A DNA stretch of 64,000 nt. Source: Neoarius graeffei. Lineage: Eukaryota; Chordata; Actinopteri; Siluriformes; Ariidae. The stretch covers positions 38,171,835 through 38,235,834 of the forward strand of contig NC_083589.1 in the NCBI RefSeq assembly GCF_027579695.1, in the 5' to 3' direction. Below the pieces are notes generated by a model. It did not search any database, was not told where the DNA came from, and saw only the letters and a list, made by a program, of their open reading frames with translations. Shown piece by piece: positions 1 through 64,000 of the stretch. Both the position numbers and the translations under genes were made by a program. Each line of letters begins with the position of its first letter. Position 1 is the first letter of the stretch.

Positions 1-1575
1 CACCAATTGTGTAAGTTCTCCCACTTAAAAAGATGAGAGAGGCCTGTAATTTTCATCATAGGTACACTTCAACTATGAGAGACAGAATGAGAAAAAAAAT
101 CCAGAAAATCACACTGTCTGATTTTTAAAGAATTTATTTGCAAATTATGGTGGAAAATAAGTATTTGGTCAATAACAAAAGTCCATCTCAATACTTTGTT
201 ATATACCCTTTGTTGGCAATGACAGAGGTCAAACGTTTTCTGTAAGTCTTCACAAGGTTTTCACACACTGTTGCTGGTATTTTGGCCCATTCCTCCATGC
301 AGATCTCCTCTAGAGCAGTGATGTTTTGGGGCTGTCGCTGGGCAACACAGACTTTCAACTCCCTCCAAAGATTTTCTATGGGGTTGAGATCTGGAGACTG
401 GCTAGGCCACTCCAGGACCTTGAAATGCTTCTTACGAAGCCACTCCTTCATTGCCTGGGTGGTGTGTTTGGGATCATTGTCATGCTGAAAGACCTAGCCA
501 CGTTTCATCTTCAATGCCCTTGCTGATGGAAGGAGGTTTTCACTCAAAATCTCATGATACACGGCCCCATTCATTCTTTTCTTTACACGGATCAGTCGTC
601 CTGGTCCCTTTGCAGAAAAACAGCCCCAAAGCATGATGTTTCCACCCCCATGCTTCACAGTAGGTATGCTGTTCTTTGGATGCAACTCAGCATTCTTTCT
701 CCTCCAAACACGACAAGTTGAGTTTTTACCAAAAAGTTCTATTTTGGTTTCATCTAACCATATGACATTCTCCCAATCCTCTTCTGGATCATCCAAATGC
801 TCTCTAGCAAACTTCAGACGGGCCTGGACATGTACTGGCTTAAGCAGGGGGACACGTCTGGCACTGCAGGATTTGAGTCCCTGGCAGCATAGTGTGTTAC
901 TGATGGAAGCCTTTGTTACTTTGGTCCCAGCTCTCTGCAGGTCATTCACTAGGTCCCCCATGTGGTTCTGGGATTTTTGCTCACCGTTCTTGTGATCATT
1001 TTGACCCCACGGGGTGAGATCTTGCATGGAGCCCCAGATCCAGGGAGATTATCAGTGGTCTTGTATGTCTTCCATTTTCTAATAATTGCTCCCACAGTTG
1101 ATTTCTTCACACCAAACTGCTTACCTATTGCAGATTCAGTCTTCCCAGCCTGGTGCAGGTCTACAATTTTGTTTCTGGTGTCCTTTGACAGCTCTTTGGC
1201 CTTGGCCATAGTAGAGTTTGGAGTGTGACTGTTTGAGGTTGTGGACAGGTGTCTTTTATACTGATAACGAGTTCAAACAGGTGCCATTAATACAGGTAAC
1301 GAGTGGAGGACAGAGGAGCCTCTTAAAGAAGAAGTTACAGGTCTATGAGAGCCAGAAATCTTGCTTGTTTGTAGGTGACCAAATACTTATTTTACCAAGG
1401 AATTTACCAATTAATTCATTAAAAATCCTACAATGTGATTTCCTGGATTCTTTCCCCCCATTCTGTCTCTCATAGTTGAAGTGTACCTATGATGAAAATT
1501 GCAGGCCTCTCTCATCTTTTTAAGTGGGAGAACTTGCACAATTGGTGACTGACTAAATACTTTTTTGCCCCACTG
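1..1575 (-). mobile_element. Tc1-like DNA transposon, left end cut by window edge
   Basis: The sequence at 1-100 (caccaattgtgtaagttctc) recurs inverted at 1450-1545, giving long terminal inverted repeats. The right terminus reads ...gccccactg followed by TA at 1576-1577, the Tc1/mariner target. The right arm extends about 30 bases beyond what is seen on the left, so the window starts roughly 30 bases inside the element. A minus-strand DD34E transposase lies between the repeats. It is inserted in an old SINE whose 3' part continues at 1578. Confidence 0.9.
188..1209 (-). pseudogene. Tc1 transposase, broken by a frameshift and a nonsense codon
   Basis: The start ATG is at 1209 ([20 protein letters not shown]). 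The N-terminal part is the paired-like helix-turn-helix DNA-binding domain ([20 protein letters not shown]). The frame shifts between about 950 and 1027, then runs through the catalytic domain: first Asp in [12 protein letters not shown], the HGGG box, second Asp in [10 protein letters not shown], and Glu in [11 protein letters not shown], the DD34E triad of Tc1. An in-frame TAG at about 494 stands where the family has Trp just before the second Asp. Total length of about 340 codons matches full-length Tc1 transposases. All catalytic residues remain, but the reading frame is not usable. Confidence 0.9.
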
Positions 1576-1577
1576 TA

Positions 1578-1818
1578 GATTTCCTCTGGGTGCTTATCTT
1601 TCCTCGCACAGTCCAAAGACATGTAGATTAGGTCAACTGGCTACTCTAAATTTCATGTAGTTGTGAATGTGATCTGTTCATCTCTGTGTTAGCCTGGCTA
1701 TAGATTGGTGACCTGCACAGGGTGTACCCCACCTCTCACCTGAAGTAGGCTGGGATTGGTTCCATCTTCCTCTGAGACCCTGACGAATAAGCTGGCTGGA
1801 TGGATGGATGGATGGATA
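1578..1818 (+). mobile_element. Degenerate SINE 3' part
   Basis: Old copy of the window's main SINE: cacagtccaaagacatgtag, a weak taaatt block, gtgaatgtgatctg, a ggtgtaccccacctc block and a ggatggatggatgg tail. The head is missing because the Tc1 element at 1-1575 interrupts it; any head lies left of the window. Confidence 0.8.
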
Positions 1819-3763
1819 AAGGAGTATGGTTTAAATTTGCTTCGAAGATGAACGTAAATGTATTAATATATTTCTGAATCAAAATTCATTCATCCCTTCA
1901 TCATCATTAAATGCTTTCTCCTGGTCAGGATCACAGTGAACCTGGAGGTGGACGAAAACCAGAAAACATGGATGATACCCATGCAGGACATGGGGAAGAC
2001 AAGTGAAATACCACACAGACACAGCTGAATCTAAACCAAAATGTCTTTTGTAATAAATAGTTTGTACCTTAAAAAAAAACAGTGCACTGAGGTTTCATTT
2101 AGATATTAGGCGAAGCAGTGAGGAGCTCGATCTATTTGGGTAACTTAAGAAAAGTTTCTCCTTCATGTGGCTGGTTCAGAAATTGCCAAGAATGTGCAAA
2201 GTTTCATCAGGAATATTGTTAAGAATTTAAACTGCAAAATAATTCATTTTTTTAAGCCTCGAGGTCATTGGATAATGCACTGTTTTATTTTATAGTGTTA
2301 AAATCTTTATTATTGGTCTAATATAGTAGAAAACAGCAAATATGAAGAAACCCTTTTGAACTGGTATTATACCTGCTATTGGATATTGGATTGTAAGTTT
2401 ATAGTCAATTAATATAAAGCCATGCTGAACAAAGTACCAACTCATTATTCTTATTTTGCTCATTTTGGTGTGTCAGAACATGAGGGCCATGGATTGCAGT
2501 GTTTTTGTGCACTCTCGATGAACAGAGGCAGAAGTTTGCCATCACCAAAGGGACTTATCAACAAGCAGGGAATCAGTCTCATCTTTATGCATAATGAGGA
2601 AGTTTATTTTGGGAACATCAGGTCCGTTTTTTCTAAATTTTATCTTACAGAGGATGATGTTTCTATTCCCTGCTCTCCATTCCGCATCACACCACTGCAG
2701 AAAAAAAGGAGCAGTGGGAATTCAACATGAATACAGAAGTATAATTCAAAGTTGAAGATACAAAACTACCTTGTTTGCAGTGAGGGTGATGTGAAAAGTT
2801 AAGACTCTGATTTCACATCCTTGTTCTTTAAATATGATGGTATTTCAATTGTTTTAAATATAGATAGGTTCATAAATAGTGGAAATCCATAGATTTGCAG
2901 TTGGCTGTCATGTCTTTTCAAAATCTCCCATTTCAACACTACATCTTCTCAAGGCACGACTGAAATAAACAAAGAGTGTGAGAGCTTTGTGGGAGTAGCA
3001 AAGTCATAACAAATAATTCCCTTTCCTATTACTCTGGGTCTGCCAGTAAAAGCATCTGAAATAGTTTTTTTTTTTTTTTGTCTCGGGACAGTTTAAACAT
3101 AAAGGAATATAGCAGTAGTAACCCACAGGAAACAACGACACAATGAGGTCAGGAGTAGGATAATTGTACATCAAGATATGAAAAACACAGTGATTTGGTA
3201 ATTTAGACACTTTAGGTATTTTTGAATGGAGTATAGAGTTAATAGAATGTATATCATTTACATTACTTTGCAACTATTTTCCAGACCTGCCTGATGTGAC
3301 ATTGGTTCATTAACCTTTCTGTGGCTCTGGTTTCTTTGTAATCACTGCAAAAATATGTATCTTAGCAAGTAAGTATAAGCAAATTCATATAATATTTCTC
3401 ATTATTATATATACAGGATACTTTTTCAATAGAATAAAAATGTATTCTATTCCCTTCTAGCGGGTTTCATTCATTTGGTTTGATAGCATGCAATATTGTT
3501 AGCATATCACTTATCCTACGTGTATTATGTCACTCTACCCAATGGAGAATGACCGTTGAATATGGTTTATGATACTGTATGGTTGTGAAAACAACATGAC
3601 ATCACACGTTGGAGACATAAAACTTCCACGCTAGTGAGTGACTGTGATAATTTGTAAACAAATATGGCTGCCAGGTTTGCTTTATTAAATACAGAAGATT
3701 TTGAGAGAATGTTGAAAGAGAAAGATGCGTTGAACACCCGAAAGGAATGTGTATGTATAATAA
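1819..3763. other. Stretch with no recognisable gene
   Basis: AT-rich, without recognisable terminal repeats. A 102-codon open frame at 2422-2730 (plus) has no recognisable domain, no clear splice context and no sequence bias pointing to coding. A T-run lies at 3065-3079. I see no further feature. Confidence 0.5.
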
Positions 3764-4160
3764 TCTCATCTCATCTCATTATCTCATCTCATCTCATTAT
3801 CTCTAGCCGCTTTATCCTGTCCTACAGGGTCGCAGGCAAGCTGGAGCCTATCCCAGCTGACTACGAGCGAAAGGCGGGGTACACCCTGGACAAGTCGCCA
3901 GGTCATCACAGGGCTGACACATAGACACAGACAAGCATTCACACTCACATTCACACCTACGGTCAATTTAGAGTCACCAGTTAACCTAACCTGCATGTCT
4001 TTGGACTGTGGGGGAAACCGGAGCACCCGGAGGAAACCCACGCGGACACGGGAAGAACATGCAAACTCCGCACAGAAAGGCCCTCGTCGGCCACAGGGCT
4101 CGAACCCGGACCTTCTTGCTGTGAGACGACAGCGCTAACCACTACACCACCATGCCGCCC
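3764..4160 (-). mobile_element. Full-length tRNA-derived SINE
   Basis: Reverse copy of the main SINE. The head, read on minus from 4160, has a pol III A-box-like ggtgtagtggttagc and a B-box-like ggttcgagccc. The body carries cagtccaaagacatgcagg and gtgaatgtgagtg. The tail of gatga units is at 3764-3790. The target duplication tatgtataataa is visible at 3752-3763 and 4161-4172. Confidence 0.92.
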
Positions 4161-4163
4161 TAT

Positions 4164-4164
4164 G

Positions 4165-4244
<80 letters not shown>
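4164..4244. repeat. AAT/ATT microsatellite, self-complementary
   Basis: About 12 AAT units followed directly by about 14 ATT units. The two halves are reverse complements, so the tract can fold into a hairpin. It grew from the AT-rich target duplication of the adjacent SINE. Confidence 0.95.
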
Positions 4245-4245
<1 letters not shown>

Positions 4246-4298
4246 GTCAGGGTGCAGGCACTTATGATGTTATGTCAGGGTGCAGGCACTTATGATGT
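4244..4298. repeat. Short tandem duplication
   Basis: A unit of about 28 bases beginning tatgtcagggtgcaggcac occurs twice head to tail. The sequence after it up to 4688 shows no gene or element I recognise. Confidence 0.8.
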
Positions 4299-4688
4299 AT
4301 GTGCAGGGGAGAGTGGGGCGCAAACTGGTGACAAAGCCAAATCGTGAGACAGGAAGTGTAGTCAGAAAGCAAGCAAAGGTCAGTCGATCAGTAAATGGAG
4401 CAATACAGGCAACGTAAATGAAGAGATAAAGCGAGGGCCAGGAAAACCAAGAGGCAGGCAGTGAATGAGAGGCTTGGTATGAACTGGAGAAACACAGAAC
4501 AATACTTCGCACTGAAGGTGTGTGTGTGAGAGGCTTAAGTAGCGTGGCTGATGAGTTTGTGAAAAGGTGACAGCTGACATCAATAAGCCGGTGACAGGGG
4601 GCACTGTGCTTTTTGGGAGTTGTAGTTCAGAGTGTCCATGTTTGTAGTCTGGCTAGTGCTGTCTTTCTCAACAGCTTTACTGACAAAT

Positions 4689-4833
4689 AATAATATTGGC
4701 TGGCTTTTTTCATGGTATATCAGATATATTCCATTTAGCTAGCATAATACTGAACTTGTCTTCAACTTGTTCAAAATCATGCTAGCTGAATGGAATATAT
4801 CTGATAGACCACTCAACGCCAGCCAATATTATT
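4689..4833. mobile_element. Small palindromic MITE
   Basis: Left end aataatattggctggc is matched inverted at 4818-4833. Inner arms (ggtatatcagatatattcca / tggaatatatctgatagacc, then gctagcat / atgctagc) continue the inverted repeat, so nearly the whole element folds as one stem. It has no coding capacity. Confidence 0.8.
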
Positions 4834-4870
4834 TAATAATTAGCTTATTAAAATAATGCATATAACATAT

Positions 4871-5065
4871 CTCATCTCATCTCATTATCTCTAGCCGCTT
4901 TATCCTGTTCTACAGGGTCGCAGGCAAGCTGGAGCCTATCCCAGCTGACTACGGGCGAAAAGCGGGGTTCACCCTGGACAAGTCGCCAGGTCATCACAGG
5001 GCTGACACATAGACACAGACAACCATTCACACTCACATTCACACCTACGGTCAATTTTTAGAGTC
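4871..5065 (-). mobile_element. 5'-truncated SINE
   Basis: Contains the gatga-type tail, the 3' body (agctgggataggctccagct) and gtgaatgtgagtg, but ends near the taaattgacc block, so the tRNA-like head is missing. The flanks tataacatat and tgtaacatat look like a slightly diverged target duplication. Confidence 0.85.
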
Positions 5066-5167
5066 GCATGTAACATATTTTATACATTTTTTACTACTTT
5101 CAAATTAAACATTTTCCAAGTGTGTCATTCCATAGTTGAAGAAAATTACTGTGTAATGAATAACCTA

Positions 5168-5292
5168 GCCCTGTGATGACCTGGCGATTTGTCCAGAGTG
5201 TACCCCACCTCTCGCCCATAGTCAGCTAGGATAGGCTCCAGCTTGCCTATGACCCTGCACAGGATAAGCAGTTAGGGATAATGGATGGATGA
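5168..5292 (+). mobile_element. SINE 3' fragment
   Basis: Only the last ~120 bases of the SINE are present, from agccctgtgatgacctggcg to a ggatggatg tail. It is diverged from the young copies elsewhere in the window. Confidence 0.85.
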
Positions 5293-7257
5293 ATAATCTT
5301 CTCTAGAAATAGGGTAAATATAGGAAAATAAGGAGGGTTTTTTTCCTGTGACAGCATGCACCAAAGTCTTTTATTCTGCTTATACTGTACCACATCTATG
5401 TGGTAACTGCGTAAAAATTCCACATTTTTATTTATGACAAAATCTTGTATCCATTTATAGTTACCTTTAATGCAGTAGAATATCAGTTACACCTTCTTGT
5501 TACTTTATAACAGCTCACAACAATCTCTCTTCTGTCTCTTAAGAATATGGCAAAAAAAAAAGAAACATCTGCTGCTGGCTGTCCATCGCTTTTATCCAAT
5601 GATGACACTGTCTGACTTAATCTTCACTGGCCTCCAGGAGGAAGGACAGAGCCTGTGTGAAGAACTGTTGTGAACATGGAGAGGTTCTGCAATCCTCACT
5701 CACACTGCTTCACTCTCTGATGTGGGTCTCCATGGCAAGCAAGGGAGCAAGATGATGGGGGCCAGTAGAGGGTTGCACCACCAATGTTGGACTCCTTGTG
5801 GGACGGAGGCGTGTGTCCTTTGGCCTCTGGAATTGCTGGAGCGTTTGAATTGGCCAGCTTTCAACCGGAGTTCACCCCCGTACAATGGTGAGGCCTCTCC
5901 CTGGTGATGGTGAGAGAGAGTGCTCCTGAGGACACTCTCTCTTCATGAGGGCAAAAAACATCATGTTACTCATAAACCACAAAACACAAACTCATATGCC
6001 TTGAAGACTGTCCAAGAGTGGAAAACTTAAAGAAACAGCTTTTTCTGTCACTGTTACAAAGTGCTCAGCCTGGAAACTCCTTCCATAAATGCTTTCATTC
6101 TGGAAACTTTCACCATATCAGCCAATTTACAGTTTAGTTTGTTTGCTTGTATTTTAAGTAGCACTTCTTAAATACATTTATTGTTTGGTTTAAATTATGA
6201 GAGCATATGCCATACAAGTGATTTAGTTCTTACGATACAAATGATTAGACAACATATTAGAATGATGGAGTCTCCCGTCGGACCAATGGATGAGTAGGCA
6301 ATCAGGATATTTGTCCATGTGGGTCTGCATGTGTGAGCTGGTGGTTGATGTTGAGACATGGGACATGCCTAATACCTGACTAGCACAGGTGACTTTTTAT
6401 GGTGAGAAGAGGTTGTGCAGCCCTCTTCCCACCCTCTCACCAACCGAGGCTTACAGGTCCCACAGGTGCATAGCATGCCACGTGCGGAACAGCCTCAGCT
6501 GGTGCAGCTTTATTTTCGGAGTATCCGTCTCCTAGAAGGACTTCCAACCAAGGATATAGGGCTCTTTCTACCCTTTTATGGGTTTGGAATCAGGGTTTTC
6601 CTTCCCCTAGACAGACTGCCTGCCAAGGCTAACAAGCTCCGTCTGCCTGTGCTATTTACCCATAGCTGGGGTTCTGGTTCATGGGCATCAGGGCGTGTCC
6701 ACATGCCAGTGGGCCATGCATGCCACATGTCTGGGGGCCAGACCTCCTCCAAGCTCCCTGCAGTTTAGCCTGGGGCCTTGTGGTGCCCAGTTTCCGTCTG
6801 TAGCCACATGGAGGAACTGCATAGGACTTGCTGTGGAGAGGCTATGTACTGGCAGGAGAGACTTACACACTTGGCTTTCTTTTTGCAATGCTGTGTAGCA
6901 CCTCTTCTAGCCAGCAGTGAGGGCTGAAAGCGAGAGATGGGCAAGCACACTAACACTATGCTTACACACTAGATGCATCACACAGCCATTTACAGATATA
7001 TATTAGAATAAGATCATTAATAAATATCTCAGATTTGCCTTGCAGCCAGAACTGCTGTGATAGAAAAGTAATTAGTACCTTCTGCCCAAACAACATCAAC
7101 AATTATAGGAAGTACACTGTATCTCAATTTCCAATATTCAAATTTTCAGTTGCTCTCATTTTTGTAATGTTGGAACTTTTTTTCACAAATAATACATAAT
7201 TTTATCCAGGTGTTTCAGTTCCTAAGAATTGCTGATATGATTATAAACCAGTGGTTT
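5293..7257. other. No recognisable gene or element
   Basis: Open frames at 5722-5907 and 6415-6768 (117 codons, plus) show no domain I know and no splice or start context. 6410-6960 is more GC-rich than its surroundings, which could mean an old retroelement piece, but no reverse transcriptase, LTR or tail is visible. Confidence 0.4.
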
Positions 7258-7324
7258 CATGTTCTCCCTGTGTCTGTGTGGGTTTCCTCGGGGTACTCCA
7301 GTTTCCCCCACAGTCCAAATGCAT
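7258..7324 (+). mobile_element. SINE middle fragment
   Basis: gttctccctgtgtctgtgtg through tttcccccacagtccaaatg matches the SINE body on plus. It abuts the tail of an opposite-strand SINE. Confidence 0.8.
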
Positions 7325-8033
7325 GCATCCATCCATCCATTATCTGTAGCTGCTTATCTTGTTCTACAGGGTCACAGGCAAACTGGAGCCTATCCCAGCT
7401 GACTATGGGCGAGAGGCGGGGTACACCCTGGAAATGTCGCCAGGTTATCACAGGGCTGACACAGAGACAAACAACCATTCACACTCACATTCACACTTAG
7501 GGTCAATTTAAAGCCACCAATTAACCTAATCTGCATGCCTTTGGGGCGGCATGGTGGTGTAGTGGTTAGCACTGTCACCTCAGAGCAAGAAGGTCCTGGG
7601 TTCGAGCCCAGCAGCCGGCGAGGGCCTTTCTGTGTGGAGTTCTCCCCGTGTCTGCGGTCTCTGGTTTCCCCCACAGTCCAAAGACATGCAGGTTAGGCTA
7701 ATTGGTGGCTCTAAATTGACCATTGTCTATGTCTATGTGTCAACCCTGCGATAACCTGTCGACTTGTCCAGGGTGTACGCCACCTCTCGCCCATAGTCAG
7801 CTGGGATAGGCTCCAGCTTGCCTGCGACCCTGAACAATAGGATAAGCAGCTACAGATAATGTATGGATGGATGCATGTCTTTGGACTGTGGGGGAAACCG
7901 GAGCACCCTGAGGAAACCCACGCAGACACGGGGAGAACATGCAAACTCCACACAGAAAGGCCCTCGCCGGCTGCTGGGCTTGAACCTAGGACCTTCTTGC
8001 TGTGAGGCAACTACACCACCATGCCACCCTGCA
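7325..8033 (-). mobile_element. SINE split by a second SINE
   Basis: The tail-side half is at 7325-7543 and the head-side half at 7872-8033 (accaccatgccacc = inverted head). They are separated by a plus-strand SINE. The short sequence gcatg(c/t)ctttgg is repeated on both sides of the inner SINE, consistent with a target duplication. Confidence 0.85.
7544..7871 (+). mobile_element. SINE inserted inside a SINE
   Basis: Head ggcggcatggtggtgtagtg, B-box gggttcgagccc, body, and a gataatgtatggatggatgc tail. It lacks the gtgaatgtgagtg block, so it belongs to a slightly different subfamily from the gatga-tailed copies. Confidence 0.88.
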
Positions 8034-8584
8034 TCAAAACCAGTTCTGCGCTATTTTCATCCTGAGATGCTCATATACTATATTCTTATACTGTAGCATC
8101 ATCTATATGTTTAATAGGGCAATTCTTCAGCAGACAAGCCAAAATTATGAAATTATTAAGATTGCCTTAACTTGTCAGCTCAGTGATATTGCTAAAGTAT
8201 GGAATCCAAGGCAAAATATACTGAAAACCATATTTAAAAATCATCACCCCAATTATAGCAATGTTGCTTCAGAGAAATCTTGGTTTGAATTTTAAGAAAC
8301 GAAAGTTCAGTTTTTTCTGACGTAATTTCCGTTCCTGACTTTTCTTTCCTCATAAAAGGTTTTGTGTTCAGAGTTAAACAAAGCCAATTTTTCTATGCTT
8401 TTTAGGGTCAAAAGATACCCCATACAGAGTGAAATTTTTTAATACCATTGTCTTGAGTACTGCAACTAAAAAAAGTTACCACATTTTGCTGTGAATGTAA
8501 TTCCGTTACTGAGGAATTACCCACTATAATCAATGCTGTACCTTTCCTCTGCATGACTCATGTATAATTGTACTGTAATTCATC
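8034..8584. other. No recognisable gene
   Basis: AT-rich. Short motifs ttccgttcctgac and aattccgttactgag near 8320-8510 resemble the repeated ttatgg/cgtgac style of the repeat at 52721-53524, but no element ends are visible. Confidence 0.35.
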
Positions 8585-8805
8585 AGGAACATCAAAATCC
8601 CCTCATCTGGTGTAACCCACAAGAGGAGGGTTTCCTATATGAGCCTTGCTTTTCTCTAGGTTTCCTTCTTATGCTTTCTCCAGAGGGTTTTTTCCTTCCC
8701 ACGCTCACCTCTGGCTGGCTCATTAGTGGTCTAGACTGGGATTTCTGTAAAGCTGCTTTGTGACAATTCCTGTTGTTAAAAGTGCTAGACAAACAACATT
8801 TTAAT
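8585..8805 (+). mobile_element. Non-LTR retrotransposon 3' end (putative)
   Basis: The run ccacaagaggagggtttcct, ctaggtttccttcttatgc and gtaaagctgctttgtgacaa ending ttaaaagtgctagacaaa matches a widely conserved 3' end of fish non-LTR elements and derived SINEs. No coding part is attached. Confidence 0.65.
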
Positions 8806-9874
8806 GATTCTAGGTCTTTTTCCTGTCTTTTTTCCAGCTTGAACAAATATTTAATAAATAACCTTTCCATAAATTTCATTCAATTTTATTATTAATATGT
8901 GTAGTAGCCTGGGGAAGCCGGGCCAAATTTTGAATTTTTCTATTATACAGTATATACACAATCTGGCCAAATGTTTGTGGACACCTGACCATCACACCTA
9001 CACTGGTGCTTGAAAGTTTGTGAACCCTTTAGAATTTTCTATATTTCTGCATAAATATGACCTAAAACATCATCGGATTTTCACACAAATCCTAAAAGTA
9101 GATAAAGAGAACCCAGTTAAACAAATGAGAGAAAAATATTATACTTGGTCATTTATTTATTGAGGAAAATGATCCAATATTACATATCTGTGAGTGGCAA
9201 AAGTATGTGAACCTTTGCTTTCAGTATCTGGTGTGACCCCCTTGTGCAGCAATAACTGCAACTAAACATTTGCGGTAACTGTTGATCAGTCCTGCACACC
9301 GGCTTGGAAGAATTTTAGCCCATTCCTCCGTACAGAACAGCTTCAACTCTGGAATGTTGGTGGGTTTCCTCACATGAACTGCTCGTTTCAGGTCCTTCCA
9401 CAACATTTCGATTGGATTAAGGTCAGGACTTTGACTTGGCCATTCCAAAACATTAACTTTATTCTTCTTTAACCATTCTTTGGTAGAATGACTTGTGTGC
9501 TTGGGGTTGTTGTCTTGCTGCATGACCCACCTTCTCTTGAGATTCAGTTCATGGACAGATGTCCTGACATTTTCCATTAAAATTTGCTGGTATAATTCAG
9601 AATTCATTGTTCCATCAATCATGGCAAGCCATCCTGGCCCAGATGCAGCAAAATAGGCCCAAACCATGATACTACCACCACCATGTTTCACAGATGGGAT
9701 AAGGTTCTTATGCTGGAATGCAGAGTTTTCCTTTCTCCAAACATAACGCTTCTCATTTAAACCAAAAAGTTCTATTTTGGTCTCATCCATCCACAAAACA
9801 TTTTTCCAATTGAGGTATTTCACCTGATGTCACAGGGTCACGTGACGCCCCGGTGTCCACCATTTTGGACGGCA

Positions 9875-10588
9875 AGCTAGCTAATGTCAACAACAGTAGC
9901 TAGTATGTTACTGTAGCAATATTTACGTTCAGTCATTTGGATGACTGTTAAAACCTTTCAGTCTCAAGTTTTTCCTTTACTGGATTTACTAGTTTACTGA
10001 GCTAGCGTGCGATGGCTCCCGGCTCGGCCGGCGAGCGCGCGATGGCTCCCGGCTCGGCCGGAGAGCGCGCGATGGCTCCCGGCTCGGCCGGAGAGCGCGC
10101 GATGGCTCCCGGCTCGGCCGGAGAGCGCGCGATGGCTCCCGGCTCGGCCGGAGAGCGCGCGATGGCTCCCGGCTCGGCCGGAGAGCGCGCGATGGCTCCC
10201 GGCTCGGCCGGAGAGCGCGCGATGGCTCCCGGCTCGGTCGGAGAGCGCGCGATGGCTCCCGGCGCGGTCGGAGAGCGCGCGATGGCTCCCGGCCTGGCCG
10301 GAGAGCGCGCGATGGCTCCCGGCCTGGCCGGAGAGCGCGCGATGGCTCCCGGCCTGGCCGGAGAGCGCGCGATGGCTCCCGGCCTGGCCGGAGAGCGCGC
10401 GATGGCTCCCGGCCTGGCCGGAGAGCGCGCGATGGCTCCCGGTTTGGCCGAGCGCGCTAGCTCAGTAAACTAGTAAATCCAGTAAAGGAAAAACTTGAGA
10501 CTGAAAGGTTTTAACAGTCATCCAAATGACTGAACGTAAACATTGCTACAGTAACATACCAGCTACGATGTTGTTGACATTAGCTAGT
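9875..10588. repeat. Inverted arms framing the minisatellite
   Basis: 9875-10010 and 10453-10588 are near-perfect inverted copies, about 135 bases each (for example gtcatttggatgactgttaa on the left and its complement on the right; gctagctaatgtcaacaaca / tgttgttgacattagctag). They enclose the 30-bp repeats, so this half of the element could form a long stem with the minisatellite as loop. Confidence 0.9.
10011..10455. repeat. 30-bp GC-rich minisatellite, about 15 units
   Basis: Units begin gatggctcccggctcggccg and end gagagcgcgc; 14 are full and the last is partial. Substitutions sort by position: ctcggc in the left units, cctggcc in the right units, gcggtc/ctcggtc between them. This gradient indicates stepwise local duplication. 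The unit length is divisible by three, so all frames stay open (10-residue repeats), but nothing suggests that it is translated. Confidence 0.97.
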
Positions 10589-10700
10589 GCTAACAGCTAG
10601 CTGCTAGTACACTGCTACAACACAGACACCGACCCTAATAATACAGTTCTTGGTCATTGCCTGGTAACAGCAAATTTATAACGGGCCATGTCTCAACAGA

Positions 10701-11228
10701 CTAAGAAGTTATTTCAATGACATTTAATAACATTTTGTTTATCCTGAGGACCGAAAGTAAATGAAAATGTGAACAAACCTTAGCTGTAATAAGATGGCGA
10801 CCACCGGCTCCAGGGACGACCCACTGATGTAGGCATGTTACCCAGCCTGACACAAAATATTTGTAGGCATCCAAACTCGTATACGCTTTCAGATCAATAC
10901 CTGTGTATGGCGATGGGTTTTTAATGACATAGGTATACAGATCATGTGGGCCGAAGTCAGGTAAAGACGAGGGCTTCGTGTACTTCCGTACGTCAGTGAA
11001 CAATCCTGGTGGAAGCAGGTAAACATCGTTCTCTAAGCCTGCTAACCTCAATTTTTGCAAATACCTCTCCCTCTGCTCACCCTGTAAATGCCCTACATTG
11101 CTGGATAGTGAAGGTGTTTTCTGCATCTCGCTCCTTTTTCTTTTATGTTTTTCGTTTGTCGCCTTCCTCGCATTCAAACTGATTCGAGCCGTGCCGTCCA
11201 AAATGGCAGCATCACATGACTTGGTCAC
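10701..11228 (-). pseudogene. First exon of YqaJ-associated transposon protein
   Basis: The open frame reads through a basic stretch (KATNEKHKRKRSEMQK) into a domain with LPPGLFTDVRKYTKPSSLPD, DLYTYVIKNPSPYTGIDLKA and YTSLDAYKYFVSGWV. Proteins with this N-terminal domain in fish usually continue into a YqaJ-type exonuclease domain. A GT donor follows ...SGW (GGCTGG|GTAACA, about 10840), so the remaining codons down to 10701 are probably intron. The frame is open upstream into the terminal repeat without an early ATG, so the true start is unclear. The nuclease domain is missing. Confidence 0.65.
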
Positions 11229-12074
11229 GTGAGTGAAATACCTCAATAGCCTTCTAGCTTTTCCACGTGATCTTTAGCAAACTGCAGATGAGCAGCAATG
11301 TTCTTTTTGGAGAGCAGTGGCTTTCTCCTTGCAACCCTGCCATGCACACCATTGTTGTTCAGTGTTCTCCTGATGGTGGACTCATGATTAGCCAATGTAA
11401 GAGAGGTCTTCAGTTCCTTAGAAGTTACCCTGGGGTCCTTTGTGACCTTGCCGACTATTACATGCCTTGCTTTTGGAGTGATCTTTGTTGGTCGACCACT
11501 CCTGGCTAATGTTAATGTTCATGAGTCTTGAATTTCCTCCATTTGTACACAATCTGTCTGACTGTGGATTGGTGGAGTCCAAACTCTTTAGAGATGGTTT
11601 TGTAACCTTTTCCAGCCTGATGAGCATCAACAACGCTTTTTCTGAGGTCCTCAGAAATCTCCTTTGTTCGTGCCATGATACACTTCCACAAACATGTGTT
11701 GTGAAGATCAGACTTTGATAGATCCCTGTTCTTTAAATAAAACAGGGTGCCCACTCACACCTGATTGTCATGCCATTGATTGAAAACACCTGACTCTAAT
11801 TTCACCTTTAAATTAACTGCTAAGCCTAGAGGTTCACATACTTTTGCCACTCACAGATATGTAATATTGGATCATTTTCCTCAATAAATAAATGACCAAG
11901 TATAATATTTTTGTCTCATTTGTTTAACTGGGTTCTCTTTATCTACTTTTAGGACTTGTGTGAAAATCTGATGATGTTTTAGGTCATATTTATGCAGAAA
12001 TATAGAAAATTATAAAGGGTCACAAACTTTCAAGCACCACTGTACATGTGCTTTTTGAAGAGCCAATTCCAGAT

Positions 12075-12348
12075 TTAGTCCCTGTTTGTTTTTATAATAA
12101 CTTTCACTTTTCCTGGAAAGTTTTCCACTAGATTTTTAAACATAGCTGTGGGGATTTGATCATTCAGCCAAAAGAGCATTAGTGAGGTCAGATATTGATT
12201 TTGGGTGAGAAAGTCTGGTACAAAGTCCACGTTCCAATTCATCCCAAAGGTGTTCAGTGGGGTTGAGGTCAGGGTTCTGTGCAGGCCATTCAAGTTCTTC
12301 CACTCCAACCTTGCCAAACCATGTCCTCATGGACCTGGCCTGGTGCAT
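12075..12348 (-). pseudogene. Transposase C-terminal remnant of the old Tc1
   Basis: RTWFGKVGVEELEWPAQNPD leads into NPDLNPTEHLWDELERGL, the third catalytic (Glu) block of Tc1/mariner transposases. A frameshift separates it from LLAEW downstream. The other two catalytic blocks are lost. Confidence 0.8.
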
Positions 12349-12480
12349 GGGGCATTGTTATGCTGGAACAGGTTTGGGCATCTTAGTTCCAGAGAAGGGA
12401 ATGTAATGTTACAGCATACAGAGACATCCTAAACAACTGTGTGCTTCCAACTTTGGCATCAGTTTGGGGAAGCTATTCAT

Positions 12481-13169
12481 GGCTTTTAAACCCAAGCCTC
12501 ATTTTTTTCTCTTCACTTGATTAATCACTGTTCACTCTTACATCAGTGGAGAAATAATCACTGATTCATTCAGTCAGTTCTGCTCTGTTGGTAAAGTTCT
12601 TGTGATTACTATCTTTTTATTAGGTCATTTAAGCAACTTCAAAACTTCATTTGCTGTCATGTGTACAGAGCGTATAAGGCCCATTCTATAATTGCGGGTA
12701 CAATTCAAGTGTTGACTCTGTTAGTCATCGTCAACTCTGTTATCATCAAACTGGGCAATCCATTCACAGAATTGATGATAACAGAGTTGACATTTTTCCA
12801 CCATTTTGTGTCTTAACTCCACATACGAACCTTACACTAGCGACCACATGGTGTGTATAAAAACAGAATTTTATGGATTTTAATCATTTTTTTTTTTAAA
12901 TGAGTGAGACATTCACTCCAATATCACAATAACAGATTTGACAAATAATTAATCTACTTTTGGTATATTCTCAACATTTTGGTCAAATTAATGAGAGAAG
13001 AAACATAACACACCTCACTGCCTTTCTGAAGTATCCCGCCAGAGGAAGTGACATCTCTTGGTGCAGGTGTCAGGCGTATTATTAAAAGTCTTTGTGGATT
13101 TTATGTGGTTTTATAACAAAGTTGACAAGACCATTGGGATGGATCAAAAATATATTTTTATTCCTGAAA
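12481..13169. other. Unassigned sequence with a perfect hairpin
   Basis: Contains a perfect 20-bp inverted repeat (gtcaactctgttatcatcaa at 12730-12749, inverse at 12772-12791) with a 22-base loop; a further copy of the gttgactctgtta motif is at 12711. No gene is seen. Confidence 0.6.
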
Positions 13170-13548
13170 AGGGGTGGCACGGTGGTGTAGTGGTTAGCGC
13201 TATCGCCTCACAGCAAGAAGGTCCTGGGTTCGAGCCCCGTGGCCGGCGAGGGCCTTTCTGTGCGGAGTTTGCATGTTCTCCCCGTGTCTGCGTGGGTTTC
13301 CTCCGAGTGCTCCGGTTTCCCCCACAGTCCAAAGACATGCAGGTTAAGTTAACTGGTGACTCTAAATTGATCGTAGGTGTGAATGTGAGTGTGAATGGTT
13401 GTCTGTGTCTATGTGTCAGCCCTGTGATGACCTGGCGACTTGTCCAGGGTGTACCCCGCCTTTCGCCCGTAGTCAGCTGGGATAGGCTCCAGCTTGCCTG
13501 CAACCCTGTAGAAGGATAAAGCGGCTAGAGATAATGAGATGAGATGAG
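13170..13548 (+). mobile_element. Full-length SINE
   Basis: Head ggggtggcacggtggtgtag, B-box gggttcgagcccc, complete body, tail of gatga units. The target duplication attcctgaaa lies on both sides (13160-13169 and 13549-13558). Confidence 0.95.
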
Positions 13549-14800
13549 ATTCCTGAAATGTCCGATAATACAGAAAATAGACTTTCTATGCAATTGATTT
13601 GATAACAGTTAATAGAATAAGCCCCCCAAAAACAGATTGTTAGACTGAATCACTTCCTGTTTATTCAAGTTGAATGTACGAATCAGTAGTCAAAGACAGC
13701 CAATAATGTGGGAGGTGGTAGTCATTTAGTTTATGTTTTACAGATAAATTGGGTCTAAAATGTGCATCAAGCATTGCTATTGGTAAAAGTTTGTCATAAT
13801 TTTCATTACTGTTCAAAACTGATTCAATAAAGATTTCTTTTGTGGGAAATAACAAAAGGTTTATCTCAGAGACGCGAAATGTACCCTGAATTCTAGAATG
13901 ACCCATAAGTACTCGTCTCTGTTTTGATGACGCTGTGATGGAGAAGGAGCTCCACAGACATTTTGACAGCCTGTATCTGATTACAAATTTAACTGATTAG
14001 GCTTATGTCCATTTTGCTATGACATTACTATCCAAACATTTGATAAAATCATGAGAAATGGACATTTAGATGGCAAGGTTTTAGATATATTTAGGTAGAC
14101 TGACTACAAACTGGCTCCATAACAGACATGATCTTAGCAATCAGACAGTGCAAGGACAGAAAGTAACCAAATAGGGTATGCAACTTCATTGTATTTCAAA
14201 TAACAAGCTATTTCCATTGGTACTCAATTTCTTCCAGCTTTGTTGACTGCTAGGTTATTAATGAGTAGCAGCCTGTGGTATATTGACATGTTTGTCAGAC
14301 CGCTTGGTTAACTGGCAGCTAGACTAACCACTTCTCCAGTTTCTTGATCTGCTCCCTCTCTCTATAATGGGTCTGTTAGTGGGCTGGTGCAGTGCCAGCG
14401 GTGATGGCAGAGAGATTGATGTCCACAGCCTGTATGGTGTCGACAGCAAAGCAGGGCACGATGTTTCTAGTCGTGACAGGCCGCAGGGGGAGAATACGAG
14501 ATGGAGTGGCCTGTGGAGTCCGTGATCCTGTCCTTACTCTTATGGCCCAATTTCAGGCATCAGGGTGGTCAGTGCATACTAGAGAGCTCACAAAGACTGA
14601 AAGAAAGGGATACTGAGAAAAAGCAATAAGGTAAAACAAAAGGAGACACATTTAACACATTGTCTGAGAGGAGAATGGACTGAAAATGCCCTGCATCCAA
14701 ATGCAATGAAAATCTGCTACATCATTTCAGGACATTTTCTGCAGCATATTCTACATTATTTGCACATTAATGGCAGTGTTTAAACATTTCTGCTGGCAAC
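13549..14800. other. No recognisable gene
   Basis: Mixed AT-rich sequence. The 74-81-codon open frames here have no recognisable domain. Nothing supported. Confidence 0.4.
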
Positions 14801-14804
14801 CATT

Positions 14805-14885
<81 letters not shown>

Positions 14886-14963
14886 TCCCACAGGCAGCAG
14901 ACCTCAGACCTCCAGCATATAAATTACTCTGTTTCCCACTGGAGTCCATTTCAGGCGTTCGCT

Positions 14964-15030
<67 letters not shown>
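14801..15030. repeat. Three microsatellites: ATC, CT and CA tracts
   Basis: An ATC tract (14801-14846), a CT tract (about 14849-14881) and a long CA tract (about 14966-15030) are separated by short unique sequence. Confidence 0.95.
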
Positions 15031-15032
<2 letters not shown>

Positions 15033-15544
15033 GTGCCCAACCTACCACTGCTTGAAGGCCAATTCCTCCAGTCTAGCCAGAGGGCCACTTCACACTTGAG
15101 TACTGTACTGGATAAAAAAAAAAAAAAAGATCACAGACCAGGTCCTTTTCAAAAGAATTGGAGTTTGGTGTTAAACAGTTACCCATTGTCATTTTTCTAA
15201 TGTACTAGCCTCACACCCAGTCCTCTGGTCCTCCCAGTGCTTCTTTGCTTCTATCCTTTGTCTAGGAGTTACTGATAACACTTAAATTTATCATCTCACA
15301 ATGAATACTGAACTGAGCTACCATGCAATATGCATGCAGGTTAATCTTTTCTCTAAAATGTATCCATGATCTCCAACTTGTTTCAAATATTAATTTTATA
15401 TTCCTGTGAATTTTACAAGTATTTCTACTGAACGTTAAGACTCGAAATCTCAGTACTTTAAAGTTATTACTGCTGGGTACATGGGCAAGGCCTTTCACTT
15501 TTTCCGTCTCAGGCGTCATATCATGGCAACCCTGTGCCCTTTCC

Positions 15545-15800
15545 CCAGCTTCCTTCCAAGCTGGGATATTCTACGTATACCAGTTTTCTCCTACCTCACA
15601 AAACCATGCCAGTGGGTGGATTGACTACTTGCCTGGAGGTGTGAATAAGTGTGTGAATGGTGCCCTTTGATGGACTGGCATCCTGTCCTATCCAATGTTC
15701 CTGGGACAGATAACACAGTTGATGAAGATGGCAGGTTGTCAGCATGATACCACCGCAGGTAGTGTTGGTGCCTCACAGGTCAGGCTCTTGGGTTCAGTCC
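15545..15800 (+). mobile_element. Degenerate SINE
   Basis: tttctcctacctcac, atgccagtgggtggattg, gtgtgaatggtgcc and gatggactggcatcctgtcc in order match an old vertebrate tRNA-SINE body. It is much more diverged than the gatga-tailed family. No ends are defined. Confidence 0.6.
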
Positions 15801-16514
15801 TGAGCTCAAGATAAGCTGGTTGTATACTTCAAATGAAAAAGATGGGGGGTTGAGAAAGAAAGACTCAGTGGTTTCAGTCTTTTGTTCTAAAACCTCCCAA
15901 TGCCCTCTGGTCCAAACATCACATGGTTGTTTGGGTCAGTGCATAAAGTCACAGTTTAATTTCATTGTCATTTGCTTGTTTGCAGCTGGAATATGTTTAC
16001 TTTATACTTTATTATACCTTTCTTTTCTGACGTGTTTCTTTGTTAAATAAACCAACACTACAGCCCACATGTTTCATTGTCACATCCACATCTTTGACAC
16101 TGATGTTCTTCATTATTTGGTCACTGTTTGACAGGGTTGCCAAATGTATGACAAAAGCACAAGCCAAACACAAGCCAAATCCTCATAATAATCAGCTCAT
16201 TTCATATCCTTTACACTGATTTTAATATATAACAGAATTGAAATAAACAATTTCCGAAATAGTTATTTTACAAAGGTCCTAAAGTGATCTTGTAATTTTA
16301 GATATACATAAAGAATAGCTATGAAAATGAGTACACCAGTTTCACTGATGCACAACATAATACAATGATATAGTGCATAATATACATAATATATTGATAC
16401 ACAGTTAATGCTGAGACAAAGGATTCCACATTCCACCCATGGCGGCAGTTCAGAGTAATCTATGGATTCTGGCAACACCATGATGTCATACATGGGTTAG
16501 GTTATCAATTCCTT

Positions 16515-16516
16515 AA

Positions 16517-16547
<31 letters not shown>

Positions 16548-16552
16548 ATAGA
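16515..16552. repeat. AATA microsatellite
   Basis: About nine aaat units just upstream of the SINE; the second copy of the duplicated segment (19650-19668) has only about four, showing length change since duplication. Confidence 0.9.
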
Positions 16553-16557
16553 ATTTT

Positions 16558-16920
16558 GGGGCGGCACAGTGGTGTAGTGGTTAGCGCTGTCGCCTCACAG
16601 CAAGAAGGTCCGGGTTCGAGCCCCATGGCCGGCGAGGGCCTTTCTGTGCGGAGTTTGCATGTTCTCCCCGTGTCCGCGTGGGTTTCCTCCGGGTGCTCCG
16701 GTTTCCCCCACAGTCCAAAGACATGCAGGTTAGGTTAACTGGTGACTCTAAATTGACCGTAGGTGTGAATGGTTGTCTGTGTCTATGTGTCAGCCCTGTG
16801 ATGACCTGGCGACTTGTCCAGGATGTACCCCGCCTCTCGCCCGTAGTCAGCTGGGATAGGCTCCAGCTCGCCTGTGACCCTGTAGAAGGATAAAGCGGCT
16901 ACAGATAATGAGATGAGATA
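16558..16920 (+). mobile_element. Full-length SINE (copy 1 of duplication)
   Basis: Complete head, body and gatga tail. A small deletion removes one gtgagtgtgaat unit relative to the copy at 19674. Confidence 0.93.
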
Positions 16921-17178
16921 TTGATACACAGTTAAAGGGGAATGGACATTAAAATTTGTCCTAAAACTGTTTCCATATCGCGATCTAGCATAAAATTTGC
17001 TTTCTTTTGATATACGGCAAGCTAGTATCCAAATCACAAAATCCAAGATATTTAACAATAACATCGGCAGTAATCGCTATCCCAGTTCGTTTTTTTTTTT
17101 GCTGCCATACGATAATCTGGGCGCCATATTGTGACGTCAGCGCAGTAATCCACTCCGTGTAAACAGCAAGGAAAAGCA

Positions 17179-18885
17179 ATGTCTGACTCGGATGTCAGTG
17201 AAATTAGCGTGGATTTGTCCGAATTTTCAGAAGAATTATCTGATGATAATGGGTTAGAAGAAAGAGAACTTTCACAGGTTCAACCTAGAGATATTCAACC
17301 ATATCAATTTGAACCATATGTGCCAGATACAGAACTCGAAGTGTCTGATGATGAGGAACACATAATTGGCACACCTGAACCCAATATCGAAGTTGACATT
17401 GGTCGCCTACAAAACAATGAATGGTAGGTTTTTGTATCCTAAATAAAAATGAAAAAAGTAAAATTATCTCATAAATCCCCACTTCTGACAACACCAAGTC
17501 AAAGATCATGCACGATGATAGGATTATTGTCAAGCATGTGCATGTTTTTTTTAGCTCTAGTTCATATATGTTTCTCTCCAAGTGAAATTGCAAATCATTC
17601 AAACTTCCAAAATTTATCCTCAATATAACCATACTAAATATCTAACATGTGCTTTCTGGCAAATACTATACACAAGTTCACTAAGATGTGTTTATGTCTG
17701 TTTGAAATTTTCATTGGACCCAAAACATATATAGCCGATAACTTTTGTCAAATTGTAATGCTTGTTTTGGTGTTTTATAGATCTAATTGTATTTTATTCA
17801 TCAATCGGAGCTGAAATATTTGCACGGATTTAGCCCATATTTTGTCCAAAATGCAGAGATGTCAGAAAAGGACTTTCCAAAATAGTGTAACCTATCTGTT
17901 GTGTATTCATAATGGGCCAACTCAGATTTTATTTCAACAAATTTCAGATTATGCTATCACGTTTATTGCATTTAATGATACAAATAAGTATATACATCTG
18001 AACAAAACATATTTATTGATTGATAACATGAAACTATTCAGTGATAAATGTTGTGGTCACAACAGGTGCACTTGTGATCATTGTGAGCCTATGCCCTTGG
18101 TGATAGAATCACAGTGCTGCAAGGAAATAAACCGGGTGAGGCAAGAGATGGAGGAGGCAGGTGTTGACTCGTGCATAACAGACCATCCTGGGTTTGCGCC
18201 ATGTTGTCTCAATCCATATGTCCTGCGGTCAGCCAACTACGCCTTCATTGACCATCATGGACACCACGGGCCTCTACAGGCACATCAACATGAGTATGTA
18301 ACATTATTGTCAATTGTCAATTTTCTGAGCTACTTGCCCACACAACTGTATCCTGCATATTATACTAAAAACATTTAACTTTAACAATCTTTGAATTCAA
18401 ATTTGCTGTGTATACATGTAGGCCCCTACAATTTCTTTCTATAACAACATGTAAAAATAAGTATGTATCATACATCCAGCATAACAAACACTATTTGTTA
18501 TAAAATTTACCGGTAATTTGTATACATGACAATGACCTACTCTGAAATCACCAGATGGCAGCGTTCCTTTCAATTTACAATATACATGTATATCTATGCA
18601 AAAGTTCACAATACAAAATCTAATATTCACTGTTTCAAATTATCAATAGCAACATTAAAAAACGTTTCATTAGCATATCATTTATTGAATACTCTTATTT
18701 ATTTATCCTATTTCAGGAGATACAGATACGTTGCCTATCGACAGTTTGTGAGGCTTTGTTGGGGTCCTCTTGGGAAAGACATCAGAGTCCAGATTCCATC
18801 TTGTGCTGTTAATCGGATCAGAAGAACGTTTCCATCTCCAGATGGAGACTATGTTGGCTTTAAATTTCCCCATTTAACCAACTAA
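17179..18885 (+). CDS. P2X7 ballast-domain-like protein, three exons, apparently intact
   Basis: Exons 17179-17423, 18066-18293 and 18717-18885 join in frame: TG|GTAGGT, CAACAG|G, GA|GTATGT, TTTCAG|G. The product is 213 residues. Exon 1 starts MSDSDVSEIS, is very acidic and carries RDIQPYQFEP and GRLQNNEW. Exon 2 begins WCTCDHCEPM and has ESQCCKEI and a second Cys pair (FAPCCLNP), a zinc-binding-type cysteine pattern. Exon 3 gives VAYRQFVRLCWGPLGKD, IPSCAVNRIRRTFP and GDYVGFKFP before the stop. This order matches the cytoplasmic C-terminal ballast domain of P2X7 receptors (ending in a G.Y.GFK motif), but no transmembrane or channel part precedes it. Function here is unknown. Absence of frameshifts over three exons argues for recent activity or constraint. 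The start is the first in-frame ATG after a stop-containing 5' region. Confidence 0.85.
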
Positions 18886-19030
18886 AGAGGGTTTCAAAAT
18901 AAGTTTGTGCACCTGTTTTTGTGCATAATTTTGTTTTTCCTAATACAGTCTTCGCAATTTTGCAAATAACCAGAATTTCCAATTAATAAAAAATTGATTT
19001 TAAAACTTTCATGAGAGCTACAACTGAATA

Positions 19031-19240
19031 TTAACATAAACCAGGCGTTTCACTGAAACAATCTTTCTCAAAGTGTTCACTACATAGCACTGATGAAGGT
19101 GAAGGCTGCCATTGAGCACGGGTTCGTTGTACTTGTTTTGTCCATAGATTCCTCATATGCGAGTCCTTTGGAAACCTAAAAAGTGTCACATTGTGACTAG
19201 GAATATTACAGCAACCTGCAGCAACACATCGATTCGGCAT
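19031..19240 (-). pseudogene. THAP domain exon (N-terminal part only)
   Basis: The ATG at 19240 starts MPNRCVAAGCCNIPSHNVTL, with the C-x4-C pair, then FRFPKD, RNLW and CSEHFEKDCF (C-x2-H), the C2CH zinc module of THAP DNA-binding domains. About 67 residues are present; the C-terminal end of the domain and the transposase core are missing. A weak GT (CCTG|GTTTATG, near 19043) could be the original donor. It is convergent with the ballast-like gene. The conserved zinc ligands make the assignment firm. Confidence 0.85.
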
Positions 19241-19540
19241 TCTCACATAATATGTAGGGGAATCTACAAAAAAAAAAAAGATTCTGCAACTCAACGCGTA
19301 TAAAGGAATGTAAACATTCATCCGAGAATTTTCCTGGTTACTGCACTGACGTCATAGCCGGCTTCTTCCTGGCGAGTAGAACAGTTTTTGGCGGGGTGCT
19401 TGAATCTGTGATATTTCGAACTATTGTGTCGATTTGTAAAAAAACGATGTGTTTACTGATAAAAACTGCCGTGTATTGGTGGACAAAATATTATAATCTT
19501 TACGAATAAATGAACTTGTGTTGGTCCTTTCTGTATCCCT

Positions 19541-20054
19541 TTAATGCTGAGACAAAGGATTCCACATTCCACCCATGGCGGCAGTTCAGAGTAATCTATG
19601 GATTCTGGCAACACCATGATATCATACATGGGTTAGGTTATCAATCCCTTAATAAATAAATAAATAGAATTTTGGGGTGGCACAGTGGTGTAGTGGTTAG
19701 CGCTGTCGCCTCACAGCAAGAAGGTCTGGGTTCGAGCCCTGTGGCCGGCGAGGGCCTTTCTGTGCGGAGTTTGCATGTTCTCCCCGTGTCCGCGTGGGTT
19801 TCCTCCGGGTGCTCCGGTTTCCCCCACAGTCCAAAGACATGCAGGTTAGGTTAACTGGTGACTCTAAATTGACCGTAGGTGTGAATGTGAGTGTGAATGG
19901 TTGTCTGTGTCTATGTGTCAGCCCTGTGATGACCTGGCGACTTGTCCAGGGTGTACCCCGCCTTTCGCCCATAGTCAGCTGGGATAGGCTCCAGCTTGCC
20001 TGCGACCCTGTAGAACAGGATAAAGCGGCTAGAGATAATGAGATGAGATGAGAC
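19541..20054 (+). repeat. Tandemly duplicated segment, copy 2 (continuation)
   Basis: Sequence from ttaatgctgagacaaagg through the SINE tail parallels 16405-16920 with few differences (atgatatcat versus atgatgtcat, shorter AATA tract). Confidence 0.9.
19674..20054 (+). mobile_element. Full-length SINE (copy 2 of duplication)
   Basis: Head ggggtggcacagtggtgtag through tail gagatgagatgaga; it shares the diagnostic cacagtgg head with the copy at 16558. Confidence 0.93.
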
Positions 20055-20170
20055 AATTGTCGGGTTGCATCCGATGTCACATCCACCTCATTAGATATGC
20101 AAGTAGTGGTCAGCTAAGCTCACGGTTCACAAAGTGTTACTATTGTTGGGGTGCCTTGTTCGTCATTAAA

Positions 20171-20400
20171 ATGTCTAGTGCTTGCATTGTTTTGGGCTGC
20201 TTGAATCGAACAAACTGTGAAACTGATAAAAGTTTCTTCTGGGTTCCTGGTGAAGTAATAAAGCATGATAGAGCAAAGGATTTTACCAAAAGACAACGAG
20301 AAAGGTGGCTCTTGAACCTTTCACTGTGATGGAAGGGAGCGTAGTCAAAGAACACTCGAGTTTGCAGTGATCACTTAATAAAACATTTGTAAATTCATCC
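20171..20400 (+). pseudogene. THAP-like domain, stop-interrupted
   Basis: MSSACIVLGCLNRTN gives the C-x4-C pair, KRQRERWLLNL the central Trp region; after a TGA stop, RVCSDHLIKH supplies C-x2-H. The order and spacing fit a THAP domain. At least two stops break the frame. Confidence 0.7.
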
Positions 20401-20719
20401 TAATTATTTTGTTTGGATTCGCCAATGACTTTTCTTACCATTTTCCGTTATTTTGTGATGTTTTAAGTCTTAAGATGTGTTTTTGTTTACTGTTTGATCA
20501 TGGTCGCCATACTGTAAACTAATGTGTATATAATATGTGTAATACCCAAGTCATTAAAGGGTTTTTTTTTTGTGGATCTTTGTGAATGATTTAGCTGGAA
20601 GAAAAGACCAAGGAGGATTGAAAATCAAGAGGCTGTGGTTCGTTTACACCAGATACTAAAACTTGCAGTGTCCTAGCAACCACTGCAAAGACATGTACAA
20701 AAAGCCCAAAAATGCCCAC

Positions 20720-20950
20720 TTACCCAGGCAAAAATGATACAGGATTTATCTTGTAGTGTCCTGATCCCCAGATCTTTAACCCAGCCATATATAAAAAATT
20801 GTACTCCTCCGTGCTCTTCCAGGTTTTCATCTGTTTGTCCATGTAGAACCATGTCTGCAGCACCAGGTAGTTTGAGATGTCGGGGAACTCAACAGATAGA
20901 TAATTTTCCAACTCATAGGAAAAATCCTTCTTTGTTAGTGTGTAAGGCTC
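20720..20950 (-). pseudogene. YqaJ-associated N-terminal domain remnant
   Basis: YTLTKKDFSYELENYLSVEF, PDISNYLVLQTWFYMDKQMK and KSTEEYNFLYMAG follow the same pattern as the exon at 10701-11228 (Y..V....YT...LKAY.SL.AY..FV.GWV). It is diverged, with no usable start. Confidence 0.6.
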
Positions 20951-21299
20951 TATCCCATTAAGTAGTTTCTATATCCACTTCTTTTGAGTGTACTTCTTGG
21001 TTTTAATAACTTGCTTGTTTGCTGTACACAAACATGGCAATAAGTTCTTGTGCTAATTGACCAGATTCCACTTTTGGATCATTAATCCCTTTTGGCTGAG
21101 AATGTCCTGCATGCATGGTTTTATGTTGGCTTCTGGCACATCCATACAGTTTTAAATACAATACCTACTGTACAATTAAAAATAGTTTGTTCTTATTGCA
21201 TTTATTTAATTCCTGGTCTCCCATCTGTAGCAGTGAGTGATGTTGTATTCCATTAATACACTAAAGTAGGTTTTTAGATTCTAATATAATAGAGGAGCC

Positions 21300-21392
21300 A
21301 AAATAATTGGGGATCTTTTTTAATGGGCCCCGGCTCGTTACAAGTATGAATAGGTGGGCCTTAAAGTAGAAAAGGTTGAGAACCCCTGCTCT
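21300..21392 (+). mobile_element. Possible hAT right-end remnant
   Basis: The end ggttgagaacccctg resembles the terminal repeat of Charlie-type hAT elements. No left end or 8-bp duplication was found. Confidence 0.35.
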
Positions 21393-21663
21393 AAATTGAC
21401 TTCAAATCTGCCATCACCTTGACCAGGAGCCAAAGATGAACAAGTTTGTAATTTTTATATTCAATCAATTTTTTACTATTAATTTCCCTAATGTTCTCCT
21501 ACTCTACTCTTCCCTTTAAGCGGGCCTGGCTACATAGTCCAAAGTAGAAGCCACTCAGGCCATGTTCTCAGAATTCTGGCTCGTTATTACAAATACACAA
21601 TTACTCTTTCTGTATCATTTAGGTGATAGTGTGATCTACTTTCACAAATAGAGGCTTGGAGAA

Positions 21664-21732
<69 letters not shown>

Positions 21733-22812
21733 GAACAAAACTAGTCAATAAAGCAGACATGCATTAAGTCACTTTGACATGAGGAGCAGTGCAAGTGATG
21801 GTCAGATAACACTGCAGGTAATTACCCTGCACCACCACCCCACCCAATGTAATTTGAGGGGCATTGTCCCTTTTCCTTTGTCCTCAGATCAATTCTCTTG
21901 GGAATGAACAACAGTGTTTTATTCACTCGTAATCAGTCAACACCCCAGACTGAGTGATGTAGACAGACAGAGGATGACTGCACTGAAACACAGCACATTC
22001 TCTGTTCAGCAGAATAGGATTTGATAGTGGATCTAAAACGAACTCAAACCTGTCTGTTATCCTGCATTCCAGGTAAAACAACATGAAGGACATGCAGGAC
22101 AGTCAGCTCTTTTTAGTCAGGCTTGGAAAATGCATTGTGAATGTCTTTTGAAAATGCTACAGTTTCAAAATATGTCATGCTCCGACCTTGCTAAAGTACC
22201 GGCCAGCACACCACTGTCTCTACTGCAGTGACAGAGCTCTGTGACGGGGTGGATATCTTCCAAATTCAGGAGGATAAATCAAGGTTTGGGGCCTTTTCAC
22301 TCCAGATAAAGGATTTCACTCTAATGATGCTCTTGCCAAATTCAGTGCAGTAAGAAAGCTATCTTAAGACAGGCAGCATGGACTTTTTGTGAACACCCAG
22401 GCAAGCATCAGGAAGACCCTGGCAGAGATTGGCATTTAGAGCCAGAGACATAATGCCTTCAGGCAAGGATGATTTTTACATTCATAATAGAGAGTTCTTC
22501 TCTAACTGAGACAGACTGAGTGTAAGTTAATAAAAAACATTCATCAGTCCTCTTAAACTTGGCAGGAGAAGTCAGGCACCACTAGAAGGAAGGAGGTTCC
22601 AGTTGTGCCAGAAATGTTTTGGACAGAAAAAAATTGACTAATGATTTAAGCTCATTTATTAAGCCCAGAATAAATATTAAAAACAAGGTTTGTGTGCACT
22701 TAATCATTTATTGTCTATTGCTGGAATGATGCAGTAGTGAATCTGCCTCTTAATTTGATACAAAACAACAGAAAAAGATTTAAGGCTTTCTTTGCCTCCT
22801 CCAAGTCTTAAG

Positions 22813-22863
<51 letters not shown>

Positions 22864-22907
22864 CAAGTGAAACTCTTGTCTCTTTACCCTGTTTTATTGT
22901 TAATTTA
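21393..22907. other. No recognisable gene; two microsatellites
   Basis: A CA tract at about 21669-21730 and a GA tract at about 22826-22861. The rest, including 21740-22800, appears to be single-copy sequence without a recognisable gene or element. Confidence 0.6.
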
Positions 22908-23443
22908 CACTACCGTTCAAAAGTTTGGGGTCTCCCAGACAATTTTGTGTTTTCCATGAAAAGTCACACTTTTATTTACCACCATAAGTTGTAAAATGAA
23001 TAGAAAATATAGTCAAGACATTTTTCTGGCCATTTTGAGCATTTAATCGACCCCACAAATGTGATGCTCCAGAAACTCAATCTGCTCAAAGGAAGGTCAG
23101 TTTTATAGCTTCTCTAAAGAGCTCAACTGTTTTCAGCTGTGCTAACATGATTGTACAAGGGTTTTCTAATCGTCCATTAGCCTTCTGAGGCAATGAGCAA
23201 ACACATTGTACTATTAGAACACTGGAGTGAGAGTTGCTGGAAATGGGCCTCTATACACCTATGGAGATATTGCACCAAAAACCAGACATTTAGTAGAATT
23301 TAGCTAGAATAGTCATTTACCACATTAGCAATGTATAGAGTGTATTTCTGATTAGTTTAAAGTGATCTTCATTGAAAAGAACAGTGCTTTTCTTTCAAAA
23401 ATAAGGAAATTTCAAAGTGACCCCAAACTTTTGAACGGTAGTA
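22908..23443. mobile_element. Tc1/mariner-type MITE
   Basis: Terminal repeats cactaccgttcaaaagtttg and its inverse (caaacttttgaacggtagta) are bounded by TA (22906-22907 and 23444-23445). The length is 536 bp. It has no transposase; the interior (ctgaggcaatgagcaaacac and neighbours) is one I recognise as common in fish genomes. Confidence 0.9.
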
Positions 23444-23499
23444 TATGTTCTCTCTCTCTCTCACTCACTCACACACACTTCAATAGCCTTTCTTCAAGG

Positions 23500-23645
23500 A
23501 ATAACAATGGTAGTGGCACTCTTATGGTGGCATTGGTTATGCAGTGTCAAGGTTCCTGGTTTGATCCTGAGTTCAGGGTTGTGTGGGTTTCCACTGGGTT
23601 CTCCAGTTTTCTCCCACTCCCAAAAGACACTGAATCTGTGTGTGC
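23500..23645 (+). mobile_element. Degenerate SINE
   Basis: tcaaggttcctggtttgatc, then gtgtgggtttccactgggtt and ctccagttttctcccac match the SINE middle in order, with heavy divergence. 23646-24179 beyond it holds no recognisable gene; aaccagtctggccattctgc resembles a DNA-transposon-derived repeat. Confidence 0.55.
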
Positions 23646-24629
23646 ATCATGGCCTGCCATGTACTGGCATGTCTTCTACTGTGTATTCATGTCTTGTTGC
23701 CCAGTGTTCCATATATCCACCAATGAGCACAGTCTCAATAAAAAGTTTTGATAAACCTGTGCCCACTGTAACTTTATATTCCTGTTCTTGGCTGATAGGA
23801 ATGGAACCAAAGGTGATCTTCATGAGTTGGGTTTCTGATGACCAAAGAGTGGTTATTTGAGTGTTATACTGTAGACTTCCTGTCAGCTCGAACCAGTCTG
23901 GCCATTCTGCTCTGACCTCTCCATCTGAATTTTGTGTATACTTTGAACAAATTAACATCTCAGGAAATCAGCCATTTCTGAAATACTCAATACCAGCCAA
24001 CAGCTTGGCAACAATGACCATGCAATGTCACTGAGTTCACATTTTTTTCCCCCAAATCAAATTTTATTGAGAATATTAAATGGAGCTCTGGACCTGTATT
24101 TGTATGGGTTAAGCATTGCACTGCTGCCACACAATTGGCTACAGGTGTGCATATAAATATATAAACATAGACACAATTACAGTCAGAAGTTTACATACAC
24201 AGACATAAATGTCATGATAGACATAAATGTTATGACAGTATTGGGCTTTCAGTGATTTTTTTTTAACTCTTCTTTTTCTGTGGCAGAATTATTGTACAAC
24301 ATACATATTTAATAGAAAACTAGACAAGAATTTGGTGCACAAGTTTTCATTTATTCTAGGTTGTTGGAAATCAACACAGGCTCAAAAATTTACATATGTC
24401 CACTTAGATTATTAATTCAGCAGTGCTAAAAGTTCTAAAATGTTTTTTTTTTACTTGCTAAGGCCAAGGCTTCTTAACGTCCTTTTAGTGATCATGATTG
24501 ACTACAGTTGGTAGCTTCTTTGTGCCAACATAAAAAAGAGTTTGTTTGACAGCACTCATGATTGACCAACCCACACTAAAATTGGAAAGTCCAATTGCTC
24601 AGTGCAGCAGCTCAGTGCAGATCTGAGAA

Positions 24630-25557
<928 letters not shown>

Positions 25558-25559
25558 AT

Positions 25560-25880
25560 TTTGACCCTGATAAATATCATCATCTTTACATGTTTTAAAC
25601 TTTACTTAACTTTTACAGTCTTTGCATGTTTTAAACTTTACTTAACTTTTATTCCATTTTATTCTGCTGTTTTTTACTGAACTTTTACTTCATTTTATTA
25701 CTTTATTTCTACTATTGTTTAATTCTTATATTATTTTTATTTTTCTCTCTTCTTCCCCCTTTATTTTATGCAATTTTATTTTCTATTGTTTACTGTTTTG
25801 CCTTTACCTCTGTAAAGCACATTGAACTGCCACTGTGTATGAAATGTGCTATATAAAGAAACTTGCCTTGCCTTGCCTGT
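25560..25880 (+). mobile_element. Non-LTR retrotransposon 3' tail
   Basis: A T-rich run, then acctctgtaaagcacattga, tgtgctatataaagaaa and a cttgc pentamer tail. This is the recurrent 3' end of fish L2-type LINEs. It lies between the transposase stop and the right Tc1 terminus. Confidence 0.7.
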
Positions 25881-26050
25881 GTTGATTTCAGGAAACTAAA
25901 AATAGATTTAAACTAGTTCACCAAATTATTGTTTTCTATTCTATAAAAGATGTATGTTGTACAGTAATTCTGCCCCCAAAAAGCTCAATGTTGTCATGAC
26001 ATTCATTTCCATGATGATATTCATGTGTCTGTATGTTAACTTCTGACCAC

Positions 26051-27090
26051 AGCTGAACATACATAGGCACGTTTGCATGTGCATTATTAAGCTCTTTTAT
26101 CATGTATATCATAGCATAAATGGCACTTTTGATTACAGCAAACAGACCAAACAGACAGTCACTGTATAAACCAAACCTCTGTCCTCTTCCTCTAAAACTA
26201 GTGCATGTGCACTAGTAATTAGGGTCTGTGCATGCTGTAATTAGGGTCTGCCTGCAAATAAGGATCATATACAATCAAAAGTGTGTAGTCGCTAGTTTAT
26301 TTACTTTAAAGCTGGACTCAGCTAATTACTTTCACTGCACAACTAATTATGCCTCGACTTCAAAGCCTTGCCTGATGTGGCTTGAGATCCCCTGTTTACA
26401 AGGTGGACTGAATCGTGACATTTCTGGATAACCGAGTAATGTTTCCTCAAGGAGAATGGGTACAAAGAGACCCTGTAGCTTGATTACTTGGTGAACACAA
26501 ATCATTTGCTCCTCATTCCTCAACTTTTGTTGATGGAACAAAAGACAGTCATGAAAGAACCATTTCTACAAACAGGATAGTTTCAATACTTGGTTTAAAC
26601 TGATAAATCTTGATACAAAAGGAGCCCAAAAGCCATCTCACCACACCAGCTACTGAGTAATCCATTCTCTCTGTCTAAATATTTATTCCATCTGATCATT
26701 TTGCAGTACTAACATCAGCAGCTGCCACGGTGTTCTTTGTTACAGTTTCCAGGGCTCCATTAGCATAAAAATCAATCGTGTGTGTAGGTAAATGTGGCCC
26801 ACCAGCAGAGTTTGGCAATTCAGAGGAAGCACATCGATGACAAATGAGCCTGGGCTTGCCATTTTTAATCAGAGATATGATTACAGAGACTGCATTTGAG
26901 AGCTACAACAGATGGAATAGATTTATCCTGTTTAAGTTCATGATGCCTTATCAATTTGATGCTGGTGTAATTCATCAATGGCAAAGGGGACAATCAGTGA
27001 TTTTCAAGATTTAAAAGACAAGCTGGCTGCTAGAGAGCTCAAGAAGCAAGACTCGTCGGTCAGTCATCTGAAGAAAATAGCCTTTAAGCT
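26051..27090. other. No recognisable gene
   Basis: Nothing beyond short open frames. A direct repeat of attagggtctg occurs at about 26218 and 26240. Confidence 0.4.
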
Positions 27091-27091
27091 G

Positions 27092-27827
27092 TTAAGAAAC
27101 CTTTTATTTGTCACATGCACACTTCAAGCACAGTGAAATTCATCCTCTGCATTTAACCCATCTGAAGCAGTGAACACTCAGAGCAGTGGGTGTCATGACC
27201 ACTTAGCTCAAAGCAGGCACAACATAAAAGGAGACCACACCGTTTGTTCAGGTTAACCCGTACTTTATTAATATATAAATTCTAGGGATAAATTAAAAAA
27301 GAATAAAAGAAAGAAACCTGCTCCCGTCGGCCCGTGCAGGGCCTCCACGTAGCAGGACAACAAACACAACCAAACCCCAAAGCCAGCAGCCAGCTCTCGA
27401 ATGCCAATTTTGGGCCCGTATTTGAACTTTCTGGCCTTGTCTAGCACAGGTGCTGCAGTACTAGACAGCGCCCCCTTCAGACTGGAGGGAGAGAAACGGC
27501 CAAGTTCAAGTTTACTATTCAAAAGGGGCAGTGCGCACCCCCAGCATGGCCACGCTGGGCGTGACATCGGGCAGCCACACAAGAGCACCCAGGGAGCAGT
27601 CAGGGGTCAGGTACCTTGCTCAAGGGCACCTCAGCCCAAGGCCACCCCACGTTAACCTAACTGCATGTCTTTGGATTTTGGGGGAAACCGAAGCACCCAG
27701 AGGAAACCCACACAGACAACATGCAAACTCCACACAGAAAGGCCCTCGCCAGCCGCTGGGTTCGAACCCAGAACCTTCTTGTTGTGAGGCGACCGTGCTA
27801 ACCACTACACCACCGTGCCACCCATCA
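27092..27827 (-). mobile_element. Composite of two reverse SINEs with a 350-bp insert
   Basis: 27092-27200 is the inverted 3' end of a second SINE type (ttatttgtcacatgcacact, gtgaaattcatcctctgcat). 27200-27540 is unrelated sequence. 27545-27655 resumes with gctcaagggcacctcagccc. From about 27645 the window's main SINE follows on minus (tgcatgtctttgg... to accaccgtgccacc). This suggests a hybrid or stacked insertion. Confidence 0.7.
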
Positions 27828-28595
27828 CTGAAACAAGTGCACTCATAATGGCAGAAGTACAGTAATGATCCTGTTTGATGCTGCTGATCAGATCCTACTG
27901 AATTTATTTAATGCTTTAAATACTCTAAAGATAATGCAAACCAAACACCTTTAAAACATACTCTGTTGGTTTGGAACAGTGTTTCATAATGAGTAACAGG
28001 ACTTCAGTGAGCACTTTTGCTAATGAGAAATTAGCAGTGGTGTTCATTCATTCATTCATTCATTCATTCCTGTTCAGTAACAGCTTCACCCCAGTCAGGG
28101 TTGTGGTGGATCTGTATAACCAGAGTAGACAAACTAATAAAAAGCAAACACAAAATAAGTGAACACATTCAAGGAAGAAACCAGTGATAAGACAGGGGTG
28201 AAGACAGGACCAAAACCAAGAACATCAAGAACAAATGTACACCATACGGTTCCCAGCACGGCAATCTCTATATGCGTACGTTCTCCATGTTCTAAGTTTG
28301 TTACAAGCATAATAATGTATACTTGGAGGGAAATATGTAAAGTGTAATTTTTGTTTTTACAGTTTGATTTGATTTACTAGCACCACACTAATTTACTTTT
28401 CAACTACCAGCCTTTCTATTTATTCCAGCGTTTCACTTGGGCTGCCAATTACATTTCAGTAAACAAGCTGCCAATTAATCTGTTGGGTTTTAATATGGGG
28501 GGAAAGTATACAGTGTGTTCAGGATACATTTCGTCATGTGTTTTTAATTAAGAATTGTCAATCTTAGACCTCCTTTACTCAGTGTGTAGTGCATA
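27828..28595. other. No recognisable gene
   Basis: A cattcattcatt tract at about 28045-28070 within otherwise unassigned sequence. Confidence 0.4.
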
Positions 28596-28837
28596 CACTG
28601 CAAAAAATTGAAAACTGAATTTGAGGAGCAAATTACTTAATACTAGTGAAATTATCTTGCTGCATGGACAGATATTTTTACTTGATAAGACATCTGAGAA
28701 TAAGTTGGTTGCAATCTAGAACTAGATTTAATAATCTCAGAATTGGTGTCATGTATTCTTCTAATAGGAAATGCTAGATTGTTTAAACTATTTTCAAGAT
28801 ATTTTCACTTGCTAAGATGTCTTTTTTTTTTGCAGTG
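28596..28837. mobile_element. MITE with CACTGCAAAAA termini
   Basis: cactgcaaaaaattg on the left and tttttttttgcagtg on the right, flanked by TA on both sides. 242 bp, no coding capacity. Internal arms (acttgataagacatct / aagatgtctt) extend the inverted repeat. Confidence 0.8.
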
Positions 28838-29104
28838 TATAGAAAAGAATGACAGATTTCTCGTGTCAGGTGGGTTTAATGGTTTGAAATCGTTATTTAT
28901 GGTTTGTTGTGTGGGTTTGTACTATATGGGTATACAGTACCATATAAATGGTCCTAATGGTTGAGCAGGTGACCTGTGAACGATTGTGATGCGCTTAATG
29001 GTTTTCTAAAAGGATTCAACAGATTTGGGTGGTCTTATTAATGGTGATCTGGGGGCTAAAGGCTGTGTGGGGCCAATTTACCTCAAAGACTTCTGTTATA
29101 TTAA

Positions 29105-30013
29105 AGGGATAGTTCGGGATTTTTGACATGAATCTGTATGGCATCCCCATCAATAGTGTCGTGCAAACACACTGACTTACCCCTGACAGCATCCTGTGAG
29201 TCCAGTTCTTGTCCAGTTTTGGTCCAGACGAAAGTAGTCCGGCAAGTTTGTTGGGGTCACAAAAGTAAAACATTTTTCGTCTCAAAACAGTATGTGTTCA
29301 AAAGAGTGATATATTTGCATCACAAAACCGTTGCCAAATAAAAAGTCAGACCTCGAAATCGCTTGGCACTATTTTCTCTCCCTTCTTATCACTGCGCGCT
29401 GCCGCCAGGTGACAGCCACGGCTGGTTCATTTATTGTTTACTGCTAGCAAAGTTAGTGACAACATGTCTGACTACGACAGCGATGTTGAAAACATTGACT
29501 TCATCTCACAGCCAAAGGGATATCTTTATGAACCCGAATATACAGATGAAGAAATTCGCCAGATGGAGTTAGAATGGGCAGAGAGAGAAAGGGTGGACAG
29601 AGAAGTGGAAGAAGGTGAAGCTGGAGCCGCAGCTTGTTAGCGCCGCTGATCTGAACTCCGAATCACTGCCAAACAATGGGAAAGGTGTTGATTCCTGCGC
29701 AGATGTCAACATGACAGCGCGCAGTGATACCGAGGGAGACAAAATATAGCGCCAAATAATTGCGAGGTCTGACTTTTTATTTGGCAACGGTTTTGTGATG
29801 CAAATATATCACTCTTTTGAACACATACTGTTTTGAGAAGAAAAACGTTTTACTTTCGTGACCCCAACAAACTTGCCGGACTACTTTCGTCTGGACCAAA
29901 ACTAGACAAGAACTGGACTCACAGTATGCTGTCGGGGGTAAGTCAGTGTATTTGCATGACGCTGTTGACGGGGATGCCATACAGATTCATGTCAAAAATC
30001 CCGAACTATTGCT
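29105..30013 (+). mobile_element. TTAA-flanked element with ~297-bp inverted repeats
   Basis: TTAA lies at 29101-29104 and 30014-30017. Arms 29105-29400 and 29717-30013 match inverted almost throughout (agttcgggatttttgacatg, ggcaacggttttgtgatgca and so on). Only about 315 bases remain as a loop, and they carry one small open frame related to the ballast-type first exon. No transposase. Confidence 0.88.
29464..29640 (+). CDS. Ballast-type first exon (solo), 58 residues
   Basis: MSDYDSDVENIDFISQPKGY starts with the same MSDxD as the gene at 17179 and has LYEPEYTDEEIRQMELEW where the other has the YQFEP motif. It is acidic, then a charged helix-like tail (RERVDREVEEGE). It ends at TAG after AAAC with no Cys-rich exon following. 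This is probably the remaining first exon of a related gene, and it may no longer be expressed as a protein. Confidence 0.6.
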   Translation: MSDYDSDVENIDFISQPKGYLYEPEYTDEEIRQMELEWAERERVDREVEEGEAGAAAC

Positions 30014-30017
30014 TTAA

Positions 30018-30385
30018 GATATTGATCCCATCCCATTCAGTGTATTGATCCCACACTTCAGAATGTCTACATGGGATCTATCAGTTTGTCACTGTGTTCT
30101 AGACTTTTACAATAATTAAACAATGAAATTAATTATACACAAACCATGTTCTAGATCTCTACCTAAATTAAGAAATTATTTAACCCTTTAAAAGTTTCAG
30201 CTAGGGTTGCCAGGTCTCCAGGTGGATGTGGTCACTTTCAGTTGAGGGAAGATTTTTTTTTGTCATCTTTTACAAACAGTAAATGCATAGTCTATTATGT
30301 AACTACAGTATATAGGATGTGGTTATTAATACATGTTATGAAATATCAGGTGAAATTAGGTATGAGTAGAACATAGGTATGATAA
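30018..30385. other. No recognisable gene
   Basis: AT-rich; nothing supported. Confidence 0.4.
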
Positions 30386-30752
30386 CTATCCATCCATTAT
30401 CTGTAGCCGCTTTATCCTGTTCTACAGGGTCGCAGGCAAGCTGGAGCCTATCCCAGCTGACTACCGGCGAAAGGCGGGGTACACCCTGGACAAGTCACCA
30501 GGTCATCACAGGGCTGACACATAGACACAGAAAACCATTCACACTCACACCTACGGTCAATTTAGAGTCCCCAGTTAACCTAACCTGCATGTCTTTGGAC
30601 TGTGGGGGAAACCGGAGCACCCGGAGGAAACCCACGCAGACACGGGGAGAACATGCAAACTCCGCACAGAAAGGCCCTCGCCGGCCACGGGGCTCGAACC
30701 CGGACCTTCTTGCTGTGAGGTGACAGCACTAACCACTACACCACCGTGCCAC
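30386..30752 (-). mobile_element. Full-length SINE
   Basis: Inverted copy from the tail (catccattatctgtagccgc) to the head (accaccgtgccacc). Its tail is of the ggatgg rather than gatga type. Confidence 0.93.
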
Positions 30753-31265
30753 CGGAAATATCAGTGTATCATAATAAAATTATGACATATACACAAATTA
30801 AGAAATAGCAAAAGTGATAATCTAATAAAAGCACATTTTAGTAAAAGGTTTTTAATAGTGTAATCATGAGCTAAGTAACTGGAACTTTTAACATGACACT
30901 TAACAATTCTTTAGAATTACATTCATTCTTTATGTATTTAACATATGAAACATCAAATCAATCTATTTTAATTAATTAGCCATACAATATGATTTCGAAT
31001 CGCAGACACCCACTGGGAAACATTAGTAAAAAGATGTAATTTTATGGGTTGAAAATGGATCAAAATGCCGTCTACTGGTTAAAATCATCCTGAACCTTGC
31101 AAAGCTGATGCTAACGCAGAGTCAACCATTTGTTACTTCTCTGTCATGAAATTTTATTTTTTTTTAAAAAGACAATTCCCTCCTCTAATCAAAGGTAGGC
31201 AGCTCACCTCCCCTAGCTCCTGCCCTTAAGTGGGAATCTGTGAATCCACACTCATTTTTAAATAT
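30753..31265. other. No recognisable gene
   Basis: AT-rich single-copy-looking sequence. Confidence 0.4.
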
Positions 31266-31460
31266 CTCATCTCATCTCATTATCTCTAGCCGCTTTATCC
31301 TGTTCTACAGGGTCGCAGGCAAGCTGGAGCCTATCCCAGCTGACTATGGTTGAGAGGCGGGGTACACCTTGGACAAGTCACCAGATCATCGCAGGGCTGA
31401 CACATAGAGACAAACAACCATTCACACTCACACCTACGGTCAATTTAGAGCCACCAATTA
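31266..31460 (-). mobile_element. 5'-truncated SINE
   Basis: gatga tail, 3' body and taaattgacc block in reverse; it stops at ccaccaattaaccc, so the head half is lost. Confidence 0.87.
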
Positions 31461-31569
31461 ACCCAGAAACTACAAAGTCTAGGTAAATGAAACTGAATGG
31501 CTTAATTTTGAGCAATATAAGATGTATTCCTCAAAATTTGAATGAGAAATTCAAAAGTATCTGGATTCC

Positions 31570-31838
31570 ATGAACGAATTTCAAAAATTTTCAATATTCA
31601 TGAACCCGCTCAACCGTCTCTTCCAATGTGGTGGTCGTCCAGATCCTTTTGCCCTACACACACAGCCTTCCTCTTTGAACTTTTTGTGCCGTGTCCAAAT
31701 CTGCATTGCAGTTGGTGCATTTTTAGAGAATTCTCTCATAAATGAGCGCTGCACAGTCTTGTTCGATTGTGTTCGAGCGTACTCTAACACACAAAATGCC
31801 TTTTCTTTTCCGGTGAATGGCATTTCTATACCGTGGTG
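31570..31838 (-). pseudogene. DUF4817-like helix-turn-helix fragment
   Basis: FTGKEKAFCVLEYARTQSNK, TVQRSFMREFSKNAPTAMQI and WTRHKKFKEEGCVCRAKGSG reproduce the N-terminal helix-turn-helix and linker of a family of eukaryotic transposon proteins. The LINE insertion lies just upstream of FTGKE, so the start is cut off, and no catalytic domain is left. Confidence 0.65.
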
Positions 31839-32153
31839 TGCTGGGGGGGCAGCACATCCAAGAGGGATGCATCCAGGCTGGACAAACTGATCAGGCAGGC
31901 CGGCTCTGTGGTCGGCATGAAGCTGGACTCTCTGGTGACGGTGGCAGAGAAGAGGACTATGGACGATGCCAGTCACCCTCTGCACACAGTCCTCAGCAAC
32001 CAGAGGAGCCTGTTCAGTGACAGAATGTTCCTTCCCAAGTGCAGGACTAACAGACTTAAAAACTTCTTTGTCCCTCACGCCATCAGACTGTACAACTCCT
32101 CTCTGGGGGGGAGGAGGGGTAACAGGAGGACAGAGGACGGGAAGGAGCAGTAG
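31839..32153 (+). pseudogene. LINE ORF2 C-terminal end
   Basis: ASRLDKLIRQAGSVVGMKLD, HPLHTVLSNQRSLFSDRMFL and PKCRTNRLKNFFVPHAIRLY follow the conserved C-terminal tail found after the reverse transcriptase in fish L2/Rex-type LINEs. The reverse transcriptase itself is missing. Confidence 0.8.
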
Positions 32154-32240
32154 CCTAGCCTAGCCTGACAAAAAAGCAATACTGGACAATGTGCAATACC
32201 TCTCCTGCTGGACTTTTTTCATATCTTTTTAATATATTTA

Positions 32241-32618
32241 TATATCTCATCTCATTATCTCTAGACGCTTTATCCTGTTCTACAGGGTCGCAGGCAAGCT
32301 GGAGCCTATCCCAGCTGACTACGGGCGAAAGGCGGGGTACACCCTGGACAAGTCGCCAGGTCATCACAGGGCTGACACATAGACACAGACAACCATTCAC
32401 ACTCACATTCACACCTACGCTCAATTTAGAGTCACCAGTTAACCTAACCTGCATGTCTTTGGACTGTGGGGGAAACCGGAGCACCCGGAGGAAACCCACG
32501 TGGACACGGGGAGAACATGCAAACTCCGCACAGAAAGGCCCTCGCCGGCCACGGGGCTCAAACCCGGACCTTCTTGCTGTGAGGCGACAGCGCTAACCAC
32601 TACACCACCATGCCGCCC
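32241..32618 (-). mobile_element. Full-length SINE inside the LINE
   Basis: Complete inverted copy. Near-identical flanks atatttatatat / atatttgtatat look like its target duplication. Confidence 0.93.
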
Positions 32619-32756
32619 ATATTTGTATATGTAAATACTTAATTTATTTATCTAGAAGTAGCTCTTTTTTTCTATTCTATTCTCTGTTTATCCTATCATG
32701 ATGCTACTGGAATTTTAATTTCCCTGAGGGAACCCTCCCAAAGGGATCAATAAAGT

Positions 32757-32824
32757 TCTATCTAATCTAATCTAATCTAATCTAATCTAATCTAATCTAA
32801 TCTAATCTAATCTAATCTAATCTA
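32757..32824 (+). repeat. TCTAA pentanucleotide tail of the LINE
   Basis: About 13 tctaa units at the LINE 3' end; the repeat is typical of the 3' tails of this LINE group. Confidence 0.95.
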
Positions 32825-32984
32825 AAAAGATAAAAACAAATAATGTTAAACATAAAATTTTGACCTGTTTCCACACATGCTGTTAAAATTTGAGGTCAAT
32901 TGACCGAGAATTGGCAAAGTTATTAGATTGTGAAATTATATCAAATTTTTTGAAACACCCTGTATATTCTGATTGAGACTCATC

Positions 32985-32985
32985 A

Positions 32986-33017
<32 letters not shown>

Positions 33018-33052
33018 ATACATCCCCTTGCCCACTTTTTTTTTTTTTTTTA
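32985..33052. repeat. Poly-C, CA and poly-T tracts
   Basis: About 17 C, then ca units, then a T run of about 16. The following stretch to 33500 shows no gene. Confidence 0.9.
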
Positions 33053-34385
33053 ACATTTTTCAAAGTTATGCAGTAGGCAGAGTTAGGCTCAGAGCTGAGG
33101 GTGAAGTTACACTTTCATAATGCTTTGTTAAAATGTATTGTTTGATGTTGGTTTGAGAACACTGCACTATAAATATGGCAATGGTATTCATTATTTTGGA
33201 GCTTAACAAAGGATTTGAGAAAGTGTAACACTTCTCAGTCATGGGGTTTGAAGATTTTATGAGAGTTGCATTATCTTCTTAGCAGGGTGCTGTGAGCAGG
33301 TTAGTAAGCGGTCCCACAACACAATTTTTGGTCAGTATGTTACTTATTTATTTGCTACGCTGATCGTACAAGCCAGGCTGCACAACTACTAATCACTTCA
33401 TACATGAAGGGTTATAAATGTTCTCATGGAACTTCTCTAATTACAGCTTTAGTGCAATTACACAGTACAGAGACATTTTATCCTGCTCTAGCATGTTACT
33501 TTATAACGGTATCTGGTTATTTAGCACAAAAGTATTTAGCACAAGTCTTTTAGCACAAATCCAAAGTCTTTTAGTACAAGTTCTAAAATCTCTTAGCACA
33601 TCTCTGTGTTCTTTAGCACAACTCTGTATTATGGTCACAATAATAATAAAAAAAAATACTCATCTTGATATAGGAAGGGGTTTATTATGATTGCTTAGGG
33701 ACTGGAAGCCGGAATTTCTGCTGTTGTACATGTTAAGTGTGGAAATTCATCTATAGCCATGGTCAACGCATGTGCAAGAAGCATGTGTTTCTGCGATGTC
33801 AAAACATCAGTTTCACGTGGCAAAGTTAACAGTTTTAATTACCTATCGCGTCTCTTACTTGTAATGCAACTTTTTTCTCATGAGAAATTTCACCTTCACA
33901 AACGAAAATCATTTTTCTCAACTTATTGGCATGTACATGCAAATCTTGGAAAAGTTCATTTCCTTTTTTCTATCAGTGTTATCTTTCCATCTTCATTATT
34001 TTCTTTCTTCCAGCTGTCACCTATTTTTACACAATTTTCAGGACATTTACTGACATTTTCAGACACTGGTTTTTAGTGGCGTCCCCGAGCCGAGCGATCT
34101 AAAACTGTTGTTGGAATAACAATGGGATAGATGGCGAAAATGTTCACGTCTGTAATCCTATTGGTCCCTTTAAATCGAACACTCAGTTAAGTAGCCAATA
34201 AGAGTTTCTAAAAGAAAGCTGTGATCCGTCCGATAAGTATAAAAACAGAGGGTCACATAACTACAGATCATTCTATCACGACTAGATTATGCATAGATAA
34301 AGATTCAGTGTTCTTGGATCTTGTGCTAAAGAACTTGGAGTTGTGCTAAGAGACTTCAGATTTGTGCTAAAAGACTTTTGTGCTA

Positions 34386-35996
34386 CAGTGCCTTGCAAAA
34401 GTATTCATCCCCCTTTGTGTTTGTCCTGTTTTGTCGCACTACAAGCTAGTATTAAAAATGGATTTTTGGCTGGTTAGCACCATTTGATTTACACAATATG
34501 CCTACCACTTTAAAGGTGCATATTTTTTTTTTTATTATTGTGACACAAACAATTATTTCAATGAAAAAACAGAAATCTAGAGTGTGTATAAGTATTCGCC
34601 CCCCTCAAAGTCAATACTTTGTAGAGTCACCTTTTGCTACAATTACAGCTGCAAGTCTCTAGGGGTATGTCTCTATTAGCTTAGCACATCTAGCCACTGG
34701 GATTTTTGCCCATTCCTCAAGGCAAAGCTGCTCCAACTTCTTCAAGTTAGATGGTTGTGTTGGTGTACAGCAATCTTCAAGTTATGCCACAGATTCTCAT
34801 TTGGATTGAGGTCTGCGCTTTGATTAGTCAATTCCAAGACATTTAAATGTTTCCCTTTAAATCACTCCAGTGTAGCTTTAGCAGTATGTTTAGGGTCATT
34901 GTCCTGCTGGACTGTAAACCTTCACCCCAGTCTCAAACCTCTGGCTGACTCAAACAGGTTTTCCTCCAGAATTGCCCTGCATTTAGTGCCATCCATCTTT
35001 CCTTCAGTCCTGACCAGCTTTCCTGTCCCTGCAGATGAAAAACATCCCCACAGCATGATGCTGCCACCACCATGCTTCATTGTAAGGATGGTGTTCTCAG
35101 GGAGTTGGGTTTGCGCCACACATGGCGTTTCCCATGATGGCCAAAAAGTTCAATTTTAGTCTCATTTGACCAGAGAATCTTCTTCCATGTGTTTGGGGAG
35201 TCTGCCACATGCTGTTGGGCAAACTCCAAACATGTTTTCTTCAGCAATGGCTTTTTTCTGGCCACTTTTCCATAAAGCCCCACTCTGTGGAGTGTATGGC
35301 TTAAAGTAGCCCTATGGACAGATACTCCCATCTCTGCTGTGGATCTTTGCAGCTCCTTCAGTGTTATCTTTGGTGTCTTTGTTGCATCTCTGATTAATGC
35401 CCTCCTTGCCCGGTCTGTGAGTTTTGGTGGGCGGCCTTCTCTTGTCAGGTTTGTAGTGGTGCCATATTCTTTCCATTTTGCTATAATGGATTTAATGGTG
35501 CTCCCTGGGATATTCAAAGTTTGGGATATTTTTTTTATAATCCAACCCTGATCTATACTTTTTCACAACTTTGTCTCTGACCTGTTTGGAGTGCTGCTTG
35601 GTTTTCATGTTGCTTGCTTAGTAGTGTTGCAGAGTCAGGGTCCTTCCAGAACAGGTTGATTTATACAGACATCATGTGACAGATCATGTGACACTTTGAT
35701 TGCACACAGGTGGATCTTAATCAACTAATTATGTGACTTATGAAGTGAATTGGTTGGACCAGCTCTTATTTAGGGGTTTCATACGAAAGGGGGTGAATAC
35801 CTATGCACACTCCAGATTTCTGTTTTTTCATCTTAATTATTGTTTGTGTCACAATAAAAAAAAAACAATATGCACCTTTAAAGTGGTAGGCATGTTGTGT
35901 AAATCACATGGTGCTAACCCTCCAAAAATCCATTTTAATTCCAGCTTGTAATGCGACAAAACAGGACAAACACCGGGGGACTTTTGCAAGGCACTG
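34386..35996 (-). mobile_element. Tc1 transposon inside another element's terminal repeat
   Basis: cagtgccttgcaaaagtatt follows TA (34384-34385), the inverted end is aaggcactg, and TA follows (35997-35998). 1611 bp with long inverted repeats (aaagtggtaggca / tgcctaccacttt). Confidence 0.92.
34760..35608 (-). pseudogene. Tc1 transposase, multiple frameshifts
   Basis: The start at about 35608 (MKTKQHSKQVRDKVV) shifts frame at an A/T run, then LNIPGSTIKSIIAKWKEYGT (helix-turn-helix), [31 protein letters not shown] (first Asp position is Asn), a frameshift, [16 protein letters not shown], a stop, then QQDNDPKHTAK and [15 protein letters not shown] (Glu block). Several breaks; nonfunctional. Confidence 0.88.
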
Positions 35997-36020
35997 TAAA
36001 TAACCATAAACCTTTTATAA

Positions 36021-36916
36021 CATTCATTACACAATATACCTTAAAATGGTATCACATAATTTAGCCACTACAAAGGTCAAATTTTTGGAAATGAGTTTTG
36101 GATCTAGACTGCCATTTTGTTGGTTTTGTCATACAGAAGTAGCCACCCTGCTCTGAGAGAAAAGGAAAAAAAAAAGAATCCTTCGTATTAATTTAGCTTC
36201 TACTTATTCTGCTGAATTTCTTTCATGTTCTTTGCTGAAGAGAAAAAAAAAAACCACAGTAACAACGCGGTGCTTTCCATACTTTGAGTATTACTTAAAA
36301 GTGAAACTGTGTAATTAAGTTCTGTCACAGTTTACATCTCATAGCAGTATCTCCTGTATTCTGACCAGCCTGCTTAATGCTAACTCGGTTAAATAGCACT
36401 ACAAATTCATGCATTGTGGGATTTGGTTCTAATTTTTGCTTCAGTGCTTTATTTTATTCATAGCCTGGTACAGTGTTTCCTAAACTAGGTCCTACCAGCA
36501 CTGCACATTTTAGTGTGTTTTCCTGCTCAACATAACAGCTCATTAGCAAAACCCTGTGCAAGGTTAACAAAAGGATATGTTAGAGCAGGGAAATGCACTA
36601 AAATGTGCACTAAAACTCTGGGAGCTGGACTCTAATTTACTGGCTTAGTATGAGTTGTTTACAATTAGGGTGCCACTAAGACCTTCCTTGTAACTCTTAA
36701 GAACCGAACTAAGAAAACATCCATTTAGCCATTCCAAAATGTGCGAATCCATCTCAGGAAAGAGTCTCATTTTAAAGAGTTTCTTTGATGGCAATGGTTG
36801 CATTTTGTTCTTCAATGAGTAACAAGGTTGAGTTTTGTTTTGTTTTTTAAAGCATAGAACTGGCAAATATACAAAATGGGGTTAACTAGCATCAATGTTA
36901 ATGACACAAGGGAATT
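36021..36916. other. No recognisable gene; one imperfect palindrome
   Basis: cactgcacattttagtgtgt near 36500 is mirrored by gcactaaaatgtgcac near 36605, with gagcagg / cctgctc inside, suggesting a tiny MITE of about 120 bases. Confidence 0.5.
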
Positions 36917-37461
36917 AATAATCTCATCTCATCTCATTATCTCTAGCCGCTTTATCCTGTTCTACAGGGTCACAGGCAAGCTGGAGCCTATCCCAGCTGA
37001 CTACGGGCGAAAGGCGGGGTACACCCTGGACAAGTTGCCAGGTCATCACAGGGCTGACACATAGACACAGACAACCATTCACACTCACATTCACACCTAC
37101 GGTCAATTTAGAGTAGGGTGACCAGACGTCCCGGTTTTACCGGGACAGTCCCAATTTGGGGTTGTGAGTCCCGACAAAAGTCTGTCGGGACACGGATATG
37201 TCCCGGTTTTCGCCACTCGCGATGTTTGCGACTGAGCAGCGTGGGAATCATTAGCGGAGAAATGTCTGCATTTACTATTTTGATGAATTGACAGGAATCG
37301 CAAACTTTCCTGGTTAATGCCCCCTGGCCCTGTGGCATGGGTGTTTATTTAGCCACATTATTCCAGACAACAGAACATGTTGCCATGCAACAATAAAATA
37401 AACATTAACTGGCATGAATGTTCTTTGTCTAGCAGCTAGCAGCAGTAATGCCGCAGCAATT

Positions 37462-37561
37462 ATGCCAAAAAGAAAATGTACCTTTTCCAAAGATTTACAG
37501 GGCACCTACCCCTTCCTCCGAGAGGTGCAGAACAATGCGCACGAAGCCTACTGCACACACT
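37462..37561 (+). pseudogene. BED zinc-finger exon of hAT transposase (orphan)
   Basis: MPKRKCTFSKDLQGTYPFLR followed by AYCTHCK resembles the N-terminus of fish hAT transposases (MPKRK.F...L...YP...., C-x2-C). A good donor follows (CACACT|GTAAGT). The exon with the catalytic domain is missing. Confidence 0.7.
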
Positions 37562-37817
37562 GTAAGTGCTTTGTTCTTGTACTGAGTTGGGTAGCCTATG
37601 CTGCAAATGCTGTGCGCTCCTGTGGGGGCTTTCCTCGGGCTGTCACCCCTCTCCTCCTTTATTGCTGTTTTGTTTGAGTGTATATTTATGGAAGCCGAGA
37701 GAGGCCCTTCATATAATCTTTTTTTATTCACCTTGTTATCCCGAGATAACGACATAATTAATTCGAGATCTCGAGAAAACAAAACCGTTATTCCGAGATC
37801 TCGAGAAAACAAAACAA

Positions 37818-38009
37818 TTATTTCATGATCTCAGCTGGATCACTGTATCTCCGTCGGTAGAGACGAAGCCGGGCCAGTCTTCTGCGGAGGTGCCGCGGAC
37901 TAATTTTGAAATTATCCCTTAAAATTATCCCTAAAAGACTTAATGCAATCTCTCCCTGTGTCAACCCCTGATCAAAATATTGCCTTATTAGGTGATCGAT
38001 TATTCCAGA
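37818..38009 (-). pseudogene. Helix-turn-helix exon of an integrase-type transposon
   Basis: MSGIIDHLIRQYFDQGLTQG, EIALSLLGIILRDNFKISPR and HLRRRLARLRLYRRRYSDPA follow the pattern of an N-terminal helix-turn-helix (Y...G.T..EI...L....IS...L.R.L..L.L.RR) that precedes a DDE integrase core in a group of fish DNA transposons. The frame is open; no core follows. Confidence 0.65.
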
Positions 38010-38280
38010 CATTCTAATGACCAAAGTTGCGTCTATACAGAATGAGAAATAGCCCCAAAGTCAGCATATCACAAGTCTCTTGGTGCACCTGAATGAACCA
38101 TTTCTCAGCTGTTTACTTGAGATCATGAAATAATTGTTTTGTTTTCTCGAGATCACGGAATAACGGTTTTGTTTTTTCGAGATCTCGAATTAGTTGTGTT
38201 GTTTTCTCGAGATCCTGAATTAATTATGTCATTATCTCGGGATAACAAGGTGAATAAAAAAAAGGATTATATGAAGGGCC

Positions 38281-39065
38281 TAGGGTTGCCAATCGTCCCG
38301 TATTGGGCGGGACATCCCGTTTTTGGGGTAATTTTAATTTGTCCCGTCAGGGACAGATCCTGCCCCTCACTCCAATGCTGTGGTACAAATCGCGTTATTA
38401 CCGCGAGTCGCGGTCATCTGCGATTTAAAATCATTCACTGTCAAAGGCTGCCATATCCTGAATTTTTAAGCTATACTGACAAAATAGGCATCAAATTAAA
38501 CTAGAGCAGATGGTGCAGCCAGTGGATACAGCCTAACTGTTCGATAAGGATAGCAGATAGCTTAAAAAAACCTTCCGAAACAGGATAGACCTCAGCCTAT
38601 AGAAGGGGAGCTTTTCTGCCTCACTCCTGCCTTTGTGATATCTTTCTCTCTTCTTCTGCTATGAAGCATTGCAGAAGGTTCTTAGGGTTTTCAAATGGAC
38701 AATTAAGCAAATATCAGGGTTTTACAGCTACAGCAAATACTTTTTCGGGTTATGACATTGCCTTCATAAATATGGCCTGATGAATTATTTGGCTAAAGTT
38801 TAAAAGAGAAAAATGAGACAATAATATTAGAATTGTTTGTTATTTTGCATTAAGTTACTTAAAATATCCATTAATTGGTCTATTAATTTTTAAAAGCTCT
38901 ATTTTAGAAATGAATTTGTAGTGGCCTACATTTGAAACCCTCGCCTAAAGGCGATTCGGTAACTATTTTGGGGCGCTGGGGTGCGTGTACAGGGCCTGTA
39001 CCGGTACTTGTCCACACCTGGAACAAAGTGTCCCTCATTTGGATATGAGAAAGTTGACAACCCTA
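38281..39065. mobile_element. Second hAT element, nested at the edge of the inverted repeat
   Basis: TAGGGTTGCCAATCGTCCCG on the left and GTTGACAACCCTA on the right, with the 8-bp duplication GAAGGGCC (38273-38280 and 39066-39073). 785 bp, no coding region recognised. Confidence 0.88.
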
Positions 39066-40193
39066 GAAGGGCCTCTCGCGGCTTCCGTAGTATTTATTCT
39101 CAAATCACTTGTCTCTTTTTTGTTTCTGTTTAACATACCATTCTGACAGTTTGGCCATATTGCTGTGTTGAACAGCTTGTTGGACCTTCCATTAAAGTGT
39201 TCACTTTTGTACACATCTTCTTGCTTTATTCATTCAGCTGTGGGGAATGGTTAGTAAGGTTGATTCTGACCTAGGCTATGTTGAGGTCACATATCTACTT
39301 TTTAAGTTCATGCTATAGTGCATACAATTTTAGAGATATAGCCTACATGTGCATATGCATTCTTCTTGGTGTTCTCACAAACAGGTGAAATAAATCAGTT
39401 TAAATTTGGCCTATGGACATAGCCTGGCCTATTCTCAGCCATTACAAAATCTGTTGTCTGACCATAATTTAACTGATCTGCATACCACTATGCTACTAGA
39501 TAACAAAATGCCTGTTTGTTTTATTTCATGTGAGATGTTGATAAATGTGAGCTTCAACAAAATGATAAGAGCGCCTCTCTGAGTGTCACGTTTACGTAAA
39601 AAAAAAAAGGTGTGCGTGCACGAGCATGATCGCGCGCAAAAGTGTCCCTGTTTCAGACTCGGGAAATCTGGTCACCCTAATTTAGAGTCTCCAGTTAACC
39701 TAACCTGCATGTCTTTGGACTGTGGGGGAAACCGGAGCACCTGGAGGAAACCCACGCGGACACGAGGAGAACATGCAAACTCCGCACAGAAAGGCCCTCG
39801 CCAGCCACGAGGCTCGAACCCGGACCTTCTTGCTGTGAGGCGACAGCGCTAACCACTACACCACCGTGCCACCCCCACTTGTGAAATATTGCAAAATATT
39901 ACATAGAGGGGGCGGCACGGTGGTGTAGTGGTTAGCGCTGTCGCCTCACAGCAAGAAGGTTCGGGTTCGAGCCCCGTGGCCGGCGAGGGCCTTTCTGTGT
40001 GGAGTTTGCATGTTCTCTCCATGTCCGCGTGGGTTTCCTCCAGGTGCTCCGGTTTCCCCCACAGTCCAAAGACATGCAGGTTAGGTTAACTGGTGACTCT
40101 AAATTGACCGTAGGTGTGAATGTGAGTGTGAATGGTTGTCTGTGTCTATGTGTCAGCCCTGTGATGACCTGGCAACTTGTCCAGGGTGTACCC

Positions 40194-40869
40194 TAGCCTG
40201 GGCCCGCCCATCCTAAGTGTGATGCAACACGGAGGGCTGTTGCAAACTTAGTCTGGCAAGGCAAGCTATCTCCAGCTCTTCCAAGCTCCCGAAAAATCGG
40301 GAGCCAATCAACTTTGAGCATCTCCAACGGCCCTGGGTAGAGGCGTGTTCAAGGCAGTGACGTAGTAGTACTGCGGCCGGAAGCCATAGATTGTTTACAG
40401 AATCTATGCCGGAAGCGCTTCATTCACTAGAAACATTACGAACATGGAGCAGCGGCAAGCCTTTGACACAGCGGTAGATGCTGTATTGAAAGCATTCAAC
40501 GGGAAGTTCTCATTGAAAACGGAGCAAAGAGCAGCCCTGGAGGTATTTATTGAAAGGAAGGACGTTTTCGCCTTGCTCCCGACCGGCTTCGGTAAAAGTT
40601 TAATCTACCAGTTAGCTAGCCTGGGCCCGCCCATCCTAAGTGTGACGCAACACGGGGGGCTGTTGCGAAGTTTCTGTCGCGTCACATACATCAGAGGAAA
40701 GAGTGATGTGATTGGTTTAAGCTTCGTCACAGCCTTTTCTGGCTTCGACCAGTAGCAAACTGAGGCATTTCAGGGAGGCGGGTCAACCACGCGCTTTGGG
40801 AAACGGTTGGGCTTAATATCTATGCCAGGCCAATGTTTGCAGAGCTTTGAAGTTGCGTTAGCCAGAATA
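40194..40869 (+). mobile_element. RecQ-exon element, copy 1
   Basis: TAGCCTGGGCCCGCCC on the left, inverted TATTCTGGCTAACGCAAC on the right. The flanking duplication is gtgtaccc (ggtgtaccc if the adjoining G is counted). Internally a second copy of the left end (ctagcctgggcccgcccatc at about 40619) interrupts the helicase exon. Non-autonomous. Confidence 0.85.
40444..40618 (+). pseudogene. RecQ-like helicase N-terminal exon (copy 1)
   Basis: [20 protein letters not shown] starts at 40444; then [20 protein letters not shown] and [14 protein letters not shown], a Walker A (TGFGKS) preceded by the Q-motif-like EQ.AAL of RecQ/DEAD helicases. It is cut after YQLA by the inserted copy of the element's own left end. 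About 58 helicase residues are left. Confidence 0.85.
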
Positions 40870-41149
40870 GGTGTACCCCACCTCTTGCCCATAGTCAGCT
40901 GTGTTAGGCTCCAGCTTGCCTGCGACCCTGTAGAACAGGATAAGCGGCTACTGATAATGGATGGATGTAGCAATACTGGACTGGGACTGCAGAAATAAAG
41001 GGAAATTATCTGGTACATAATATCATTAAAAGAGTCAGAGAATCTGGAGGAAAACCAGAAGCCTGTGATTTTCTGGCCCTCAGGCAACATGATTCAGTCA
41101 CTGCATGGGTGCAGGAACACTTCCAAAAACAATCATCTGTGTTCATTAC

Positions 41150-41600
41150 TGCATCCACAAGTGCAAGTTAAAACCATATATAAACAATATCCACAAACAC
41201 TGCTGCCTTCTCTGGGCCCGAGCTCATTTATGATGGACTGAAGCAAAGTGAAAAACTGTCCTGTGACCTGACGAATTGAAGGCCTTGCTTATTCCAGTGA
41301 GACTGCCAAACTGCATTCTGCAGTTACAACTACATGGCTCCATAGTAAAAGAGTCCAGGTGCTAAACTGGCCTGCCTGCAGTCCAGACCTGCCTCCCATT
41401 GAAAATATGTGGTGCATTATGAAACTCAAAATACAACAAAGGAGACCCTGAACTGTTGAGCAGCTGATACCGTATATCAGGCAAGAATGGGACAATATTT
41501 CACTTTCAAAACTACAGCAATTGTTCTCCTCAGTTCCCAAATGTTTACAGAGTACTGTTAAAAGTAGAGGTGATGCAACTTTTTTGAAACGTGTTGCTGC
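41150..41600 (+). pseudogene. Tc1 transposase remnant
   Basis: The nucleotide match to the open transposase at 42580-43509 includes the third catalytic block (cagtccagacctgcctccca ttgaaaatatg) and the C-terminal cctcagttcccaaatgttta block. Stops and indels in all frames. Confidence 0.75.
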
Positions 41601-41637
41601 CATCAAATTCAAAATGAGCATATATATTTTTCATTAG

Positions 41638-42075
41638 GGCGGCACGGTGGTGTAGTGGTTAGCGCTGTCGCCTCACAGCAAGAAGGTCCGGGTTCGAGCC
41701 CCATGGCTGGCGAGGGCCTTCCTGTGCGGAGTTTGTATGTTCTCCCCGTGTCTGCGTGGGTTTCCTCCGGGTGCTCCGGTTTCCCCCACAGTCCAAAGAC
41801 ATGCAGGTTAGGTTAACTGGTGACTCTAAATTGAGCGTAGGTGTGAATGTGAGTGTGAATGGTTGTCTGTGTCTATGAGTGCGTTTACATGCACATAGAG
41901 AAAATTGAACTGTGTCAGCCCTGTGATGACCTGGCGACTTGTCCAGGGTGTGCCCCGCCTTTCGCCCGTAGTCAGCTGGGATAGGCTCCAGCTTGCCTGC
42001 GACCCTGTAGGACAGGATAAAGCGGCTAGAGATAATGAGATGAGATGAGATGAGATGAGATGAGATGAGATGAGA
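41638..42075 (+). mobile_element. SINE with a 35-bp internal insert
   Basis: Complete head and a long gatga tail (eight or more units). atttttcatta flanks both sides as target duplication. Between gtctatg and tgtcagccc there are about 35 extra bases (agtgcgtttacatgcacata and on, 41878-41912) not found in the other copies. Confidence 0.92.
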
Positions 42076-42125
42076 TATTTTTCATTAATCAATAAGATTT
42101 CTCATTTTCAGTGTCATTCTTTGTA

Positions 42126-43729
42126 CAACCCCGATTCCAAAAAAGTTGGGACAAAGTACAAATTGTAAATAAAAACAGAATGCAATAACTTACAAATCTC
42201 AAAAACTGATATTGTATTCACAATAGAACATAGACAACATATCAAATGTCGAAAGTGAGACATTTTGAAATTTCATGCCAAATATTGGCTCATTTGAAAT
42301 TTCATGACAGCAACATATCTCAAAAAAGTTGGGACGGGGCAATAAGAGGCTGGAAAAGTTAAAGGTACAAAAAAGGAACAGCTGGAGGACCAAATTGCAA
42401 CTCATTAGGTCAATTGGCAATAGGTCATTAACATGACTGGGTATAAAAAGAGCATCTTGGAGTGGCAGCGGCTCTCAGAAGTAAAGATGGGAAGAGGATC
42501 ACCAATCCCCCTAATTCTGTGCCGACAAATAGTGGAGCAATATCAGAAAGGAGTTTGACAGTGTAAAATTGCAAAGAGTTTGAACATATCATCATCTACA
42601 GTGCATAATATCATCAAAAGATTCAGAGAATCTGGAAGAATCTCTGTGTGTAAGGGTCAAGGCCGGAAAACCATACTGGGTGCCCGTGATCTTCGGGCCC
42701 TTAGACGGCACTGCATCACATACAGGCATGCTTCTGTATTGGAAATCACAAAATGGGCTCAGGAATATTTCCAGAGAACATTATCTGTGAACACAATTCA
42801 CTGTGCCATCCGCCGTTGCCAGCTAAAACTCTATAGTTCAAAGAAGAAGCCGTATCTAAACATGATCCAGAAGCGCAGACGTCTTCTCTGGGCCAAGGCT
42901 CATTTAAAATGGACTGTGGCAAAGTGGAAAACTGTTCTGTGGGCAGACGAATCAAAATTTGAAGTTCTTTATGGAAATCAGGGACGTCATGTCATTCGGA
43001 CTAAAGAGGAGAAGGACGACCCAAGTTGTTATCAGCGCTCAGTTCAGAAGCCTGCATCTCCGATGGTATGGGGTTGCATTAGTGCATGTGGCATGGGCAG
43101 CTTACACATCTGGAAAGACACCATCAATGCTGAAAGGTATATCCAGGTTCTAGAGCAACATATGCTCCCATCCAGACGACGTCTCTTTCAGGGAAGACCT
43201 TGCATTTTCCAACATGACAATGCCAAACCACATACTGCATCAATTACAGCATCATGGCTGCGTAGAAGAAGGGTCCGGGTACTGAACTGGCCAGCCTGCA
43301 GTCCAGATCTTTCACCCATAGAAAACATTTGGCGCATCATAAAATGGAAGATACGACAAAAAAGACCTAAGACAGTTGAGCAACTAGAATCTTACATTAG
43401 ACAAGAATGGGTTAACATTCCTATCGCTAAACTTGAGCAACTTGTCTCCTCAGTCCCCAGACGTTTACAGACTGTTGTAAAGAGAAAAGGGGATGTCTCA
43501 CAGTGGTAAACATGGCCTTGTCCCAACTTTTGTGAGATGTGTTGTTGTCATGAAATTTAAAATCACCTAATTTTTCTCTTTAAATGATAAATTTTCTCAG
43601 TTTAAACATTTAATATGTCATCTACGTTCTATTCTGAATAAAATATGGAATTTTGAAACTTCCACATCATTGCATTCCGTTTTTATTTACAATTTGTACT
43701 TTGTCCCAACTTTTTTGGAATTGGGGTTG
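42126..43729 (+). mobile_element. Near-intact Tc1 transposon
   Basis: caaccccgattccaaaaaag after TA (42124-42125), inverted ttttggaattggggttg before TA (43730-43731). Inverted repeats of about 200 bases (aaagtacaaattgtaaataa / inverse). 1604 bp. The same family as 51074-52680. Confidence 0.95.
42487..43509 (+). pseudogene. Tc1 transposase, one nonsense codon
   Basis: The start is at 42487 ([20 protein letters not shown]). Codon 24 is TGA (42556-42558) where the sister copy has CGA, a CpG-type change. From there the frame is open for 317 codons: helix-turn-helix ([20 protein letters not shown]), a GRKT AT-hook-like patch, first Asp in [16 protein letters not shown]-equivalent [12 protein letters not shown], second Asp in [12 protein letters not shown], Glu in [13 protein letters not shown]. 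All DD34E residues are present. An internal start after the stop would lose part of the first DNA-binding helix bundle. Confidence 0.92.
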
Positions 43730-43850
43730 TACTATTTTCAATTAAATATAGAATTTCCATGATTTGCAAATCATCACATTGTTTTTATTTATCTTTTACA
43801 CAGCATCCCAACTTTTTTTTTTGAATTGGGACTTTTTTAATCTGTTGCAA

Positions 43851-45384
43851 AAGACACTTCAGCTCTCTCAAACGGCTTTTAGTTTTACTTTACATGAATG
43901 ATTACATCGAATGATTGGGGTGATGTTTGTGTCCCAGTGATATTACACATATATCACTGTGCAATATCACTAATGCTTGTGTAGCTTTATCAGAAGGGAA
44001 GGATGGAGACTGCAAGATGAGTTGAGTTTGACAGATTAGACAGATTTCAGAGAGAATAAGCTTTCGCAGATATTTCATGTCATCCTTTCATGCAGTTTGA
44101 TTAGCCATTATAGCCATTGTAAAAACTGTCATTAGACCAGGCAGATCAGACTTTTCAATTATTCAGCTTTCCCTGCTTCTTTTTTCTTTCTGTCTTTCTA
44201 TGATCATCTGTGTCTGTTTCAGTGACAATGAGAACAACTGTCAAGTGAAAAAAAAAGCCGAGTTGAAACCTACTTGACCAGTAAAACTTTTTGAATTGAA
44301 ATATGGCTGAAATGTTAAAGAATCACACTGATTTTTTTGTGTGCTCCAAATTAAAAGATTTGTGTAACACAGTGCTTGATACTTTTAAAGTTTTTGTAAC
44401 CTGAGCAATATTCATAAGGTCAGTGTGAAGTAGGGTGAAGTAGAAAATGAAGGAAGTTCCAAAAAATGCTGGAAAAAAAAGAGAAAATGACAGCAAGGTC
44501 AGTCACCCCTTTCCTCAACAAAGTTTTCCACCACAGTTGTCATTTTGCACTAAACCCTTGTGACATCTCTATGCAATATAAGAGGGATCATACAGCTTCA
44601 CCCGCTGACTTTGATCAGTGAAGCTCACAGGCCTCTCAGAACGAAGCGAGGCCTCCTGAGTGGGCTGAGATAATTAGGGCACTTAAGCATCGTCAAAGTC
44701 ATTTTGACAACACTGATGTGGGAGATTGATATTCATGCTCCACTTGCCACCTTCTCCACCTGAGCGTTGCGTTTACTTCCCCATGCAATTAGTACCTGAT
44801 GGTGAGGAGAGATGACAAAAGTGGAGCTGGGGCCGTATTAGCATTCAACGGCATGCGTGCTGCAAGCCACCAAGCAGTATAACCAACAGCCAGTTTAGCC
44901 CTTTCGACACGGTCAATTTCATACTTGCAGAAATGAAAGATTTTGTTTTCTAGCTGCATTACTTGCTATTGATGGGTATTTTGAGTTTATGAATAGCAAA
45001 ATGGCCAGGCCTGCTGTAGGTACATAGTTTAGACAATTGGTGCAAAACACGATGCTGATAACCATCAGAGGGCCAAGACTCTGAAAACAAAATCCGTAAT
45101 CTACAAGACTGACCTTAATATTTTAAAGCAAGAATTTGGCACATAGAAAGGTATGCAAATTTCTGTTTTAAAAGTATGCAAATGAAATGCATAAAAAAAG
45201 TATTTGCTGCTGTTTGATGAAAGCTGAATGAGGACTATAATGTGTCTGAAGAACTCAGTAATGTAATGTCGTCTTTTTCTAATCATGTAGCCACAGTGCC
45301 ATCCAGTGGCAAGGACTCTCAGACCAGACTGGTAAGGGATGATGGCAGGAGTGGAAACAAATTAAATAAAATCCTCAGTCACTT
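43851..45384. other. No recognisable gene
   Basis: Intergenic sequence 3' of brd1. The gatattacacatatatcac / caatatcac motif near 43940 forms a small inverted repeat. Otherwise nothing supported. Confidence 0.4.
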
Positions 45385-45640
45385 TATTCATTCATCTCCA
45401 ATATCTGCTTCAGTCTGGGCAGGAGTCTGGGAATACCGGGCATGAGGCAGGAATACACTTGGATGGTATGCCTGCCCATTTAAAAGCACACATTCACACA
45501 ACCAGACAAGTTTATGGGAAATGGAAGAAAGCCACGCAGCCACAGGCCAATCTCCACACCTAAGTTCAGGATCGAACCGGGGACCTGAAGCTGTGAGGCA
45601 GCATCACTACCCACTGTGCCCTGTCACCATGTCCGAAAAC
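45385..45640 (-). mobile_element. Degenerate SINE
   Basis: Reverse order of body blocks: gtctgggaataccgggcatg, acacattcacacaacc, ccacacctaagttcaggatc and gaaccggggacctgaagctg tgaggcagca, the inverted B-box and head of an old SINE. Confidence 0.6.
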
Positions 45641-45679
45641 ATTAAAAGAACAAAAGAAGACTCATAATTCATATGGTTA

Positions 45680-46852
45680 TTTAGTTTAGTCATTTTTTTA
45701 TTATCTATAAAAAAAAAATCCCAGCAACCATTCTGTTATCCAATAAAAAAAATCTATAATGTATAAAAAGTATCCAACCTTATATCTACCCTTTGCTACC
45801 CAGAGAATAACTAAATGACTGTAATGGGTTATTTCACTAGTCATATCTAACAGTATTTATATAAAGGCTATCAGAGAGCCAATGGAATGTGCCAACTAAA
45901 ACAGATTCATCTCTATTCATCAATCATCATCATCATCATCATATCCCCCCATCCCAATAATTTAACATGGCCACATCATTCAACTACATCATGAAGGTCC
46001 CAAATACACAACCAATACATAACATACACAAAAAAAATTACAGTGTAGACAAGGCTGTTTAAACAACACAAACAAAATGTAAAAACAATTTAAAAAAAAA
46101 AATGGTCTGGGCAGCATTTTTTTTTTCTTTTGGTTTCATGAGAACAACACACTTTCAGTTTCCATAACAGTAATTTGTGTGAGCATCTAAAGAATACAGA
46201 TATATATTTACTTATATAAATATATCACAACAAAATAGGCTAAAACTGTTATAAAAACATTATTGGGTACAAAAGACATAATACCAAAAAAGAAGTTTAT
46301 GCATATAAACCTCAATAATTTAAATGATAAAAAAAGAAAAGGGGGAAAAAATTCTCACATTATTTAAGCCCTGATCAAGCGTCCTTTCCTGCTTGAACTT
46401 TTTTCTTCTGCATCAGTGAGGAAGACGCCAAGATGCTAAAGGTAATTCACCACCAAAAAAAAAAAAATTTATTATATAAATACTACAAAAAAAGAAACCA
46501 AATGTACAGTACCCAGTGCGGCAACTCTACAGAATAAGTTAGGATGAAGCCATTTACAGTTATTTACAGAGTTCGTAGAATAAATGAACACTTTTGTGAG
46601 TGGAAATGAGAACTTCAGGTGGAAATGAAGGTGAGTGGCAGTGAAGGTGGCAGCAAGCGCCTGGCACAGTGAAGGAGAGACGATCAAATGCATTCATGCA
46701 CACACAGTCATCAAAGCAGCAGTCGCCAGAGCAACTTTCTTATAACGAGGAGGAAGAAAAAGAGGTTTGGCAGCAGACAACTGAAGATCTGAGCAAGGCA
46801 TGGAGAATACTAAGGCTTTACAGTCCACCCATGTGCTCCGTGGTCTCTGCTG
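45680..46852 (-). other. brd1: Probable brd1 3' untranslated region
   Basis: From the stop codon at 46853 downstream (leftward) there are about 1.15 kb free of recognisable transposons, in sharp contrast to the surroundings. Candidate AATAAA signals on minus are at 46468-46473 and 45697-45702. The distal one sits at the edge of the repeat-free block. The boundary is inferred. Confidence 0.45.
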
Positions 46853-47036
46853 TTAGTCAACGTCACTGAGATCGTTGTTCGGCTCGTCCTGCACTCGGCT
46901 CAGGTGGTTCATGGCCCGCGTGAAGGCGATCTGAACAGCCTTACGGATGGCTGAGGTGCGGCCCTCCATCATTTTGATCTTGTCGACGGTTTTGTCGATT
47001 CCGAGAGGAACCATTTTGGATTTAGGAAGCCATTGC
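46853..47036 (-). CDS. brd1: brd1 last coding exon (end of PWWP, C-terminus)
   Basis: Acceptor CTGTCTAG|G. Encodes (W)[18 protein letters not shown], then a helix-rich [18 protein letters not shown] and the acidic end NNDLSDVD, followed by TAA. The aromatic WQWLP is the final PWWP strand. Confidence 0.95.
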
Positions 47037-48100
47037 CTAGACAGATGGAATTACAATATACAGATGTGGTATTTAAGTATGTGCACATTACTATCAAGTC
47101 ATTATAGTATTTGTGTGGCGGTTTTGGAAAACCCATTCGACGTTGCTGCAGTTGAATTCAGGCAAACTGACGTAAATGAGGGCAGGAGGAAAAAAAAAAA
47201 AAAATCAGGTTTCAACTATTTTTTCTGCCTAACATTTACACTCACCAGCCACTTTATTAGGAATACCCATCCACCTGCTATTTGATGCAGTGATCTAAAC
47301 CAGCCGATCCCTCGACAGCAGCACAATGCATAAAATCATGCAGATACAAATCAAGAGCTTCAGTTAATGTTCACTTCAAACATCAGAATGGGAAAAATTG
47401 TGATCACTATGATGACTTTCACTGTGGCGTGGGTGTTGGTGCCAGATGGACTGGTCTGAGTATTTTCAGAAACTGCTGATCTTCTAGGGTCCACACACAC
47501 GCGCGCAAAAAAAAAAAAAAAAAGTCTCTAGATTTTATACAAAATGGTGGGGGGTGGGAGACACTGAGGGAGCGACAGTTCTGTGGGTGGAAACGCCTTG
47601 CTTAGAGAGGTCCGAGGAAAATGGCCAGTGCAGAGTTTTCCAAAAATATCGTAGCACAAAGATCACTGTTCAATAGTAGAGCGAGCAGCACAACGAACAC
47701 TCTCTCTCCTAGTTAAGATGCTCTTAGCATTAAGAGGCTTTTGGGGAACCCACCACAGATTGGTTCAAGCTGCCGGGAAGGATATAGCAACTCTTTATAA
47801 ACGTGGTGAGCAGAAAAAGCATCTCAGCATGCAACAGCAGAAAACTACACTGGGTTCCACTCCTGCAAGCCAAGAACAGGAATCTTAGAATCAAGAACAA
47901 GTTCCTATTAAAGTGGCCAGTGAGTGTACATCTCCATCTTAAGAACACAAATATATTTCACAATTTTTTTTTTTTTAAATTTACTCTCTAATCTTGCTTT
48001 TCTTGATAAGGAGACAGTTTAACAGACACAGCTGTACAAACGGTCAGACTGCCCAAAGCTGTTTGGAGTATTAGTTTACGAGCAAAATGTGCTCTCCTTA

Positions 48101-48137
<37 letters not shown>

Positions 48138-51100
48138 GCTTTGATCAGTTTGTTGGTTTCATGCAACAGCAAAACACACAAAAGCCATCACTTACACATT
48201 TTTACAGTTAGGGACCCCTTTAAATATTTTTAATAAATAAATAACAGACCCAATCAGTCCAGACTTGTGTGTACAATCATGTTAAGGGCTATTTTAAGGC
48301 TCAAGAGCTTTTTTAAAAAAAAATAATAATATCCATACCTCTTGCACTGGTCATTAGATTCCAGTTGACATTATTTATAGGCATAATAACTAAGAACTGC
48401 AACAAAATGATAAAATCACGCACCCCTGGCTAGGTTTCCCAGACCCCGCTTTAAGAACCATGACCTGATGCTGTAGAAATGTAGCCTGGGAAATCCCATG
48501 CTGCTTTGCACAATCGTTCCGATCTGAAAAGACAGCATGGAAACTATGGTCTAAAGGCTCGCCTGAGTTAGGGAGCCAATCAGAGAGTGGGGAGGGGTGG
48601 AAAGACGGTGATGCGTACTACTCGACAAACGGAAGCTTGTAGTTTATTTGGGACTGTTTACGGATCACATTTAACATGGCGGCGAGCGATACGAACTGAA
48701 CTTTCGATCAAGCTTTGTCTTGTACAAACGGCAGTAATTGTTCGGTGCCATTGTTTTCCTATTTTTGTTTTGCCTTCTCTTTCTCCTTCCTTCTCTTCTT
48801 CGCCACTCTAACTACGTCACCGGGTACAACTGCCATGATTGGCCATGGGCTACGTATACGCCAAATGATAGACATTCGCAACGTCCAATAAACGGCCGTT
48901 GACAATCGTAAACCACACCTCCCCTACGAGAAATTCAATAGGCGGATTCCAGACCATATTTCACTTGTGATATGGTCTGGTGTTAACCAGACTAGTAGAA
49001 ATGCAGTCAACATGTGAAAACTTTTTCTCAAGCTGTCACACAATTTATTTTAAAAAATAACTGTGTTGCCACTAAATTACAGCATTCACTGCAGATTTAA
49101 ACTCTGTTAATGGGGACAAAAAAATGATCAGGAAAAAGGTAAAAACTAAGCACTATGCAATTCAAAGCTCACCAGCTGCGTTTGTTGTCGAAGAAAAGGA
49201 CGAGGTAGAGCTTCTCTTCGGACTTGTACTGCATTTGCTCTCCAATGCGGAGCACATCCAGTGGCGGGATTGGTATGGACACCCCGTTGTGATTGCAGCC
49301 CACCCGAGGCATGTGAGGGTCGATTATCTATGAGAAACCAAGATGTACAGGAGATAAACGTGATGCCTTAAAGCTAGGTATCTGACATGCACATGCATGT
49401 CACAGGTGTCCTAATGGCTTCTGCGCATTAAATCAATGAGGCTTTCTTTCTCAAGAGGTGCACGTGCGTGTGCCCTATGAAGACACGATGCACTGCACCA
49501 CACCATCAGTTGAATTTAAAGCCGCTGATGATTCCATGAGATATGCTAGCCTTGACACGTGAAATAGTATAACGAATTGATATTCATAAAAAGAGCTGGA
49601 ATTGGACTTGAGTGATTCAGGGGTTAAAACTCAGTAAATCTTTATAGTCCTACTGTTCATAAAAAGGATCTGCTGCTATATTAAACGATAGAATGCTGCC
49701 ATCTAGTGGATACTCAGAAGCTCAAACGTACTCAGCAAACTAGTGTATAAAAATAAGTAATCGCATGCATGTTATCATCCCATAACACACCTGGAAACAA
49801 ACACAATTTAATGAAGACACATTGTGCATGAGTTTATAGTCGGCTCTCCAATCATTGTGTTTCTTGGAAGGGGAAATAGTTAGCACACTGTCACACACTC
49901 ACCAAGGCAGGGTAGGACGGATATCCACTACATTTTGCCCAAACTAGTTTTAGTGGTTCCAGAACAACTGTTGCAGCATTAGAAGGCATCCACAAACTGC
50001 TGTTCCCAACTTCTATGGAAGCAGGAATAACGACAATGTGGTTAGGAGGGATTCGCTGCAAACAGAGCACAACACTTCCAAAGCCATGCTTACAGAGGTA
50101 GAGTATTAACAACACAGCAACACGCAAACACCAAAATACACACCGAAACATGATGCAGCCACAGAATTAAAAAAACAAAAAAAAAAAAAAAAAAACACGG
50201 TCACTACATTTTTTTTTTTAAACGTTCATATTAATCTTTAGCTGATGTTCAAGGATGCTCTCATATATTCAGCGTTTTGTCCACTCTGATTCGAACCCTG
50301 GTGCGTATTTACCCGAGGGCAAGGTTCATTTCAGCAGGTCAAAACAAAATCCACACTCAGGCGCAGACAAAAACAACTGTTCCAAGACTGTCCGAGCGAT
50401 GTGGTGATAGTGACCCTGAATCGACCCAGCTACAGGAAGTAGATTATTTATAAATAAATAAGCTGGGTATTTTGGGTTAGCCTTCAGCTTTCCTACATGC
50501 GAGCTGCTCATATGAGCTGCAAGGAAGAAACTGACCCACAAGACAGAGCTGTAGCACTGCAGAAATACCATGTGTATATGGACTAATGAATAAAATGAGC
50601 AAATAATCACTCTATAAAATACACAAAAATATATAATAGATATCAATGCAATTACTAAAAAGAATTCAGCACAACCTTCTTGTTCTTCATGCTTGGATGA
50701 TTTGTTATTTCTATACAAACTTGGCAAAGGTTTGTTTACCTTCTGCCACCTCTAAATTTCTTACTAATGAATGTAGACAGCCGGACAGATTCATGAACAA
50801 ATTTTCCAGCCGTCCAGGTCTCTCAGCTTTTTGATTTGTTAATTATGTACAATGTAAAACCAAACTGAAGAAAACACATGCTGGTCTGATTCAAGCTCTG
50901 CAAATAGACTAATACATAGGACAATTCTTGAATAAAACTCAAGTGGTGTGATAATTTTGGGCTTCTAGTCAAATGTCAAAAAACGGTTAACAGTAATCAA
51001 AACAACTGTAAACCTTTGATCAACGTTAATGGATAATTTGTGCGAGGGCAGTCCAAACACCACTGGGAACTTACAACCCCGATTCCAAAAAAGTTGGGAC

Positions 51101-54100
51101 AAAGTACAAATTGTAAATAAAAACGGAATGCAATGATGTGGAAGTTTCAAAATTCCATATTTTATTCAGAATAGAACATAGATGACATATCAAATGTTTA
51201 AATGATATATTTTCTCAGTTTAAAGAGAAAAATTAGGTGATTTTAAAATTTCATGACAACAACACATCTCAAAAAAGTTGGGACAAGGCCATGTTTCCCC
51301 ACTGTGAGACATCCCCTTTTCTCTTTACAACAGTCTGTAAACGTCTGTGGACTGAGGAGACAAGTTGCTCAAGTTTAGGGATAGGAATGTTAACCCATTC
51401 TTGTCTAATGTAGGATTCTAGTTGCTCAACTGTCTTAGGTCTTTTTTGTCGTATCTTCCGTTTTATGATGCGCCAAATGTTTTCTATGGGTGAAAGATCT
51501 GGACTGCAGGCTGGCCAGTTCAGTACCCGGACCCTTCTTCTACGCAGCCATGATGCTGTAATTGATGCAGTATGTGGTTTGGCATTGTCATGTTGGAAAA
51601 TGCAAGGTCTTCCCTGAAAGAGACGTCGTCTGGATGGGAGCATATGTTGCTCTAGAACCTGGATATACCTTTCAGCATTGATGGTGTCTTTCCAGATGTG
51701 TAAGCTGCCCATGCCACACGCACTAATGCAACCCCATACCATCAGAGATGCAGGCTTCTGAACTGAGCACTGATAACAACTTGGGTCGTCCTTCTTCTCT
51801 TTAGCCCGAATGACACGGCGTCCCTGATTTCCATAAAGAACTTCAAATTTTGATTCATCTGACCACAGAACAGTTTCCCACTTTGCCACAGTCCATTTTA
51901 AATGAGCCTTGGCCCAGAGAAGACGTCTGCGCTTCGGGATCGTGTTTAGATGCGGCTTCTTCTTTGAACTATAGAGTTTTAGCTGGCAACGGCGGATGGC
52001 ACAGTGAATTGTGTTCACAGATAATGTTCTCTGGAAATATTCCTGAGCCCATTTTGTGATTTCCAATACAGAAGCATGCTTGTATGCGATGCAGTGCCGT
52101 CTAAGGGCCCAAAGATCACGGGCACCCAGTATGGTTTTCGGGCCTTGACCCTTACGCACAGAGATTCTTCCAGATTCTCTGAATCTTTTGATGATATTAT
52201 GCACTGTAGATGATTATATGTTCAAACTCTTTGCAATTTTACACTGTCGAACTCCTTTCTGATATTGCTCCACAATTTGTCGGTGCAGAATTAGGGGGAT
52301 TGGTGATCCTCTTCCCATCTTTACTTCTGAGAACTGCTGCCACTCCAAGATGCTCTTTTTATGCCCAGTCATGTTAATGACCTATTGCCAATTGACCTAA
52401 TGAGTTGCAATTTGGTCCTCCAGCTGTTCCTTTTTTGTACCTTTAACTTTTCCAGCCTCTTATTGCCCCTGTCCCAATTTTTTTGAGATATGTTGCTGTC
52501 ATGAAATTCCAAATGAGCCAATATTTGGCATGAAATTTCAAAATGTCTCACTTTCGACATTTGATATGTTGTCTATGTTCTACTGTGAATACAATATCAG
52601 TTTTTGAGATTTGTAAATTATTGCATTCCGTTTTTATTTACAATTTGTACTTTGTCCCAACTTTTTTGGAATCGGGGTTGTACACTTGACTACAGCCTAC
52701 ATGGTAAAAACAGTAAAAGAGCAATTCCAGCGTTATGGACGTGACACTTGAACTCAAAATGGCAACAAATGACCCAGTGCATGTTTTATTGTCTCCCAGT
52801 ATTTAAACAGGTGTTGCATATTTTAAGGCTGTACCATACTGGATAAGTGATAGAACAAGAACAATTCCCATAGTACATCTAGGGCATGCCAGAAAATGCC
52901 AATAAAAGATGCGTTATGGATGTGACAGAAAAAGTATCACTTTTCTTGGGTGACTGTACATTTTTATCAAACTCTGTGAAATTGTAAACCTAATGTCGAA
53001 ATGGAGATATCCATTTGATAGAGGGGTCCAAGGTGAATATTAAATCTTTGTTTAAAATATTTTGAATTTCATGCAGAGTTTCGGAAGGAAAAGTCAGCGT
53101 TATGGATGTGACGAAATTCCGTTATGGACGTGACGCGTCTGAAATAGACATGGCATATGTTTAGAAAATCAGCAATTTAACCACCATAACCCTTTGAAAA
53201 ACTCTCTAAATATCAGCTAAAACTATCAAAAGTTCTTAAATAATATTAAGGATGGCTATTGTTTTGCTGTTTTGTGGATTTTAGCATACATTTCTGTGGC
53301 TTGTGGCAATAATACAGAATTGTACATGATCAAAGTTGATTTTAGCTTGGGTTTTACATTATAAGAAAGAAAGACTGACAGTGACATATTAGGTTGGTTA
53401 CAAATTGGTTCAACTTATTCACATCTGTAAAATACAGGCCTAGGTGATATCTCTGGGAGTGGTTTTGATGTATTACATGTTGCTTTATTTTTGCATGGTG
53501 AGGTTGACATTTACATGGAATTGCCCACAATAAAGATCTTTGCTAAGAGCTCAGTTTAGTGTTAAATAGCGCACACACACACACACAAACACACCTCTTC
53601 ACGTCAAGAGCTTCCTACTCACCAGCAGCGAGTCTAGCAGCTTTGGTAAAGTTTCCGGTCTCGATACACGCAATGAGCTCACTTTTGTCGTCCGTGGTGT
53701 TCCTGCGCACGAGAGCCGGCTTCCCCTTTCCACACTTTGGGAAACCCAGAGGAGCGCTTCTGAGGGAAAGCTTACTGTTAGATCTATAGTGGGTGACAGA
53801 AACACACCAAAGAATCTAAACACATCAACATCACTAAAAATCACGATCACAATGCACACAAGGTTTTATTGAGTGCTGATCTAATGGACATTTACAATAT
53901 GCCAATTTAAGGACGAAAGGTGAGCAGTATATGAAACTAATAAAATCACACACAGCTTGTTTATTGGTTTTGCAGCAGTAAAGGATACCAGTCAAGGGGG
54001 AAAAGGGTGCATCAGTATATTAAACTTCCCTCATCTTCATCACTATTCAGTGTAGATACAGGAAAGTATTTTTTTTCCTGCAGTCTTCATTATAATCAGA

Positions 54101-57100
54101 ATTCTAACATCAACAAAGTGATGAAAATGATTCATCTGTATGCACACGATGCATCTGTTCAGTGTGCTAATACCAGCCTATTCTGACCCATAGAAAAAAA
54201 GACAGAAGCTCAATCGGCTCAGTGCACCAAGGAGGGTCAAAGTGCAGCTTAATTATGACAATACAAAAGCCATTGTTATCATGAAACCAATTAGAAAGAC
54301 ATATGATGCAAAAAACATCATTCAAACAAGCAAGACTCAGCAAGTCTGTACGTATTGTAAAACACCACACACTATACAGTACTCCAAGTTTACAGGGACA
54401 TTTCTCCGACGCATTTTAGACAATCAACTACTGAGGAAAAATTCTTCCGAAGCTTTAGTGAACATCAGCTGGTTTCATTCACATTAATTCATATCACATG
54501 AACACTAAGTACTCTCACTTCCTACAGCTTCAAAATCACTTTGTAAACACAGCTGATTAAATATTTTTATCTGAAACATTATGTTTCTCTGAGAATGATG
54601 TGCACTGTGCTGCCCCTTTAACTCGCTGCATTTATTAAGAAAGGGCAAACACTGCATATATTATTACAGAGTGGAATACATTTTCAAGCGTGCGCTTCCT
54701 AGTTTCAAGACACACGAATGAAACCGTTGTCATGAATGCTTTAGGAAATGCAGTGCAAACATTATAAATTATGATGCAAGTCACTGTCAACATAGGTAAT
54801 TAAATTATCTAGAACACACTGAATTGTGCATTACTTGCAGGGCTGGGCGTTGTCTGAAGTTTTCCTCAACAGATGTCTATTTGCGCGTCTGTCTGTCGGG
54901 CCACGTGCGCACATGTCCGTCCTTCCGTCTGCCCGTCTATTCACGTCTGTCTGCGTGTGTGCGAGCCTGAGCAAAAGCCATGTGGATATTACCATCCTTG
55001 CAGATGAGGGAGGGGTTAGTTCAGAGAACAAATCATGACAGAGCCCTCAGTATTAATTAATAAATTAAATCTACACAGTGCAAAAAAATTTTTTAAAAAT
55101 TGGATCTCATGCTATGCATGACACACAGGAGGAGAACGTGTGGAATGGTTTATTTAAGCAGCACATTTCCAAATTTCAGGGCTCACTACTGTTGTAGCTG
55201 TGTACAGTACTGAATCCGTACAGCTCTCACTGTGACTAGCCAAAGATTTTTACACACACACACACACACAGGCTTGAGCTTCATTCACAATAGGGGAAAA
55301 AAAAAAAAAAAAACTTTAATTGCGCTCAAATACATTAATTTGAGCTTAAATTAATTTTTAATGTTTGTGAAGGTTGTTTTAAAGGATATGGGACATGAAA
55401 CATAAATGCATGCTATATCAGTTTCTTTCCATTAAAAATATGAAATAATTGCATCAACAAATACAAAATTATCTATTAAATTCAGCAAAATCGTTATATT
55501 CGTGATGATTATATGGCATTTCTGCTCGAGCTCCGATATGCATATTTTACAACCGGAAGAGCCGCTGTCACGTGACCATACGTCACAAAAACTTTCGGGC
55601 ACAGCACAAGCGGGTAGATGAATGGAGAAGTGGATGACAAGAAAATTGTTTTTATAGTCTTTAACGTACATTGGACATCATGGTGTATTGTGCTGCTTAT
55701 GGTTGCAATAATTCCAATGAGAAATGCCCTGGAGTAAGTTTTTTTGCATTCCCCAAGGACCCGAAGCTGAGGAAAGTGTGGGCTCACTACTGTCGTAGAA
55801 AAAAAACTTTGCACCTACTGTTTCCCACAAACTGTGTTCGGACCATTTCACAGAGGATTCTTTCAACATTAATACTCAGGTACTGAGCGATATTAATTGC
55901 CAAGCCAAATTTAAGAGGTTACTTAAAGATGGAGCCGTTCCCAACATCCCAATTCAGGAACAAGATGGCAGAGTGAAACCCGAAGTGCTACGGCTACCAC
56001 GAGGTGCATTCGCTAAGCGACTGAAAGCCGAGGTAAGGATTAGTATTATAATTTTGGGTGTATCAATTATTGATTATCATAATTCTGACTCATCTCTTTC
56101 GCCAAACGGCGTAGTGTTGTTGGCTGTGTGATGGCGTTTCGCCATTTTGAATGTTTTCATCTCGGACTCTGGAAGCATTGTATCTCAATCAATCTTGAAA
56201 AATATCAGCAAAAAAAAAAACTAGCTTGCAACGGACTTTAGCTAGATCTATGATGAACTTTCAATGTATGATACAAAAATAATACTTCTTTCAACAGATC
56301 ATTAGCCTTTGAGCAGAATTGTTTTTAACTTACCAGGATGTGTTATCGAGCCGACCGCTTTCAGTTTCATGGGGATTGAATGAACTCTCACTCTCAGAAT
56401 CATCTGACCCGTCAGAGTAAAGACGAGATCTATGTTCATGTGAATTTCCAGCTATCGGTTCGAATTGATAGGGTCTAACTTCACATCTCTGTGAAACATC
56501 GGGAATATTACTGTCGATGGTGTCCATTTCAGTAACCCGTTTACATTAGATACCCAAGCGCTGGCTCCTTGGAAAGTTTTTGTGACGTCACGGGTCACGT
56601 AACCGCTTAGCTAATTAACGAATCATTATTTTACGCTGATGTATAAAAAAAGTTGAATAATGTGATGATTTTCACATTTTTGACGCCCTGCAGTGATTTA
56701 GATGGCATTTCTTATGTCCTTTATACATAATTATACCCAGAAAAAAATCCATGTCCCATGTCCTTTAAGACAGTGCCAGTGTTTCTCTAATTTATATTTA
56801 ACTTCAAGGAGGTGGTTGGTGCACTATACACTAAAGGAGTGAAATTAACAGCTCCTTATTTTTTTCGCAGTTCGGTTTCCATCAAATCCTGCGCTCTGAT
56901 TGGTTGGCAAGCGGGTCTGTATCCTATGATACGGACCCTGGTTACGGACCTCTGGCGACTCGCTCGTTCACAACAACAACAAACATAGTAGCATTTTTGT
57001 CAACGTTTATTTTTGCATTTCTCAGCATAATAGCATTAATTTTACAGCATGGATAGCGATAACGAAAGTGTTCACAGTGAAAGCTAGTTTTACTACCCTG

Positions 57101-60100
57101 ATGAAGACAAAACAAAAGAAAAGAAAACATTTCAGGAGAAAACTGAAAACCTGCAACTGTTGCTAATGCTGAGCAAAAATATGGCTGAATCTTGACTCAA
57201 TTTTGTATAAATAGGGGACGACATAGGCGGCAAATGTAGGGGTTTTTTTTCCCCTGCCATGGAAGTGCACTTATATACTGAGGAGGAAGCCATTTGCATT
57301 ACAGCCGTGAATGAGGATTCAAAATGCCGGCTCGCCTTAGCCCGCCCATCCTAAGTGTGACGCAACATGGAGGGCTGTTGCGAACTTAGTCTGGCAAGAC
57401 AAGCTATCTCCAGCTCTTCCAAGCTCCCGAAAAATCGGGAGCCAATCAACTTTGAGCATCTCCAACGGCCCTGGGTAGAGGCGTGTTCAAGGCACTGACG
57501 TAGTAGAACTGCGACCGGAAGCCATAGATTGTTTACAGAATCTATGCCGGAAGCGCTTCATTCACTAGAAACATCACGAACATGGAGCAGCGGCAAGCCT
57601 TTGACACAGCGGTAGATGCTGTATTGAAAGCATTCAACAGGAAGTTCTCATTGAAAACGGAGCAAAGAGCAGCCCTGGAGGTATTTATTGAAAGGAAGGA
57701 CGTTTTCGCCTTGCTCCCGACCGGCTTCGGTAAGAGTTTAATCTACCAGTTAGCCCCGCTGGTAGCCAAATCAATGGGGCTCAGCGAGAATCCTATCGTT
57801 GTGGTCGTCTCGCCTTTGATCATGCTATTATCGTCCTCTTCAGCTCCTCCTTCTTCCTGTTACTCAAGCAGTTTCCGTCACGTCACATACGTCAGAGGAA
57901 AGAGTGATGTGATTGGTTTAAGCTTCGTCGCAGCCTTTTCTGGCTTCGACCAGTAGCAAACTGAGGCATTTCAGGGAGGCGGGTCAACCACGCGCTTTGG
58001 GAAACGGTTGGGCTTAATATCTATGCCAGACCAATGCTCGCAGAGCTTTGAAGTTGCGTTAGCCAGACTAGGCTCGCCTTGGCTTCGTTTTCCCTTTCGG
58101 GCGCTCTCGTTTTCTGTTAGAATTTGGTAAAGAAAAAAATAAATATATTATTTACCAGCTTAAGGTCGGTCCGTATGGTGAAATACTGTGACCTCGGCCC
58201 TGAATACTGACCTCGGTCCAGAGGGCCTCGCTCAGTACTTTCAAGACCTCGGTCACGGTATTTCACGATACAGACCTCCCAGATGGTAAACAACATATGT
58301 ATGATTCAGTTTTCATAAAAGTAATCCTTTTATACAGATACAAGTATTGTTTCCATGTCTCTTAATGTACATTTTGATTCAATCTAAAGGCCATTTTTCC
58401 ACTGCAAGTAAAGTAACGCTCATCATCACTGATCAAATTTAAGAACCTTCCTCCACAAGCCTTTTGGGTTTAGTCAAAAGTCTCTCTCAGTATGTCTGTA
58501 TGTATAGGGATTATAGATGTGTGTGTGTGTGTGTGTGTACCTGTTACCCAGCAGACTGCTACTGGAGGAAATGCTGGATTCTGAGGCGCACCTGCGACGA
58601 GGCTCCTGCTGCCTGCTGGGACTCGATGCCTTCTGCTTCTCCAGAACAAAGCCGTTCGACAGACCTGACAGATTTAGAAAAAACAAGAGAGATATACGGT
58701 CAACATGTCTAACAAATTCTGCACAGAGGAGAGTGGATTCTGCCTGAGGGGAAACTGCAGTCTGAATTCAGGACATTTCATATTATCCCCCCCCCCTTCT
58801 CTTCACACCTTATTTCTTTAACCTTAAACCTAACACAGGACTCTATTGCAAACAAAGACTATCCAAACAGTGCAGCTCAAGTTGTCTATTGATATAGTTA
58901 TGATCTAGTTGTGTCAGTGCTTCTGCACTGCTCTGGGCAGTACCAGGGCGCTTGGAAGACATCTCCTCTTCGCGTTCACTACCCCGGCTAGCACTACGCG
59001 TCCTCTTCCTGGTGTGAAGCAGGGTCTCCAGCCGGGGGATCACTACTGACAGGATGGTCTTGGTGCCTATTTGGGCTTCATCTCCTCCCGTGGCCTTCTG
59101 AGGGCTTGAGTTTTTGGACTTACGGAAAAGCACCGATGTGCGCCTGTTTACAGGAGCCGAGCGTTCAGCAACGGTGGACGTAGCCACCACACTGACATCA
59201 GCATTGTCCATCAGTAACCGATCCCGGGTGAGTCCGTTCAGCGTCTCTGTGCGCTCAGGCTTTCCAAGCCGATGTTGCTCTGAGGTAAGCTCCACAGGGT
59301 TCAGCGTGGGCGGCTCCGACGGGCTGTCTGATCGGATGACAGGGGGCTGAGAATCTGACGGCTCCAGCTTTGGAGGGGCCGATTTATCTCCTGAAAAAAG
59401 ACAAAAGGCTTAAAGGCTTAGTCCAGTTTGTAAAAGCACTGACAAAAAAATTAGAAAAAAAAAAAGCCTTGTAACATGTTTTGAGGATCCAGATGCGAGT
59501 ATCCATCACGCTATATATGAATTATTTTTGAGGACAGTGAGTCAATAAGGGCCCAGCTGGTACTTTAAGCCCCATCCCTGAAAAGTTAGGCATTCATGTT
59601 TCACCTTTATACAACATTATATCACATTACACCACAGCATGGTTCAATTCCCAAATCAGAAGGATTCAATTCTTGAAACAGCAACTCTGAAATACAAATT
59701 ATTGGTGTATATTAATGCATTTGTTTGTACACTGCCCAGCAAAAAAAAAAAAGGTCGCAAATGCCAATATTTAGTTGGACCGCTTTTAGCTTTGATTATG
59801 GCACACACATTCACCATGGCATTGTTGAAACAATCTTATTCAATGTCAACATTTATTTCTGTCCAGAGTTGCATTAATTTTTCACTGAGATCTTGTACTG
59901 GCAATGAGAAAGTCCAGTCACTCGAAAGTCTCCAGCACATCCTAAAGACTTTCAATGGGGCCAAGATCAGGACCCTGTGGAGGCCAATTCATAGGTAAAA
60001 ATGATTCCTCACACTCCCTGAAGCACTCTTTTCGCAATTTGAACCCTAAATTTAAGTCTGTGCCATCAGGGAAGGGAAAAAAATTTGATGGGATTAACCT

Positions 60101-63100
60101 GGTCAATCAGGTCATCAGCTGACTTCATTTTATTGCCTCATAACATTACTGAGCCTCAATCCGAGTGACTCAAGCAACCCCAGATCATCACAATCTACAG
60201 TGTCCACTATATATGACGGGTGCATCGCTTTATGCGCTTCCTTTCTTACCCTGACATGCCCATCACCCTGGAATAGGGCAAATCTGTACTCTTCAGACTA
60301 CATGACTTTTTTCCATTGACCATTTTCCATTTGTTCAATCTTTATGCTCCCTAGCAAACTGAAGCAATTCTTTCAGTTAGCCTCACTAACAAGTTGTTTT
60401 CTGATGGCCACACAGCTTTTTAGTCCCAATCCTGTGAGTTCTCATTGTATTGTGCATGTGGAAATGCTCTTACTCTCACTATTACACATGGCTGCAAGTT
60501 CTACTGCCAATTTTTTTTTTTAACAGTTTGACTTCACCAAGGGCGGCACGGTGGTGTAGTGGTTAGCGCTGTCGCCTCACAACAAGAAGGTCCGGGTTTG
60601 AGCCCCGTGGCCGGCGAGGGCCTTTCTGTGTGGAGTTTGCATGTTCTCCCCGTGTCCGTGTGGGTTTCCTCCGGGTGCTCCGGTTTCCCCCACAGTCCAA
60701 AGACATGCAGGTTAGGTTAACTGGTGACTCTAAATTGACCGTAGGTGTGAATGTGAGTGTGAATGGTTGTCTGTGTCTCTGTGTCAGCCCTGTGATGACC
60801 TGGCGACTTGTCCAGGGTGTACCCCGCCTTTCGCCCGTAGTCAGCTGGGATAGGCTCCAGCTTGCCTGTGACCCTGTAGAACAGGATAAAGCAGCTAGAG
60901 ATAATGAGAATGAATGAGACTTCACCAAGGATTTAAATGATCTCTGATCATGGTCAGTCAAGATTTTTTTCCCCGACCACAGTTCTTCCTCAAAAGTTGA
61001 TGGTTCACCACTATCCTTCCAGGTTGTAATAATGCGTTGGACAGTTCTTAACCCAATTCCAGTCATGTCTGCAATCTCCTTAGTTGCTTTCTTTGCTTGA
61101 TGCAGACCAATAATTCGACCCTTCTGAAACACAATAACATCTCTTCCACAACAACGGGATGTCTTCTAACATAGCTGTTTCAGAAATGAGAAGCTACTCG
61201 CTGCATCAGTTAAAAGAATTGTTGCCAGCTGAAATATATTAATCACTGCAGTAATTACCCAAGCAAAGGCTCTTAAGTATTTGCTTATTTAAATCCAACC
61301 AGCAATTTTTATTTTTATTTTTTTGGCTGGGCAGTGCATGTTGCAATGTGATTTTTTTATATATAGAAAACACTTGGATGTGTCTGGTGAATTCTGCACA
61401 TAATAATAAACATATTAAGAAAACATTTTATTTAAAAAATTAAATCAATCATTGATGTGGAGTTCTTTGTTAGAAGAATTTTATCATCCCTTATGGAAGG
61501 AGTCTCCAGTGTTAGTAAATTTGTTATGATCAGTAAACAGAGTCTTTAGAACAGACAATTTCTGGCTTCTTGTTAATAAATTAGTGCACAAGTTTGAATT
61601 TATTTTGGGTTTTCTGAAATTAATATGGGATCAATAAATAAAAAATAACCATAAAATTTATATTTAATAAATAAATAAAACACACACACACGCACACAAA
61701 TTATTAATTCAGGAGTACTGAAAGTTCCAAAATATCTTAACGTGCCAAAGCCTCTTAAATTCCTTTTAGTGATCATGACTGACTACAGCTGGTAGTGTCT
61801 CTGTGCCAACATAAAAAGGGTTTGTTTTTATGGTACACATTGAATTGACCCACATGCAGTACAACTGGAAAGTCCAAGGAGCTCAGTGCAGATCGGAGAT
61901 GATAGTAGATTTACACAACTCAGGATTGTCTCTTGTACATTTAGTCATAGCCTAAAGGTTAGAGAAGCAGGTCTGAGACCAAAAGGTCACCAGTTCAGTT
62001 CCCCGGACCAGCAGGAAAAATTTGTGGGCGAAGGTGTGAATGAGCAGTGCTTTCCCTTCCCTCTACATCCATGACTGAAGTGCCCTTGAGCAAGGGTGCC
62101 CTTGAGCCCCAATACTGGGGGTTAGGTGCCTAGCTCATTACACACATACTGCTCTGGGTATGTGCATGTTCACTACTTCAGATGGGTTAAATGCAGAGAA
62201 ATAATTTCACTGTGTTGTAATGTATAAGTGACAAATAAAGGCTTCTTCAAAAGCCCTATTCTTCGTCTTCTAAACAACTGCAGATTTCAAGATCAACAAT
62301 TCAAACAATTGTACGCAAGTTTAGCCACTTTGCTGGAAGACCCAAACGGTCACTCTCAGCTTAGAAGAAACTGGTTCGGATGGTCAGGAACAACCCAGGC
62401 ACAGGCCTACCATAAACTAGAAGCTGCTGGAACACTAGCGTCACTGTCTACAGTCATGCGAGTTTTACATCACCATGGACTGAGAGTCTGCTGCCCAAGA
62501 AAGAAGCTCCTGCTCCAAAATCTACACCTTCAAGCTCAACTAAAGTTTACAGTGGACCACATGGACAAAGAAAAAGCCTTCTGGCAGAAGGTTTAATAGT
62601 CAGACGAGACAAAGGTTGAGTTGTTTCGCCACAATGGCCCGAGGTACAGAGAAACACTGTACCAGTTGTTAAGTATCATGGTGGTAGCATCATGTTCTGG
62701 TGCATTGCACAATGTGGATGGAATAATGAAGGACGATCACTACCTCAGAATTCTTCGGTATAAGCTCAAACCATCAGACTCTTGGACACAACTGGAAGTT
62801 CCAACAGGACACTGGTCCCAAATACACATCAAAGCTGGTTGCGGAATGGATAAAACAGGCTAACGTTAAGCTTAAACAAGTCCTCACATGAACCCTATTG
62901 AAATTAAAAGTCAAGTCTGTGCCAGGAAACAAAATTTTAATTGAACTCTCCCAATTCTGTCAAGAAGACTGGTCAAATACCCAACTAGAATTCGGCCAGA
63001 AGCTTGACGATGGCTACCAAAAGTGTTTGGTCAAGGTGAAACTTACTGACTGAAATTTAACCAGATGTTAAATATATAGCAGTGTGTTATTTTGACCATA

Positions 63101-63947
63101 TGTCGATTTCAGAAAACCCTCCCCCCCAAAAAAAATTAAAACTTCTGCACCAAACTCATGGGGTTCTAATCTCTCTGCCACAGAAAAAGAACAGTTCAAA
63201 GCAAAAATCACTGAAAGCCCAATATTGCCATAACATTCATGTCTGTGTATGTCAACTTCTGACAGCAACTATAACTTGTCTCACTGACATTCCATAACAA
63301 TAAATGTAAATATAAACATTTAAAAAGTGATACACATCAATGAATTAAATAGGCAAATTGCTGTGGTATAAAAGGAACAAAACACTTCAAGATGTGCTGT
63401 TAAACGAAAACAACCCACTTCTTCAGGGTGGTAACAATAACTCGGATGTTTTTTTTTTTAATAACAGCACACGTTTTATTCCTTATTTAAATCATATAAA
63501 TTATTAACACAATGGGATACTTCCACACATACATATTGGCCGACTGAAAGTCCTAGTTGAATAAACACTTTCAAAAGGGAATCAGGATTACAGAAGTACC
63601 TCTCTGCTTAAACAGTCTCAACAATGGTGTTTCCAGGGTATTAAAACCTCAACAACAAACAAACTAGTTTTTTCATGTGCTCAGCTTACACTAACCTTCC
63701 TCAGCTGGGCTGGGCTCTGCTACTGGCTCCTCTGCTGGTCTTCCGTGTTCAGAGGAGTGAGGCAAAGTGCTTCTTAGGCTCATTTCCATCCTCACGTCAC
63801 TGATGGTCTTCTTCAGCAGCTTCAGCCGTTTACTGCGTGAAGGACTCGTCTTCATGGCCGTGGTCAGATCCAGCTTCTCCAGAAGCTCCTTTAGCTGCTC
63901 CTCAAGAGACATGTGCTGCCTGTTGGCGGGGATCAGCAGCCGGTCCA
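46853..63947 (-). CDS. brd1: brd1 (BRPF2), C-terminal half, seven exons
   Basis: Exons in transcript order: 63947-63696, 59390-58944, 58664-58541, 53783-53623, 50012-49903, 49327-49173, 47036-46853 (stop TAA at 46855-46853). All junctions are GT-AG and phases match throughout, giving 476 residues. Order: conserved helical block after the bromodomain ([31 protein letters not shown]), a low-complexity Ser-rich linker, [13 protein letters not shown] and [15 protein letters not shown], basic [27 protein letters not shown], then a PWWP domain ([15 protein letters not shown] ... [15 protein letters not shown]) and a terminal [30 protein letters not shown] and the ending point to BRD1 rather than BRPF1 or BRPF3. 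BRD1 scaffolds HBO1/MOZ-type histone acetyltransferase complexes in the nucleus; the PWWP binds methylated nucleosomes. PHD fingers and bromodomain lie right of the window. Confidence 0.95.
47239..47926. mobile_element. Tc1/mariner-type MITE in a brd1 intron
   Basis: cactcaccagccactttatt after TA, inverted aagtggccagtgagtg before TA (47927-47928). 688 bp with an internal CA/A-rich run at about 47492-47524. I recognise this repeat (ccactttattaggaata) as common in fish. No transposase core is left. Confidence 0.9.
48102..48134. repeat. TG microsatellite
   Basis: About 16 tg units in the same intron. Confidence 0.95.
48482..48995. mobile_element. TAGCCTGG...CCAGACTA MITE with 8-9-bp duplication
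   Basis: The left end is TAGCCTGGG and the right end CCAGACTA. tagaaatg is duplicated (48474-48481 and 48996-49003; gtagaaatg if the G is included). 514 bp, GC-richer than the intron, with ggccatgggctacgt and cacatttaacatggcggcga. The ends match those of the two RecQ-exon elements, so it appears to be a related family. Confidence 0.85.
49173..49327 (-). CDS. brd1: brd1 exon, PWWP middle
   Basis: Acceptor TTTCTCATAG, donor AGCTG|GTGAGC. Encodes [39 protein letters not shown] and [13 protein letters not shown]. Confidence 0.95.
49328..49902 (-). other. brd1 intron, no insertion seen
   Basis: Unique-looking sequence without recognisable repeats; the shortest element-free intron of this size in the gene. 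Confidence 0.6.
49903..50012 (-). CDS. brd1: brd1 exon, PWWP start
   Basis: Acceptor GCTTCCATAG, donor TTG|GTGAGT. Encodes (E)[19 protein letters not shown] then [17 protein letters not shown]; the GYPSYP is the BRPF version of the PWWP signature. Confidence 0.95.
50013..51073 (-). other. brd1 intron, left part, no element recognised
   Basis: A-rich run at 50170-50195 and otherwise unassigned; the Tc1 at 51074 follows. Confidence 0.5.
51074..52680 (-). mobile_element. Near-intact Tc1 transposon in a brd1 intron
   Basis: Starts caaccccgattccaaaaaag after TA (51072-51073) and ends ttttttggaatcggggttg before TA (52681-52682). 1607 bp, inverted repeats of about 200 bases. Sister of the copy at 42126, in opposite orientation. 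Confidence 0.95.
51269..52318 (-). pseudogene. Tc1 transposase, one nonsense codon
   Basis: The start is at 52318. TAA at 52216-52214 (codon 35) replaces a Ser codon that is TCA in the sister copy; the sister's own stop position (codon 24) is CGA here. Downstream the frame is open for about 310 codons with [24 protein letters not shown] and [11 protein letters not shown], all DD34E residues present. The normal stop after DVSQW has become Gly, so the frame reads a few residues further (GNMALSQLF). Confidence 0.92.
52721..53524. repeat. Putative element with repeated ttatggacgtgac motif
   Basis: gcaattcca at 52721-52729 is matched inverted at 53516-53524. Between them gcgttatgga(c/t)gtgac occurs at 52730-52745, 52911-52926 and 53097-53112, with ccgttatggacgtgac at 53119-53134. 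No coding region is recognised and no clear target duplication. It could be a MITE or an old satellite piece. Confidence 0.55.
53623..53783 (-). CDS. brd1: brd1 exon, GKPALVRR block
   Basis: Acceptor CCCACTATAG, donor GCTG|GTGAGT. Encodes (R)[40 protein letters not shown] and [13 protein letters not shown], the conserved region just before the PWWP. Confidence 0.95.
53784..55378 (-). other. brd1 intron, no element recognised
   Basis: Unassigned intronic sequence. A CA tract at about 55252-55269 and an A run at 55297-55313. Confidence 0.5.
55680..56031 (+). pseudogene. THAP domain exon with one frameshift
   Basis: [20 protein letters not shown] gives C-x4-[15 protein letters not shown] the P/W core; an A-run at about 55799 shifts the frame; then the CSDHF C-x2-H block and a downstream AVPNIP, the AVP-type box that closes THAP domains. 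The exon ends at a good donor (GCCGAG|GTAAGG). Apart from the A-run slip the domain is complete. Confidence 0.85.
56330..56527 (-). CDS. Ballast-type first exon (orphan)
   Basis: [20 protein letters not shown] with PYQFEP, an acidic [12 protein letters not shown] stretch and GRLDNTSW; the last Trp codon is split by a donor (TCCTG|GTAAGT) in the same phase as the exon at 17179-17423. The Cys-rich and C-terminal exons are not found in this element, so a full protein cannot be made. Confidence 0.7.
   Translation of the reverse strand: MDTIDSNIPDVSQRCEVRPYQFEPIAGNSHEHRSRLYSDGSDDSESESSFNPHETESGRLDNTSW
56860..57337 (+). other. Repeat-like flank with short first-exon-like frame
   Basis: ctgattggttggcaagcggg and tatcctatgatacggaccct precede a short ATG frame at about 57051 ([12 protein letters not shown] then stop). 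It continues beyond the RecQ-exon insertion at 58071. It looks like another DNA transposon, with ends not defined. Confidence 0.4.
57338..58070 (+). mobile_element. RecQ-exon element, copy 2
   Basis: Left TAGCCCGCCCATCC (shortened relative to copy 1), right GTTAGCCAGACTA, flanked by ggctcgcct on both sides (57329-57337 and 58071-58079). About 94 percent similar by eye to 40194-40869, but without the internal left-end copy. Confidence 0.87.
57582..57830 (+). pseudogene. RecQ-like helicase N-terminal exon (copy 2)
   Basis: [60 protein letters not shown], then [14 protein letters not shown]. This covers the Q-motif region, Walker A (TGFGKS) and the VVSPL motif Ia of RecQ/DEAD helicases. After about 57830 the frame continues with unrelated Ser/Pro-rich residues, so the helicase is cut before the DEAH box. 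Confidence 0.87.
58169..58276. repeat. Imperfect hairpin
   Basis: ggtccgtatggtgaaatact gtgacctcgg is matched inverted by tcggtcacggtatttcacga tacagacc, with several cctcgg units between. Possibly the end of the element that begins left of 57338. Confidence 0.7.
58541..58664 (-). CDS. brd1: brd1 exon, basic Ser-rich block
   Basis: Acceptor AATCTGTCAG, donor AACAG|GTACAC, directly followed by a GT/CA microsatellite. Encodes [20 protein letters not shown] and [20 protein letters not shown]. Confidence 0.93.
58944..59390 (-). CDS. brd1: brd1 exon, linker region
   Basis: Acceptor TTTTTTCAG|GAG, donor CCTG|GTACTG (weak at +5, but phase and homology fit). Encodes [57 protein letters not shown] and a short acidic [10 protein letters not shown]. 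Confidence 0.93.
60541..60918 (+). mobile_element. Full-length SINE in the Tc1
   Basis: Head gggcggcacggtggtgtagt to tail gagaatgaatgag; acttcaccaa is duplicated at 60531-60540 and 60919-60928. Confidence 0.95.
60950..61132 (-). pseudogene. Tc1 transposase N-terminal remnant
   Basis: [20 protein letters not shown] and [20 protein letters not shown] are the first helix-turn-helix; a SKKI-type linker follows. The catalytic domain between here and 59730 is too degraded to read. Confidence 0.75.
61938..62245 (+). mobile_element. tRNA-derived SINE, second family
   Basis: ggttagagaagcaggtctga is A-box-like and caccagttcagttcc B-box-like; the body includes cttgagcaagggtgcccttg and ttcactacttcagatgggtt, ending tgacaaataaaggcttcttc. 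Its 3' end matches the inverted piece at 27092-27200. Confidence 0.83.
62250..63055 (+). pseudogene. Tc1 transposase remnant
   Basis: [40 protein letters not shown] and [14 protein letters not shown] lead to the first catalytic block, which has a TAG stop and damage; later blocks are recognisable only in part ([19 protein letters not shown]). Dead. Confidence 0.8.
63291..63695 (-). other. brd1 intron, no element recognised
   Basis: Short AT-rich intronic stretch before the exon; nothing supported. Confidence 0.5.
63696..63947 (-). CDS. brd1: brd1 exon, helical block after the bromodomain
   Basis: Acceptor TCTCCATCAG|TGG, donor GGAAG|GTTAGT. Encodes (V)[39 protein letters not shown] and [19 protein letters not shown], followed by a polar [11 protein letters not shown] end. 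Confidence 0.95.
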
Positions 63948-64000
63948 CTGATGGAGAAAAGGAGAAAGTTGTGCTTTTAATAATGGCTGTGTATTGAGTA

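Follow-up and report, generated by a model that had tools for sequence, protein, structure and literature searches.

A channel-free P2X7 ballast gene in a fish genome is probably the KolX gene of an internally deleted Kol0-type Kolobok transposon

Kol0 elements encode a transposase together with a second protein, KolX, which adopts the ballast fold (Kojima and Bao 2022, PMC9587614), and the accessible text of that paper has P2X7 arising when a P2X4-like gene fused with KolX. Capture of the ballast by P2X7 was proposed by Rump et al. 2020 (PMC7016195), in whose accessible text no word beginning with "transpos" occurs. A TTAA target and 5'-RR/YY-3' ends are features of Kolobok, the RR/YY ends speaking against piggyBac, and a C/DxxH motif is common to Kolobok, hAT, P, MuDR and Dada (PMC9587614). 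THAP domains are usual in Kolobok transposases according to the accessible part of PMC6004289, and the word THAP is absent from PMC9587614, which treats Kol0 and KolX. A literature search for KolX returned Kojima and Bao 2022 (PMC9587614) only, while one for Kolobok with P2X7 returned that paper and a review, in their accessible parts.

Here we analysed a stretch of 64,000 nucleotides of Neoarius graeffei (the window; C22:38171835-38235834), in which a sequence-only reading had noticed a channel-free P2X7 ballast gene inside a TTAA-flanked transposon. That observation is confirmed, and the interpretation attached to it is partly supported. Judging from sequence comparisons, we assign a probability of roughly 0.93 to the reading that the element would derive, by internal deletion, from a Kol0-type Kolobok transposon with two genes. 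The ballast gene does sit in a mobile TTAA element, but the protein is the transposon's own second product, KolX, and not a cargo that the transposon carries. The accompanying thought that P2X7 took its tail from a free-standing ballast protein stands in print as a proposal (accessible text of PMC7016195), and the transposon link had already been published (accessible text of PMC9587614); the origin of P2X7 from KolX is not a new idea, and the window adds another KolX member.

The gene comprises the following features:

17179..17423, plus strand: KolX exon 1, with the acidic N-terminal region and PYQFEP motif (splice model, profile match, alignment)
18066..18293, plus strand: KolX exon 2, with six of the seven zinc cysteines (splice model, rat comparison)
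18717..18885, plus strand: KolX exon 3 and stop codon, with RYRYVAYR...PSC...GFKFP (splice model, profile match)
18985..18990, plus strand: candidate KolX polyadenylation signal AATAAA (from reading the sequence)

On the plus strand of the window, three GT-AG exons join in frame into a protein of 213 aa, and the three-exon model of the sequence-only reading was upheld upon checking its splice sites and frame; one intron splits the W codon of the WCTC motif and the other lies inside the ballast. The assignment to the P2X7 ballast was borne out by a profile search with the product, which scored 68.7 bits with Pfam P2RX7_C (E 8.2e-19; cut-off 23.5 bits); Diphthamide_syn, the single further family in the list, stayed far below its own cut-off (E 0.26). 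In a PDB sequence search at E<=0.001 all three matches were P2X7 (best E 1.1e-5). Neither the product nor any of the 13 other element ORFs scanned matched the P2X channel domain PF00864. All seven zinc cysteines of the rat protein, which we take to be residues 477, 479, 482, 498, 499, 506 and 572, are kept in the window protein (C83, C85, C88, C99, C100, C118 and C187). At the guanine-nucleotide positions R546, H547, R574, R578 and K583, as given in the accessible text of Rump et al. (PMC7016195), the window protein reads R, Y, V, R and S, keeping two of the five (R546 and R578). A PYQFEP-type motif occurs in 29 of 33 alignment rows under the pattern PYxFEP, which was loosened after the alignment had been viewed, and of the four rows that lack it, P0070, P0073 and P0078 are short or have a non-homologous start; as a guess, the acidic tail with this motif may be a docking site. 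Across 243 matched codons, database protein P0002 departs from the window at three places, each within intron 1, and exon 2 showed zero amino-acid differences between the two. A scan of viral contigs with the 213-aa protein gave nine pattern matches, none of them confirmed.

The borders of the element and the site next to it (none with a strand) are:

16405..16408: single TTAA, paralogous empty site, in a tandem-duplicated flank (unit about 16389-16919)
16932..16935: left TTAA target-site duplication (paralogous empty site in the window)
16936..19540: non-autonomous Kolobok (Kol0-type) element of 2,605 bp, ends 5'-AGGGG...CCCT-3' (copies, alignment with a longer copy)
19541..19544: right TTAA target-site duplication (border alignment)

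The gene lies, as had been claimed, wholly within a TTAA-flanked mobile element of about 2.6 kb. TTAA borders by themselves are weak evidence because the 64-kb window holds 439 TTAA sites. The flank of the element, however, is tandem-duplicated in units of ~530 bp, and the other unit holds the site without the element and with one TTAA, so that the window has its own empty-site control; the element either inserted after the duplication or was excised precisely from the other unit. Searching the left 486 bp of the element against the 2.34-Gb genome (38 contigs) gave 26 matches, which we take to represent about 24 copies, namely 4 that span all 486 bases, 18 that end at base 415-417 and 2 that insertions have split. 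We examined 13 copies, the window copy and 12 fetched of the 23 others, and 12 of the 13 are bordered by TTAA on each side, at differing places, the remaining one (L016) having it at the right side only. The genome-wide copy search suggested by the sequence-only reading places the gene in a repeated element with an adjoining empty site, and not in one unique host locus bordered by TTAA by chance. The right tip common to 9 of the 13 copies is TGTATCCCT; in four short copies (L014, L015, L016 and L017) it is CATTCCCCT, the left tip mirrored. A DNA fold of the left 125 bp of the element showed nothing unusual (z 0.72). Across the 64-kb window, an Rfam scan gave no match at the gathering score and a tRNA scan (bacterial code) gave none either. 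Elsewhere in the window, two inverted repeats of 1,185 bp (42322-43506 and 51299-52483, 97% complementary) carry long Tc1/mariner-like ORFs, the one of the two that was scanned matching DDE_3, and a 30-bp minisatellite (9914-10513) has a repeat open in six frames.

The unbroken frame could suggest a host gene, or a domesticated KolX, kept by selection at this locus with the TTAA borders incidental. The intact 213-aa frame and good splice sites fit this explanation, and zebrafish nanor has been proposed as a domesticated KolX (accessible text of PMC9587614); the adjoining empty site and the roughly 24 left-end copies do not. Upon comparing the window copy with those on C7, C14 and C4, we found exons and introns equally diverged, at 15 of 1763 and 27 of 3183 differing positions (0.85% each), in comparisons that all share the window copy and are hence not independent. 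Nonsynonymous and synonymous changes relative to the window numbered 3 and 3 (C7), 4 and 0 (C14) and 4 and 1 (C4); the C4 copy has two stop codons among its four nonsynonymous changes and lacks the end of exon 3, and the C14 copy has lost 15 nt, in frame, from the PYQFEP region. Selection maintaining the KolX frame is not supported by this dN/dS check across copies, given the equal divergence of exons and introns. The frame is indeed open in the window copy, as the sequence-only reading had stressed, but its openness is not evidence of function, because exon and intron divergence are equal and a sibling copy is broken. The same equality, together with the broken siblings, argues against a domesticated gene at the window locus, and we regard a selected host gene as very improbable. 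The shortened copies carry a drifting KolX, and the window copy is young. Separately, exon 2 and intron 2 (window 18066-18716) are nearly constant against the three siblings, with 2 of 684 and 0 of 1262 positions differing and 7 gap columns besides in one sibling, as compared with 10 of 720 in exon 1 and 27 of 1921 in intron 1. The constancy of intron 2 might stem from gene conversion or from a hidden site.

A remnant of the transposase, overlooked by the sequence-only reading, lies at the other end of the element:

19034..19240, minus strand: THAP-domain stub of 69 aa left from the transposase (truncated; it covers positions 1-62 of the 87 in the profile and stops at the deletion junction)
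19037..19039, no strand: junction of a 4.28-kb internal deletion, with a 3-bp overlap TAA (alignment with the long copy L010)

The stub was found by profile search at E 8.5e-13, and the earlier view of the element as non-autonomous holds, the transposase being reduced to this truncated piece. The long copy L010 on C7 measures 6,881 bp and carries KolX, a complete THAP domain and transposase motifs. It aligns with bases 1-2104 of the window element at 98.7% and with bases 2102-2605 at 97.6%, and holds 4.28 kb extra between the two blocks, so that the window element would be an internal deletion of a Kolobok (Kol0-type) transposon; the DDE core is missing from the window element and would fall within the deleted part. 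The extra segment of L010 supplies the remainder of the THAP domain and a transposase-like ORF. The THAP domain of L010 (L010:370-774) covers 87 of 87 profile positions at E 3e-17, and a 322-aa ORF matches a Mutator-like transposase (PF20700) at E 1e-5 with 25.2 bits, under the cut-off of 26.5, while five other transposase-side ORFs that were scanned gave no match above cut-off. The motifs GDGR, DVWH and SLEAFH are present in that order in separate frames, KolX and the transposase facing each other. L010 reads TNRH at a place that we take to be TDRH, with N at the presumed second acidic residue of the transposase core, and it may itself be inactive, to judge from its sequence. Among the shortened copies that retain KolX sequence (the window copy, L009 and L011), the breaks differ in all three. 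A similar KolX-like layout occurs in L059, from another ballast-exon family of the genome, which has on its plus strand an exon-3 type ORF (P2RX7_C, E 9.5e-9) and a WCTC-bearing ORF without Pfam match, and on its minus strand a THAP ORF (E 1.7e-13).

The TTAA target would also suit a piggyBac-type element, and KolX-like proteins have been reported in a few piggyBac families (PMC9587614). Yet the termini of the element are AG...CT, fitting the 5'-RR...YY-3' rule of Kolobok as against piggyBac (PMC9587614), the element contains a THAP domain, and all seven cysteines are present here, whereas the piggyBac-borne proteins are without most of them (PMC9587614); an assignment to piggyBac is exceedingly unlikely.

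A further feature is an inverted 17-mer, TGACGTCAGYGCAGTAA, 196 and 186 bases from the element ends:

17132..17148, plus strand: subterminal CRE-like 17-mer TGACGTCAGCGCAGTAA, ending 30 bp before the KolX ATG
19338..19354, minus strand: inverted partner of the 17-mer, 16 of 17 bases identical, ending 97 bp before the THAP ATG

Its score was reached by none of 300 end pairs resampled with a first-order Markov model. The 17-mer is present at both ends of all 12 other fetched copies, and so of all 13 with the window, with at most one mismatch per end in the fetched copies and four mismatches in all, each a C to T or G to A change in its CpG; in L020 the left 17-mer is displaced by an insertion. 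The 17-mer contains what we take to be the CRE palindrome; it may serve as a promoter element common to both genes or as a site for the transposase. Short copies that retain only the ends retain both 17-mers, which inheritance alone could explain.

The history suggested by these copies is that of a long form of 6.9 kb with two facing genes, KolX running from the left end and a THAP-type transposase from the right, KolX being small and combining an acidic tail with a ballast domain of seven cysteines. A join at 3-bp microhomology would have removed 4.28 kb, taking the transposase past part of its THAP domain and leaving both ends and KolX whole. The window copy would then move only with transposase supplied from elsewhere, and KolX, given its pairing with a transposase, is most likely a transposition accessory. 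The open frame would be a leftover of the recent deletion, with no sign of host use.

Less expected were the 17-mer near both ends of 13 of 13 copies and the identity of the nearest named full-length relative, a hemichordate KolX. The best full-length match of the window KolX was to Ptychodera flava (53% over 99%), in a search that admitted lengths of 0.55-1.75 times the query and in which full receptors could not appear. The two pair with support of 99/92 in a 36-row tree and 97/95 in a 24-row tree, and the window KolX does not group with other fish KolX; the rows were hand-picked (33 of 65 ballast proteins in the larger tree and 18 of these in the smaller), short pieces, P0080 and P0023 being left out. 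AU tests weakly rejected a group of all fish KolX rows (p 0.019) and one that joins three other fish rows to the window (p 0.030), the p values being lenient because the groups were named after the tree had been viewed. One reading of the pairing would be horizontal transfer and another old, patchily lost lineages. The protein pieces P0080 and P0023 are closer than Ptychodera to the window (58/75 and 45/54 residues against 41/75 and 37/49), which argues against a simple transfer story. The combined proposal that the KolX lineage reached fish by horizontal transfer among marine deuterostomes, and that the 17-mers drive or mobilise both facing genes while KolX-only deletion copies still give KolX in trans, strikes us as speculative and rather unlikely.

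With regard to fold, we obtained an AlphaFold model of the Ptychodera relative P0001, not of the window protein, from an alignment of 23 KolX (pLDDT 72.3, pTM 0.62; N-terminal third of low confidence). Its 14 best PDB matches were all P2X7 (E 5.9e-4 to 9.8e-3, the next at E 3.5), with TM-scores by query of 0.30-0.42 and rmsd of 3.6-11.1. The position of P2X7 itself varied. It grouped with nanor-type fish KolX in the 36-row tree (99/95), on a long branch (3.49); its grouping with the window is not rejected by the AU test (p 0.176); and upon adding ballast genes of the same genome in the 24-row tree it stood next to those on C18 and C1 (93/95, with a long-branch warning). We do not conclude that P2X7 is sister to nanor-type KolX, the two trees disagreeing and the P2X7 branch being long.

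The shared domain, in ballast trees that have no outgroup root, would also be compatible with transfer in the opposite direction, a P2X7 fragment having been picked up by the transposon as cargo. Against this, KolX-type proteins occur well outside the vertebrates, presumably in hemichordates, molluscs, echinoderms, nemerteans and a pycnogonid, as judged from the length-limited search that could return no full receptors. The accessible text of Rump et al. 2020 (PMC7016195) adds that ballasts outside vertebrates are not tied to P2X architecture, that agnathans and chondrichthyans have no typical P2X7, and that exon 13 of P2X7 holds the cysteine region, whereas an intron splits the ballast region here. 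Captured cargo is extremely improbable, and we retain the reading of KolX as the transposon's own gene. Two database proteins, P0070 and P0073, run unbroken through the second intron site, so KolX lineages without intron 2 seem to exist, unless these two were derived from transcripts. Intron 2 might thus help to mark the lineage that donated the P2X7 ballast.

Whole-genome searches, in which 150 of 245 ballast candidates were scored, gave at least 124 P2RX7_C matches at E<=1e-3 and 38 matches to P2X channel exons, which we grouped into 7 loci. Among the matches listed, none to the ballast lies within 1.9 Mb of the P2X channel loci and we saw no P2X7 gene linked to a ballast, a miss being possible. 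The best listed ballast match of the genome (L051:1431-1907, minus strand; C18:32477945-32478322; E 3.9e-25) is an exon open in a single frame over 159 aa, and inspection by eye of ~8 kb upstream revealed no P2X-like ORF; it belongs either to a ballast gene that has no channel or to a P2X7 whose tail lies far from the channel part. On C1, at 85.0-93.9 Mb, six matches to the last ballast exon lie on one strand over 9 Mb. The exon ORFs of four C1 loci (L053, L054, L055 and L056) agree at 93-99 of 101 residues, each with a WCVC-bearing ORF upstream.

Overall, the genome shows the KolX family in several forms: a long two-gene copy, deletion copies that keep KolX sequence, copies reduced to their ends and an adjoining empty site. 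This series makes two questions testable, namely the role of KolX in transposition and the lineage that gave P2X7 its ballast.

Among described systems, the Xenopus T2-MITE/XKol elements share with the window family a TTAA target, AGGRR-type ends and a THAP transposase (accessible part of PMC6004289); P2X7 and the ballast receive no mention in that paper. The Kol0 lineage, compared by its published description (Kapitonov and Jurka, cited in PMC9587614), has the same TTAA target and RR/YY ends as the window element and, like the window family, a transposase with a separate ballast protein and vertebrates among its hosts, the window copy differing in the loss of the transposase core. The P2X7 ballast (PDB 6u9v, 9e3m) shares with the window KolX the seven zinc cysteines, AYR and GFKxP at 32-35% identity, whereas the window protein has no channel, keeps two of the five guanine-nucleotide residues (not H547, R574 or K583) and has an acidic N-terminal tail with PYQFEP. 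Zebrafish nanor-b (P0064) is, like the window KolX, a channel-free ballast protein of ~200 aa with PYQFEP, 43% identical over the ballast; nanor is treated as a host gene and proposed to be a domesticated KolX (accessible text of PMC9587614), whereas the window gene resides in a recent mobile element.
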